The position numbers were made by a program, and so were the translations under genes. From assembly GCA_021229015.1 (NCBI GenBank), contig CM037783.1, positions 8,503,324 to 8,567,323 of the forward strand: DNA of 64,000 bases, read 5' to 3'. Position 1 is the stretch's first letter. The number at the start of each line of letters is the position of its first letter. Below are positions 1 to 64,000 of the stretch, piece after piece. The stretch is from Solen grandis. Taxonomy: Eukaryota; Mollusca; Bivalvia; Adapedonta; Solenidae. The notes below the pieces were generated by a model. It was not told where the DNA came from. It searched no databases and saw only the letters and a list, made by a program, of their open reading frames with translations.

Positions 1-687
1 TTTCCGCACCTCGCAGTGCGAAAACCTTTTGTTCTTCTTCTGTTGATTTGTTTGTTTGTTTTTTACTTTTTTTATTTTTATTATTTTTCCAATTCCACCC
101 ATTTTTGTAGCCAACCTAGCGGCCAGATGAGAAAAGCTACAACTATGAAATTTTAGGCATGGTGTCACATATATCTGAACTTGTGCCTAAATGGTCAAAA
201 TTTTCACTTTTGTTTCTGATTTAGCCACAAGGGGGCGCTATGCATGTAATCACTCTTTTGCTGATAACACAAAACTTTGAAGTCTGATTTTGATGCGTTT
301 TTTTACATAATGTTCCTTGTTGACAGCCCAATCAAATATTATGATGTCTCGGCATCGAGTACCAGAAAAAAAAATGTTCTAGGCGAGGTTGAAAGTTCGA
401 ACCTTTTAAAAAAAGTGGATAAATGAGGGTAGGTCTACAAAAAACCTACCCATTTTCTTTAGAGATCAGATAGAAGAATTCTGTTTGCTGCATACGATTT
501 ATTTTAATAGCTCCAAAACTAAAAATATTTCATTGAGAGTATATGAAAAAATAGTTTTAGTTCTTGAATAGCTCTTTCCAGTGATGTGTCGTTTTTGAAG
601 ATCGGACTTGATTTGGTCATTTTACGGCAGTCCAAAATTTTATCCTTTTTTGGAATGATTGTAAATCAGTTTTTATGCTTCAAATTG
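1..687. other. Anonymous AT-rich intergenic sequence (contig 1)
   Basis: No reading frame of coding character, RNA gene or recognisable repeat boundary is visible in this stretch. It ends abruptly at an assembly gap, so it is a separate contig end. Confidence 0.6.
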
Positions 688-787
688 NNNNNNNNNNNNN
701 NNNNNNNNNNNNNNNNNNNNNNNNNNNNNNNNNNNNNNNNNNNNNNNNNNNNNNNNNNNNNNNNNNNNNNNNNNNNNNNNNNNNNNN
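688..787. other. Assembly gap of exactly 100 N
   Basis: One hundred N characters, the conventional size for a scaffold gap of unknown length. Sequence on the two sides need not be adjacent in the genome. Confidence 0.99.
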
Positions 788-844
788 TTAAAATTTTAAA
801 CAACTTTTTTTATTTTACTCGTTTAGGAAACAATTTTTAAAACT

Positions 845-895
845 TACTAATCACTTTGGGTTTTCCTAATTGGATCAACTTTGCGCCTGGGAAGC
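845..895 (-). repeat. Fragment of a dispersed SINE-like repeat
   Basis: This segment matches the left part of the repeat at 8433-8572. Both share, in the same order, an ACTAATC start, a GGGTTT/TTTCCT block, a TTGGA block and the words ACTTTGCGCCTGG. Only the tail of the element is present here. The family is not named because I do not recognise it with certainty. Confidence 0.5.
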
Positions 896-899
896 ATTA

Positions 900-3237
900 A
901 AGATTCTGCAGAAAATGAAAGTCATTCATATTTTCAAGTCTCTCATCACTTTCATATCAATATCTTTATTAAATGTTTACACATTCAAAATTAAGAATTG
1001 TTCATCAAAATGATTTTTAAATAGGGTTTTAAATTTCTAAGTTTGTATTACCTGGTTGGATCAGTAGAGATTTTTTTCCGTTTTACATAGAGTTTCTTTT
1101 CTTAGTTATGTCTCTAAACTTTAAATAAATAAGATTGGCCTTTGCTGCATGATTAATTTTCTAAGGCATTTAAACTACATGTAATTTTAAATTTATTATC
1201 GGGTTTTGAAAAGATATATTGCAGGACTTACTTTTGAGTATTTAGAAATGATTCGTATGATACTGTATTAACTCTTTTTTCGGTTTGAATATAATTTGTA
1301 TATACATCTGTGTACTAATTTCCCGCCATTTAATTTCTGGTACAACGAAAAATAAATTTAATAATAATTTATATTAGAATTTTTTTTTTAAAATTTTGTG
1401 TGAAACTGTTAATTTTTTAAACTTTTCAGATGGAAAAAAAATTTATATTATGATTAATTTTATGCTAAAATCCCCTGTATCTATTTAACATCTCTGATTT
1501 TTACCATATTCTGAATTGAATAAAGATATGTATGTCTGTCTATATAAAGTTTTGTTAAAGCAAAAGATTACAACTGCGTAATAAATTTTTTTAATCCCAG
1601 GACTTTTATTCACACAAAAAAATAAATACTGATAAGTGCTAAAACACAAGACTTCAAACCACATGACTTTAGTGTCTTAGTAACTACATTTGAGAAATAT
1701 TTGATCTAGAATTTATGCAAATATCAATTAATCATATGTATCATGATTAATTTAAAGTAAAACAAGATATTTTCATATAATTGCAGTGAATATACTTACA
1801 TATAAAATTTGTGTATATATATATATATGTATTCAAAACACTATTGATTGTTATAAATGAATTAAGAAATAAGTTTAAACTGGAACTTTGATGTTTGAAA
1901 TTAGATTTTAAGGGGATCAAAACGGAATGTGGAGTTGCTATCACCACGGGTTCCCACAGGAGGTTTAACTGTTCTGTGTATTGTAGTCTCTTATCAGGGA
2001 TTGATCTCCACTGTAACATCTGGATCATGCTAACTGATGCCCACATAAAAACATTTTAAGAGAGAATCAAGCACAGCAAGGCATGGCGCGTTGTTAAAAT
2101 CTCTGAAAAAGTTGAGATATTGGGCAAAGATGACAATTGAGTGTTAAAATAGTTGTAGTTACAGACTGGTAGTAGCTCGATATAAAAATTCGGCTTACTA
2201 ACACTACGGAGCATATAAACAACATTTAAAGGTGAACTTTACAGAGCGGACACATCTCTGCCGAGGTGAACCAGTTTTTCTCTGATTCAAGAAAGGTGAA
2301 ATATATTTTCGTGATAGATTAGAGAACTGCTCTCATGTAAGATTGCCGAGGAACAATCAATGACTTAAATCATGCAACTGACTATTTAGACTCCGTTATG
2401 ATGAGTGGTTTTGGTCTGAATAAGTGCCAAATGCCAAATATTCGAAAGAGACATGAACCGTGAACTTCATAATAAATAATAAAAATATAAGAGGATTAAA
2501 ATAATCTTACATAGTGATTTTTTATATAAACATTCTAAATACTGTCTATATGCATTTAAGATATAATTTTTTTAAAAAAAGAAAGAAACTATCTCCTTGA
2601 TTGTGTTTTTCAACAGGTTGCAATTATCTGAAACACTTATTCTCCAAAAAAGGAAGAAAAAATATCATTTTTAAAGATACATATCCCTTCTGTCTAAAAT
2701 TGCTCAAACTATTAACCTTTAATAACATTCACTTACTAGGCAATAAGTGTTGTTCTTGTTTTTAGATAGAGTTTTCAAATATAATTTTAATTTATTTCAA
2801 ATTAAGTCTTTTCTTAAAAGAATTCTTTTTTAAATAATTGTATTCCTTTTTTTATTTTCAATTTTTACCTTTTTATATATTTTAGTTAAATCTGATAAAT
2901 GAAATCAACTGTATATGTCTAAGAATCAATTTTGTTGGCCTTATAATTAAACTCCTTGCAGTAAATTTTTGTTTTTTAAAACTTAATTGCTCTTTGAGTT
3001 CAGCAAAATCTGTTACATTTATATATTGATGTAAAACACTTACACATATTAAAACATGTAATTGAAACAAATTCACATTGAAATTTTGATTTTGTTTTAT
3101 TTTGTTCAGTTCATAGAAAATTATAAATACATTTTTCTGCTATATCAGAATTAAATGGCACAAAGTAAAATTATTTGATAGCTGCACAGTGATGTATCTA
3201 ATTATCGAATGTCATCTGGACTCCACAATAAATATTT
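900..3237. other. AT-rich intergenic stretch, nothing recognised
   Basis: The stretch is very AT-rich with short A and T runs and a small (TA)n tract near 1815-1830. Open frames here are short (under about 100 codons), biased to AT-rich codons and show no motif I recognise. No RNA gene was seen. Confidence 0.5.
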
Positions 3238-3493
3238 GGGCCTCCGTGGCCGAGAGGGTAAAGTCGCTGACTTTAACACTCGTTCAGCCCCTCATCGTGT
3301 GGGTTCGAATCCGGCAGGGTCATTCGATTTTCATGTGAGAAAGCTTTCCAGCTGGCTTGCGGAATGTCGGTGGTTTAACCCGGGTGCCTCTGTGCATTCG
3401 GATTTCCTCCACCCGTAATTAGCTTGACGTCGCTAAATGACTGAAATACTGTCGCAGCGACGGTAAACCCTAAACACACACACACACACACAA
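3238..3493 (+). repeat. V-SINE-type, tRNA-derived SINE (RUDI-like)
   Basis: A nearly complete SINE. The head resembles a tRNA gene: an A-box-like TGGCCGAGAGGGTAAAG near 3246 and a B box GGTTCGAATCC at about 3303. A conserved body follows (AGCTTTCCAGCTGGCTTGCGG and CGGTGGTTTAACCCGGGTG), then a tail region (GACGTCGCTAAATGACTGAAA) and a terminal (CA)n run. Established knowledge: this body is characteristic of the V-SINE family called RUDI, widespread in molluscs. It is one of the best organismal clues in the window. The short open frame crossing it is not a gene. Confidence 0.85.
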
Positions 3494-3494
3494 A

Positions 3495-3780
3495 ATAAAT
3501 ATTTCAAGGTGGCAAATTCGTAGCGTAGGTGATTATGGTAACTTGCCCGTCCCCTCTGTAGGTTCGAGACATGTTAGGGCCGAATTTCTTTCATGTGACG
3601 AAGCTTTCCAGCTAGCTTACAGAAGGTCGGGGGGTTTAGGCAGGTGTCAGCTCGTGACTGAAATAATGCTCGAAGGGGCACCGGGGGTTCTTTCTCCACC
3701 ATGAAAGCTGGAAGACAGGCACGCCCAAAAGAACCGATGATTTAAGCTGTTTGGGTGCGTGAAGTCCTTAAAACCATTAA
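3495..3780 (+). repeat. Second, degraded V-SINE copy
   Basis: Directly behind the first copy lies a more diverged relative. It has a B-box-like GGTTCGAGAC, the body words AAGCTTTCCAGCTAGCTTACAG and AAGGTCGG, and a different middle (GACTGAAATAATGCTCGAAGG, then CACCGGGGGTTCTTTCTCCACC). The A-box region is eroded. The two copies sit in the same orientation, separated by the (CA)n tail of the first. Confidence 0.7.
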
Positions 3781-4189
3781 CTTAAAGATTAAATCACCTT
3801 CAGAACTTTGGAATCCTAAATGCGTTGATATGATAATAGTAACGCATTTTGGGTCCATTTTCGACTTCGACTCCAAACTCGCTTGACCACAAAGTGCGGT
3901 GTTACAAGGCACAACTATGTATTTAGTAACTGATAATATTTAGAATGGAAAAAAAAAGAACTAAAAAAAATCTTCTTATAAGTTGAGTTTATGTTGGTGT
4001 AATTGAAATAAACAACCATTTAAACATGACAAAATTTTATTTAAGCTTGAAAACGGAATTAAACTCAGAATTAATCAATCTACTACAGGTTTATGCTTTC
4101 GACAATCAAACTACATTTGCCCAAATATAGTCTGAGGCTTCTTAAAATTAGAATCATTACACCACTAGTTTACTTTCAACTATGTCTAT

Positions 4190-5350
4190 TGATGCCAGAT
4201 ATTATAATGTCGAACAGTTGTTGCAATCGATTGGAGAGCGAATTTGCAAAAAGTAGTTTTCATCAAATCCGGATACTATACGAGCTAATAAAGCATGCCC
4301 TGACGAACAGCCTAGCGGGGATGGTGTTTGGAATATTGTCGTGCCAATATTTGCAAATCATTGGCATCAAAAGGCAAAGCAAATGACTGATCACTTGTCC
4401 CAACAAAAAAGGTTGATGAATACATTATATCGGGAATTCCATTGGGCATTCGTTGTTTCGTTGTGAGCGGATTCTGTGTCTGTTCCAGTTTTCAGTGAAA
4501 ATGTCAAGATTTTTTTGAATTGTTGGAAGAAAACACAGTAATATGCACTCCAGTGAAGGGGGTCCGTATTATTTAATATACCTCGTCAATCATATCGTTG
4601 AATATGTTCCTCCAAAAAAAGTAAATCCTCTCCTTAAATGCCCCACAACATTTCAATTCTCTGATTCCCTGTTGATCGTCCCGTTGAACAACTGTTAAAG
4701 CCAGACATGTTATGGGGATGATGCATACGCAAAAAAATATGAATTCCGTATAAGTACATTTTCAGTTCCAGCATCAAAACGCAGAACTCTAGGGAGGCGT
4801 TTCATATCATTTAAAAAGTTTAAATAGAAATGAGATATGAAGTAGGGGTTTTTATTCGATGAACATGCTTTTAGCCATAAAATTTTTCTCGAAAATCCGT
4901 CAATTGCACCATGTATTGATATTCCAAAAGGTTTCAGTTTGTCATAACCGTCAATGTGTACCCAAAGTTAGGACCGCGTTAATATAATGTCGCCTTCTTA
5001 ATCTTCTCCGCCGCCTTTTCTCTAACTCCTTCTGGGTCTATGATAGACAAAGCAAGCCTTACAGTATTTTGGAAAACACTTATTCCTAGGGGTTATTGAG
5101 GAGATCCCATATCAATCTGTAGCCATAATTTCTATAGCCATGCGCATGAAGCCATCGAATTCCTCGTACTATGCTATGTAAACTGCTCTCAGTCCGTCTT
5201 CTAAGACTTAAACGACGAAGTATCCTCTTTACTGTACTTTCACTGACAATGGTGTAGTGTAAAAAAAGAAGAGAAGATACAATTTCATTCACTTTTACCA
5301 GCATAAAAATATTGTCCCACTAAGCTCTCAATATCTTTCATTGCCAACAG
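4190..5350 (-). pseudogene. Broken integrase-core (DDE, rve-like) gene
   Basis: Read on the minus strand, pieces in several frames line up into one retrovirus-integrase-like protein of the kind found as large families in fish and molluscs. In order: a helix-turn-helix-like segment (VSESTVKRILRRLSLRRR), GYRLIWDLLNNP, FQNTVRLALSIIDPEGV, then HIDGYDKLKPFG (first catalytic Asp, about 4938-4958), RFDAGTEN (second Asp, about 4758-4779) and NQRIEMLWG (catalytic Glu, about 4649-4670). The catalytic triad can still be seen, but the frame is broken. A one-base loss appears to turn a Tyr codon into TAG after LLNNP, a TAA precedes GPNF, and another one-base loss follows GPNF. Further stops follow in the C-terminal part. 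It is therefore a dead copy. Whether the parent was a transposon or a domesticated host gene cannot be told. The outer limits are approximate. Confidence 0.8.
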
Positions 5351-5359
5351 CGAGGCACA

Positions 5360-5990
5360 CTGGTAAGCACGTGAAAATCATCAAAAATACCTAAAAAAAA
5401 AAAAAAGTAAAATAAATGCACAAATATCAGTAGCCTCCACTTCTTGGAGGCATTGCATTAAATGGCGCTTCCGCTACAATTCGTCGAAATGTGCTGTCGT
5501 AGTATTTAATGAGAGTAAAAATAACCGATCCGTAGTATCACGCCAAGGTCAATTGTTCAGGAGGTTATCTCCGAAGTTAATAGTTATGTCCACCTAGGTG
5601 ACTTGTTATGCAAGCCATGCGCAATCTCGTCGTGCAGCGATATCAGTTCAAAGCTGAGGCGGGGTTTTTTTTAAAGCCATGCCGATAGAGCCTTTAATGA
5701 AAATGGTTTAAATCCGATAACATGTAAACGCATATATGATCGAGTTGTTCTCCCTAAGGCTCTTTTCGGAACTGATGTTTCTATAACCTTTCTGGGGGAG
5801 AAATACTTTGCGTTGAACGCGCACACAGACTTTGTATAAAGAATATACAACAACTGTATTAGGACCCGTTCAAATATTGCGTTGATTTTGTTAAATGCGC
5901 TACCTATTAATCAGAGATCGAAAAGAGAAAAATGATTTTATCGGTCAACTGTTTTCGCTTAAAATAGAGATTGTGCAGTTTAAACGTCTT
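5360..5990. other. Intergenic stretch, nothing firm
   Basis: A 60-codon open frame on the minus strand (5671-5853) has a fairly ordinary amino acid composition. It has no recognisable domain and no extension in neighbouring frames that I could follow. It may be part of another decayed mobile element. Confidence 0.35.
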
Positions 5991-5999
5991 TCTACTTAG

Positions 6000-7218
6000 A
6001 CTTGCATCGTTTACTTTAAATCTGCAGTCACCTAGCATCGGCTTCATGTCAGATATACATGATATTTTATTTAAACTCAAGTTTAAACGACTATCTTACA
6101 ACATTCACACGAACTGGTCTCTTTCCTAGCAAAAATTGTGGAATAAACTTGTAGGGCGTACCATTCGACAATATTACATATCGTTTGGGAGGAAAGTAAA
6201 GTCGGTAGAGTTTGGTCCGATATCGTTCTATACACCCTGATTATTCGTACAGTTTGTTGGCGTCATGCGTTCATTCCCGCGTCATACGCATGGTGTAAAT
6301 CATAGCCAAATTGATTGCTTATTCGCAAGGTTAAAGAAATATGCCCAAAGTGTTCACTTTTTGACAGAATTAAGTCTAACTGATCACTTGTTATTTGATT
6401 GTGAAAGTTTGATTGAATATCGACAAGAATTCATGGTTAAAATTTTCTCAAACTTTTCAGACACACGTAATGGACATAGTGCAACGCCTTGACCGCAAAA
6501 CTTTTGTTAACACTGTTCTAGGTGTTCAATGTCCTACCTTAGTCGACTATTGCAGGATAGAGTGGACCATTTTTATGGCATCGCTTTTTCACTATTGTCC
6601 ACTTACATGGTGAAATATAAGAAAAAAGAATAGGATACAGCAAGATCCATGTCTTACGTACAAATGTGTTTTGAATATATGTAAGTGTCCTGTAACCACA
6701 TAAATGTTCTTATCTAATTTCAAATGTGCATATTCGTACTATATGTATGGATATGAAATGTAAATAATGTTGTTTTTTTTTTTCTCCTCTCTTTCTGTTA
6801 AAATTTGGATGTATTTTGGTTTCATGTTCATGTGACATTCATTCATGTACTTTGTATATTAGATGTTGAAACACATTTTAACTCTTTTTACACACACACA
6901 CACACACACACACCACCACCACCACCTCCACACATATACATATCACACATTGAGATACATGAATGCATACACACATATATTCGACACCGGTTTTAAATTG
7001 TCCATATAGAACTTCTTGCATTTCGTTTCGGCAAGAATTCTTTAAATTGGGGCCTCACCGAGTTTTTTCTGATATTATTATTATCGTTTTTTGAACACTT
7101 GTAACTTTTTCATGTTATATGTTACTTTTTTTTTTGTGTATTTTGTAAACTTTTTATGTATTTGTCCATTTGTATATGTTGTAAAATCTTCTATACAGGG
7201 GAAAATAAAGAAATAAAC
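6000..7218 (+). mobile_element. 5'-truncated non-LTR retrotransposon 3' end
   Basis: The plus strand carries the end of a reverse-transcriptase polyprotein. One frame has a segment ending in LTDHLLFDCESLIEYRQEFM (about 6370-6435), which resembles the zinc-knuckle-like end of many non-LTR ORF2 proteins. The protein continues in another frame as FSQTFQTHVMDIVQRLDR and on to the stop after HYCPLTW (6613), so one frameshift separates the halves. A long AT-rich 3'UTR with a (CA)n/(CCA)n tract and closing AATAAAGAAATAAA (about 7204-7218) follows, as expected for the 3' end of such an element. No palm motif is present, so most of the element is missing. The assignment rests on the motif and the 3'UTR context. 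Confidence 0.5.
6890..6931. repeat. (CA)n followed by (CCA)n microsatellite
   Basis: A run of CA dinucleotides passes into several CCA triplets. It lies within the 3'UTR-like part of the retrotransposon remnant. Confidence 0.9.
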
Positions 7219-7219
7219 A

Positions 7220-8432
7220 TGTAGTACAAACTTTAATCTAGGCAAAACCGCCAAAAGAGACTACAGGTACATATTTCTCTCCAGTGATTTGTTTTCACTA
7301 CAGGGCGCATTTTTAAATTCCCAAAAGTGCTTTTCGGGGTGTTGGGGGTAGCAAACACTGAAACAGATACATCACATAGGGTGGCACATTGAACTTGTAA
7401 AATAACATTTAATTAAACTTGTACTAAAATATTCCTACCGTAAATGCTGAATCCACCATCATTCACAATAACCTTCACTCGATTAAAGAATTGCTGAACT
7501 AATAACGCCATTCAAACCGTGTGAAAATCTCTATTTGCGTCAAATCGATTTTGTTTTTCCTCAATATAACCAAATGATCTCATAAAGTCGTAATAATTCA
7601 TACGAAATACGCAAAGAATATCTCACTTGTTGATTTAATTTTTTTCGATAACCATGATACATCATTATTTTCGAATAAATGCTTTTCGAAAAGAAAAAAT
7701 AATCTCATATGTCGAACTACATCATCTCGCCAAGACTAAAAACACAAAACATTTCGAGAAAAGTTACGATGTAACTTTAAAAACCCTCTGTACTTTTCAA
7801 ATAAAATTTTCGTCAAGTGCAAATACTTCTGTTCAAGTCATATAAAAATAGTCGAATTAGCACTAAACATCTGATTAACTATGTTCCTTCTACGCTTCCG
7901 TAGGAACTCTTTTCTAGTCATGTAGTATTTAAAATAACCGATCGACTCATTTTGTCCCTTTAACGGTTTTATGTACAACAAATACATGGCTATACAAAGT
8001 GCTAGCATGAGCGGGTAATTGAGAGAAAAGAGAGAAGTCTGTTGCTTTGCTTTCTTCATATATTTTAGGTACTTTCACCGTTATAATGTAAAGAGAGTCA
8101 GCAAAATCGCTGGTAATGTTTGAGAAAAAAAAAAGCAGTACTACGGGTTGCCAAACTACTGATCTGGTTTTGAGTTGTCACCGTGTCTAGCTGAAGTATT
8201 TCATTACTGTACGTGCAGGTATTTGCTGTCTTCCTAATTATTGGTTTTTTGATGCAATTGTATAAAAATAAATCTTTTTTGAATTTATTTGAGAGTCGTT
8301 ATGTTTTTCAATATATTTAAACGCTTTTACTAAAATGTCACATTTTTGATGTGTCCAGCGATAAGAATATTTTTTAAAAATCCTTATTTTGTTTTTACGT
8401 TGATTGGGAAAAAAAGTTCTTTCTTAAACTTA
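7220..8432. other. AT-rich intergenic stretch, nothing recognised
   Basis: No gene, RNA or repeat structure is supported here. The short open frames at 7654-7845 (plus) and 7838-8059 (minus) show no recognisable motif. Confidence 0.45.
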
Positions 8433-8572
8433 TACTAATCCATCTCGAGGGTTTCCTGGGTTGGACTAGTTACTTTGCGCCTGGCAGGTTATGAAATATT
8501 CGCGCCCCCTTACAACTTGCGGATCCGTAATCGGATACTTTACCCTCTGGACCACGGCGCCATTTGGAACGG
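8433..8572 (-). repeat. tRNA-headed SINE-like repeat
   Basis: On the minus strand the segment starts GGCGCCGTGGTCCAGAGGG, which resembles the 5' end and A box of a tRNA gene. The expected B box is eroded. The distal half contains CCAGGCGCAAAGTA, and that part recurs at 845-895. This suggests a dispersed tRNA-derived SINE different from the V-SINE at 3238. Confidence 0.5.
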
Positions 8573-8785
8573 CCCTTTCAAGAAAACTCGATGTATATAC
8601 TTTCCTCTCTTTGCAAATGAAATTTAGATATATATATTTCAATTATTTTTACCAAATATTTAGAAAAAATAATGAATATATTTGAAGATTTAATAAGTTA
8701 AACCCTCAATACAAAACATCGTATAGAACCACCTCTTATGGCAACGATTGGAATTTTATGAGAATGCAAAAAACAAGTTAATCGG

Positions 8786-8937
8786 GAAAGTGTTCCGTTT
8801 TTTTATATTCCGCATTTCCACAAAAATTTACCTTTCCTCACTTTCGTCCTCATGCTTTCGCGAGTTACATTATTACATGTTTTCGCGTTTCTGGATTCTT
8901 TCAAAATATGGCAAAATTGCCGATGGCCCTAGGTAAT
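8786..8937 (-). repeat. CG-rich CGAAAACGCGAAA-type repeat, copy 1
   Basis: The stretch contains CATTTCC, TTTCGTCCTCATGCTTTCGCG and TTTTCGCGTTTCTGG, and ends GCCGATGGCCCTAGG. The same words recur at 12682-12860 and at 17791-18115, so these are three copies of one dispersed family. The end motif GGGCCATC(T/G)GC is shared with the copy at 17791 in the opposite direction, which suggests it marks an element terminus. Confidence 0.55.
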
Positions 8938-11900
8938 TCTGTGATGTCATTGCCATTAAACACGATAATGTCATTAGATATTAAAGATGACACTCACTGT
9001 ATGTGTCTCACGTATGAATGAAACAATGTCAATGTTAATACCTACATTCAAAACAAACAAAACCGGATAGTTCGTCTAAACAGGGTGAGATTAATTAAAA
9101 CAAGTACTTATAAATTAATTAACATAAAACCAAAATGGCTACCTTTTCTCAGAATCTATACTTATTTATCAGCCAATCAACTTTATATCACTTTTCACCC
9201 GAACCGAAAAGTTGTTATAGATTTTAACACTGTTTCAAAACATTCACGTGGTAGTGCTTTTTATAGACAATAAATATAGTTATTTTGATAATGGGCATTA
9301 TAAATTAAACATTACCCTTTTACAGTATGAAGACTTTTTGTAAACTGAAACAAAGTCCGCCTCGAATGTCTGAATAACCTGTAAATAGTCCACGGAATTT
9401 ATACGAAATCGAGTAATCACTCCCAGAGCGAGAAATTTTTTAATATTAAAATAGAAGTGTTGTAAAATTTATGTTAGTATTTAATTAGCCGATGCTCATT
9501 GTTGATTAATTTATAGATGAAGGAATTAATAAAATCATTATTTGCTTATTAATACAAAAAATCTAGAAATTAATTTAACCAACCAGCAGAAAATTAAAAA
9601 CTAGATAAATTGCGATATCCCGAGAAGTAATTCCGAGAAGCAGATTAAGACACGTCTCAACCCAAGGGTAATTTGTAGTCATGATAAAAGCATTTTATTC
9701 TTGGTAAATATGTCGTGGACATTTGAGCTATTTGCAGACATATATAAATATTCCTTGAACATAGGCAAAATTTACAATTGAAAATAAGCATCCAACAAAG
9801 TTTCATTCAATGTCAAAGCTTATTTAGGACGCATAATTCCAGACGTCGCCAGTGTCGTATATAATAACGGAGTTGTCTATAGAAAAAGTTCAAAAAATTC
9901 ACTTAACATAATAAAAATAAAATTCTTTATTTGACATATCATTTACAAAACACATTTATACCCAAATACAACATCAAAGCATTGATTGTGTGGCCTGGAG
10001 ATCTATAGTTACACAAGTGTTATTAATAATCTTAAATCCACACATTCTCTTGTTATGAGAACATTATGCTATTCGCACTTGTTTTTGCTAACTATGTTGG
10101 AACAGAATTCAGAATAAACTCCTATAAGTGAAAATGTCATTATTAAACTAACAATGACTAAAATACAAAAATAAACTAACATTTCTTTAAACAAATAATT
10201 GGTGGGCTTAAAAACAATATTAAAGTAATAAGACAACTTAAAAATAGTTACTAGTTGATTAGTTTTGAACACAATTCTTACTAATCCACAAAAAACAGCC
10301 CACCCAAATATTTACATTTAAAAAAACAAATAAAAGCCAAACGTGGTACAAAAAAGGCCATAAGCAAGGAACCTGCTGTCTTCAGCATGTAATTGTTGCA
10401 TGCCACCCAAGAATACCAGATACACCATGTTAAAAAAATCAAGTCGTGATGTTTATGAAGGGTGCAGTTGCACAAGCGTAACTTCTGCTTGTGTAATGCT
10501 GTAAAACCATAGACAAATTAAAATAATCTTTACAATCTAAAGGGTCAAAACGAACTCAAACTTACATCAAGGGAAACGGGATTAATCACTTGTTTCGAAT
10601 ACGCAGGCTTAACCCAAAGACAATGTCGCCAGCCCCAATAAACCAAATCTATAACATGTAAATACCATATGTATAAAAATATCATATTTGGGTCAAGCCC
10701 CAATTAGAAATTGGCCGGACCCAAGTAGTAGTGGTGTAAAAATTAAAGAACTACCAAGATTTACTGATGTATATAGGTAAAACTTACTATAAAAGACCTA
10801 AAACGGATATATTTTATTATTATTGCATGTTCGTATCACTGTTAGAAATGGTGGTCCCAATAAGTGGGTATGGTTAATCCTTTCCTATATATATCAAAGT
10901 TCATACAATACACAAAGACCCAAAGAATAACATCAAGGGGATTTCGAGGGGGGCGGAAGTTAATATGTGACAATGAGAGTCGGCCAGTTTGATCAAAATT
11001 TGAAACCATACCATTTGAAAGTTCGCTGATTACTTCAGTTTTCTCGTAAAGTTTCATTTTGATGGTTTGGCACCTTTCCGCTTTTAAAAACAAGCAGCAG
11101 TAGTCGATACATTGAAATGATGTCCGGCCCATAGAAATGGAAAAAGCTGGTTCATCCAGTTTGTTTATTTTTAAACGAATTTTATTTGTCTTTGAACAGT
11201 ATAATGTATAATCATGATACCAAAATAAATAAATAAAAAAATAAATAATAAATATATAATAAAAAAAAAGGGGATTAAAACGAAAGCAGAACTAATTAAG
11301 TTCTTAGTATCCCCATCCATATATGCTGATCAAGTTGTATATGGAGAAAGCACTGCTTTAACTGGCATGTAGCTGAAAGAGAAAGAGAAAAGAAAGAGAG
11401 AGAGCACAGACAAACTTTTACTGTCATTTATATATTTTTGAATACATTGAAATATATGTTTAATTTCGTCATTCGAGAGTGAAGGAATTTCATATAATAT
11501 GGAGTTCAGATTAACATGATACACCCAAAGATTAGAGAACGCCCGGCAATCTAATTGCCCTTAAGTGCATTTAGGATCTTAAATAATTTTATTCGAAAAT
11601 AAGTCAAAATTAAGAGAACTGCACTAAGTCCGGTCCGTAGTCCGGTGAAGAACGGGGTGGTTTCCTTATACCTACATAATAATATAATGTGTTTTGGGAC
11701 AATTTACGTTTAAACATGACTTAAAAGAGGGTAGGGAATGTTGAATTCGTATTTCTAATGGAAGGTCATTCCAATCCCGTTTTGAGGACGGAAGAAAAGT
11801 TTTTAAACAATTTGTCGTTCTGCATATATCCCGCTTGAGTCTCAGAATAATTATTATTATTATATATCTTCAGTATGTGTATTCATGTTAACTAAGACGA

Positions 11901-12680
11901 CAGAGAAGTTGGGGCTAAATGTTTGTGCATTAAAATCAAAGGACTAATTTGTGCTTTCGCATTCTTTCAGACAAATTTTCCCCCAAAAAACCTTTCCAAA
12001 AAGAGTTTCATTGATATGAATTTCGTTACTCCTGTAACTATTCGTATTAAATCTGCCAAGAATGTATTATTAATACATGTAAAATGTAAGTATTGCTGGA
12101 TTTACGCCCCCCACGACCCAAAATCCTGGATCCGCGCCTGAACAGGATTAAAGAAATATAAAATAGTTATGAGCACGGTGTGTGCTAAGTTCTAAGTTAC
12201 GTATTCTTTGACAGAGTCTAAACTTGTCATGTTTCTCGTGCAGCGGTCATCGGGGCATCTCGAACTATCGCTGAATAACAATAACCATTGATCTTTCGAT
12301 ACTTTAAAGTGTGATATCGGTGAATGTCAAAACTGCTCCCAAAATTTTTTACGCAGTGGTCCCAGCTTTTATAGCAATTAATATAAGATCTCAGTCGGAA
12401 GCCCCCGCGTTACGGACTGAACACATTTAGGAGGGATTAGCAACGACAATTAATACCTGCATTCCGCTGACCTCCTACACGGCGAAAACCGATCTAGACT
12501 GTAATTGCAAATTATTTCAGGAATCCACGACGAATCGACTCAAAAACACGATGATTGGGTCGGAGTTATGGAGTCTGCGAGAGGTTTGTGGTCTGGGACC
12601 ATGTTGCTTGTAGTTCTTGTCACTTCATAGCGTACAACTATGGTAAATTCGTTAGAGACATCGCCTTCAAATGAAATAAT
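8938..12680. other. AT-rich intergenic stretch, nothing recognised
   Basis: The stretch holds short open frames, an A-rich (AAAT)-like tract near 11222-11275, a purine-rich GAGA tract near 11370-11405 and a TAT triplet run near 11850. A 96-codon minus frame (10842-11132) has a plausible composition but no domain I recognise and no continuation. Near 12125-12140 lies CTGGATCCGCGCCTG, a word like those seen at ends of dispersed repeats, but without a definable element. Confidence 0.4.
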
Positions 12681-12681
12681 T

Positions 12682-12860
12682 CAGTCACGAAAGTATGATG
12701 GAAAAAAAGGGCTATAACTCCTAAGAAGGATGACGAAACCTGAAAGTACGATGATGTAAACGCGTAAATACAATGAAGAAAAGGCAAAAATCACGATGAT
12801 GAAAAAGAAATTTTTATTTCGCATTTCCCACGATTTAACTTTCCTCTCCAGCAATTTAAA
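12682..12860 (+). repeat. CG-rich CGAAAACGCGAAA-type repeat, copy 2
   Basis: The words GATGACGAAACC, GAAAGTACGATGATGTAAACG and AATCACGATGATGAAAAAG are followed by TTTCGCATTTCCCACGAT, which runs in the opposite sense. It matches the families at 8786 and 17791. The turn from GAAA-type to TTTC-type words within one copy suggests a partial fold-back. Confidence 0.5.
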
Positions 12861-13558
12861 AACTTTTACAAATGACCCCTCCTCCTTTTATGGGTTTTTT
12901 TTTTTCGTTAAAAATCTTATGATTTATGTTATAATTTTTACTCCAGTAACAAATATGATTTTTATTTTTTTTTTTTTTTGATATACTTATATAAGTTGAC
13001 TTACAAAAATAGGGGTTTCCATGTAGCACAAACAAGGTATTCAAGCATTTATGCTGAAAAGCATGCTTCTATTATTTTCATTATTTTCAACCTTCAGTTC
13101 ACTTTGAAAAAAAAAAAGAAAAGAAAACTTTGTTATTCCTGAGTGAGTGAGTCTATTTACATGATTAAAATAATATTTTGAAATTAATTTTATATCTCCA
13201 AATCCATACAATATGTGTACATTTTTAATAAAATCCATAAAATTGATTTAGTCGATGCCTGCATATATATTTTAAAGTTCCCCTGGGGGGGAAATGGATG
13301 AAAACATTTGAGAGGGCAGACAACTACCGAACACACCCGTGAACGATTCCAAAAAAATACTTTCACTTGACATTTTAAACCGAGGTTTGCCTGTAAACCC
13401 AGCCCTGTATTCAGTTGTCTTTAAAAGTCCCTTACATAAGTGTTGGATCACAGCGTATATAATGCAATCAGGGAACCAACCCCCGTATAGATGCGAACAG
13501 CAAGAGTATAAACATTGTTGAATTTATATGTAAGTACAATTTGATAAAACATGTTTAG
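12861..13558. other. Intergenic stretch with poly-T and poly-A runs
   Basis: No gene is supported. Homopolymer T runs occur near 12896-12906 and 12964-12979. Confidence 0.4.
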
Positions 13559-13559
13559 T

Positions 13560-13800
13560 ACGGACAAAGTGTGAAATGTCCCAAGTTGAGGGGTATTCCT
13601 CCGTTCGAACAGAGTGTGTAATGCCCCCCATAGATGGGTATGTCCTTATTTGGTACAAAAGTGTGTAATGTCCCCAGTAATGGTATGTCCTTATTTGGAA
13701 CAGATGTGTAATGTCCTCAGTAGAGGGGTTTTCCCTTTATTTGGAACAGAGTGTGTAATGTCCCCAGTAGGAGTGCCTGTCCTCTTTTTCCCTTTTAGTG
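13560..13800 (+). repeat. About 46-bp minisatellite, five imperfect units
   Basis: Units of the form GTGTGTAATGTCCCCAGTA followed by a TATGTCCTTATTTGGAACAGA-like half begin near 13569, 13613, 13661, 13705 and 13751, a spacing of 44-48 bp. The short open frame across it (13614-13847) follows from the repeat and is not a gene. Confidence 0.75.
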
Positions 13801-13859
13801 TAACGGTCCTCAAAAGGGGGGCACTTTTTGAAAAATACGATTATTGACTTTAAGATATA

Positions 13860-14668
13860 TAATCGATCAAAATCTTTATGAGTACTTATTCGTTACATTA
13901 TGGTATGAGGGTTGAGCATAAAAAATCAGTAAAAGCACTGTCCTCATTTGAATGTAAAATATACTGTCCTCAGTTGAGGTCCCCTTTCATGTAGTATATA
14001 TACATTTATTTTTATTTCAATGGACGGTCTCTCAAAAAGGAATGGCAATTTTTTTCTATCAATTTGCCAAACTCTTTAAATTTAAATTTAAAGGCATTAC
14101 ATGAAATAATTTATGAACCAATTTTTAAAAGGCTGCACATTTGTTGCCGTTTTATACAATCAGACAAATCTTTCCCTACAAAGTGCCCGGAAATCAAACT
14201 AACACAAATGTTACATATTCTGCAAATCTGTCCTGTTTAAAGCATTGAAAAAAGTTGATCAATTGCGCAATGTAGTATTTTAGATGGATGTCAAAATACT
14301 CTCATTGTTTACAATTTGTATTGGCATGTATTCCTAAACGGGATTTGGAAAATGAATAATTTGAATTTGAAAAACCGTCATCGGATCACAGTTTGTTTAT
14401 TAGTTACGTCAAACAATTTATGTACTTGAGATCGTTCACGGAGGCGTGTAAACGGAATGTCTATGGAAAATTGAAAAACTGCGGAATATACAAACTAGTT
14501 ATTTCTGAAAACAATTGAATGACCTTAAGTAAATGTTTCTTTTGTATTTATGCATTTCAGTAATGTTGTCGTCAACGAATATGTACCGACTGCATCTGTA
14601 GCACACATTTGCTTTTCTGTCCGAAGAATATACATTGCTCAGGCCCGGATCCAGATTTTTTTTAATAG
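13860..14668. other. AT-rich intergenic stretch, nothing recognised
   Basis: No gene, RNA or repeat boundary is visible apart from short AT-rich frames. The words CTGTCCTCATTTGAATG and CTGTCCTCAGTTGAGG (about 13940-13985) look like stray partial units of the preceding minisatellite. Confidence 0.4.
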
Positions 14669-14670
14669 AT

Positions 14671-14758
14671 GGAGATGCATTCTGAGGGGTATCTAGGGAT
14701 AAGATGCATTCTGAGGGGTATCTAGGGGTAAGATGCATTCTGGGGTATCTGGGGATAA
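14671..14758 (+). repeat. 30-bp minisatellite, three units
   Basis: The word GATGCATTCTG occurs at 14673, 14703 and 14732, each followed by GGGGTATCTAGGG or a close variant. The spacing is 30 then 29 bp. Confidence 0.85.
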
Positions 14759-14819
14759 AAGTGAAAGAGTTTTCTTTTCTTCATTTTTTTTTTTAAATCT
14801 TTTTGAAATTTGAAGGCCA

Positions 14820-15480
14820 TGGACCTAATGCCCAGGTCCCACTGGGGAAAAAAACAACGGCATGTGGAAATACACAAATTTTCTCACGATGGCTCCCGGG
14901 TTTGTTGATCCAAAAAGACGATGCAGTCCCATGAGAAATGGCACTGATGGCATCGGATTGGTCCGTTGAACGTTTACTGGTTCGGCTATGGTACGATTTC
15001 CAGAATTATCGGGATGGCTCCCGATGTTCGGGACTTCTCCGATGATCGGAGCTTGCCGAATTTCAACATCATCGGGGGAAACATCCCGGCAGATAGGGGG
15101 ATGTATCGTTGAGTATATGCGAACCATCCTTGGTGCTTCGGGGGAAAATTATGGAGATTAAGAGAATTAATGGTGGAATTAAAAGACAAAACAAGGGGAA
15201 AACTTATTGGGGTACATAAAAATGCACTGGCCTTTTTACCGTCTCAGTCTAAGATTACCATAAACAGCAAAAGGAAAAATGTCAATGCAACAATGCATTT
15301 TTTTTTGCCGTTCCTCCCCGATGACTCCCCATGACTCGCGACGTTTTTCCCAAAGCTTCCCCCGGGGCAACGAGGAAAGCGTTTCCGACGCTTCCGAGGC
15401 TCATCAATTTCCATCGGGATATAACCCGAGGCAAAAAAAAAAAAAAAATAGGACAGAGCCTTAAGCTTTTAAACGATATA
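14820..15480. repeat. GC-richer block, probably a dispersed repeat
   Basis: The block stands out from AT-rich surroundings. It has recurring CGAT/CGGGA words such as TCCGATGATCGGAGC (a perfect inverted repeat), ATCGGGGGAAACATCCCGG and TCGGGATATAACCCGAGGC, and it begins with ACCTAATGCCCAGGTCCCACTGGG. Repeated small palindromes and the composition suggest a mobile-element relic. Open frames of 60-100 codons here show no domain. I do not recognise the family. Confidence 0.4.
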
Positions 15481-15728
15481 ATTTACCTTTACCTGTATAA
15501 TGCCATGATATTAGATAACCGCTGTACAATTGTATTTGACTACAGTTGTATGTACAGGCCCAGATAAAAAATAAATAACGGTGATGGGGGGTTGGGCAGA
15601 CTGGGAAACGGATATTATTGAAAGAGCATTATTCCTTTCGGTAATGAGACTAGAGTAAGAAATATTGGTTTCTTGTGAATTTTCAATTACAAACTGGCAT
15701 AAAATATTTAATAAGTGTTTTCTGGACA

Positions 15729-15767
15729 CCCCCCCCCCCCCCCCAAAAAAAAAAAAAAAAAAAAAAA
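15729..15767 (+). repeat. C16-A23 homopolymer pair
   Basis: Sixteen C residues (15729-15744) are followed immediately by 23 A residues (15745-15767). Lengths at such tracts are unreliable in any assembly. Confidence 0.9.
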
Positions 15768-15769
15768 TG

Positions 15770-16652
15770 ACCTGTGTATACACTTCAATTAGTGAATGCA
15801 CTGAATATTATCAGTTTTGGACTCGACAGTGTAAAAGACAGTTTCGTTTAAGAATGAGAAAAACATCAATTTTCCCCTTTAAAAAATAATTTGTCAAAAA
15901 TCTGGAAGGGAATATGTGCTGGTATTAGTTCGAACATTTTAATCTTGACTGATTAATTGTCAATCTGGAAGCAGTCTTCACACACAGGACTTCCTAGAAA
16001 AATCTTTAGGCGCAACATTTAGGATCGGGCGGTTGCCGAAGGGGTGGGTCCTATTCGCGTGTCGATTTTTTGTACATTTTTTAATTTTTAATTGACACAT
16101 TTTTTTTCTAAATGTTTAATCATTCTTAAAATAAAAAATATTTAAGTAATTAGATTTTGATACTTAATATGAACTTTTTAATATCCGTTGGTATTTCGCT
16201 CATAAATTGTGTTTTCTGTGGGATAGTATTTCGTATTCATTGACTTTTCATAAAAATTGCTAAATGATGATTACATGGCTTTGATTTGAATAGTGATCAT
16301 AATCAACATATTTCATTGTCCCAAAATATAGCAGATTGGAATTTTCAAATTCTCGCATTTCTTATTCATCTCAAGCTGTTCATTTTTTATAAATTTAAAA
16401 TACACATAGAATATTATATTCGTAAATTTTTTATATAAAAAAAAGTGAAAATGTTGATGTATAGGCTTACTGTTTGCATTTATTCCTTCAAAAAAATAAA
16501 TTGAGAGGATTATTTAAGAATATTTTTTTCATGAAAAAAAATACTTCAAAGCTAGAAAAATAGTAAAGCTGATAGCATTTTGCAACACAATCCACTTTTG
16601 ATTAAGTTTAATTTACTGGCTAAAACATAGGTATACATCTACCTGCGAATAC

Positions 16653-16683
<31 letters not shown>

Positions 16684-17150
16684 GCTTATAAAAAAAACAA
16701 CCTTCTTAAAACCTTTTTTCAAAAACAAAATCAGCAATGCCAATTACATTTTAATGTTTAGCTTAGGGTTTTCGCTTTTAGCGGCAAATTTTATGCCTAT
16801 TTGTTATACCATTTCTTAAAACCTGCATCTATCTAGAAAAGTTTTTTGGTTTTTAAAAGATACCCAAAATTTTGGAATTCCCTTTTTTCTTCAATTGTTA
16901 ATCGCTCGGCAGACGACAGTAAATTTCTCTCAATCAGTGAAAGTGTCCCCAGTACCTAAACACACGCTTATCACACAGTCTGGACGACTGCCGATTGGGA
17001 TTACCTACCCCATTAACAGCAGTGGGGCATAAGACAATGGAGTCTGACTGGTTAGGTGGTTAAAGCGGATGGTTCATATGGGGCCCCGATGGGGATTTCC
17101 TAGGATTTTCAGGGATTTTATTGTCTAGAAAAAATGTATGACCCGGGCCC
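15770..17150. other. AT-rich intergenic stretch with long T run
   Basis: No gene is supported. A T run of about 24-25 residues lies near 16659-16683. Confidence 0.45.
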
Positions 17151-17153
17151 GCT

Positions 17154-17790
<637 letters not shown>

Positions 17791-18115
17791 CCGTCAGGGC
17801 CATCTGCATATTCGCACGTGAGTGAAAAAAAAAACTGACACGCGAAAATACGAAATCGTGAAATCACGATGTTGAAAAAGCAAAAGTACGGTGACGAAAA
17901 CGCGAAAGCGCACAAACATGATGATGAAAAAATGATATGATTTCGTCCTTTCGTCATCGTAACTCGCTTTTTCGTCATAATGTTTTCGCGATTTCGTCAT
18001 TTGTATTTTCGCTATTTCATGTCCACGCGGGTTTCCGTACGCGTCCTCGCGTTTTCGTCAGCTTACTTTCGCGTTTTCGTGATCGCGTTTTCGTATCTAC
18101 TTTTGCCTTCCGGTA
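17791..18115. repeat. Fold-back repeat of CGAAAACGCGAAA type, copy 3
   Basis: The left half (about 17826-17938) has words such as ACGCGAAAATACGAAATCG and GACGAAAACGCGAAAGCG. The right half (about 17939-18115) has their reverse-complement type (TTTCGTCATCG, TTTTCGCG, CGCGTTTTCGT). The halves face each other around about 17938, so the copy is an imperfect inverted repeat. The left edge carries CCGTCAGGGCCATCTGC, the terminal-like word also found inverted at 8919-8931. Confidence 0.65.
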
Positions 18116-18119
18116 TGCA

Positions 18120-20138
18120 CGAACAGTGCTAAAACTAAGTTAGTTTTGAGATAGGGTATGTCTTTAACAAAATTCCGCATTATTTATTAATCCTAAATCT
18201 TCTTAGACATACATACTTACGTAGATAATTATGTTTTACGGCAATTATGAAATCAACTTAGCGAGACAACTAAAGTGTAAAGAAAATTTGCGTTTTTTTT
18301 GTTGTTTTCGAGTCATATAAGATTTGTAAAAAGTCATAAAAATGGTATGGATGAGTGTTGGTCCGGTGTCAGGAAAGTGATTGGGGGTTGTAGCCTCCCC
18401 ACTTTTCTCGGGTGATACTGCAGGTGGCAGTACTCATGATATTGTCTCAAGTAGACTCTTCTTTGACTGAAAAACTGCCCAATAAATATTTTTTCTATAT
18501 TATATCATTCTCGTTTCTTTATTTTTTCTGATTTAATCAGTCGGAATATTGATTTTTAGCCATGCCTCTAATCCCCCTTTAAACGTTTTCGCCAAAGGGT
18601 TTTTTCACAAAATTTATTTTTTTTTTTTTTTTTGAGGTTAAATTGAAACTTTATTTCCCCGTATCAAGGATAATGGGGGCCGGGGGGCCTCCCCCGTACC
18701 CTTTCAAAAAAAACTGCATGCATTACGAAAAACATCGATTTTTTTAGTTTACACGTATTATTTTTTTATGACAGTTTTTTTTTTTCCCGAATTAATTAAC
18801 ATCACTTGATGCACATGTAAAAAAAATAATTTGTTCATTTTTCATTATGTTTTTTCCACGCTACGTTAGAAGAAATTAAATCGTACATTTTAAATCAACC
18901 TCAAATCAACTAAAACAATATACACACAAATTTTTATAAAGCCTCTATTTAATTCCCCGATTTAAAACATTATCTGATAATCTTGCCCATATATTTCTTT
19001 TTCTGACCTAAGTTAACTTATATCTAAGAAAATCACTTTTAAAAAAAACTTTTTTTCTTTTTTTTCTAAATCCAAATTGTCCGAAATTGAAATTTTAATG
19101 ACGGTAATGCTTATCAGCTTCTTTCTTTTTATCAAACTTAAAAAATTTTTCTATATTTCCAAATTTTATTTTTCTTCAAAGATAATCATATTTCATAAGT
19201 ACATAAATTTAAAAAAAAACAAGAATGCAAAACTGATATTTTAAAAAAAATTCGTTATTTCCCTTTTTTCATGCTTCGTTACGAACTTAAAAAGTTTTCC
19301 AACAAAAAATAAATAGGGTTTTACAAACAGACAGTTAAAGAATAAGTGAACAAAGTCTCTCTCTCTTTTCGCAAAAAATACATAACCCTCGTTAGAAAGG
19401 TTCATCACGTTTGTGTTCAGTCACACGATGTTTTGAAAAAATTCCCTTGAAATTTCTGGCTTTGACAGAAATGGAGAGTGTTTGACTGTAGATATTTTCT
19501 GTGATTTTTATATTTTGTTTAATTATTGCAAACATTTTTTGCTTAATGAATCATCTATGTAAGAGGGTTTAAAAACTATTTTAGTATGGAATTGCCCAGA
19601 GCAACCTTAAGCTCGACCCCCTGTTTAAAATGGGACGTATACATTTTTGTAAGAAATGAAAAACCATGACCTATTATTAAAACCCCCCGCCCCATAGGGA
19701 TGCTGGGTCTATGACATATCATGGTTCAATGTGAGTAAAATTTTTGCTCGTCCTTTTCTTTTCCCCTCACGTTACCCCCGTAGAAAAGTTTTTCCATGCA
19801 AGTGGATTTTTTTCTGCAAATTTATTTAAACATGAAAAAATAAAAGGATAAATAAATTATGCGATTCTACTAATTTTTCTATTCCAATATGTCATATCTT
19901 AAAACATTCGATTCAAAAAGAATGATGAAATTAATTTTTCCCAATCAGATGCTTTTGGCAAAAAATTTTTAATGTTTTTTTTCTTTTCAAAAAATTGTCA
20001 GTTAAATTTTTTAATACTTAGGGTTTTTATTTTCGGCAAATCCTTCGCAGATAAGGGGCCCAACAGCGCGTTATTAAAATTAAACTCCATAATAGAGAAA
20101 AATCAAAAGGTAGATTGTGCTTCAGTGACACGTCTCTT
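18120..20138. other. AT-rich stretch with increasing homopolymers
   Basis: No gene is seen. From about 18600 rightwards, T, A, C and G homopolymer runs become much more frequent than before. I read this as the start of a zone of lower consensus quality that reaches to 50787. Confidence 0.45.
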
Positions 20139-21944
20139 GCAAACACTTGGTGCTTCAAAAACAGGGTGCTGTCAAACACTTGGGGCTGTCAAACACTGGG
20201 TGCTGCTGTCAAACACTGGGTGCTGCTGTCAAACACTGGGGGCTGTCAAAACGGTGCTGTCAAAACTTGGGCTGCTGTCAAACACTGGGTGCTGTCAAAC
20301 ACTGGTCTGCAAAAATTGGTGCGTCAAACACTGGTTGCGTCAAAAACTGGTGCGTCAAACACTTGGGTGTCAAAAACAGGATCTGTCAAACACGGGGGCT
20401 GTCAAAAACTTGGGGCTTCAAAAATTTTGGGGCTGTCAAACACTGGTTGTGTCAAAAACCCTTTGGGGCTGTCAAACACGGGGGGGTCAAACACTGGGTG
20501 CTGTCAAACACTGGGGGCTGTCAAAAAACTGGGTTTTGGGCAAAACTTGGGGGTGTCAAACACTGGGTGCTGTCAAACCAGGGGCGGGGAAAAAATTGGT
20601 GCTGTCAGGCACTGGGTCTGTCAAAAAGTGGGGGTTGCTGTCAAACACTTGGTGCTGTCAAACACTGGGGGCTGTAAAACTTTGGGGCTGTCAAACACGG
20701 GGTGCTGTCAAAAACTTGGGCTGTCAGGCCTGGGTGCTGTCAAAATGGGTGTTGCTGTCAAACACTTGGTGGTCAAACACAGGGGGGTCAAAAAACTGGG
20801 GGGGTGTCAAAAACTTGGGGTGTCAAAAATTTGGGGCGTCAAACACGGTTGCTGTCAAACACTGGGTGCGTCAAACACTTTCTGTCAAAACACTGGTTGC
20901 TGTCAAACACTTGGTGCGTCAAACACTGGGGGCTGTCAAAAAACAGGGGCGTCAAACACTTGGTGCGTCAGGGACTGGGTGCTGTCAACGTGGGTGTTGC
21001 GTCAAAACTTGGGGCTGTCAAACCTGGTGCTGTCAAACCTTGGTGCTGTCAAACACAGGATGCTGTCAAACATTGGGGCGTCAGGCACGGGGGTGTCAAA
21101 CAGGGGTGTTGCTTAAACACTTTGGGCTGTCAAACACTGGGGGCTGTCAAACATTGGTGCGTTAAAATGGGTGCTGCTTTAACACTGGGGCTGCTGTCAA
21201 ACACTGGGGTTTCAAACACTTTGGGGCTGTCAAAAAGGATGCTGTCAAACCTGGTTGCGTCAAACACTTGGTTGTGTCAAACACTTGGTGCTGTCAAACA
21301 CTTTGGGGATGTCAAACAAGGGGGCTGTCAAACACTTGGGGTGTCAACACTGGGTGCTGTCAAAATTTGGGCGCTGTCAAAAAAATTGGGGCTGCAAACA
21401 CGGGTGCGTCAACACTGGTTGCTGTCAAACCTTGGTGCGTCAAAAACTTGGGGATGTCAAACACGGATGGAAAACCCTTGGGGCTGTCAGGCACGGGGGT
21501 GCTGTCAAACAGTGGGTGCTGCTGTCAAACCTGGGTGCGCAAAAACTTGGTGCTGTCAAAACAGGGTTTCGTCAAACACTTGGTGCGTCAAAATGGGTCT
21601 TCAAAACTGGATGCGTCATACACTTTTGGGGCTGTCAAACACTGGTTGCTGTCAACACTTGGTGCTGTAACACTGGGTCTGTCAAACGTGGCGCTGTCAA
21701 ACACTTGGGGCTGTCAAACACTGGGGGGCTGTCAAACACTTGGGCTGTTAAAAACGGAGCGTCAAACATTGGTGCGTCAAACACTGGGTGCTGTCAATCT
21801 TTGGGACTGTCAAACACTCGGTGCTGTCAAAACGGGGGGCTGCAAACACTTGGTGCGTTAAAAATGGGGGCTGTTAAACTGGGGGCTGTTTTAAAAAATG
21901 GGGTGGTCAAACAAGGGTGCGTATAACATGGGGGCTGTCAAAAT
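20139..21944 (+). repeat. 17-bp minisatellite, about 1.8 kb
   Basis: Tandem copies of a 17-bp unit, consensus close to TGCTGTCAAACACTTGG, with variants such as TGCGTCAAACACTGGG. At 17 bp per unit the block holds on the order of one hundred units. The plus-strand unit contains no stop trinucleotide in any frame. Because 17 is not a multiple of 3, all three plus frames stay open for hundreds of codons. The apparent proteins of up to 397 aa are by-products of the repeat. Confidence 0.93.
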
Positions 21945-24090
21945 TTTCTCCAACTCGTTGTCAAAGAAATGTCTCATTTTTTTTCAGTTCAGAAGACAGG
22001 ATTTTAAACAAATTAATATTTTTAAAAAGTTTGAACATTCTTTCATTTGGGCCCATATTTAAATTCAAAGTTGGATCATTCAAGATGACGTCTCTATTTT
22101 GCAGGGGCCTGGGTTTCATTTTTTACGATTATTTTCAAAGTATAAGTAATTTGATTTGTATTTTATTCCCCTAGCTTAAGAGGGAATTATAGGAGAAAAG
22201 GACAAACATTTTTTCTATGATTACAATTAAACCTGTGTTATGCGGACAGTCGGGGAACAAAAGACAGTGGCGCTTAAAAGGGTGACCGCTAAATGAAGTT
22301 TAAATACTTTAATAATGCACAGTTTGGAATATGAAAATTGACCGCTAAAAAAAGGTTGAAGCTTAGTACAGGTGACCCCTAATACAACTGTATATTCTTT
22401 AATTTCCCTGTAGCCGAAACCGGTTTACGATTAATACCAATATTTGGCATATTTTAGTTCCTGACGCATTTGGCGGTATTAGCAATAACAATCTTACGAC
22501 AACACACATGTCACCAAGTTTGAAGATGATGCTTGGGAAAAATGATTTGTTTAGTTTTAACAAACTCATCTCAATACCTTTTTAGAAGAAGCAGTGAACG
22601 ACCCCTTAAGATTTTTGTTCAAAAAAATTTAAAATCTTTTTTTATTCATAAATCAATTTTATAACTTTTTATGGTTCTTTTTTTTCCCCTCCAAAAACAC
22701 AAAACAAAAATGTAATTGTTGCGAAATATGAGATTGTAGTTGTTAGACAATGGACAAAACGAATTTAATGGACGCCCTTTTGATAAAAATGCGCAAAAAA
22801 AGGTACAAAATGAATTTAAATATTTTTTAAAATGTGAGAATTTTGGGTGAGATTTTGTAACGAACTTGTCTTTGTGTAAAAATATGTTCAAGCACTTTTT
22901 AAAGGGTTTTTGCTTTTTAATTTTGACATAGATCAATCGCTTTTGGCTTTAAATATTTAATGTATTCTGTTGAGTAGATCAATTTAAAAACGTCAAATTA
23001 TATAGGGACTGTTATCATGCGATATTTAATTTACAGTTTATTAAATTTTGGTATATAAATAAAATATATAACACAGTATTTTGTTTCGAAGGGGGGGTTG
23101 GATTTTGTTTTATAACATGTTTTTTAAAAAATTTAGGGGAAAAGCTTTTTCTTCTTTGCAATGTACAAATCAAAATTTTGGTTTTACATGTTGCTTTTGG
23201 GGCCTTTTAAATCTATCAATATTTTGAATATACACCGGGCCTTATCCATGTGCATTTTTGGTTAAATTTTGGGTCAGGATTTAAAATGTCCACCACAGTG
23301 GACCATACCAGGGGGGGGAAAAAACCCGGACGCGGTCCCCATATGTATAAAAATAAGTGAAAGGATTCCCGGGTATATCGTTGGAAAGGTGTCATAGTTG
23401 GGGTTAAAAAACATAGAAGAAGATTTTAAAAACATTTTCCACTTATTTTTAAGATCGATGCTTAATTAAGGGGAAACTTTTTTTTTTTGCAAAAAAAAAA
23501 TAATTTTTTGTAAAAAAAAAATAGTGATTTTGTTTTTTTAGATTTAGCAGTTAAAAATTTAAACCCTTATTTGGTAAATATCAAAAAGTTTTTGGAATAC
23601 TCAACACCTTATACTATTTTTTTTTTTTAAAAGAAATGTCGCAAATTTTGATTTTTGTGCCCGGCAAATTCATTGTGCTTTAATAACTGGTGCCGCATCA
23701 TGGTTTAATGCATCAAAAAAGTTTTTGTTAGTTTGTTCAGAAAAGTCAAAAAAACAAAACCTTAAAATTCAGTGTCGATTTAAATTTTGTCATAATAATG
23801 TTCATAATTTGTCTGTTTAATTTCCAAAGGGGTTTAATACAACAAAATTTTATGTTGGGGTTTTTTGCTTTGCCAGTCTGTGAAAAACGCAAGTAATAAA
23901 TGGTTTTTTTAAGATGTTGGTATTAGTTGGTGTTTAAGTGGCAAGGGGGAAAGTTAGGGGATATAAACAAAAATTGTGCAAAGTTGAAAAAGGGGATTGA
24001 AAACCCAGTGTCAAACATTAAAAAATTTTTTAATCCAAAGTAAGCAGTTTTAAAATCTGACAAAAAAAACCTTTGGACATACCCTGATAA
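21945..24090. other. AT-rich, homopolymer-dense stretch
   Basis: No gene is supported. Around 22240-22400 the words GACCGCTAAA and GTGACC recur, typical of a short dispersed invertebrate repeat, without clear ends. Confidence 0.4.
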
Positions 24091-25770
24091 TGAAAAAAGA
24101 GGCCCATGATGGCCCAAAATCGCTCCCCTGAGAAAAATTTGGTTTGCCCCCAAGGGAAAAAATCTTTTCCCAAATTTTTTTTAAAAAACTGGCCGTAGTT
24201 TTGAAGAAGATGTTTTTTAAAATTTTTTCATTTTTTTTTCTTTTTGTTCCCATGGAAAACAAGAGTTCTACATGGATAAAAATTTTTTTTTAGCAACTTT
24301 TTTGAAGTTTGCCCCAAAGGGAAACATCCCTGAATTTTTAATTAAATCTGCCCCGGGGTTTTTAGAGGAGAGTTTTTTAAAGGTTTCTCTATATACATAA
24401 AGGCAAAAAAGCCCCCCCCCCCGGCGGCCTTTTTTTTTAGGGAAAAGGGGAATAATTTTGCAATTTTGGGAAAAAAAGTTGCCCCAAGGAACATCTTCCC
24501 CCAATTTATTTTAAAATCTGGGGGCCCCGGTTAGTTTTGAAAAAGATGTTTTTTAAAATTTTCCCAATTTTTTTTTTTTTTTGGGCCCAGGAAACCCGAG
24601 TTCTAATGGATCAAGTTTATTTTAGAAAATTTTTTGTGAAGGTTGCCCCAAAAGGAACATTCCGCTAAGTTTAACCCAAAAAATTCTGTTAGTGGTTTCA
24701 GGGGAATTTTGAAAAAATTTTTCCCCAAATATCCCCTAAAAGGCAAAAAGCCCCCCCCCTGGGGGGCCCTTTTTTTTTACGGATCAGAAAAATTTTAGAA
24801 ACCTTTGGAAGAGGTTGGCCCGGGGGAACCCCCCCCACTTTGGGGTTTCCAATTTATTTAAAAATCTGGAGATTTTTGAAGAAGAGGGGTTTTAAAATTT
24901 TTCTTTCTTTTTCTTTTTTTGTTGCCAGGGCAACCAGAGTTCTACAGGATCAATTTTAAATTTTAGCAACTTTTGTGAAGGTTGCCCCAAAGGGTTTCCC
25001 CCCTGCCAATTTTAAATTTCAAATTCTGTCCATTGGTTTCAGAGGAGTGTTTTTTTAAAAGGTTTTTAAATTTTCATAAAAGGGCAAATAAGCCCCCCCC
25101 CTGGGGGGCCATTTTTTTTTCCGGATGGGAATAATTTTAGCAACTTTGGTAGAGGTTGCCCAAAGGAACATCTGTCCCAAATTTTTTTTAAAAATCTGGC
25201 CAGTAGTTTTAAAGGAGATGTTTTTTAAAGTTTTCAAATTATTTTTTCTTTTTGTTGCCATGGCAACCAGAGTTCTTCATGGATAACTTTATTTTGAAAC
25301 TTTTGTAAAGGGTTTGGGACCCAAGGATAAACCCTGCCAAGTTTAATAAAATTTTCTGTCCAGTGGTTTAGAGGAGATTTTGTTTAAAGTTTTCTCTATT
25401 ACATAAAAGGCAAAAAAGGGCCCCGCCCCTGGGGGCCCATTTTTTTTTTACGGATGGGTTTAAAATTTTAGCAACTTTGGTAGAGGTTGCCCCAAAGGAA
25501 CCCATCTGTCCCAAAAATTATTTTAAAAATCTGGCCAGTGGTTTTGAAGGAGAAAAATTTTTAAAGTTTTAAAATTTAAATTTTTTTTTTTGTTGCCATG
25601 GCAACCAGAGTTCTTCATGGATCAACTTTATTTTAGAAAACTTTTTGTAGAGCCTCCCCCAAGGAACATTCCGCCAAGTTTCTTTAAAATTTTGTCCACC
25701 CGTTTCAGAGGAGATTTCGTTTAAAGAAAAATTGTTAAAGACGGACGACGGACGACGACGGACGCCGGGC
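24090..25770 (+). repeat. About 337-bp tandem array, five units
   Basis: The landmark CCATGGCAACCAGAGTTCT (or a close variant) occurs at about 24249, 24587, 24925, 25258 and 25596, so the spacing is 334-338 bp. A second landmark, AAAAAGCCCCCCCC followed by a G/C block, recurs with the same period at about 24411, 24749, 25092 and 25427. Within each unit two related halves begin near AGCAACTTT.GTAGAGGTTGCCC, suggesting an older half-length duplication. Units are similar but carry many single-base length differences. Open frames in the array are not genes. Confidence 0.88.
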
Positions 25771-25812
25771 GTCACAAAAGCTCACCTTGGCACTTTTTGC
25801 TCAGGTGAGCAA
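25738..25812 (+). repeat. GACGGACGACG run and GCTCACCT/AGGTGAGC hairpin
   Basis: The 337-bp array ends in repeated GACGGACGAC words (25741-25765), then GCTCACCTTGGCACTTTTTG and CTCAGGTGAGC. The arms GCTCACCT and AGGTGAGC are perfectly complementary and could form a stem-loop. Established knowledge: this combination is common at the ends of dispersed repeats in bivalve genomes. It probably marks a mobile-element end rather than a terminator. Confidence 0.65.
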
Positions 25813-26469
25813 AAAAAGGGACAAGTGAGAGGCTTGATCGGGTGGGAAGAGAGGGTGGAGTCATTATTTTAATTTGTCAAAGATGTCAGGAACAGGTATT
25901 GAGATTGGAAAGGCAGGTGGAGGGAGAGGAGTGGATGGGTTTCTCCAAATCCCCAATCAATGCGAAACAATCTCATATTTAGTAAAATCCCAGAGGCCCC
26001 TTTGGGGGGGGTGTCAACACAGAGGACTGGAGAAAGTGATCAGAGAGTTTTTGAAGACCCAAAAATGAAGAGGCCCAAGATTTAGTTGAACCCGTATCAA
26101 GTTTTATAGAGTGCACAGGGAAAGGGTCAGAAGAGGAGTGGGGGGTGTAGAAAAATTGTAGCTAAGTTCACTTTTTTTCAAAGAAAGAGAGCTTGTTAGA
26201 AAACAATCCAGTGCATTGAAAAGGGTTTCAGGGGCATTATGTTTTATGAACAAATTTCCCCAAAAGGGGGTGAGCATATCCGGAGGAAGCTTGTCCCACG
26301 TATGAAGGAGGAGATCAAGAAGGGGAATCGGGGCCCGGTGGCATATGACACTTGTATGTGAATGGTAGACCCGTGAAAGGGTGCCGGGGTAAGTAGGGGT
26401 TTCGCCGAGGATGTGGGAATATCATTACCTGGAATGTAAGTGGGTTTTTCTGAAGAAAAAAAACACTCT

Positions 26470-29400
26470 GATGATTTTACAAATATTATTGCATCTAATG
26501 ACAATTTTTATTTGTTTGAATCATGGACATCAAAAGATAGTGATATAGGTTGGAAAGGGTTTTTATGGTTACAATTTTTACAGAAAATTTTTAAAATAGG
26601 CCCCGCCAGAAGAAAAAAGTGGAAAGGCAAATTCTTTTTATTAAAAATAATTTAAAAGCAGGGATCGAGGGAGTACGCAACCATCATGATGCTATTTTTT
26701 GGATTGATTGGATAAGACCTTTTTTTATTAGAGTCTGCATTTTTTATGTGGTGTTTATATTTGGTTTTGAAGATTCACCAATTTTCAACCCGTAACCATT
26801 GTTTATTTTTATACTGTTCAAAATGTATAGATGATTTTGGTGCTTTAGGGGCAAATATATTAGCTGGAGATTGGAATAGTAGAGTAGGAGAAAAAACCTG
26901 ATTTTATTTTAAAAGTACAATTTAATAAAGATTTAGATGATGATGAATTAGCCCTGATAATCATAATCCCAGGTCTTCCTCGACAAAGTTAGTAATGTTA
27001 TGGTTATAAATTACTGAAAATTTGCAAAGCAACAAAGGGTTTTAGGGAAATTTCAAATGGCAGATTTCAAAGATCTCTAGGCAAGTTCACTTTTTCAAAA
27101 TTTTAGAGGGGCTTCAGTCATAGAAATTTTTTAAATGTAGAGAGTGTGATATACATTTTATGTCAAACTTTGGATAAGTGATTTTTTGAATACAGGACCA
27201 TGCTAGCCTACTTTCTCTGTTAAATGTAATACAAAAAATCAAAAAAAAAATTTCAGTTTTAATAAAGGCACTAAGATTGCATGGAATGATGATTTTAAAC
27301 AGCAATTTAGAGCTGGAAATTTAAATTGGAAATTTGACAAACTTGAATAAGTTGGTCAAAAATATTGATAAAAGTAGTAGGAATTCTATCAATACTGTGT
27401 TAAATATTTCCCTGAGGTTTTGGGGAGATGAAAACGGACCCTTTTGTTTTAAAAAAATATGAATATAAAAAAAAAATAAATTTTTAAGGGAAAACCCATT
27501 GTTGAAAACAAGGACTGGTTTGAGGGGGAATGTGAAAGGGCAAGAGAAAAATATATCAATGACTTGAAATGTTTTAATATGTAAATTCAAATGAGAATAG
27601 AAAAAAAATTCTGTGCATCAAAAAAGTTGTAAAAAGGGTTTTGTGTGAAAAAAAGAAGAAAACATAGGGGAAATAAAAAAATTTAAAGGGAAAATTTGGG
27701 AACAATTAAAACATGCAAGACCAAGGGATTTTTGGGAAAAATATTTTAAGAAGATTTCGAAGACTTCTAGTAAAAAAGTATAGAAAAATTTAAAAAAATA
27801 TTTTGCAAATCTTGGTAATCTAGATTCACAAAATATAATATTGAGGCTAAAACATTTTTGTAAAGAACATAATTTTAAAGGATATTAAAGGGCCAAAAAT
27901 GCTTGATGAAATGGACTGAATATTTCAATAGGGGAGGTTATTACAGCTCAAAGACTTTAAAAAAAATAAAGCTAGGGGAAAGTGACAAAATACTAAATGA
28001 ATATTTAATTGAGAGCATGGATATTATTGGCTTTTATTTTTGTGACATATTCAATGCAATTTTAAATTAGGTTTTTTTCCTAAAAAATGGAGGGAAGGTG
28101 TCATTGTACCTTTACAAAAAAAAGGGAAAAATAAAGATAATGTTGATAATTACAGAGGTATCACATTGGTGAGCTGTTTTTTCCAAACTATTTACAACAA
28201 TTTTAAATAATGGGTCAAAAATTTTCTGTAAAGAAAATAATGTAATCTCTGATGCTCAATTTGGATTTAAAAAAGGGTAAATCAAAATGTGGATGCTTTA
28301 AATTTTATATTGTCTAGTATTGTGCAAAATTATATTTTTCAAAAAAAAAAGGGTTATATTGTGTTTTTTTTGATCTTAGAAAATGTTTTGATACAAAATT
28401 TTTAGAAAAGCATTATGGATTTAAAATGTTTTTAAAACCCGGGATAAAAGGAAAAATCTTACGTATAATAAAGGATATGTATCAAAAGTAAAAGCATGTG
28501 TAAGAAGTTGTAATACTCACAGTCATAGTGACTATTTTGAATATGCCCTATAGGTTTTCGTCAAGGTGAGATCATGTCGCCGAAAAATTTTTTTCTTATT
28601 TGTTGAAGACCCAGAGCTTTACCTAGAAATAGCATAGACTCAGGTATACATATTTTATGACATTGTTCTTATTTTTTTGTTATTTGCTTTATGACATGTT
28701 TATAAATTGCAAAATCGCCCCAAGAACTACAACGTAATCTTGGGTTTTTTGGGATTAATATTGCCAAAATTGGGGACTGAAAGTAAAAAACAGAAAAAAA
28801 TAAAATTATGGTTTTTAGGAAAAAAAGGTAAATTATCTGAAAAAGGGAAAAGGGGGATATACGATGGGAGTGAAATAGAAGGGTGGATAATTTTACATAC
28901 CCAGGGACAAAATTTCATCATATGATAAATTTTTAAACTTAAAAGAACAATATGTGACAGGTAAAGGGTTTAAAAACTATGAACACGCTGTTTAAATTTT
29001 TGCAGAAGGCTTTAAAATTTTCACCCAAAAATATTGTGCCAGTTATTTTTTGCATTTTTTAGGCTCCATTTTATGTTACTCGTCAGAGGTGTGGGGGTTT
29101 AAGAAATATAAGAAAAAAAGAAAGACTGCCCCTTAAAATTTTTTAAAAGAATTTTAAAGGTTAGAAAATAATACAAGTAATGTAGGTGGTATGGCGAGCT
29201 TGGAAGATACCCCCCATTTATATTTCACAAATTTGGGTGAGAATAATTAAAAAATTGGTTTAAATTGTTATACACAGATAATATTATATTACAAAAAGTA
29301 TACAACCTTTGCTGTGGAAAATTTTAAGAAAGGAGCAAAAAATTGGGGGTATAATCTGAGAATACAAATTTTTACTTATGGCAAGGTTTTGTTTGGGAAA

Positions 29401-29960
29401 ATCCTTAAAGTGTCCCAAAACTAAGTATTTTGTTATCATGTTTAAGAAAGTCCTTTAAAAGACTGTTTTGTGCAAGAATGGACAGCAAATGTAAATGCAA
29501 ATAATGTATTACTGATTTATTAAAAAAGTAAGGTAAATTTTGAATATGAAAAAATTTTTTGAGTATTCCGGTACATCTTAGACCTTATATTACGAGGTTG
29601 AGTTATGTGGACCTCACTACGGGTACCCCACAGGTAGTATACTAGAAAAAGAATTTCACGAGGGGGAGGAATTTGTCAGTGTTGTGTAAGGAGATGTAGA
29701 AGATGAGTATCATTTTGTAATTATCTGTCCTGCATACAGTGAATTTAGATGTTTTTTTCGTCAAGAAATATTATTTAGTTAGACCAAGCATGTCTAAATT
29801 CATAGAGTTGATGAAAACATCTAACATGAATTTAATAAAGAAAATTAGTTTTTTTTTGTAAAAGAGCACTAGAACTTAAATACTTTCTGAATGTACCCAT
29901 TAAAAGTAAAATACAAGTAAAAAAAAAGTTCCCATTAAAAACCATTACAAATCATTATCT
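26470..29960 (+). pseudogene. Shattered non-LTR retrotransposon (endonuclease + RT)
   Basis: Pieces in changing plus-strand frames follow the order of a non-LTR ORF2 protein. The endonuclease start is about 26480-26640 (LFESWTSKDSDI then ARRKK). The endonuclease motif GDWNSRVG lies near 26868-26891, and an SStK/NGR.slGkfTf-like stretch near 26975-27100. The reverse transcriptase has NYRGITL (about 28148-28168), DAQFGFKKG (28251-28277), FFDLRKCFD (near 28366-28392) and FRQGEIMSP (about 28554-28580). A downstream RPYITRLSYVDL region (about 29577) and a Cys-rich VEDEYHFVIICPAYSEFR end (about 29695-29750) follow. The catalytic FADD box expected near 28684 reads TTTGCTTTATGACATG, so it is damaged. 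There are many frame breaks, so the copy cannot code. Some breaks may be sequencing errors rather than decay. Confidence 0.85.
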
Positions 29961-30804
29961 TTTACTGAAAAAACCCCCCTTTCGGGTATTACTGGCAGGT
30001 GGCGTCTGTGAAAGGGATTAAAAACTGTTAAAAATAAAAATTTTGTTAGGGTGAGAAAATTTTTCTGAAAAAAAGGTGAATATTTATTTTTAAGTTGGTA
30101 AAAAACTCTTTTTGTTGATTCAGGGACGGTTCTATCTGAAACGAGAGGAGCTTTTGTTTTAAATGCTAAAAGTCATTTTGTGAGACATTTTTTTGGTAAC
30201 GTTCCAAGTATCATGTTTAAAAAAAAAAAGGAATATTTAAAAGTAGCAGTGGAGAGAATTTGCCGTAAGTAAAGAGTGTAAGTGGGGGATTCCTCGCGGT
30301 CTTTCAGATTGCAGGTAAGGGACGCAACAGGTTTTTTTTTAAATTTTGTAAAACTAAGAATTTCGGTGAATCACGTCTGACAAAGGGGGTTTTCCGTAAA
30401 TTTCCTTCGCATGCGGTTTTGACACTGTGTAATAAGAATGTTATTATTAAACCCTGGGAATGCTCTGCTTTGTATTTTTTCTATTTTACTAATTGTCGGG
30501 TTTATGAGGCTCCAGATGTAGGGGCATTTTTTACTTGAGGTCTAACCAATGTTTGTAAGCTGCCCCTTAACTTCCTTATTCTTTGTCTGGATTTTCTTGG
30601 AGGAAAACCAAGGGGGTTTATTGCAAAAAAGAAAAAATGTTGTAAATATTTTTATTCCAAGAGAGATCTTTTGTATTGAATCCTAAGTTTTGGCATTATC
30701 CCTTTTTCTAAAAGCTTGTCCAGAATCTGTAAAAAAGGGAAAGTGCTTTCTTTTTTAGTAAAATTTTAAAAATGGTAAATTTAAAACCCGTAGAAGGGTA
30801 AAAT
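29961..30804. other. Stretch behind the retroelement, nothing recognised
   Basis: A few short coding-like pieces (for example near 30130-30190) could belong to another decayed element. No motif allows an assignment. Confidence 0.35.
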
Positions 30805-31480
30805 GGGCCCCAATGGGTGTATCTGGGTATGCCTTTTGGGGCAAATATGTGGGACCCAGGGGGCCCATATGTGGTTTTTTCCCCTTTTGGGCCCATATGG
30901 GCTTACGGGGTATGCTAGGGCCAAATTGTGGGACCCCTTGGGCCCCACATATAGATTTTTTCACCCTAAGGGAACCCTTTAGGGCTATCGGGTATGCCAA
31001 AGGGGTTGACTATGGGGGGCCCCATGGGGGTCCAATTATAATTTTTTTTTTATCCCATCGGGAAAACCCGTATGGGCTGTATCTTGGTATCCCTATATGG
31101 GTTCGACGATGTGGGACCCATGTGGGCCCCAATAATGGTTTTTTCCCAAACGGACCATAGGGCTGTATCGGGTATCCCTATAGGGTTTGCCTATTGGGGA
31201 CCCATGGGGGGCCCCATATCAGAGCTTTCTTTCCCAAGGGCCCCCAATGGGCTGTATCGGGGTTCCCTAATGGGTTTTTCGCTATGTGGGACCCTTGGGT
31301 CCCATATTTATAGTTTTCCCCTGGGGTATATAGGGCTGTATCTGGGTATGCCCTATGGGTTCGACAGTGGGGGACCCAAATTTGGGTCCCATATATAGAG
31401 ATTTACTGGACCCACATGGGCGTATCTGGATAGCCTATGGGGGTTCGACTATGTGGGACCCTTTGGCCCGATATATATTT
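30805..31480 (+). repeat. About 85-bp tandem array rich in CCCATATGGG
   Basis: The landmark GGGCTGTATCGGGTATGCC or a variant occurs near 30815, 30899, 30982, 31075, 31161, 31250, 31334 and 31415. This gives about eight units with a mean period close to 86 bp. Each unit has a GGGACCCA/TGGGCCCCATAT block. The Gly/Pro-rich open frames on both strands (for example 30813-31160) follow from the repeat and are not genes. Confidence 0.85.
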
Positions 31481-33650
31481 TACCATGCGCACCTATATTT
31501 CCGGGAAAAACCGCAATATTCAAACCAAGGGTCAAAACACAACGCGATGTTAACCACTTAGCTTTTTTTTTGAGGACGGCCAGACAAAACATTATTGCCT
31601 ATTCAAAACGTGAAATACGTATTTTAAAAACATTTTTTAAGACCCTTTTTAAATAAAAAAGCTGCTTTTTTTTGAAAAAAATTCTTATTATGAATAAGGT
31701 TTGGTTTTTGTAACGTAATTTTCGCGGTTGATTTTCGACTTGTTTATCGTATAATGTATGTCCGTGTTCAAATTCAAGGTGTCAAAGTTAAAATTTTTTC
31801 TTTTATCTCTAAAAATTTAGTTTGAGGCCCAAAAATTCAATATTTCGTTAAAAAGGTTAGATAAATTTTTTTGTTACTTTTTGCATTATTATGTATTGTT
31901 GAATAAAAAAGAAACGTTACGTATGTCTTGGCAATTTTCGGGTATACCATTCCTATGGTATTCCTAAAAGTAAAAAATCCTGCAACAAATCTGTGTTTAC
32001 TATTTCATGATTTATTTATTTCTGTTCATAAAGAATGAAAAATCACTTGTTTTCCCCGAAAAATTTAACCTTGCTTTTTTAAATTGACAGAATACTTGAA
32101 AAAGCTACATTAAGGTTTTACATCTCTGACATTAGAACAGATGATTCAAAATGTATATGTTTTGGTAATTGTAAAGAATACCGAATACCGTAAACCTGTT
32201 TAATTCAATCTTGGGAGGGGTTTGTGAGGAGTTTCTAAGGGAAATGGCTGGTGAAAAATACAATTCCTGGATAAAAGGGGATCTCCCATTTCCCAAACTG
32301 CATTCAGGGAAAATTTACTTTTAATACTGAAATAAACTCTGCCAAGTCTTAAAGAATGATCATGTCAATGCCTTGGGAATTTTAAATTTTTATATCATTT
32401 ACAAGAAAGCTATGTTTAAGACTAAATAGAACCCGAGGTTTGAGCTGATAAAACACATCACCACATTATGATTTATTTATAAAATGAAATTTTTCAGTGG
32501 AACCTATGAAAAAAAAGTATTTATTCTATCGTTTTTTTTTTTAGTTCATCCCAAAGTTTAACAGCCCAAAAAAACATTGTTTGGTTTGTTTCCCAAATTT
32601 TAATTTTATACCTTTTGAACTTTCAGAACCACACCACGAGGACGCTGAGTAAGAGGCTTAAATGACTGGAGTGGACGAACAGGGAAGGGGGAAGAAAACA
32701 GTGCGCAAAAGTCAACAAGTCTTCAATTTGGAATTTTCCAACGGGAGACCTTAAAATAAGTGGAGGGACAGTTTCATAGTGAATAGTTTAGAATTAGTTT
32801 TGAAAGTTAATATCAGCCCATTATTTTTCAAAACCCGCCAAACTTTAAATTTAATTATATATACATTTTTTTTTTTATTAAGTTTTAAAAAGAATCTTTT
32901 CTGTAACTAAAGTTTTTGAAGTTTGGACTACTGTATTGCTTGAGAATTGTTGATAAGATATTCGATAATTTTTCCACATTGTTAAACATGCTTGCCAAAA
33001 AATTCTATTGTTTTATAAATTATATTTTTCACATATCCAGAAACTTGGCTGAGCAAGATATCGCTTAGTCTGTTAATATATTTTCCCACCCGTTTTTAAT
33101 GGTTTGATTTAGTTTTTTAATAGTACTGCTGAAGTAATCCATCATTACATTTAGCTTTTTTTTTTAAATTTTAATGTCATTTCATATTTCAAGTACTTTA
33201 AGGGTTAAGAACTTAGATGAAATAATAGTTTTTTATGTTGTGTTTTTGATGCTAATTTTAGTCTTGTTATCTAGTTATTTTCTTTTTTTAAATAGTTGAT
33301 TTTTGTATAATAAATTGTTGATTATGTGCGTGTTAAAGTATGCTCTTTAAGTGTTTGTTTTTGTTGCATAAGAAAATTGCTTATGGGGGAAAATAAATTT
33401 TTTAAACTTTAAATGACATTGAAAATAAAAAAACCCATTTGTTCAAATTGTATTTAAAATGAATTATGATTTTCAAATTTGATTTTCCAAAAGGGATTAA
33501 ATTGAATTTTTAAAATTAAAAATTAAGAAAAAAAATAAACTGTATTTTGTTTTGGGGACCAATTTCGATTTTCAGTAATTTTTTTTTGGGGGCGACAAAT
33601 TTTCAAGGCCTTTTTTGGTCCCAGTTTTCCACATTTGATGCACATTCAGA
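31481..33650. other. AT-rich, homopolymer-dense stretch
   Basis: No gene, RNA or ordered repeat is supported. An ACCACACCACGAGGACGCTGAG segment near 32630 is the only GC-richer island and I cannot assign it. Confidence 0.4.
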
Positions 33651-33654
33651 CAGG

Positions 33655-34105
33655 CAGGGGTATGGAGCCTATTACATTCAAATGGGGGGGCAAGTATGGG
33701 CCCTTTAAGGGGGCCCATTTTTGGATTTTGGTGGACTGCCCATATGGGACCCGACCAAACGGTTGCACTTTCGACATGGGCCCCCATGGGGGTAGCCCAT
33801 AGGGGGCCTTTGGTGATCTAGGCAGGTCCCCATATGGGACCTTAAGGGGCAAATTTTGGTCTTGGGGCTCCCCATATGGGACCCGGCCAAAAGGGTTCAT
33901 TATTTTTTAAATTTGGGGGCCTAGTGAACTGGTTGGGTGCCAATGGGCCCCCTTGGGGGGCCCGTATTGGATCTTTGGTGGGCTCCCCCTATGGGACCAG
34001 GCCAATCCGGTTGCATTTCGACATGGGCCCCAGGGGGGCCCCCATTGGGGCCCCATGGGGGGAAACTATGGGACCAAAATGGGCCCCCTTATATTTGCTA
34101 CGGGG
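33655..34105 (-). repeat. GGGCCC-rich tandem repeat, 3-4 units
   Basis: The landmark CCATATGGGACCCGACCAAAC (or variant) followed by GGTTGCA.TTCGACATGGG appears near 33741, 33873 and 33989, a spacing of 115-132 bp. The words resemble those of the array at 30805 (palindromic CCCATATGGG, GGGACCC), suggesting related satellite-like sequence. Proline/glycine-rich open frames on both strands are by-products. Confidence 0.75.
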
Positions 34106-35470
34106 TTTTTTTGTTCCCCCTATTATAAAGAAATGTTTCCCCCGGGTTTTCCTCTAGTACGGATGGTCTTTTCAATTTTATCGTACACGTCGACCTGGAA
34201 AAAAAGATACTCCACAAAAAATCTTTTAATCTTAAGAATACTGTTAATATACCTTTTTAAATCAGGACTGAAAGTTTTATTTGCTTTTTTAAATAAATTG
34301 TTATTTAAGTTAAATTTTTAATCATAAAAATGCTTTGTGTATGCAATAAAAAAACGTTTTGAAATGGGGAAAAAAGAAAGTTTTTATTTTAATCATGAAA
34401 GTTTTTATATATATACAATGTAAAAACGTTGCATTAGTAAGAAAGTTTATTTCTGGGGTTCCTGTTAGTTGTAGATTTTTGTCGACTTTCCAAAAAGCCT
34501 AAGTTTTTCCTCTTGTATTTAAAAAATTAAAAAACCGGATATAAAAAAATATCTTTCCTGAGGCAAAGCCACGGGGAAAAAATACAACAATATTTATTAT
34601 GAAAATGTTCCTTTTTTAACACGGTGTTATTATGCATTGGCCCAAAAAGTAAATAACGTCACTGATCGTGTTATGTCAGTTGTAATTTCGGTACCAAAAT
34701 TGAACCGGTCCAATGCGAGTGCTGTGTTTTTACGTAAGATTATAAATTGATGTAAGTTTGATGGACATATGGACGTCATACAATGCTTTTTTAATATTGT
34801 AATGCTTTATAAATGAACACATTTTGTATATAAAATATCATATATTTTTTTACTTCATTATTATACTTAAGAAATCTCGAAAAACTTGATATAATTTATT
34901 TTTTATATGATTATACATAATTTTTTTTGTGGGTGGTGTGTGGTGTTGTGTGTTTGGGGTTGTGATTTTCTATCTCCATTTTTTTTTTTTTTTTTTTTTT
35001 TTCAGGGTTTCCCTTTCTCTTTTTTTTTTTTTTTTTTCGCTACTGTTTCTCATTGACTCTGAACATTTTTTTTAAATGCAATAGAATATTCACATTGAAA
35101 AATGTTTATGTACTCATAATTTGTTTTTTTGTAAAAGATATTGAAATCATGTAAAAGCCCAATGTACTAGTATACTCGAAAAAAAAAAAATTTTTCTGTC
35201 TGTCGTCGCCCCTTTCTGTAAAAAAATTTTATTTTTAAAGTCTTCAGAACTTGCCACATGCAGTTTTTTTGTAAGGACCACTTTGTAACTGACCAGGGGA
35301 AAGACACATTGAATGGTGTTAAATAAACACCGCTATTTAAATCTAACCCCAATTTTAGCAAAGGGAAAACGCTATTATTTATGGGCGTACTTACAAAAGA
35401 ACAAAAACAAGGTACCTAAAAAAACAATAATTTAAACAAAATAATTTTTAACAGATTTCGTTTGCCCCGA
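34106..35470. other. AT-rich stretch with long T runs
   Basis: No gene is supported. T runs of more than 15 residues lie near 34980-35002 and 35019-35038, with a GT-rich tract between about 34929 and 34960. Confidence 0.45.
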
Positions 35471-36000
35471 ACAAACGATGGGCTTTCTGCTCAATGCCCA
35501 AGTGTCTTTGTTCCCTTGCCCCTTTGATTTCTTACCTAAAATCATAGGGGTCATATACAGGCCCGTGGCAATGGCCCCATCAAGTTTCACAGACATGGCT
35601 TTTTTTCTTTAAGTAAAAAATAAAAAAAGTTTTTATATTAAGTTTGGTTTCATTTGATTAGCCCTTTTTGACCTAATGCCCTCAAAGTTAAAAGGGTTTG
35701 AATTCCTTGGAAAAAGTCCATAACAAGTTTTAAAAATTTAGGGTTTATTCTTTCTAAAGGAATTTGGGGGACAAGGTTTTATATTAAATGTCACTGTGCC
35801 TTGACTTTTGTCGATTGACCTCAAAATCAAAAGGGGGGTCTTAATGGGACAATGGCAATTTCTCTAAAATGTTTCCATAACCTTTCTTATTCCTTTCAAC
35901 ATTTTGTGGGACAAGGATTTTTCACAAAGTGTCAATGTGATTTGACCTTTGATTTTCCGGGAAAAAGGGTAACCAACCCCATCCCCCCATTTTTGTTAAT
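35470..36000. repeat. Imperfect repeat of about 140 bp, 3-4 units
   Basis: The phrase TTTGAC(C) followed by CAAA(A)TCA.AGGGGTC(A)T recurs near 35520, 35667, 35800 and 35940. The short frame 35852-36058 lies in it. Such GACCTTTGACCT-type repeats are known in bivalve intergenic DNA. The boundaries are approximate. Confidence 0.5.
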
Positions 36001-36039
36001 GAGACAAGCACAAAAAACACTGTGCTTAAAAAACTTTAA

Positions 36040-37060
36040 AAAAAAATTTCCAAGTTAGAAAAAGGGCCAAAATTTTTGTATAAATTCAGTCCAAAATTTT
36101 TCCTCCTTAGTTTTTCTGATCCCCCCAAACACACTCTCCTTAATTTTTTGAAATTTCCCAAAAGTAATTTCTAGTAAAAGTGGTAGTAGTTTTGCTGAAA
36201 AAATTTAATTTAAAATTTAAGTAAAAAGGGGGGTATAATTTTTAATATTTTCCTAAAGTGTTATTTCCCTTTTTAAAATGTTGATACCCAAAATTTTTTA
36301 AAGTTTTTTCAATCAACCCCTTCCCTGGACTTGAGATATAAGCATAAAAAGTACCCTTGCTGCAAAATTTTAAAACCAAAATTTCTAGTTTAAAAAGGGG
36401 CCATAATTTGTAATATTTTCCACAAAAAGTTTTCTCCTTGATTTTTGAAACCCCTAAACATAAAAAGATGTTTCAAAAAACTACCCTGGATATGAGAATT
36501 AGCATGAAAGTCCTTGATGCAAAACTTTAAACCAAATTTTTTAATTTTAAAAAGGGGCCAAATTTGTAACTTTTCTTCAAGAGTTATTACAAGGAAAAGG
36601 GATGATCCCAAAATATTAAAAGGTTTTTAAAAATCAACCCCGGCCGGGATACTGATTTTAAAACATGAGGAAAAACTGCAGCAAAATTTTAAACCAAAAA
36701 TTTTTTTAATTTAAAAAAGGGACCAAATTTGTATTTTCCATAAAGATTTATCTATTTTGGTTGTCGATGCCCAAAAATTTTCAAAAACTTTCAAGTCATA
36801 CCATGAATTTTTATTGAGATCAAACTAAAAGAGCTTGCCAAAAAATTTTTAAACCAAAAATTTTTCTATTGCATCAAAATTTTAACCAAAATTTTAATTT
36901 AAAAAAGGAGCCTTATTATATTAGTTCAGCAGAGTTACTACCGGGTTTTGTCTGATGCCCCAAACAATTTTAAATTTTCAAGTAAATACCAAAAAGGTTT
37001 TTGGATTGGGTGATAGTAACTTGCCGCAAAACTTTAACCCAAAAGCTGCAACGCAAACCC
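36040..37060. repeat. About 157-bp tandem array
   Basis: The landmark CTTTAAACCAAA followed by TTTTTAA.TTAAAAAGGGGCCA recurs near 36375, 36526, 36690 and 36848, with a spacing of 151-164 bp. Each unit also has a CTTG.TTTT..TGATGCCC word and an AAGTC.A.CCC.TG word. The same family returns at 39840-41480. Confidence 0.75.
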
Positions 37061-39370
37061 CCCGATGCCAGGGCGATGCAATAGCTCTTATTCTTCAAAT
37101 GTTGAGCAAAAAAAATCAATAAAACAATTATTAAAAAGAAGGACGGTTTACATCGACAAATTTTGGGGGCGCAAAAAAAATATAATTTCAAAGTTTATAA
37201 TTACTTTAATTTTTAATAATGTTTTTATCAAACCATGTATACTCAAAATTTCATGAAAAACCAATTCTATTCATAACGTCAAAAAAAATTTAAAAAAAAC
37301 AATTTTCGTTTAACTTATTGATGTAAATTATATTAATTTTAAAGACGTACGGATTTCAAACGTTCAAATGTCATGCTACAAATTCATTCCTAAGGATTAT
37401 ACAGTAATATATCCAGATTCTAAAATTCGATTATGCTTACATGCATACTAAAATAAAGGCAGTACCGATCACAAATTTTAAACCCGACCCCAATAAAGGG
37501 GTGGACCAATCCGGCTACATATGTTTAATAAGATCCCGGGTTACTGGGTTTTCTTAAGAAGTACCGGCTTTTTCCCCCCCCCTAAAAAAGTAACATTTTG
37601 CATTCCCATTGAGTATTTGGCATTTTCTCATCCCCGGAAAAACAACCCACAGAAAAAATGAACTATCGGAACGTTTTTTATCATTTATAATTCTGCTACA
37701 TTTTAGTTTAAGTATGTCTTTTGATGAGAAAATGTTAAAAAAGTGCACTGTGAACCACTTAATTCATTTGACAGGGGATATTTGTTGTTTTTTGACAAAC
37801 CCAAAAAATTTTAACCCTAAAATTTTATTTAATGGTACAAGTAGAAGTTTGTGTGTGCATTTTTAAAATAACGGAAAGGTGGATTTAAAATATTAAAACA
37901 AATTCAATATAAAAAATCTAGTTTATTGGAAATACTAAATTCAAGAGAAAAATTTGTTTATGTTGGGACGATGAATTGGTGCTACATTTTCCCATGGCTG
38001 GGGAAATTCTTCAGGCAAAATACAGGAGAAAAAAATGAAACTTTTAAATTTTATCGACAAAAATAAGGGTGATTAATTAAAAAATTTTTTTTAAAAAATT
38101 TTACTTGTAAAATGCAAAATTCAATACAAGAAAATCGAGGATGTCCCGAATCATTTTTTTCAAAAAAAGCTATTTTGTACTAAAAAATTTCCCAATGTGA
38201 AAATTTTTAAAAGAAAAGATAAAGTATTTTTAGGGGGAGACATTAAAAGGGGCTTTCCTGAGAAACACTCCCTCATTTGTCTGTTCAAGTTTTTTTTTTT
38301 TATGCACAGTCTTATAAATCAAACCCTGCAGAAAATTAAAGACTGTTTTTTAATTTAAAACCCCAAACAGTATTTGGATCCTAATTTGAAAGTTGTAGTT
38401 TAAAAAAAATGTGCCATGGTTTTTTTAAGGTAAAGTTAAATTCAACACTGTTGCCCCTAATTTAGGATCATAGCTTTTAAAAAATTTCAACAGCATCAGG
38501 ATCATTTTAAAGGTCACCCAAATCCAAGTTTAAAATTCCACTAAAAAATGTACAAGTTGTCCAAAATTGAGGGCCATACGTTTCTGAAGTCTTGAAAAAA
38601 CAAGTGAACATTGAGCTGGCCAATTTTGTCCACAGGGCCCAGAACTGAAAAATTTGAAAAGGTCATTAATTTTTACACAACCAATTTTAGCTAAGGCCTT
38701 GTTCAGTACTAAGTAGTATGAAGTCTTGGAGTATTTGTAAGTACGGGATAATTTATAATTTTGGTCACAAAAATACACTCAAATTTAAATACTGACTCAT
38801 ATATACTTCAGAATTTTTTTTTTAACTTTGAATATTGTCTTCTGCCAGTCAGAAATCGTTTACAGATTTGGGGCACAAAACACATCAAAATCATCATCAA
38901 CTGTTCAAATGACTATTCAATTAAATCTTGTAAATCTCTAGGGTCGTGAGCAGACATTCATTGAATTTCAATGTTCAAACTGACAGAATCTAATGAAATA
39001 AAAAAAACCCAAATGCCTTTCACAAATTTTTGACCATAAAAATAAAAACTTTTTTTGTTATGTTTTTTTCAAAAAAACTAATTAAAGGTTTAAATTTTTT
39101 ATCCCTGTTAGATTTTAATCTTTTAAATGTACTGGAGGACCTTGCTTTTTTATTATAAAATTTTTTAAATTTTTAAAAAAAAACTTGCGTATCATAAAAA
39201 ACTCTTTGGTATTGAAGGTCAGTACTTGAAAAAAAGTACAAGACTGAAATTTTTTCTGAGTACTGGCCTGGGGGGGTTTTTGGTAAATAGTATTTTGTAC
39301 TCAAAATACTCGGTATGGTATCACTCCTGATGATGTCTTTGAAACAATTGTGGAAGCGACAGCCATTGTC
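37061..39370. other. AT-rich, homopolymer-dense stretch
   Basis: No gene is supported. Frames of 60-85 codons here are AT-driven and lack motifs. Confidence 0.4.
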
Positions 39371-39375
39371 TTAAA

Positions 39376-39412
39376 AAAGCTCAAATGAGCAATGTGTTCG
39401 GTGAGTTAAAAA
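39376..39412 (+). repeat. Degraded GCTCA/TGAGC hairpin, as at 25778
   Basis: AAAGCTCAAATGAGCA is followed by GTTCGGTGAGTTAAAA. This is a diverged copy of the hairpin word at 25778-25810. It lies ahead of the second block of the 157-bp repeat family. Confidence 0.45.
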
Positions 39413-39839
39413 AGAAAAAAACCATACTTTAAAAGTAAAATGAATTAAATCAAACCTACTTCACAGAGTCTTTGGAAAAAAAAAACAATACAACCATGGC
39501 ACCCAAGGGTTGCTGATCAAATTCTTTGCCTAACATAGACACTGTTTTTTTACATATTAATAACAAAATGAAAAACGTTTTGATAACAAATTATAGAGAA
39601 ATAATAAATTTTAGCCCCAAAATTTAAAAACTCCTTAATTGCTCAATATTCTGCCATTTTATTGTTTAACCAAAAACTTAAACCGATTTTCTAAAAAAAA
39701 AAGGGGAAATTTATACATTCAGTCAAATTTATCTAATTTGATTCTTGTCCCCCCCAGAACTATAAGTCAAACAAAAACTGATTGTGAGTAATAAGCAAAA
39801 AAAGTTTGTTCCATAAAATTTTTAAGTCCAAAAAAGGGC

Positions 39840-41480
39840 CTAAGTTGACTTAAATGGGTGAGAGTTTCCTTACCTTTGTTTGAAGCTTAGTAAAGATTAA
39901 ATCAATAAGATAGCTAAAAAATAAATGTATGCAAAAAAATGAATTGCATGCAAACTTAAATAAAATTTTATTTTTGCTGCTATTTTAATTTCAAAAGGGG
40001 CCAAAATTAAAAATAATCCGGGGAAGATTGACTTGCTGCTCTGGTGCCCAAGAAAAAACTTTATGAAGTTTCAAGTTAACCCCAACCTGATTTGAGATAT
40101 AGAACAGGTATGCTGTATGCAAATTTTTAATAACAAAAATTTTCCCAAAGTAAAAAAAGGGCAAAACGTGTATTGTTTAAACCAAAAAATTTTCTAAATT
40201 TGTTTTTAAAATACTTTAAATATACTCATTATTTTTGGGGATTCTGAAATGTGAAAACCGGGGGGTCAAACTTTGATCATTTTTTCTATTTGCAACTTAA
40301 CTTTAAATCTAAACCCAATAAAAAAGAGCTGCGAAAAAACCAGCCCCTTGACATTTAAAAAATCCCTTGTTAGAATCAAATAAAAATTATTTAAATTTCG
40401 CTGTTACATGCTCTTTATATAATGATTTAATAAGTCAAGAATGATTTTGGTAGTCTATACCCCTGTTTTTTAGAATTTTAAAAACCCCCATCCCTAGTTA
40501 TTTTCCACTATGCAACAAAACTTTAACCAAAATACCCAAGTTAAAAAAGGACCATATTGTTTTACCCCCTTTGGGTTTTTTCTGATGGCCCCTGAACACA
40601 TTTTCTAATAAATAAATAAACAATTTCGAATATTTAAGGGAGAGCTAGCTAAAAAACTTTTTTCATTATTTTCATAAAAAAAATACTATTCTTAGTATGA
40701 TTCCCCTGAAAAATTTTTTAGAAGTTTAAATCAACCCATGCCGGTTTAAATTTGGATAAAGCTAAAAATTCCTTGCATGCAAACTTTTCTACGATAAAAA
40801 AGGGGGCATAATTTGAAATTATTTCTCGGTTATCTGCCTTGATAATATATACCCCAAAAAATTTTTAGATGTTTCAAACCAAATTTTCAACGCGGGGTTA
40901 CTGAAATTAAGCAAAAATTTCCCTGCATTTAAAAAACAAAAAAAAATTCTCAATTAAAAGGGGCCCAAAAACTTGAAATACCCCCCAAAAGATTATCTAC
41001 CTCCTTGTCTACCCCCCCTTAACTATTCATCAATTTTTTGAGATAAAGCTGGAGGTAGCTTGCTTAAAAAAATTTAAACCCAAAAATTTGAAAGTTAAAA
41101 AGGTAATTAATTCGGTCAAGAGTTACCTCCCCTTGTTTGTCTAATGCCCCTACCTTTTTCAAAAAATTTCAAGTCAATCCCCATGAATGGTTATTGAGAT
41201 AAAGGAATTAAGGTTTTAAAAAAAAATTGCATAAAAAAACTTTAACCAAAGGCCAACCCAACACAAGGGTGTCTGCAATGTCAAGCAAAAAAAAGTGACC
41301 TAATTTTTTTCTTTTTCATTTTTAAAAAAAACATTTAAATATTAATAAAGTTTTAAATGAACCTAATGCCTGGTTACTGGGATATAAGCTGAAGACCCTA
41401 GCTGCAGAACTTTAACCAAAAACTAAGTTAAAAAGGGTTTTTTTCCCTTTTAAAGTATAAAAAAAAATTTATCAATCTCA
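39840..41480. repeat. Second block of the ~157-bp repeat family
   Basis: The words TTTGAGATATA/ATTGAGATAAAG, AAACTTTAACCAAA and GTTAAAAAGG recur near 40095-40165, 40490-40560, 40740-40810, 40880-40970, 41040-41100, 41200-41250 and 41380-41430. They have the same order as in the array at 36040-37060 but are more diverged, with variable spacing. Confidence 0.6.
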
Positions 41481-42049
41481 CGTCAATCCCACAAATTGGA
41501 ACTGCAAAGGCTAAAAATTCAATAAAAAAAAAGCTCCCGGGAATTTCCTTTTTCTTTTTTAATTTTTCAATTAATTTGAAAAAAGTGATTTTTCAATAAG
41601 CAAAAATCTCTAAAAGAGCATGATATTCTTTTAAATTATAGTTAAAGCACTTTAACTTTGAAAAAATGTTAAAAAAAATCTGTCAGAAGAAACCCACTGA
41701 AAAAACCCTTTTTATTAACTGCAGCAAAACTAAAACCAAGCTGCAACAAAAACGCTGGCCGAAGCATAGGTGACTGCAAAAGCAGTCGTATTCTTGATAG
41801 TTGAGAAGAATGGAAATTAATAAAAACAAAAAAATGGCAAAAAAATATGCACAATACCCAGCCCAAAAAAATTACACATAAATTTTGTATTAACCCGATA
41901 TACATTATCTGTTCAATGATATTTTCCACTTTTTTGTCTGAACAGTACTCAGTCTATAAGATAATCTTTCAAACTAAGGTAGAAAAAAAACTTAAGCTAT
42001 TCAAACTTTAATAATTTTAAAAAATTTTTAATATAAACCAAACCAAAGG

Positions 42050-42690
42050 AAAAAGAAATTTATTTATGGGAACCCTGACAATCAAGGTATGATACCAATC
42101 CTCCAAAGCAAAAAAAAAATTTTTTAACATGTCTTAATAAAAACAAAGGAGATACCAAATCCTCAACCAAAACATTGATAAACATAATCTGATTTCTTTT
42201 TATTGTTGTACAAATTCCCCAGGGGCTAATATTTTTTGGTCAAATTAATACCAAGGTATGTTACAATACCCCTTAGGGCTAGAAATTTTTAAAATATGAA
42301 ATGCTTGTTGATACCAATTCTCACGAACTAAATTTTTTTGTCTAATAATTACCTGGATGTACCAATACCCCAGTGAATTGCAAAAAATTTAAAATCATGA
42401 AATTTCATGTATGATACCAATTTCCTCACTGCATTTTCCCTTTAAAAATCATGATCTGATTAAATTCCGAAGTATTTAAAACCAATTTCCAGAAAAATTA
42501 TAATTATTATCATAATTTAAATACTATGGTTATCATACCCAACCTCAGTGAACAAAATTCAAAAATCATGAAATGCCTTCGATACCAATACCTCACCGCA
42601 TCCCTTTTTAAAATCGTTATCAGATAAAATTTTCGAGTAGATATCAATTCCTCAGGGCTTAAAATTTTCGGGCATAATAAATACCTTTGG
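42050..42690 (+). repeat. About 55-bp tandem repeat, around 11 units
   Basis: The phrase GATACCAAT.CCTCA followed by an AAAATT..AAATCATGA-like half recurs near 42089, 42153, 42249, 42312, 42361, 42415, 42473, 42533, 42583 and 42641. Spacing is mostly 49-64 bp. It is an imperfect minisatellite with no coding role visible. Confidence 0.75.
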
Positions 42691-45600
42691 GGATAACAAT
42701 AGTAGTACATGCAAAAACCAAATATGGAATGCTAATGTATTATCAAAAGGTCAACGCATACTGGCTTATGGTTAGACAATTCATAGATGATAATCAAATA
42801 GTCACCGATACTGTTGATGGATATGATCAATTTCAAATTTTTAAGACCCAAAAAATGGACTTTAGACTGAAATTTCCTCCCCAAATCACTGGGTGAATGT
42901 TGGGAAATGGGAACAGTCCAGATACTGGGTCGCGCAAGTACCAGGGCGACTCGCCCTTTTAATGATAAGCCGTTTTTTTCCCATACAGAGCCTGGGTCTT
43001 TCCCCGTTATCAAAGTCCCGGCAGGTGTTTTTCCGTCGGTATCTGTTTTGAAAAATAGATAGGCCATTAAGAATGGACGCCAAAAAAATAAAATTTCCAA
43101 AAAGACAATAAAGCCCCTTGTGTTAAAATGCTGAAGAAAAAAAATCATAGCACAAACCGACCTTTATTCAAAATTTAAATATGTTGTATGTTTTTTTTAA
43201 TAAAAAAAAGGGAACTTCGTTTTCATTTTTTTAAAAATTTTTTTCAATATGGTCCTAAAAAGGCAAAAGTGCATCTGTTTCCTTAAAAAAATTCCCTTTG
43301 GTTTGAAATACACAGTCCAAAATCTCATTGTTTTTTTTAACATTTTTAAATTTAAAATAAACTAATTCAGAAAATTTTTAAATTGTCATATATAAAAATG
43401 GTCAGTGGTGGAAATAAGGCAAACATAATGTACTTTTTCAGGTCTGATTTTTATGGAAAATTTTTTCTTATTTACAAATTTGTGTTGAGGTGTTTAATGG
43501 ATTGAATTCAATTTTCATTATTATTTCTAAAAAATATATTAATTTTTCCCAAGCAATCAAGAGCTGTGTTGATTCCAGAGAAAGGGACTTTGAAAATTTC
43601 ATTGTGAAAAATAATTTTACAAAGGCTATTAAAGGGCTTCGTGGTTTTTTGATTTTCTTTAATTAAAATTTTTACGTTATGAGTATATTTTAAAATTGCA
43701 GTCCATAATTGAGGCCTTTTTTTTCAGTATTGTTCTGATTTTTCACCTCCATTGGACCGGCGAACCTTCAAGGCGCTTTTTTCACAGCCAAACCCCGTCA
43801 CCATGGCGGATCTCCACCAACCAAAAATGTAACATTCCGCCATGCTTTCATTGTGTGATGTTACTCACCATTTAAAGTTCAAAACACTCAGCAGAAATAA
43901 TGCCGTAAATGAAATATGATTTTAAAATTTTTTTTTTTTTTGATCCCCTCAACAAATTCTTTGTACAAAAAAACCCGGAATTTTAAAATGATGTTTTTTC
44001 AAAAGATACTATTGGGATATCATGACACTTGTCTACGACATGATTCGTATGCTTGGTTTAAAAAGTTCAAAACAACAATTAGTCTTTTTGGGCTTTTTTC
44101 TTCATGGACAGAATTTTTAAGTCACAAACGATATCACAGTGCAGAAAAGTTGCAAGATACCACACCCGGAAACCCCTTATTTTTGGGAAACAAGAGAAAT
44201 ATACCTGCACCCAATTTTAACCCCCGGTAGCCACTGGGGCATTTGAGCTATAGCATAAACAGAATGTTCCAAATCATTGGACAAAATGGAAACCCCAAAA
44301 AAACCACTTTTTGGCCTTGTTTTTTTGGTTTGAAAGAAAGCACCACAATGCAGATGAAATAACATCAAAAAATGACTATTTCATGATTTAATTTTTCCTC
44401 AGTAAGATTTTTTCCCGCTAACTTGCAGCTGCTTAATGAGATACGAGGGGTTATCAAAAAACATTGGAAAATAAAAGGGGCTTTTTTTGTTTTAATAACC
44501 CCCCCCCAAAAAAAACAAAAAAAAAAACAAAAAACAAAAAACAAAAAATATAAAGCGTTACCTCACAAATTTAAAACCAGAAAAGAAAAAATCAATTTAA
44601 ATTCAATATAAAACTTAAAATTCTGTGAACCCTATTAATTTATTCATTTAGGTCAAAATTTTTCGTTGTTTTCTTTTTTTGACATTTCCAAAAATTTACA
44701 CAAAACCTTATAAACAAAATCTTAAGTAAAAAATTTTACAAAAATGTTGACACAGCAGAGATTAAAAAAAACTCCGTTTTCAAGTTCTGCCCCTGATTTG
44801 GGGACTTTTAAAAAAAAGGCAAGCTAAACCGGGGAAAAGGGATTTTCTCCTATTTTAATGCACATAATACCCTCATAAAATATTACAGTGCATGTTTGCT
44901 TTAACTTTTTTTTTTACTGAATTATTTCATTTTAAAAGGACATATATTGTTTGCTAATTGGTACACACTGGTTAACAGATGATCCATACCCAGACACATC
45001 CGCCTTGGGCAAACGTCCTGAACTACACTTAAACAAAGAGCACAAAAACACAAACTTGGGATACAACCCGAAAATTTGTTTTTAAAGGGGTTTGGGTTTC
45101 TGGGGATTAACCCTGCCCCCTGTTCTCCAGGCAGACGCTCAAACAATAAGCATCCCAGTCTATCAAAAATGAATCAGAATATGGCAATTTTTAAAAAACA
45201 TTTTAAAAAATATATTCAAAATTTTTTTTGTTTTTAAATTGTTTACAGATAAAACATAAAAAAAGACCCTGAAACACTAATTCCAAGAACAAAATAAAAA
45301 AACCCTTCAAAGCTGAGAAAATTTAAAGCCTGGAAAGGCCTATGGCATCCTCTTTTTTTCCTCACGAACCTAAAGTTTGACCTTGTCTTGAGCACAGACC
45401 TTGGTCCTGTGCCCACCTTCGTTTTTTTTTGCACAACTGTGCCATTTTATTTCAAAATATCTCAATGCATGACAAAGTTTGTCCAGAAAAAAGTAAAAAT
45501 TTAAAAACCCCCGCAACGAATTTGCCAAATAAAAAGCCAATTTTTTCCCTTTGAAACCGGTTAAACAAGTAACTGGTGATACACACAACAAAAGTCCCCC

Positions 45601-46680
45601 CGGTGGAAAGCATAATTTTTTTTTTTACCATAAAAAACCAGAATTTTGGTCCAAGAAAAAAACAAAAATGGGAAAAGCAGAATCCCATGCCCTTTTCATA
45701 TCTTACCAAGTTTCATAATTTTTTCAAACAGCGTTTTAATTTTTCGCGGATTTCCAGATTTCTGGACATCCTGGAAGGAAGATGGAAGTCAAACCTTGCC
45801 CCTCTGGTTAAAACTGGAGGGGGCAAAAAATTTTGGTTAGCCTTACTTAAAATAAAAATTATACATTTAGAAGATCAATTCAGCACAAATTATGACCGGT
45901 TTCAAAAGAACACGGTGTTGCTTGTCGTCCAAAATTTTTTTTAAACCCCTGGTAATATGTGAAACAACCCGCCTAGACTATGGCCCAGCCCGACATGACT
46001 ATCCGACCCTGTGGTGCCCCGGCCTGCTGTGGGCAAATGACCTAATATCAAACTTGCCTTCACACCTGTCTGATCAATTTTGTGATTTACCGCCTTCTTT
46101 TCCACCCATTGAAACAAAAAAATAGTTAATTAAGGTCGTAAAATTTCCTGTTGTTAAAAAAAAGGCCAACTGTTTCCCGCCCCCCTTTTTTAAGCCGCAT
46201 TTTTAAACCTGCCCTGGCCATTTAACCAGAAGACCATAAAGTTTGTTATTGGCTGAAAACAAATGTTTTAACTGACATTGACCAAATCCAAATAAACAAA
46301 TAATGGGGTTTGTTTTGTTTTAAGGTAAACCCATTCATAAAAAATTTTGACTGGTCCCTAAGTGATTGTCTAAAATTTATTGTAAAGCAAACTATATAGA
46401 ATCTGGCAAAAAAGCCCAAAAACCCCAAAATCAATTTATGCTTTCCCCTTTTGCCTGAAGTCTTTTTAAGCATTTGAAGCATCTTATACTATAATAGGTG
46501 ATTACCTTAAACAATTAATACAAAAAACATTTGGCTTTGGGGTCCGTGGGAGAAGACAAAAAACTTTGGATAGCGTTGTGGATTGAACTCTAGTGGGTCA
46601 ATATTTCCCTGATCTTCCAACCAGCAGACTGGTCCAACTCCAGAAGCATAAAAAGGGACTTAGCAAAACCATATTATTGT
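42690..46680. other. AT-rich, homopolymer-dense stretch, no gene
   Basis: A 138-codon minus frame (42732-43148) and a 122-codon plus frame (45576-45944) are the longest. Neither shows a domain, splice sites that extend it, or support from a second copy. A C/A homopolymer tract lies near 44501-44548. I see nothing else that can be named. Confidence 0.4.
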
Positions 46681-46689
46681 GTGTTTTTC

Positions 46690-46938
46690 TGGTTTAATGT
46701 CCCGTTGACAGTATTTCAGTCCCTTTTTAAGATTTTGTCATTCTCTTGAAACAGTGTATGCGCCACACTCCCCGTATCACGCGGCACCTTTACACCCAGT
46801 CCAACGAGCCAATGTTTTTTTGGAATTTCCTTATATGCAGAGCACCAAGCAAGGGAGTTATACCCTATCTGGGGATCAAACTTAGGACCTGAAAATTTTC
46901 CCGGGGGGATGCGCTAACCCCCTTTGGGCCACCTGGAC
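46690..46938 (-). repeat. V-SINE-type SINE, minus strand, degraded
   Basis: Read on the minus strand: a tRNA-like head with the A-box word GGTGGCCCAAAGGGGGTTAGCG (46905-46932), a B-box-like CTAAGTTTGATCCCC near 46875, and a distal GGACTGAAATACTGTCAACGG ending in a GACATTAAACC word near 46692. The distal part matches the tail of the SINE at 3238-3493 (GACTGAAATACTGTCGCAGCG). Confidence 0.6.
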
Positions 46939-49595
46939 TTTGTACCAATATTTTACTTTCTTTAAAATTTTCAAATTTTAATTTGTTAAAATTAGTTCTT
47001 AAATATTTTTGAAAAGAAAAATTGAAATAATATAATCATAGAAAATTACAATTTGTTGTGAGAACAGACCACCAAAACACTTTCTCCAAATCCCCCTCCC
47101 CGGCCGCCTGGGAACTTTACTTTCAAAGTAAAACTTTGTCCCCATTTTTATATTTCTGATTTTATTAAATCATTCAAAGTCAAATGGAAAAAAGTGGCTA
47201 CAAAGAAAAAGTTGCCCCATTAACACATGTAACAAAACATTTTAAAATACATTAAAAAAACAAAACTTGTCCATTTCAGTCACGTTGTCAACAAAGCTTC
47301 TTTCACTAACATGTTATTAAAAAATAAAAAATAAAAAATAACAGTAACTATGTATATCAAAATAACAAAACACCTAACAATAACGACCCGAGTTAAAAAG
47401 GGACCCCCCTTTTTGCTTCTATAAAGACAATTTAAAAATTAGACATGGTTTTTGCAAACAAATGGATTATCAAAACAGGCGATAAATCCCCCCCCCCCCC
47501 CCCCCAAACACCACACACAGTGACTGGAAGTTTTAGAAAAGAAGAACTGATAGCCAAGTAAAAAATTTTTATGCAAAAACCTTTCACCCCAAATTGCAGA
47601 TAATTTTGCACAAAAAGCTTAGTAACAGTCAATTTGGGTTTGTTTTATCCAATGCCATAGCGGTTTGAAATAATAATGGTTCATTTGGGTTTTTCTTCAT
47701 TGAGCAAAATGTGATGATAAATTATTATGTTTTAAAAAAGGTTTTGTAACAATCAATATGTTTCTGGAAAAAAGCACAGGCAAAATTGTGTTTTCAGCCA
47801 TACGCGATGAAAGCATTTTTCTTTACAAAATTTTTTAAGGGTTTGGGGGATAAAAAAGTAATGAATACTTTATTAACTTTTATCTTTTTGAATATGTAAA
47901 GATATTTAAAACCTAAAGGTATTAATCTACTTACCCCACAAGTATCCGGGATAATACTCTATGGATGTGACCAGTGTACAAATTTTCATTTACTTGTTTA
48001 CTTGACCATAGGAAACTACTAAAGTCCTAGGGGAAAGGTTTGTACTTCACTATACTGTCGGTTTGACACAAATGACCCTTAAAGGGCAAGTAGAAAAACC
48101 ACAGATTAAGGGAAACAACAAAAAAATTCTAACAAAGTTTAAGATAAAACAAAAAGGGTTTCCTTAAAAAAAATTGTTTATAAAAACTGTCCATGCATAT
48201 CACAAACCCGTCCGTTTTCAATGTAATTTACTGTTCGTAGATTTGGTTTAAAAATTAGGTCAGAATGTTGCCATGGAGATTTTTATCTTAATTACAGGGG
48301 GTTTCCTTAAGTGGACGCCCCACTTGCCCCCGCCCTTTAAAATCCTGTGGGGCAAGTGCTTTTTAAAGAAGATAGCCCCAGGCAAGTTCATTTTTGTAAA
48401 AAGAAATCTTTCAATTTTTTTATTTTCTTTAGTTTTTAAAATTTAGGGGTAAAATCTTGCAAATTGTCTTTGATAAATATTAACTAAAATCCACTTTATA
48501 TTACACATATTTAGTTTAAAAAAAAACACCCAAATAACTTCAGATTGGGCAACGGTTTTTTTCTGGGGGCTAGTAGATGTTTAAAGAACTTGCCCCCTGG
48601 ACAAGGGAAAATCAAAACCTTTGTAAACCCCCGGTAACCAATAAAACCCCAATAAAGAGTGCCCCTTGGACAGGTCAAATTGGAATCACAGCTAAAGAGA
48701 TACAAATATTTAACATGGTCAGACTGTTGCCCCTGGGATTTTGCTAATAACCGTTTAATCCCGATCAAAAGTAGTCCTTGGACAGGTCTGGTTTTATTTC
48801 ATTTTTCCCATTCATTCCCTTTTAAGCATATTTATTTAAAATTCCCCCCATTTTGGGGGCCAATTTAATTAATATCAAAGCATTATATTTTTTATCTAAG
48901 AAATCATATTTTATTCAATATTGCAACAACATGATTTTGGGTAAATTTGGTGTTGAGATGAATGATTGTTTTCCAATGAAAAAAAGACTTAAATTACCGG
49001 TTTGAGAATGATTACAATATTAAACTTTTTTATAAAAATTTCCTAATGAATGTACTTTAAGTGAGAGCAGAAAAAATCAATATTCTTAAAAAAAGTAAAA
49101 TTTCAAAAAAAACAAGTTATTTTAAAGTCCAATAGTTTTTAAAATATTTGTTAAATTCAAAAATTTTTCATAAAATTTAAAAAAAAAGAAAAAGTAAAAT
49201 TTTGAGAAATTCTTAAAAAAAAAAAAAAAAAAAAAAAAACTGTCATCCTTTTTTTTTTCTCAAATCCCTTTTTTTCATCAGTGAGATATACAAATGGTTG
49301 ACAAGATGTCTGACAAAAAAAGTCTCTTTGTTGGACTTCCTGTTTGGGAATATTAGGGGGTGCCGATGGCTGAGAAGTGTACTATCCAAGTCTCTCTCTT
49401 ACCACAAAACCCGGTGGGGGATGTGTGCTTAACTGTTTTATTAAGCCACCTTTAAAATTTTCAGACAACAGTTGGTTTTTGGGGAGAATAGAGTCAGAAA
49501 AAGGATCATTGCCCAAATTTTCATAGAAAGCAGATAAAATTAAAATATTTAAATGCTTTGCATCAGGAACAGACGAATTTCTTAACAAAAGTCTA
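46939..49595. other. AT-rich stretch with C18 and A-rich runs
   Basis: No gene is supported. An 18-base C run lies at 47488-47505 and a long A run near 49215-49239. Around 48590-48790 a CCCCTTGGACAGGTC word occurs more than once and may be a short local repeat. Confidence 0.4.
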
Positions 49596-49599
49596 AACA

Positions 49600-50787
49600 A
49601 AACCCTGTCAGGATGATAACTGAGTCTGTGGGCAGGGGTGTTTACAAACTCATCCAGGAATGTGGTCTTTTAATTTCATAACTTTGTTCTTATCCGTCCC
49701 CAAAATTTTGGGGTGGGAAAAAAGTATTTAGTTTAACCCTTACATTTTGTTTTTTTTGTGAGTTGTGTTGATTTAACCTTTGTAAACTTACATTCCTTTA
49801 GAGATAGTTCCGGATGGAAAGTTTTAGGGCAGATCCAGATACGGGAACATTTCTCATCTCCACCAGAAATTTCCTTTAGATCAAAGGGTTGTTAACTGGT
49901 CATGTGGGGTTGGTGTTACAATCTCATCAGAAAATGTTGTCTTTTTTATTCCATAATCCAGTTCTGTTCCCGGTTCCAAAAATGTGGGGTTTTGGGAAAA
50001 AAAAGTATAAAGGGGTACCATGACATACATTTGGGTGAGTGTGTTTTGTTTATTTTTTATTTAGTAACCCCCAATTAATAGAGAAGTTTTCCGTAGATGT
50101 GAAAGTTGAGACGATCCGAGATGGGGAAAATTTTCCCACTCCACCGAAAAATTTACAGAAACAAGTAGTAACTGAGTCATGTGGGGTAGGGTGTTGACAT
50201 CTCATCCAGAAATGGGACTTTTATACCCTTTTTTAAATCAATCTGTATCTGGGTTAAAAATGTGGGTGGGAACAAAATATACAGGTGCCCCTGACATAAC
50301 ATTTTGTGAGTGATGTTTTTTTGTTGATTGAAAACCCCCGTAAAACCCCCCAGTTTTTTAGTTTTTTATAGAGACAGTTCCTGAGATGTGAAAGTTAGCA
50401 GATTCAGATGTCGGGAACAGCACCCCCTGTCAAGAACTAAATGCAGATCCAGGAATATTAACTGCGTCTGTGGGGTAGGATGTTGACAATTCATTTAGAG
50501 AATGTGGGTCTTTTTTACCTTTTAAGTCAACTCTGTATCCTGGTCCCAAATGTGGGTTTTGGGACAAAGTATACATTACCACTGACATAACATTTTGTGA
50601 GTGATGTATTTTTGTAACCTTAGTAAACTTACATTCCCTTTTGAAATAGTACTCTGATGTGAAAGTTGAGACAGATCCAGATGACGGGAACTTCTCCCCT
50701 TTCCACCCGAAATAAAAGACAGTTCAGGCTCTGATCCTGGTCCCCAAAAAATGTGGGGGTGGAAAAAAGATACGATGTCCACGACTC
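49600..50787. repeat. About 280-bp tandem array, cut by the gap
   Basis: The phrase CTCATC.AGAAATG.GG..TTTT recurs near 49650, 49924, 50204 and 50491. With it recur GTGGG.TGGGA(C)AAA..TATA, ACATTTTGTGAGTG and GATGTGAAAGTTGAGACAG. The spacing is about 274-287 bp, giving roughly four units. The last runs into the 100-N gap, so the array length is unknown. Confidence 0.75.
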
Positions 50788-50887
50788 NNNNNNNNNNNNN
50801 NNNNNNNNNNNNNNNNNNNNNNNNNNNNNNNNNNNNNNNNNNNNNNNNNNNNNNNNNNNNNNNNNNNNNNNNNNNNNNNNNNNNNNN
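50788..50887. other. Assembly gap of exactly 100 N
   Basis: One hundred N characters separate the degraded repeat region on the left from the clean gene-bearing tandem array on the right. Contig 3 begins inside a repeat unit, so this array was probably the cause of the assembly break. Confidence 0.99.
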
Positions 50888-50892
50888 GGTAA

Positions 50893-51183
50893 GAGTAAAC
50901 TAACTGTAACTAGAGTTTACTCCAAATGAGGAATGAACTTAATCTCAAGAAAAAGTAATAAAACATGAATAGTGACTGACAAAACAGGTTTTACAGTTAA
51001 GGTTAGGTTAGGGGTAAGGGTTGGAGTAAACTAGTCGCAAAAGAGTTTACTCCAAATGTATGATGCAGAAATTAAAAAATCTCGATAAATGTTTAAAATT
51101 TAAATCGGTACTGAGATGACGGAGGGTTAGAGTTAGGGTATTGGGTTAGGGCTGGAGTAAACTAGAGGTAAATTTACTTGCAG
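50893..51183. repeat. Three spaced inverted repeats with TTAGGG-like linkers (unit 1)
   Basis: Hairpins GAGTAAACT...AGTTTACTC at 50893-50922, GGAGTAAACT...AGTTTACTCC at 51023-51053 and a decayed third at 51154-51183 are spaced about 131 bp apart. Linkers between them contain GTTAGGTTAGGGG and GTTAGGGTATTGGGTTAGGG. By comparison with unit 2 this lies in the 5'UTR intron of the 931-aa gene that should stand to the left, beyond the gap. Confidence 0.85.
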
Positions 51184-51520
51184 ATTGAGGATATGATAAT
51201 CTCGATAAAATAGTTAAAAATTAAAAGTTATGTCCTATAAAAAAATAAGCTTCTAATCATATATTTTTACTTCTATTAACAAACACAGTTTTAATTATGA
51301 TATATTAAGGTCTAAAATTAATAACTCCACAAAAAAAATGAATCGTGAAAGAGAAGTGGAATATATCAATAACAACCAATACTTGTTTGATTATAATTCT
51401 GACGAAATAATAACTACTTTAACTATAAATTAAAATAAATCTATTTCCTCAAAATCACCACGTTATGATATCAATTCAAAGGAAAAGAAAAAAATAATGA
51501 AATGCAAAAGATCAACTTAC

Positions 51521-51798
51521 CTTCAAAAAAGTAGGTAGCACAAAAATCCAGAAATATAAATCACTATCACATCTTTTCACATAAACTTGCAAAGCGTAAC
51601 TGACAAAAGCGAGGAAAAATGTATAGTGAAGTCAGATAGTAAGAGACATATGCCGTAACAACAAATCATTGCACGGAAAAAGATCACGTGACTGTCAGCC
51701 ATTTTGTTTTGGGTCACGTGTTGGGTCATCTGTTGACGGGTCAACATTCGTTTCAAGCCTATACCCTAACCCTAACCCTAACCCTAACCCTAACCCTA
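51521..51798. promoter_or_regulatory. Divergent promoter with paired E-boxes and (CCCTAA)6 (unit 1)
   Basis: Two perfect CACGTG palindromes (51685-51690 and 51715-51720) are exactly 30 bp apart, with a YY1-like GCCATTTTG (51698-51706) between them. On the minus side a 5' splice donor GAAG|GTAAGTTGA ends a presumed 5'UTR exon at 51521. On the plus side a (CCCTAA)6 telomere-type tract runs from 51764 to 51799 and its last A is the A of the small gene's ATG. Promoter activity is inferred from position and motifs. The minus-strand gene it would serve lies beyond the gap. Confidence 0.6.
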
Positions 51799-51799
51799 A
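51764..51799 (+). repeat. (CCCTAA)6 telomere-type tract (unit 1)
   Basis: Six perfect CCCTAA hexamers. The last base is also the first base of the ATG of the small gene. Confidence 0.98.
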
Positions 51800-52519
51800 T
51801 GGACCAAATGTCATACCCAGTCGGACAGAAACAAACTAGTCCTCTCAGCAGCTCAACGCCAGTTCAAAACAAGAAGCAAAGAACTGAAGTTGGCTTCACC
51901 TTTAAGAAGACGATTCCAAGACATCCACATACCCTCAACGACATAAGAGATTCTTCACTGCGATCAAACTTGAAGAAATATTACACCGAAAACTGGACCA
52001 AACAAGAGAAGCTAACCCCTGCGCAAAATGCCTTTGTGCAGTATTTTATGTTGGAGAAGAATAAAGGGTTTTCAGGTAATGATATATTTTGTCTATGCAT
52101 ATATAATAACATATTTAATCTTTATGAAATAAACAAAGTTTCGGGTATATCTGTAATTTCCAGGATGTAGAATACATTCCATAATATGATTCTGAACGTA
52201 CTTATTTTGGTTTGGACTTCAATTGAATTACTTTTATTTTTCAGGCAAAAGATCAGTCATCAACGCACTTTTTTCCGCCGGAGTCAAGGACGGGATGTGG
52301 TGCTCTACTTTTGAGCCGGAAGGAATCAAACATAGTTTTACCGATTACTTGCGAGAAAAGTGTAAGAACCTACAGAAGAAAAAATTGGCAGAACAATCAA
52401 TGCAGGACTTTGCTAATGAATACGTTGCCTCTATGGACGTAGGGCAAATGAGTGGCCCAGTAGATGGCGAATGCAACGACAGAGGTGAAGGATATTCGAC
52501 AAGACAGGACATGGACTAG
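51799..52519 (+). CDS. Small two-exon orphan protein, 183 aa (unit 1)
   Basis: I do not recognise this protein. Exon 1 (51799-52075) and exon 2 (52245-52519) join across a 169-bp intron with canonical ends (TTTCAG|GTAATG at the donor, TTTTTCAG|GC at the acceptor) in phase 1, within Gly93. The first in-frame ATG is formed by the end of the telomere-type tract (CTAATGG). A second, MSYPVGQ, is three codons on. The frame is open upstream but without an ATG. The product is polar and basic: a Ser/Thr/Gln-rich start (residues 1-25), an NKKQR cluster (24-28) and a lysine-rich probable helix (REKCKNLQKKKLAEQ, 129-143). It ends in an acidic Gly/Asp-rich tail. No signal peptide, membrane segment or known catalytic motif is seen. 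Identical sequence in three units despite indels nearby argues that it is a real gene or very recently copied. AATAAA at 52846 could be its polyadenylation signal. Confidence 0.65.
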
Positions 52520-52970
52520 TTATTCTGGCAATAACTATAAAATCTACAAGTTAGATATAACTAAGACTAATATGTTTCACTCAGGTTGTGAAAATAATTT
52601 GTGTTTTGCTTTTCTTTTTACAGTTGCAATTCTTATTTCAATCTTGTCGAATTTGTTATGATTGTGATCATTATTTTTTTTTATTAAATTCTTCAATTTT
52701 TTGTTCATATATTTGAAATTTATAGAAACTAATCATTTTCTTACACATCAATGTTTGTTTTCAAGTGTGCTGATTATTTTCATTTCTTTCACATGATTTT
52801 TGTTAATTGATTGTTAACACTTTAAATTATAAAGCAATTATATTAAATAAATGTAATATTACGTCTTGTCCATGGTTTATACTGCATCGCAGTTATTTCC
52901 AATGATGAATATACTACACTTTCTAATTTTTAGATCAATTTAAACAGAACTGGATTCCTTTAACAATCAC

Positions 52971-53146
52971 TTAGCCCCTCACCGCTGTGGGTTCGATTCC
53001 GGCAGGGTCTCGGATTTTTAAGTGAGGAAGCTTTCCAGCTGGCTTGCGGAAGGTCGGTGGTTTACCCGGGTGCCTCTGCATTCGGGGTTTCCTCCACCTG
53101 TAATTAGCTGGACGTCGCTATATGACCGAAATATTGTCGCACCGAG
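52971..53146 (+). repeat. 5'-truncated V-SINE inside unit 1
   Basis: The segment carries the B box (GGTTCGATTCC), the body words AAGCTTTCCAGCTGGCTTGCGG and CGGTGGTTTACCCGGG, and the tail GACGTCGCTATATGACCGAAA. It matches the SINE at 3238-3493 but lacks the A-box end. It lies between the convergent 3' ends of the two genes and was amplified with the unit. Unit 1 lacks one C that unit 2 has after the B box. Confidence 0.85.
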
Positions 53147-53566
53147 TTACATCTGACGGAGATAGTATTTCAGGTCAATAGAAAAACAAAACGTTTAATC
53201 AATTAAATCACATTAACATTTATTAGAATGCATATTATCATATCATACAAGACATTTGAAATATATTCACTAGTGAAAATATGGTTTAAAAATCAAATAT
53301 AAACATTCATACCCATAACCCCTTACCTGATAAAGTTTATAAGGTATACTCTTTTTTTGCCATTTACACAATTAATTTAAAATCTATTTTTCATTATTTT
53401 TGACATACATGCATTCATATATACATACCTATATAGGTATTGAGTTTCAATGCGGCTTACTCTAAGGCTGACGGTTTGTGTAAGGAATTAATTAATAGTC
53501 CTGACAAAAATACACAATAGTTGGCAATAAATTCAATAAGCCCGAGCTCAAGATTTTGTCCCTGTT

Positions 53567-56362
53567 TCATTTGTTTTTCTTTTTTATTCGCTTCAGTTTT
53601 ACTTTAAATGCTTCGAGGGATCTATCTGGTATTTGCATTTCCCGACAACGTTCTTGATAGTACTGCCATTTCTTAAACAATGTCCACTGTGGATTTGTTG
53701 AATCACTTTCATTAAGAAGACCCAATTCAACTGACGTCCATACGCTGTTACAGCGACTGCTTGGTTTGTGTTTGATCTGAGCTTCCTCTGACTCTGTTGT
53801 TGTTCTTATGCTAAGTTCATAATCCCCTATTCGGTAGGGTTGATCAACGTTGTCGTCACTCTTTGGTACATTTTCTTCTACCACTTGTGTTTTTTCTCTT
53901 ATGTTTGAGGTGTCCTCTGTAGACCTTTTTTTGTCCAATTTTATCGGGATTGAGGGATGAAGGCGGTACAACTTTACTGTATTCACAAATGGGACTTGAA
54001 ATTTGCACTGAATTTGAAGGATCCTGAGGGACGATTGACTGACAGGAAGCTGTCTCTCAACAGAACCTAGCTTTCGATAGTCGACGTACCTTCCAAGTTG
54101 AATCAATGCTAAACAAGAGACAAAGACTAGCACCTTAATCAGGTCAACTTCTTTCAATTGCTGTTCGGCAAGTTTCTCCCAAACAGGCTTTATCCAAGGA
54201 AATGGGTTTTCTCTGTACAATGAACTATGGCAAAGTTTCATTTTCTCCATGCTTGAAACAACAACTGCATGCACCCTATCCACGTCAATACTTCCGTTGT
54301 CCCTTCCTGATATGTCAACAATGGACCAATAACCATACTTATACTCCCAGCACATAACTGCATTTCGACTCTCGTCATGTGACCTAAACGCAGGAAAGTA
54401 ACCAAGAGATAAACTGTTTATACCTTTTTCAATAGATGACTCAACTTTGACCTTTAGATTCTGAAGAAAGGTCCTTAATACGACAAATACCATCGGCCAT
54501 TTTCCCTTCTTAACTGACATCAACCTTTGTATGAGTTCAGCGATTGTGATTCCACCGACTATTTTCTTATTAGCATTTCCGTGTGAAGCTTTCAACAGCA
54601 TTGTGAAATGATCGAGTGTCAGAAACAAATTGCCAATTGAATGAAATTCTTTTAGTAAAGTCATCAAAAGTTTTTTGCCTATGACAGTTTCACTACATCC
54701 AACCAAATTTACGAAACCACTTGCGCTCTCAATCCGACGTTGCGCTGTTATGTTCTTTGTGTACAGACGCAATGGAGGCAATGTAGTTCCATCTATACAA
54801 CAAGCAAAACAGTTTTCCAAAGACAGAAATCCCATTCGGTCTGTGCGGCTACGAGATGGGTACTCTAAACCTGGACCTAGGTTTATGGAATAAATTCTTG
54901 AAGTGCCAGCCATTGGATGTCCCCAGAGAAGTTTTTCCACAGCCAATTCACACTGAAATGTTTTCCAAACACTGTCTATATCACCGGTCCCCTTCTTGGT
55001 CTCAAAGGCTTCAAATAATTCTCGATGCAAATGAAGACCAACACTTCGCAACCTGTATATAATGTTGAAACCTTTCATGAATGGTACAATCATGGAATGG
55101 GTAGCTAGTAGTTGTTCGAGTTTGTCCTGTCGTATTAGGTTTGCTGCGTCAATTTCTTTTCTGATATGTTTCAAGCTTACCACGAACTCTAATCTGCATA
55201 CCCCGTCGCGACATTGGAAAAAGTTGCTTTCAATTTCAGAAAGATATTTCGATGCATCTTTGTAGAGACTTCTCTCACATGGTGTACTTTGAATACCTTT
55301 TACAATCAGTATTGATGCAGAAATAGGATGAACCCGTGTCGTTGGATAACGGTGTGGTAAATCACTGTACATCTGAGCAAATCTGATGTCTTCGGGACAA
55401 ACGTCTCTAAGCAAGGCAGAAATACTGAGATCCCTACCATCCAAAGACGTTTGAAAGTTTGCACATTGTCCAAAGGAAAAGGCAGATATAACTTGGCAGC
55501 GAGGACCAGTCACTTCTTTAATGCCTTGCCGGCTCCAAAAGAGATCCATTGTTCCGGAAGAAATGGCATGACCTACGTGAACACACATCTCTTCCACCGC
55601 TCTCTCATCTGCAATTGGCAGTGGTACTAATCCGCTCCATTTATCTCCAAAACGGAAACTAAACACAATTTTTCTGAAATTTGGAAGTTCGGTCAGTTCT
55701 GTATTTCGCAAAGCGTTTTTAAAACTTTGGAGGATCCTAGCTTCATCTCCTGGTAAGACAAAAACCCTCTTAGCAGCGTTCAAGTTATTCTTTGCTAATG
55801 TTTGTAATGCCTCGCCACGAATCCACATTTTCTTCAATTCTAACTGAAAATTAAATCTCAGTCTCTCCATAAACTGAACAACAAGCTTTTTTTGCAAGTC
55901 GTGTGGATAAGATGAAGCTTCCTTGAAGTCAGGAAGAATTCCAAGCCAGGTCTCCCACTGTCCGTCATATATAAGCTGTGTCCCGACTGCTTCTTTCAAC
56001 ACTCTTAGACTGTTTTCACTATACATTGACAATTTCAAATGCTTCTTTAGAACGGGGAACAGTTTTTTCAATCCAAAAATACCTACTGGCAATAAATCTA
56101 GGTGTCTGAATTTCGACAGAAAACCATCCGCAATGCTTTTCCAGACTATGGTTACTCCATCAATATCAGACTTGAAATCAAGTTCTTCCAGATCTGCTTC
56201 AGATGTTATGTTAGTTCCTCGGACAGATATGTATTTATCACGTAGCAAAAACTGTTCAACACTTTCATACTTCCTAAAGCATTCAGCAAAACTCAAACCA
56301 TTCTCTAACGCTGTGTCTAGCAGATGTAGATTTTCCACCTCATCGTCCTCGGAATCGGCCAT
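53567..56362 (-). CDS. Orphan protein, 931 aa, possible Myb/SANT-like end (unit 1)
   Basis: This is one uninterrupted coding region ending in TGA. I do not recognise the protein. The ATG directly follows a 3' splice site (TTTCAG|ATGG), so an upstream 5'UTR exon is likely. The N-terminus is acidic (MADSEDDEVE). The long middle, residues about 100-800, looks globular with scattered Cys-containing words (FFQCRDGVCRLEF, 381-393; ENCFACCIDG, 516-525). No catalytic signature could be fixed and no transmembrane helix is evident. Residues 810-870 are polar linker. The final 63 residues are basic, with W875 and W893 18 residues apart and RSLEAFKVKLKRIKK (914-928), a pattern resembling a Myb/SANT-type helix-turn-helix. 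That is inference only. The neighbours are the small plus-strand gene of its own unit (convergent) and that of the next unit (divergent). Unit 2 has the same 931-residue protein. Alternatives are a transposon-encoded protein or an amplified host gene. Confidence 0.85.
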   Translation of the reverse strand: MADSEDDEVENLHLLDTALENGLSFAECFRKYESVEQFLLRDKYISVRGTNITSEADLEELDFKSDIDGVTIVWKSIADGFLSKFRHLDLLPVGIFGLKKLFPVLKKHLKLSMYSENSLRVLKEAVGTQLIYDGQWETWLGILPDFKEASSYPHDLQKKLVVQFMERLRFNFQLELKKMWIRGEALQTLAKNNLNAAKRVFVLPGDEARILQSFKNALRNTELTELPNFRKIVFSFRFGDKWSGLVPLPIADERAVEEMCVHVGHAISSGTMDLFWSRQGIKEVTGPRCQVISAFSFGQCANFQTSLDGRDLSISALLRDVCPEDIRFAQMYSDLPHRYPTTRVHPISASILIVKGIQSTPCERSLYKDASKYLSEIESNFFQCRDGVCRLEFVVSLKHIRKEIDAANLIRQDKLEQLLATHSMIVPFMKGFNIIYRLRSVGLHLHRELFEAFETKKGTGDIDSVWKTFQCELAVEKLLWGHPMAGTSRIYSINLGPGLEYPSRSRTDRMGFLSLENCFACCIDGTTLPPLRLYTKNITAQRRIESASGFVNLVGCSETVIGKKLLMTLLKEFHSIGNLFLTLDHFTMLLKASHGNANKKIVGGITIAELIQRLMSVKKGKWPMVFVVLRTFLQNLKVKVESSIEKGINSLSLGYFPAFRSHDESRNAVMCWEYKYGYWSIVDISGRDNGSIDVDRVHAVVVSSMEKMKLCHSSLYRENPFPWIKPVWEKLAEQQLKEVDLIKVLVFVSCLALIQLGRYVDYRKLGSVERQLPVSQSSLRILQIQCKFQVPFVNTVKLYRLHPSIPIKLDKKRSTEDTSNIREKTQVVEENVPKSDDNVDQPYRIGDYELSIRTTTESEEAQIKHKPSSRCNSVWTSVELGLLNESDSTNPQWTLFKKWQYYQERCREMQIPDRSLEAFKVKLKRIKKKNK

Positions 56363-57150
56363 CTGAAATGGATAAAATACAATTAATTAAATAGGAATTT
56401 TGGTAATTGAATTCATATTGATTAATTAACTCCAAATCACAGTTTCAGTTAACCCCTTAAGTGAATCGGGTTAGGGTCTCACGGGTTTTTGAGTTATGGT
56501 TAAGGTTAAGGGTTTGGTAAGAGTAAACTAACTGTAACTAGAGTTTACTCCAAATGAGGAATGAACTTAATCTCAAGAAAAAGTAATAAAACATGAATAG
56601 TGACTGACAAAACAGGTTTTACAGTTAAGGTTAGGTTAGGGGTAAGGGTTGGAGTAAACTAGTCGCAAAAGAGTTTACTCCAAATGTATGATGCAGAAAT
56701 TAAAAAATCTCGATAAATGTTTAAAATTTAAATCGGTACTGAGATGACGGAGGGTTAGAGTTAGGGTATTGGGTTAGGGCTGGAGTAAACTAGAGGTAAA
56801 TTTACTTGCAGATTGAGGATATGATAATCTCGATAAAATAGTTAAAAATTAAAAGTTATGTCCTATAAAAAAATAAGCTTCTAATCATATATTTTTACTT
56901 CTATTAACAAACACAGTTTTAATTATGATATATTAAGGTCTAAAATTAATAACTCCACAATATATATTCAAAAAAGAAAAACTATGACACAATGCTACTT
57001 ATTTGTTCAAAAAAATGAATCGTGAAAGAGAAGTGGAATATATCAATAACAACCAATACTTGTTTGATTATAATTCTGACGAAATAATAACTACTTTAAC
57101 TATAAATTAAAATAAATCTATTTCCTCAAAATCAAAAAAAGTCAACTTAC
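56363..57150 (-). other. Predicted 5'UTR intron of the unit-1 931-aa gene (788 bp)
   Basis: On the minus strand a strong donor GAAG|GTAAGTTGAC has its first intron base at 57150. A pyrimidine-rich acceptor TTTTATCCATTTCAG ends at 56363, directly before the ATG. Both sites recur in the other units. The intron holds TTAGGG-like linkers and the three-hairpin module. There is no transcript evidence. Confidence 0.6.
56519..56811. repeat. Three spaced inverted repeats with TTAGGG-like linkers (unit 2)
   Basis: Hairpin 1 is at 56521-56550 (9-bp arms), hairpin 2 at 56651-56681 (10-bp perfect arms GGAGTAAACT/AGTTTACTCC) and hairpin 3 at 56782-56811 (imperfect). The period is about 131 bp. Linkers before them carry GGGTTAGGGTC, GTTAGGTTAGGGG and TTGGGTTAGGGC. 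The module lies inside the predicted 5'UTR intron of the 931-aa gene. Confidence 0.9.
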
Positions 57151-57428
57151 CTTCAAAAAAGTAGGTAGCACAAAAATCCAGAAATATAAATCACTATCAC
57201 ATCTTTTCACATAAACTTGCAAAGCGTAACTGACAAAAGCGAGGAAAAATGTATAGTGAAGTCAGATAGTAAGAGACATATGCCGTAACAACAAATCATT
57301 GCACGGAAAAAGATCACGTGACTGTCAGCCATTTTGTTTTGGGTCACGTGTTGGGTCATCTGTTGACGGGTCAACATTCGTTTCAAGCCTATACCCTAAC
57401 CCTAACCCTAACCCTAACCCTAACCCTA
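57151..57428. promoter_or_regulatory. Divergent promoter between the 931-aa gene (unit 1) and small gene (unit 2)
   Basis: The 5' exon of the minus-strand 931-aa gene (ending at donor 57151) and the plus-strand small gene (ATG 57429) lie back to back within about 280 bp. Between them are CACGTG at 57315-57320 and 57345-57350 with the GCCATTTTG word between. (CCCTAA)6 spans 57394-57429. A shared promoter would couple the two genes. This is an inference from layout and motifs. Confidence 0.6.
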
Positions 57429-57429
57429 A
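57394..57429 (+). repeat. (CCCTAA)6 telomere-type tract (unit 2)
   Basis: Same tract and same overlap with the start codon as in unit 1. Confidence 0.98.
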
Positions 57430-58149
57430 TGGACCAAATGTCATACCCAGTCGGACAGAAACAAACTAGTCCTCTCAGCAGCTCAACGCCAGTTCAAAAC
57501 AAGAAGCAAAGAACTGAAGTTGGCTTCACCTTTAAGAAGACGATTCCAAGACATCCACATACCCTCAACGACATAAGAGATTCTTCACTGCGATCAAACT
57601 TGAAGAAATATTACACCGAAAACTGGACCAAACAAGAGAAGCTAACCCCTGCGCAAAATGCCTTTGTGCAGTATTTTATGTTGGAGAAGAATAAAGGGTT
57701 TTCAGGTAATGATATATTTTGTCTATGCATATATAATAACATATTTAATCTTTATGAAATAAACAAAGTTTCGGGTATATCTGTAATTTCCAGGATGTAG
57801 AATACATTCCATAATATGATTCTGAACGTACTTATTTTGGTTTGGACTTCAATTGAATTACTTTTATTTTTCAGGCAAAAGATCAGTCATCAACGCACTT
57901 TTTTCCGCCGGAGTCAAGGACGGGATGTGGTGCTCTACTTTTGAGCCGGAAGGAATCAAACATAGTTTTACCGATTACTTGCGAGAAAAGTGTAAGAACC
58001 TACAGAAGAAAAAATTGGCAGAACAATCAATGCAGGACTTTGCTAATGAATACGTTGCCTCTATGGACGTAGGGCAAATGAGTGGCCCAGTAGATGGCGA
58101 ATGCAACGACAGAGGTGAAGGATATTCGACAAGACAGGACATGGACTAG
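57429..58149 (+). CDS. Small two-exon orphan protein, 183 aa (unit 2)
   Basis: Second copy of the 183-aa protein of unit 1, apparently identical. Exon 1 is 57429-57705 and exon 2 is 57875-58149, with the same GT-AG intron and phase. The ATG again overlaps the (CCCTAA)6 tract. The gene stands head to head with the 931-aa gene of unit 1 and tail to tail with that of unit 2. Downstream, after the stop, unit 2 has an extra 75-bp insertion at 58321-58395 that does not touch the coding region. No function can be assigned. Confidence 0.65.
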
Positions 58150-58320
58150 TTATTCTGGCAATAACTATAAAATCTACAAGTTAGATATAACTAAGACTAA
58201 TATGTTTCACTCAGGTTGTGAAAATAATTTGTGTTTTGCTTTTTTTTTACAGTTGCAATTCTTATTTCAATCTTGTCGAATTTGTTATGATTGTGATCAT
58301 TATTTTTTTTTATTAAATTC

Positions 58321-58395
58321 TTGTATCAGCGTTTACTTAAATGATTTAACGGTTCAGATATAGCCTTATTTCTTATATAGATACAACTGTGGGGT
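58321..58395. repeat. Unit-2-specific 75-bp insertion with inverted ends
   Basis: The segment is absent from unit 1. It begins TTGTATC and has GATACAA at 58380-58386, a perfect 7-bp inverted pair. It may be a tiny non-autonomous insertion, or unit 1 may have lost it. Confidence 0.5.
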
Positions 58396-58672
58396 TCAAT
58401 TTTTTGTTCATATATTTGAAATTTATAGAAACTAATCATTTTCTTACACATCAATGTTTGTTTTCAAGTGTGCTGATTATTTTCATTTCTTTCACATGAT
58501 TTTTGTTAATTGATTGTTAACACTTTAAATTATAAAGCAATTATATTAAATAAATGTAATATTACGTCTTGTCCATGGTTTATACTGCATCGCAGTTATT
58601 TCCAATGATGAATATACTACACTTTCTAATTTTTAGATCAATTTAAACAGAACTGGATTCCTTTAACAATCA

Positions 58673-58850
58673 CTTAGCCCCTCACCGCTGTGGGTTCGAT
58701 TCCCGGCAGGGTCTCGGATTTTTAAGTGAGGAAGCTTTCCAGCTGGCTTGCGGAAGGTCGGTGGTTTACCCGGGTGCCTCTGCATTCGGGGTTTCCTCCA
58801 CCTGTAATTAGCTGGACGTCGCTATATGACCGAAATATTGTCGCACCGAG
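58673..58850 (+). repeat. 5'-truncated V-SINE inside unit 2
   Basis: Same insertion and same truncation point as in unit 1, so it predates amplification of the unit. It contains the B box GGTTCGATTCCC and the diagnostic AAGCTTTCCAGCTGGC body. Confidence 0.85.
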
Positions 58851-59341
58851 TTACATCTGACGGAGATAGTATTTCAGGTCAATAGAAAAACAAAACGTTT
58901 AATCAATTAAATCACATTAACATTTATTAGAATGCATATTATCATATCATACAAGACATTTGAAATATATTCACTAGTGAAAATATGGTTTAAAAATCAA
59001 ATATAAACATTCATACCCATAACCCCTTACCTGATAAAGTTTATAAGGTATACTCTTTATACTGAAAAAGGGGTGTTAACTCTAACCCGAACCCATTACT
59101 CCAAACCTTACCCTATATTTAACCATAAATTTTGCCATTTACACAATTAATTTAAAATCTATTTTTCATTATTTTTGACATACATGCATTCATATATACA
59201 TACCTATATAGGTATTGAGTTTCAATGCGGCTTACTCTAAGGCTGACGGTTTGTGTAAGGAATTAATTAATAGTCCTGACAAAAATACACAATAGTTGGC
59301 AATAAATTCAATAAGCCCGAGCTCAAGATTTTGTCCCTGTT

Positions 59342-62137
59342 TCATTTGTTTTTCTTTTTTATTCGCTTCAGTTTTACTTTAAATGCTTCGAGGGATCTAT
59401 CTGGTATTTGCATTTCCCGACAACGTTCTTGATAGTACTGCCATTTCTTAAACAATGTCCACTGTGGATTTGTTGAATCACTTTCATTAAGAAGACCCAA
59501 TTCAACTGACGTCCATACGCTGTTACAGCGACTGCTTGGTTTGTGTTTGATCTGAGCTTCCTCTGACTCTGTTGTTGTTCTTATGCTAAGTTCATAATCC
59601 CCTATTCGGTAGGGTTGATCAACGTTGTCGTCACTCTTTGGTACATTTTCTTCTACCACTTGTGTTTTTTCTCTTATGTTTGAGGTGTCCTCTGTAGACC
59701 TTTTTTTGTCCAATTTTATCGGGATTGAGGGATGAAGGCGGTACAACTTTACTGTATTCACAAATGGGACTTGAAATTTGCACTGAATTTGAAGGATCCT
59801 GAGGGACGATTGACTGACAGGAAGCTGTCTCTCAACAGAACCTAGCTTTCGATAGTCGACGTACCTTCCAAGTTGAATCAATGCTAAACAAGAGACAAAG
59901 ACTAGCACCTTAATCAGGTCAACTTCTTTCAATTGCTGTTCGGCAAGTTTCTCCCAAACAGGCTTTATCCAAGGAAATGGGTTTTCTCTGTACAATGAAC
60001 TATGGCAAAGTTTCATTTTCTCCATGCTTGAAACAACAACTGCATGCACCCTATCCACGTCAATACTTCCGTTGTCCCTTCCTGATATGTCAACAATGGA
60101 CCAATAACCATACTTATACTCCCAGCACATAACTGCATTTCGACTCTCGTCATGTGACCTAAACGCAGGAAAGTAACCAAGAGATAAACTGTTTATACCT
60201 TTTTCAATAGATGACTCAACTTTGACCTTTAGATTCTGAAGAAAGGTCCTTAATACGACAAATACCATCGGCCATTTTCCCTTCTTAACTGACATCAACC
60301 TTTGTATGAGTTCAGCGATTGTGATTCCACCGACTATTTTCTTATTAGCATTTCCGTGTGAAGCTTTCAACAGCATTGTGAAATGATCGAGTGTCAGAAA
60401 CAAATTGCCAATTGAATGAAATTCTTTTAGTAAAGTCATCAAAAGTTTTTTGCCTATGACAGTTTCACTACATCCAACCAAATTTACGAAACCACTTGCG
60501 CTCTCAATCCGACGTTGCGCTGTTATGTTCTTTGTGTACAGACGCAATGGAGGCAATGTAGTTCCATCTATACAACAAGCAAAACAGTTTTCCAAAGACA
60601 GAAATCCCATTCGGTCTGTGCGGCTACGAGATGGGTACTCTAAACCTGGACCTAGGTTTATGGAATAAATTCTTGAAGTGCCAGCCATTGGATGTCCCCA
60701 GAGAAGTTTTTCCACAGCCAATTCACACTGAAATGTTTTCCAAACACTGTCTATATCACCGGTCCCCTTCTTGGTCTCAAAGGCTTCAAATAATTCTCGA
60801 TGCAAATGAAGACCAACACTTCGCAACCTGTATATAATGTTGAAACCTTTCATGAATGGTACAATCATGGAATGGGTAGCTAGTAGTTGTTCGAGTTTGT
60901 CCTGTCGTATTAGGTTTGCTGCGTCAATTTCTTTTCTGATATGTTTCAAGCTTACCACGAACTCTAATCTGCATACCCCGTCGCGACATTGGAAAAAGTT
61001 GCTTTCAATTTCAGAAAGATATTTCGATGCATCTTTGTAGAGACTTCTCTCACATGGTGTACTTTGAATACCTTTTACAATCAGTATTGATGCAGAAATA
61101 GGATGAACCCGTGTCGTTGGATAACGGTGTGGTAAATCACTGTACATCTGAGCAAATCTGATGTCTTCGGGACAAACGTCTCTAAGCAAGGCAGAAATAC
61201 TGAGATCCCTACCATCCAAAGACGTTTGAAAGTTTGCACATTGTCCAAAGGAAAAGGCAGATATAACTTGGCAGCGAGGACCAGTCACTTCTTTAATGCC
61301 TTGCCGGCTCCAAAAGAGATCCATTGTTCCGGAAGAAATGGCATGACCTACGTGAACACACATCTCTTCCACCGCTCTCTCATCTGCAATTGGCAGTGGT
61401 ACTAATCCGCTCCATTTATCTCCAAAACGGAAACTAAACACAATTTTTCTGAAATTTGGAAGTTCGGTCAGTTCTGTATTTCGCAAAGCGTTTTTAAAAC
61501 TTTGGAGGATCCTAGCTTCATCTCCTGGTAAGACAAAAACCCTCTTAGCAGCGTTCAAGTTATTCTTTGCTAATGTTTGTAATGCCTCGCCACGAATCCA
61601 CATTTTCTTCAATTCTAACTGAAAATTAAATCTCAGTCTCTCCATAAACTGAACAACAAGCTTTTTTTGCAAGTCGTGTGGATAAGATGAAGCTTCCTTG
61701 AAGTCAGGAAGAATTCCAAGCCAGGTCTCCCACTGTCCGTCATATATAAGCTGTGTCCCGACTGCTTCTTTCAACACTCTTAGACTGTTTTCACTATACA
61801 TTGACAATTTCAAATGCTTCTTTAGAACGGGGAACAGTTTTTTCAATCCAAAAATACCTACTGGCAATAAATCTAGGTGTCTGAATTTCGACAGAAAACC
61901 ATCCGCAATGCTTTTCCAGACTATGGTTACTCCATCAATATCAGACTTGAAATCAAGTTCTTCCAGATCTGCTTCAGATGTTATGTTAGTTCCTCGGACA
62001 GATATGTATTTATCACGTAGCAAAAACTGTTCAACACTTTCATACTTCCTAAAGCATTCAGCAAAACTCAAACCATTCTCTAACGCTGTGTCTAGCAGAT
62101 GTAGATTTTCCACCTCATCGTCCTCGGAATCGGCCAT
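59342..62137 (-). CDS. Orphan protein, 931 aa, possible Myb/SANT-like end (unit 2)
   Basis: Second full copy of the 931-aa protein, with no residue difference from unit 1 that I could see. It has the same uninterrupted frame, the same splice-acceptor-like TTTCAG before the ATG and the same TGA stop. Its predicted 5'UTR intron runs 62138-62971 (834 bp, longer than the 788 bp of unit 1 because an A-rich segment is retained). Its 5' exon faces the small gene of unit 3. Retention of a 2.8-kb open frame in two units whose flanks differ by several indels of 45-75 bp suggests very recent copying, gene conversion, or selection on the protein. Function is unknown. The domain remarks for unit 1 apply. 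Confidence 0.85.
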   Translation of the reverse strand: MADSEDDEVENLHLLDTALENGLSFAECFRKYESVEQFLLRDKYISVRGTNITSEADLEELDFKSDIDGVTIVWKSIADGFLSKFRHLDLLPVGIFGLKKLFPVLKKHLKLSMYSENSLRVLKEAVGTQLIYDGQWETWLGILPDFKEASSYPHDLQKKLVVQFMERLRFNFQLELKKMWIRGEALQTLAKNNLNAAKRVFVLPGDEARILQSFKNALRNTELTELPNFRKIVFSFRFGDKWSGLVPLPIADERAVEEMCVHVGHAISSGTMDLFWSRQGIKEVTGPRCQVISAFSFGQCANFQTSLDGRDLSISALLRDVCPEDIRFAQMYSDLPHRYPTTRVHPISASILIVKGIQSTPCERSLYKDASKYLSEIESNFFQCRDGVCRLEFVVSLKHIRKEIDAANLIRQDKLEQLLATHSMIVPFMKGFNIIYRLRSVGLHLHRELFEAFETKKGTGDIDSVWKTFQCELAVEKLLWGHPMAGTSRIYSINLGPGLEYPSRSRTDRMGFLSLENCFACCIDGTTLPPLRLYTKNITAQRRIESASGFVNLVGCSETVIGKKLLMTLLKEFHSIGNLFLTLDHFTMLLKASHGNANKKIVGGITIAELIQRLMSVKKGKWPMVFVVLRTFLQNLKVKVESSIEKGINSLSLGYFPAFRSHDESRNAVMCWEYKYGYWSIVDISGRDNGSIDVDRVHAVVVSSMEKMKLCHSSLYRENPFPWIKPVWEKLAEQQLKEVDLIKVLVFVSCLALIQLGRYVDYRKLGSVERQLPVSQSSLRILQIQCKFQVPFVNTVKLYRLHPSIPIKLDKKRSTEDTSNIREKTQVVEENVPKSDDNVDQPYRIGDYELSIRTTTESEEAQIKHKPSSRCNSVWTSVELGLLNESDSTNPQWTLFKKWQYYQERCREMQIPDRSLEAFKVKLKRIKKKNK

Positions 62138-62971
62138 CTGAAATGGATAAAATACAATTAATTAAATAGGAATTTTGGTAATTGAATTCATATTGATTAA
62201 TTAACTCCAAATCACAGTTTCAGTTAACCCTTAAGTGAATCGGGTTAGGGTCTCACGGGTTTTTGAGTTATGGTTAAGGTTAAGGGTTTGGTAAGAGTAA
62301 ACTAACTGTAACTAGAGTTTACTCCAAATGAGGAATGAACTTAATCTCAAGAAAAAGTAATAAAACATGAATAGTGACTGACAAAACAGGTTTTACAGTT
62401 AAGGTTAGGTTAGGGGTAAGGGTTGGAGTAAACTAGTCGCAAAAGAGTTTACTCCAAATGTATGATGCAGAAATTAAAAAATCTCGATAAATGTTTAAAA
62501 TTTAAATCGGTACTGAGATGACGGAGGGTTAGAGTTAGGGTATTGGGTTAGGGCTGGAGTAAACTAGAGGTAAATTTACTTGCAGATTGAGGATATGATA
62601 ATCTCGATAAAATAGTTAAAAATTAAAAGTTATGTCCTATAAAAAAATAAGCTTCTAATCATATATTTTTACTTCTATTAACAAACACAGTTTTAATTAT
62701 GATATATTAAGGTCTAAAATTAATAACTCCACAATATATATTCAAAAAAGAAAAACTATGACACAATGCTACTTATTTGTTCAAAAAAATGAATCGTGAA
62801 AGAGAAGTGGAATATATCAATAACAACCAATACTTGTTTGATTATAATTCTGACGAAATAATAACTACTTTAACTATAAATTAAAATAAATCTATTTCCT
62901 CAAAATCACCACGTTATGATATCAATTCAAAGGAAAAGAAAAAAATAATGAAATGCAAAAGATCAACTTAC
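62138..62971 (-). other. Predicted 5'UTR intron of the unit-2 931-aa gene (834 bp)
   Basis: Same donor (GAAG|GTAAGTTGA, first intron base 62971) and acceptor as in unit 1. Hairpins lie at 62295-62324, 62425-62455 and 62556-62585, with TTAGGG-like linkers. Confidence 0.6.
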
Positions 62972-63201
62972 CTTCAAAAAAGTAGGTAGCACAAAAATCC
63001 AGAAATATAAATCACTATCACATCTTTTCACATAAACTTGCAAAGCGTAACTGACAAAAGCGAGGAAAAATGTATAGTGAAGTCAGATAGTAAGAGACAT
63101 ATGCCGTAACAACAAATCATTGCACGGAAAAAGATCACGTGACTGTCAGCCATTTTGTTTTGGGTCACGTGTTGGGTCATCTGTTGACGGGTCTGGACCA
63201 A
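62972..63201. promoter_or_regulatory. Divergent promoter without telomere tract (unit 3)
   Basis: CACGTG at 63136-63141 and 63166-63171, again 30 bp apart around GCCATTTTG. The sequence passes from GACGGGTC straight to TGGACC, so the 57 bp including (CCCTAA)6 are absent. The promoter core is otherwise unchanged. Confidence 0.55.
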
Positions 63202-63913
63202 ATGTCATACCCAGTCGGACAGAAACAAACTAGTCCTCTCAGCAGCTCAACGCCAGTTCAAAACAAGAAGCAAAGAACTGAAGTTGGCTTCACCTTTAAG
63301 AAGACGATTCCAAGACATCCACATACCCTCAACGACATAAGAGATTCTTCACTGCGATCAAACTTGAAGAAATATTACACCGAAAACTGGACCAAACAAG
63401 AGAAGCTAACCCCTGCGCAAAATGCCTTTGTGCAGTATTTTATGTTGGAGAAGAATAAAGGGTTTTCAGGTAATGATATATTTTGTCTATGCATATATAA
63501 TAACATATTTAATCTTTATGAAATAAACAAAGTTTCGGGTATATCTGTAATTTCCAGGATGTAGAATACATTCCATAATATGATTCTGAACGTACTTATT
63601 TTGGTTTGGACTTCAATTGAATTACTTTTATTTTTCAGGCAAAAGATCAGTCATCAACGCACTTTTTTCCGCCGGAGTCAAGGACGGGATGTGGTGCTCT
63701 ACTTTTGAGCCGGAAGGAATCAAACATAGTTTTACCGATTACTTGCGAGAAAAGTGTAAGAACCTACAGAAGAAAAAATTGGCAGAACAATCAATGCAGG
63801 ACTTTGCTAATGAATACGTTGCCTCTATGGACGTAGGGCAAATGAGTGGCCCAGTAGATGGCGAATGCAACGACAGAGGTGAAGGATATTCGACAAGACA
63901 GGACATGGACTAG
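63202..63913 (+). CDS. Small two-exon orphan protein, unit 3, start shifted
   Basis: Third copy of the small gene. Loss of the 57 bp removes the ATG that overlaps the telomere tract in units 1 and 2. The first in-frame ATG is now the one encoding MSYPVGQ, three codons further on, giving a predicted 180 aa. Exon 1 is 63202-63469 and exon 2 is 63639-63913, with the same intron ends. The 57-bp change is a multiple of three, so the open frame leading in from upstream is kept, although no ATG lies in it. The coding sequence downstream is the same as in the other units. Confidence 0.6.
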
Positions 63914-64000
63914 TTATTCTGGCAATAACTATAAAATCTACAAGTTAGATATAACTAAGACTAATATGTTTCACTCAGGTTGTGAAAATAATTTGTGTTT

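Follow-up and report, generated by a model that had tools for sequence, protein, structure and literature searches.

The window analysed here, a stretch of 64,000 nucleotides of the Solen grandis assembly (C7:8503324-8567323), ends in near-identical tandem units carrying two protein-coding genes and TTAGGG repeats, which raises the question of what such a unit is and how it came to be repeated. The earlier note had described three successive units and proposed either a subtelomeric gene amplification or a new type of telomere-associated mobile element. Having searched the whole assembly (1.32 Gb, 811 contigs), we consider it highly probable that the units belong to a telomere-bounded element family. 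Our best reading, held with about even confidence, is that they represent a telomere-dwelling protein-coding repeat element that spread by recombination through TTAGGG.

The array in the window and its two genes

Self-BLAST of the window delineates a head-to-tail, TTAGGG-bounded array at 50888..64000, with a unit spacing of 5.63-5.78 kb and aligned blocks that are 99.6-100% identical. The array is part of a 31-kb contig flanked by 100-N gaps at window 50788-50887 and C7:8585204-8585303, and because of these gaps on both sides its position at C7:8.55 Mb is owed to scaffolding alone. A further 100-N gap lies at window 688-787, and no sequence connects the 50-kb contig between the two window gaps with the array contig. 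The array continues past the window end, amounting to six copies of gene 1 and five of gene 2 in the ~31-kb contig, one of the five gene-2 copies having an internal deletion. The window itself contains three copies of gene 1 and two of gene 2. Thus, the tandem array described previously is real as assembled and extends beyond what was described, but the window end interrupts its third unit, so that only two copies of gene 2 fall inside the window.

Two exact (TTAGGG)6 tracts lie between units on the minus strand, one at 51764..51799, reading CCCTAA on the plus strand with the G-rich strand along the minus strand, and one at 57394..57429, as the earlier note had stated. In gene-2 orientation, unit 1 (51800..57393, minus strand) extends from a constant left end, TATAGGCTTGAAACG at 57393, to a right end, TTTGGTCCA at 51800, where it runs into TTAGGG. 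Unit 2 (57430..63193, minus strand) starts at E22, its first 21 bases and the preceding tract being missing. The units are distinguished by discrete segments of 48-72 bp and almost no substitutions, with differing segments found by self-BLAST at window 51332-51333, 57134-57137, 58323-58394 and 59059-59129; these differences could partly be assembly noise. The unit spacer contains a SINE-like repeat (52956..53180) with a tRNA B-box-like motif, GGTTCGATTCC, and a related copy, 87% identical, is found at window 3271-3460. Other repeats of the window are a run of 116 G at 17154-17269, probably a sequencing or assembly artefact, a GC-rich ~16-bp tandem repeat (CAAACACTGGGTGCTGT) at 20140-21879, and a tandem repeat of 338-bp period with 2.4 copies at 24916-25726. 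The sole other long frame of the window (397 aa, 19972-21165) overlaps the CAAACACTGGGTGCTGT repeat and is probably spurious.

Gene 2 is an unbroken minus-strand frame of 931 aa at 53567..56362 in unit 1 and at 59342..62137 in unit 2, and the two proteins are identical, so that the long intact gene reported before is borne out twice. At a threshold of 250 aa, gene 2 accounts for the only ATG frames of the array. A putative non-coding first exon or promoter of gene 2 was placed from the sequence at the left end of the unit (57151..57393, minus strand), with a CACGTG box, a donor AAG/GTAAGT at 57150 and an acceptor TTTCAG beside the ATG at 56362. Gene 1, on the plus strand, is predicted in unit 1 at 51799..52519 as two exons (51799-52075 and 52245-52519) separated by a GT-AG intron and encoding 183 aa. 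The second copy (57429..58149) was located by self-BLAST and sequence prediction. The third (63202..63913) has neither telomere tract nor first ATG, the latter lost with the missing tract, and begins at the next in-frame Met at 63202. The spliced structure given in the earlier note is retained as a prediction for the window, but the 183-aa form lacks the 5' part of a longer gene found in other copies; adding the N-terminal piece from those copies brings it to 277 aa. A protein search with the 183-aa form yielded 18 candidates, none at E ≤ 1; the longer form has a coiled-coil-like N-terminus and weak matches only, some of them to coiled-coil families.

Gene 2 has 31 protein relatives, 30 of them near-full-length at 36-51% identity, and a profile search built from their alignment returned the same 31 proteins, with 7999 candidates scored each time. 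Neither a significant family match in Pfam, NCBIfam, PHROG or PDB nor a significant reverse transcriptase (RT), DDE, YR or other enzyme domain was found for gene 2, the Y' helicase family was not matched significantly in Pfam, NCBIfam or PDB, and neither of the two proteins matches a reverse transcriptase. These searches agree with the earlier view that the proteins fall into no recognised family and that the unit fits neither a retrotransposon nor a classical DNA transposon. No gene-2 relatives were found in the viral contigs or in the bacterial and archaeal genome contigs searched. The organism-named relatives come from the bivalve Mactra antiquata and from a Candidatus Thiodiazotropha MAG, the latter presumably contamination from a bivalve host. 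The Mactra antiquata relative has the locus tag 000001, and the larger of its two contigs measures 66.6 Mb; this tag hints at a contig end.

The gene-2 protein is conserved along its length except for a linker near 820-860, which is followed by a conserved C-terminal module. Searched alone, the module gave non-significant matches only, some of them to families of helix-turn-helix type, with Cdc6_C matched by 4 of 17 members (best E 0.024) and GeBP-like, HTH_Tnp_1 and RFX by one member each, besides a match to pyrrolysine-tRNA ligase (E 0.071). A helix-turn-helix type is possible for this module; a Myb domain, as first read by eye, was dropped considering that its matches are non-significant. 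Weak single-protein matches to heme oxygenase (E 0.097), MnmH (E 0.011) and formylmethanofuran dehydrogenase (E 0.13) were likewise discounted, as was RXYLT1_C (E 0.0053), seen in 1 of the 31 relatives. Among recent copies, the six matches carrying eight or more changes together show 29 silent and 71 replacing substitutions, numbers that are uninformative and give no sign of selection at this scale. Judging from sequence conservation, the 30 near-full-length relatives would imply long-term selection; selection on gene 2 is thus deduced from the conservation of distant relatives and not from recent copies.

Copies and junctions across the genome

A DNA search with gene 2 identified at least 43 matches of 97-100% identity on ten scaffolds (C4, C6, C7, C8, C12, C13, C16, C17, C18 and C19), a lower bound, as 40 of 68 candidates were scored, in which some matches are pieces of one copy. 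The corresponding search with gene 1 gave 41 matches and added C3 and C9; its diverged copies are 76-91% identical, and at C18:27.035 Mb no gene-2 match was found beside a 76%-identical gene 1. Ten gene-2 copies are open through 930-931 residues without a stop, and many others contain stops or frameshifts. Nine groups were read (the window array on C7, two on C16, two on C6, and those on C8, C7:17.04, C19 and C4), together with parts of C17 and of the C16 start, leaving out the arrays on C12, C13 and C18. Unit spacing ranges from 3.9 to 9.8 kb across arrays, being roughly constant inside an array and specific to the locus. For 15 near-complete gene-2 copies at the loci read, shorter copies being left out, median divergence was 0.036% within arrays (12 pairs) and 0.21% between them (93 pairs).

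The two ends of the unit behave differently. In 26 of the 32 left ends read, the unit starts at one and the same base immediately after TTAGGG; 25 of these begin with TATAGGC and one with TATGGGC. Three more are joined to telomere-like repeats with small changes, and the remaining three have no tract, namely E22 in the window array, E12 at C16:41.5 and E9 on C17; two further arrays start inside a unit, at a gap. Copies at several loci with sharp ends, which the earlier note had named as evidence in favour of its proposal, are thus present: the copies lie on ten scaffolds, and most of the left ends read are sharp. Right ends, by contrast, vary, with six clean truncation points (E5592, ~E4105, E2227, E2973, E2135 and E2874) and two further ends just past E4700. 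These truncations enter TTAGGG via overlaps of 1-3 nt, much as telomerase healing may produce them. One E5592 end joins the next unit without a tract and another precedes a gap; at C16:48.96 the last copy is followed by ~640 bp of TTAGGG. The truncation at E2973 is present twice at C16:41.5, indicating that a truncated unit was later amplified there. Longer copies (C7:17.04, C8, C4 and C17) reach about 6.9 kb or more; they extend more than 1 kb past the end of the window unit, or to the end of the sequence, and carry the gene-1 N-terminus, and those that are complete end in 164-170 bp subrepeats containing TTAGGG. Because these copies extend past its end, the 5.6-kb unit of the window is a truncated form. 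No inverted repeats pairing the unit ends occur among 25 of 49 pairs listed, the longest inverted repeats being TTAGGG-like stretches of the left region and the tract.

Beyond the apparently healed ends, the TTAGGG leads into repeats with a fixed start. One (CCAGGGGCATCTC / CCAGGGGCATCTCATACAAAGGCC) is found at C16:41.5 and C6:22.99 Mb with 98% identity over 1.3 kb, and another (TATAGTTTTCGAG) at C16:48.96 and on C4 with 86% identity over 187 bp. The arrays at C6:22.99, C8 and C19 share a 158-bp satellite as their left flank, which breaks off at a different point in each case and gives way to TTAGGG, and at the left end of C4 a 75%-identical form of this satellite fills at least half of the 1 kb read.

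The link to telomere repeats

Perfect (TTAGGG)6 occurs in the assembly as 189 overlapping matches, the reversed control giving 0. The 100 matches listed of these 189 fall into nine clusters, every one of which is part of the element family: six belong to family A, that of the window (C4, C6:22.99, C6:69.08, C7:8.55, C7:59.0 and C12), and three to family B (C1, C6:15.14 and C16:2.23). Left ends were seen at the listed clusters on C1, C4, C6 (three), C7 (two) and C16, and the C12 cluster was assigned solely from tract-to-gene positions and spacing. In family B, an open gene-2 frame of 940 aa lies at C16:2232851 between two tracts ~10 kb apart, adjoined by a second such frame at C16:2242821, whose far tract is not among the matches listed, and a frame of 703 aa lies between tracts at C6:15143133. 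These frames are 34-35% identical to relative P0017, a value that is not a direct comparison of the A and B proteins. The family-B left end also begins with TATAGGC after TTAGGG and has a CACGTG box and a TTACGG stretch in common with family A. As the full alignment of the two left ends scores 121, barely above the maximum of 118.5 in 200 shuffles, the shared terminus comes down to TATAGGC and two short blocks. Since this arrangement recurs in a strongly diverged family whose protein is conserved, the link to telomere repeats seems to be maintained by the element and not by chance.

Other diverged gene-2 relatives are found at C5:26101391-26104159 (intact, 957 aa), C5:33313257-33315578 (open, 806 aa) and C19:36908553-36911111. 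For C5, with its two relatives, no (TTAGGG)6 is among the matches listed, and the 2 kb upstream of the first contain no tract; some 41 kb separate this 957-aa relative from the family-B left end located at C5:26144825. The C19 relative likewise has no known tract, the C19 part of the list not being shown. The two proteins did not prove to be ordinary host genes in a conserved non-telomeric locus, the outcome that the earlier note had opposed to its own proposal, although these C5 and C19 relatives are without a known tract.

A location of the arrays at chromosome ends is likely. The sole chromosome-end position seen in the assembly is that of C17, which breaks off within a unit oriented as predicted; the other arrays are assembled internally, many of them beside gaps, some pointing toward the nearest end and others away from it. 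This mixed direction either counts against a simple end-dwelling reading or reflects scaffolding. In a sample of 13 chromosome ends, 1 kb each, no TTAGGG array was present, implying that true telomeres seem to be mostly missing from the assembly. The proposal of a subtelomeric amplification or a telomere-associated mobile element is supported in part: the evidence favours telomere association and spread, with an end position seen in C17 only, and any self-transposition would be hypothetical.

Modes of spread and known systems

We judge the chances about equal that the element was copied by recombination at chromosome ends, and regard insertion driven by its own protein as a less likely alternative. 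In this view the constant left side of a unit adjoins (TTAGGG)n and the unit faces the telomere, with gene 2 oriented like the G-rich strand of the TTAGGG repeats; at the left end would lie the first exon and promoter tentatively assigned to gene 2. Chromosome ends could then gain copies via recombination or break-induced copying with shared TTAGGG tracts, which would result in near-identical head-to-tail arrays, while the exposed distal end would be eroded and re-capped by telomerase, giving variable right ends. The 931-aa protein, hypothetically acting on DNA, and its coiled-coil-like partner encoded by gene 1 may bind or recombine telomeric DNA. Recombination at ends fits the polarity of the units, the same-direction tracts, the healed truncations and the homogenised arrays. 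Counting against it are the internal arrays and their mixed direction, the sampled chromosome ends lacking TTAGGG arrays, the left ends without tracts, the C5 relatives and the frameshifted copies; arrays and tracts could also be partly mis-assembled.

The main competitor is a mobile element with TTAGGG repeats as its specific target, inserting by its own machinery, with gene 2 as a novel recombinase or endonuclease and right truncation as a consequence of incomplete insertion. The TATAGGC terminus shared by families A and B despite strongly diverged gene 2, the intact and conserved gene 2 itself, its copies on ten scaffolds and the short overlaps at truncation points speak for such an element. 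The absence of a significant RT, DDE, YR or other enzyme domain, of end-pairing inverted repeats among the pairs listed and of a fixed right end, together with the weak A/B left-end alignment, makes it doubtful, though possible. A bolder version, which we consider possible but less likely than not, is a new bivalve superfamily of telomere-specific DNA elements with neither RT nor known transposase, in which the 931-aa protein and its coiled-coil partner would recognise TTAGGG or the TATAGGC terminus and attach copies, and telomerase would heal distal truncations.

An ordinary subtelomeric host gene cluster, passively amplified with telomere repeats and with a host function unrelated to telomeres, would accommodate the C5 and C19 relatives as well as the seemingly unconstrained substitutions among copies. 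Since the family accounts for every listed (TTAGGG)6 cluster and the arrangement recurs in a diverged family, indicating a lasting link to telomere repeats, we regard this as improbable. The polarity, with a constant end at telomere repeats and the other end truncated, matches that of end-attached retroelements as outlined in the accessible portion of PMC5537684, and would be explained by a HeT-A-like element retro-copied by an RT acting in trans, in which case the constant left end would correspond to the 3' end of the RNA. Gene 1, however, would be sense in such an RNA and yet keeps its predicted intron, and the left end has no poly(A), so this alternative is very unlikely; retrotransposition in general is disfavoured by the retained introns, as predicted, and by the RT that was not found. 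Duplication of a single locus by the assembler would agree with array contigs adjoining gaps and with discrete indels between units of near-zero substitution. It appears hardly credible given that each array has its own flanks, spacings and truncation points, that several are joined gap-free to satellite or other sequence, and that a homologous protein family exists elsewhere.

Returning to the telomere-dwelling element copied by recombination, if this reading is true, an animal with TTAGGG telomeres has part of its chromosome ends made up of a two-gene element that bears no relation to retrotransposons, and a protein family present in several lineages has kept its tie to telomere repeats ever since families A and B diverged. 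The system would then be a natural Y'- or ALT-like amplification outside yeast and mutants, and a test case both for selfish or helper genes living at telomeres and for a large orphan protein family. It would also serve as a warning that telomeric contigs of this kind may end up scaffolded into chromosome interiors.

The portions of the open-access literature available to us on mollusc and bivalve telomere elements, telomere-specific DNA transposons and clam subtelomeres do not report this element. As far as the excerpts of PMC8869645 describe them, Dada DNA transposons are DNA elements confined to a repeated target; the Solen element shares this idea of confinement, unlike Dada matching no transposase family and showing no end-pairing inverted repeats, and it also differs from cut-and-paste DNA transposons in that no terminal inverted repeats appear among the 25 of 49 pairs listed; a target-site duplication would have to be sought within a target that already consists of tandem repeats. 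TRAS/SART, Athena/Terminons and Giardia Gil, according to the part of PMC5537684 at hand, have telomere-repeat junctions, one-way orientation and one truncated end. The Solen units likewise have a constant end at telomere repeats and a truncated other end, and differ from these telomeric retroelements in that no RT was found, the predicted intron is retained and poly(A) is absent. Saccharomyces Y', in the sections of PMC11042809 consulted, is a conserved unit of 5.2-6.7 kb with two large ORFs that lies in tandem beside telomere repeats and is amplified in type I survivors with very short TG1-3 tracts. Similarly, the Solen arrays consist of tandem protein-coding units separated by telomere tracts; unlike Y', they reside in an animal host, have no helicase or other significant match, and combine a constant end with healed truncations. 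In C. elegans, as recounted in the accessible text of PMC4595603, TALT1 and TALT2 are blocks between same-direction telomere repeats that spread to other chromosome ends, TALT2 being in tandem and TALT1 measuring 1.5 kb, including a host gene's promoter and first exon, and being amplified in worms from which telomerase had been deleted. Here, too, same-direction telomere repeats flank a block at several loci, and in contrast to TALT, so far as that text goes, the Solen units hold whole conserved genes and represent at least two old families.
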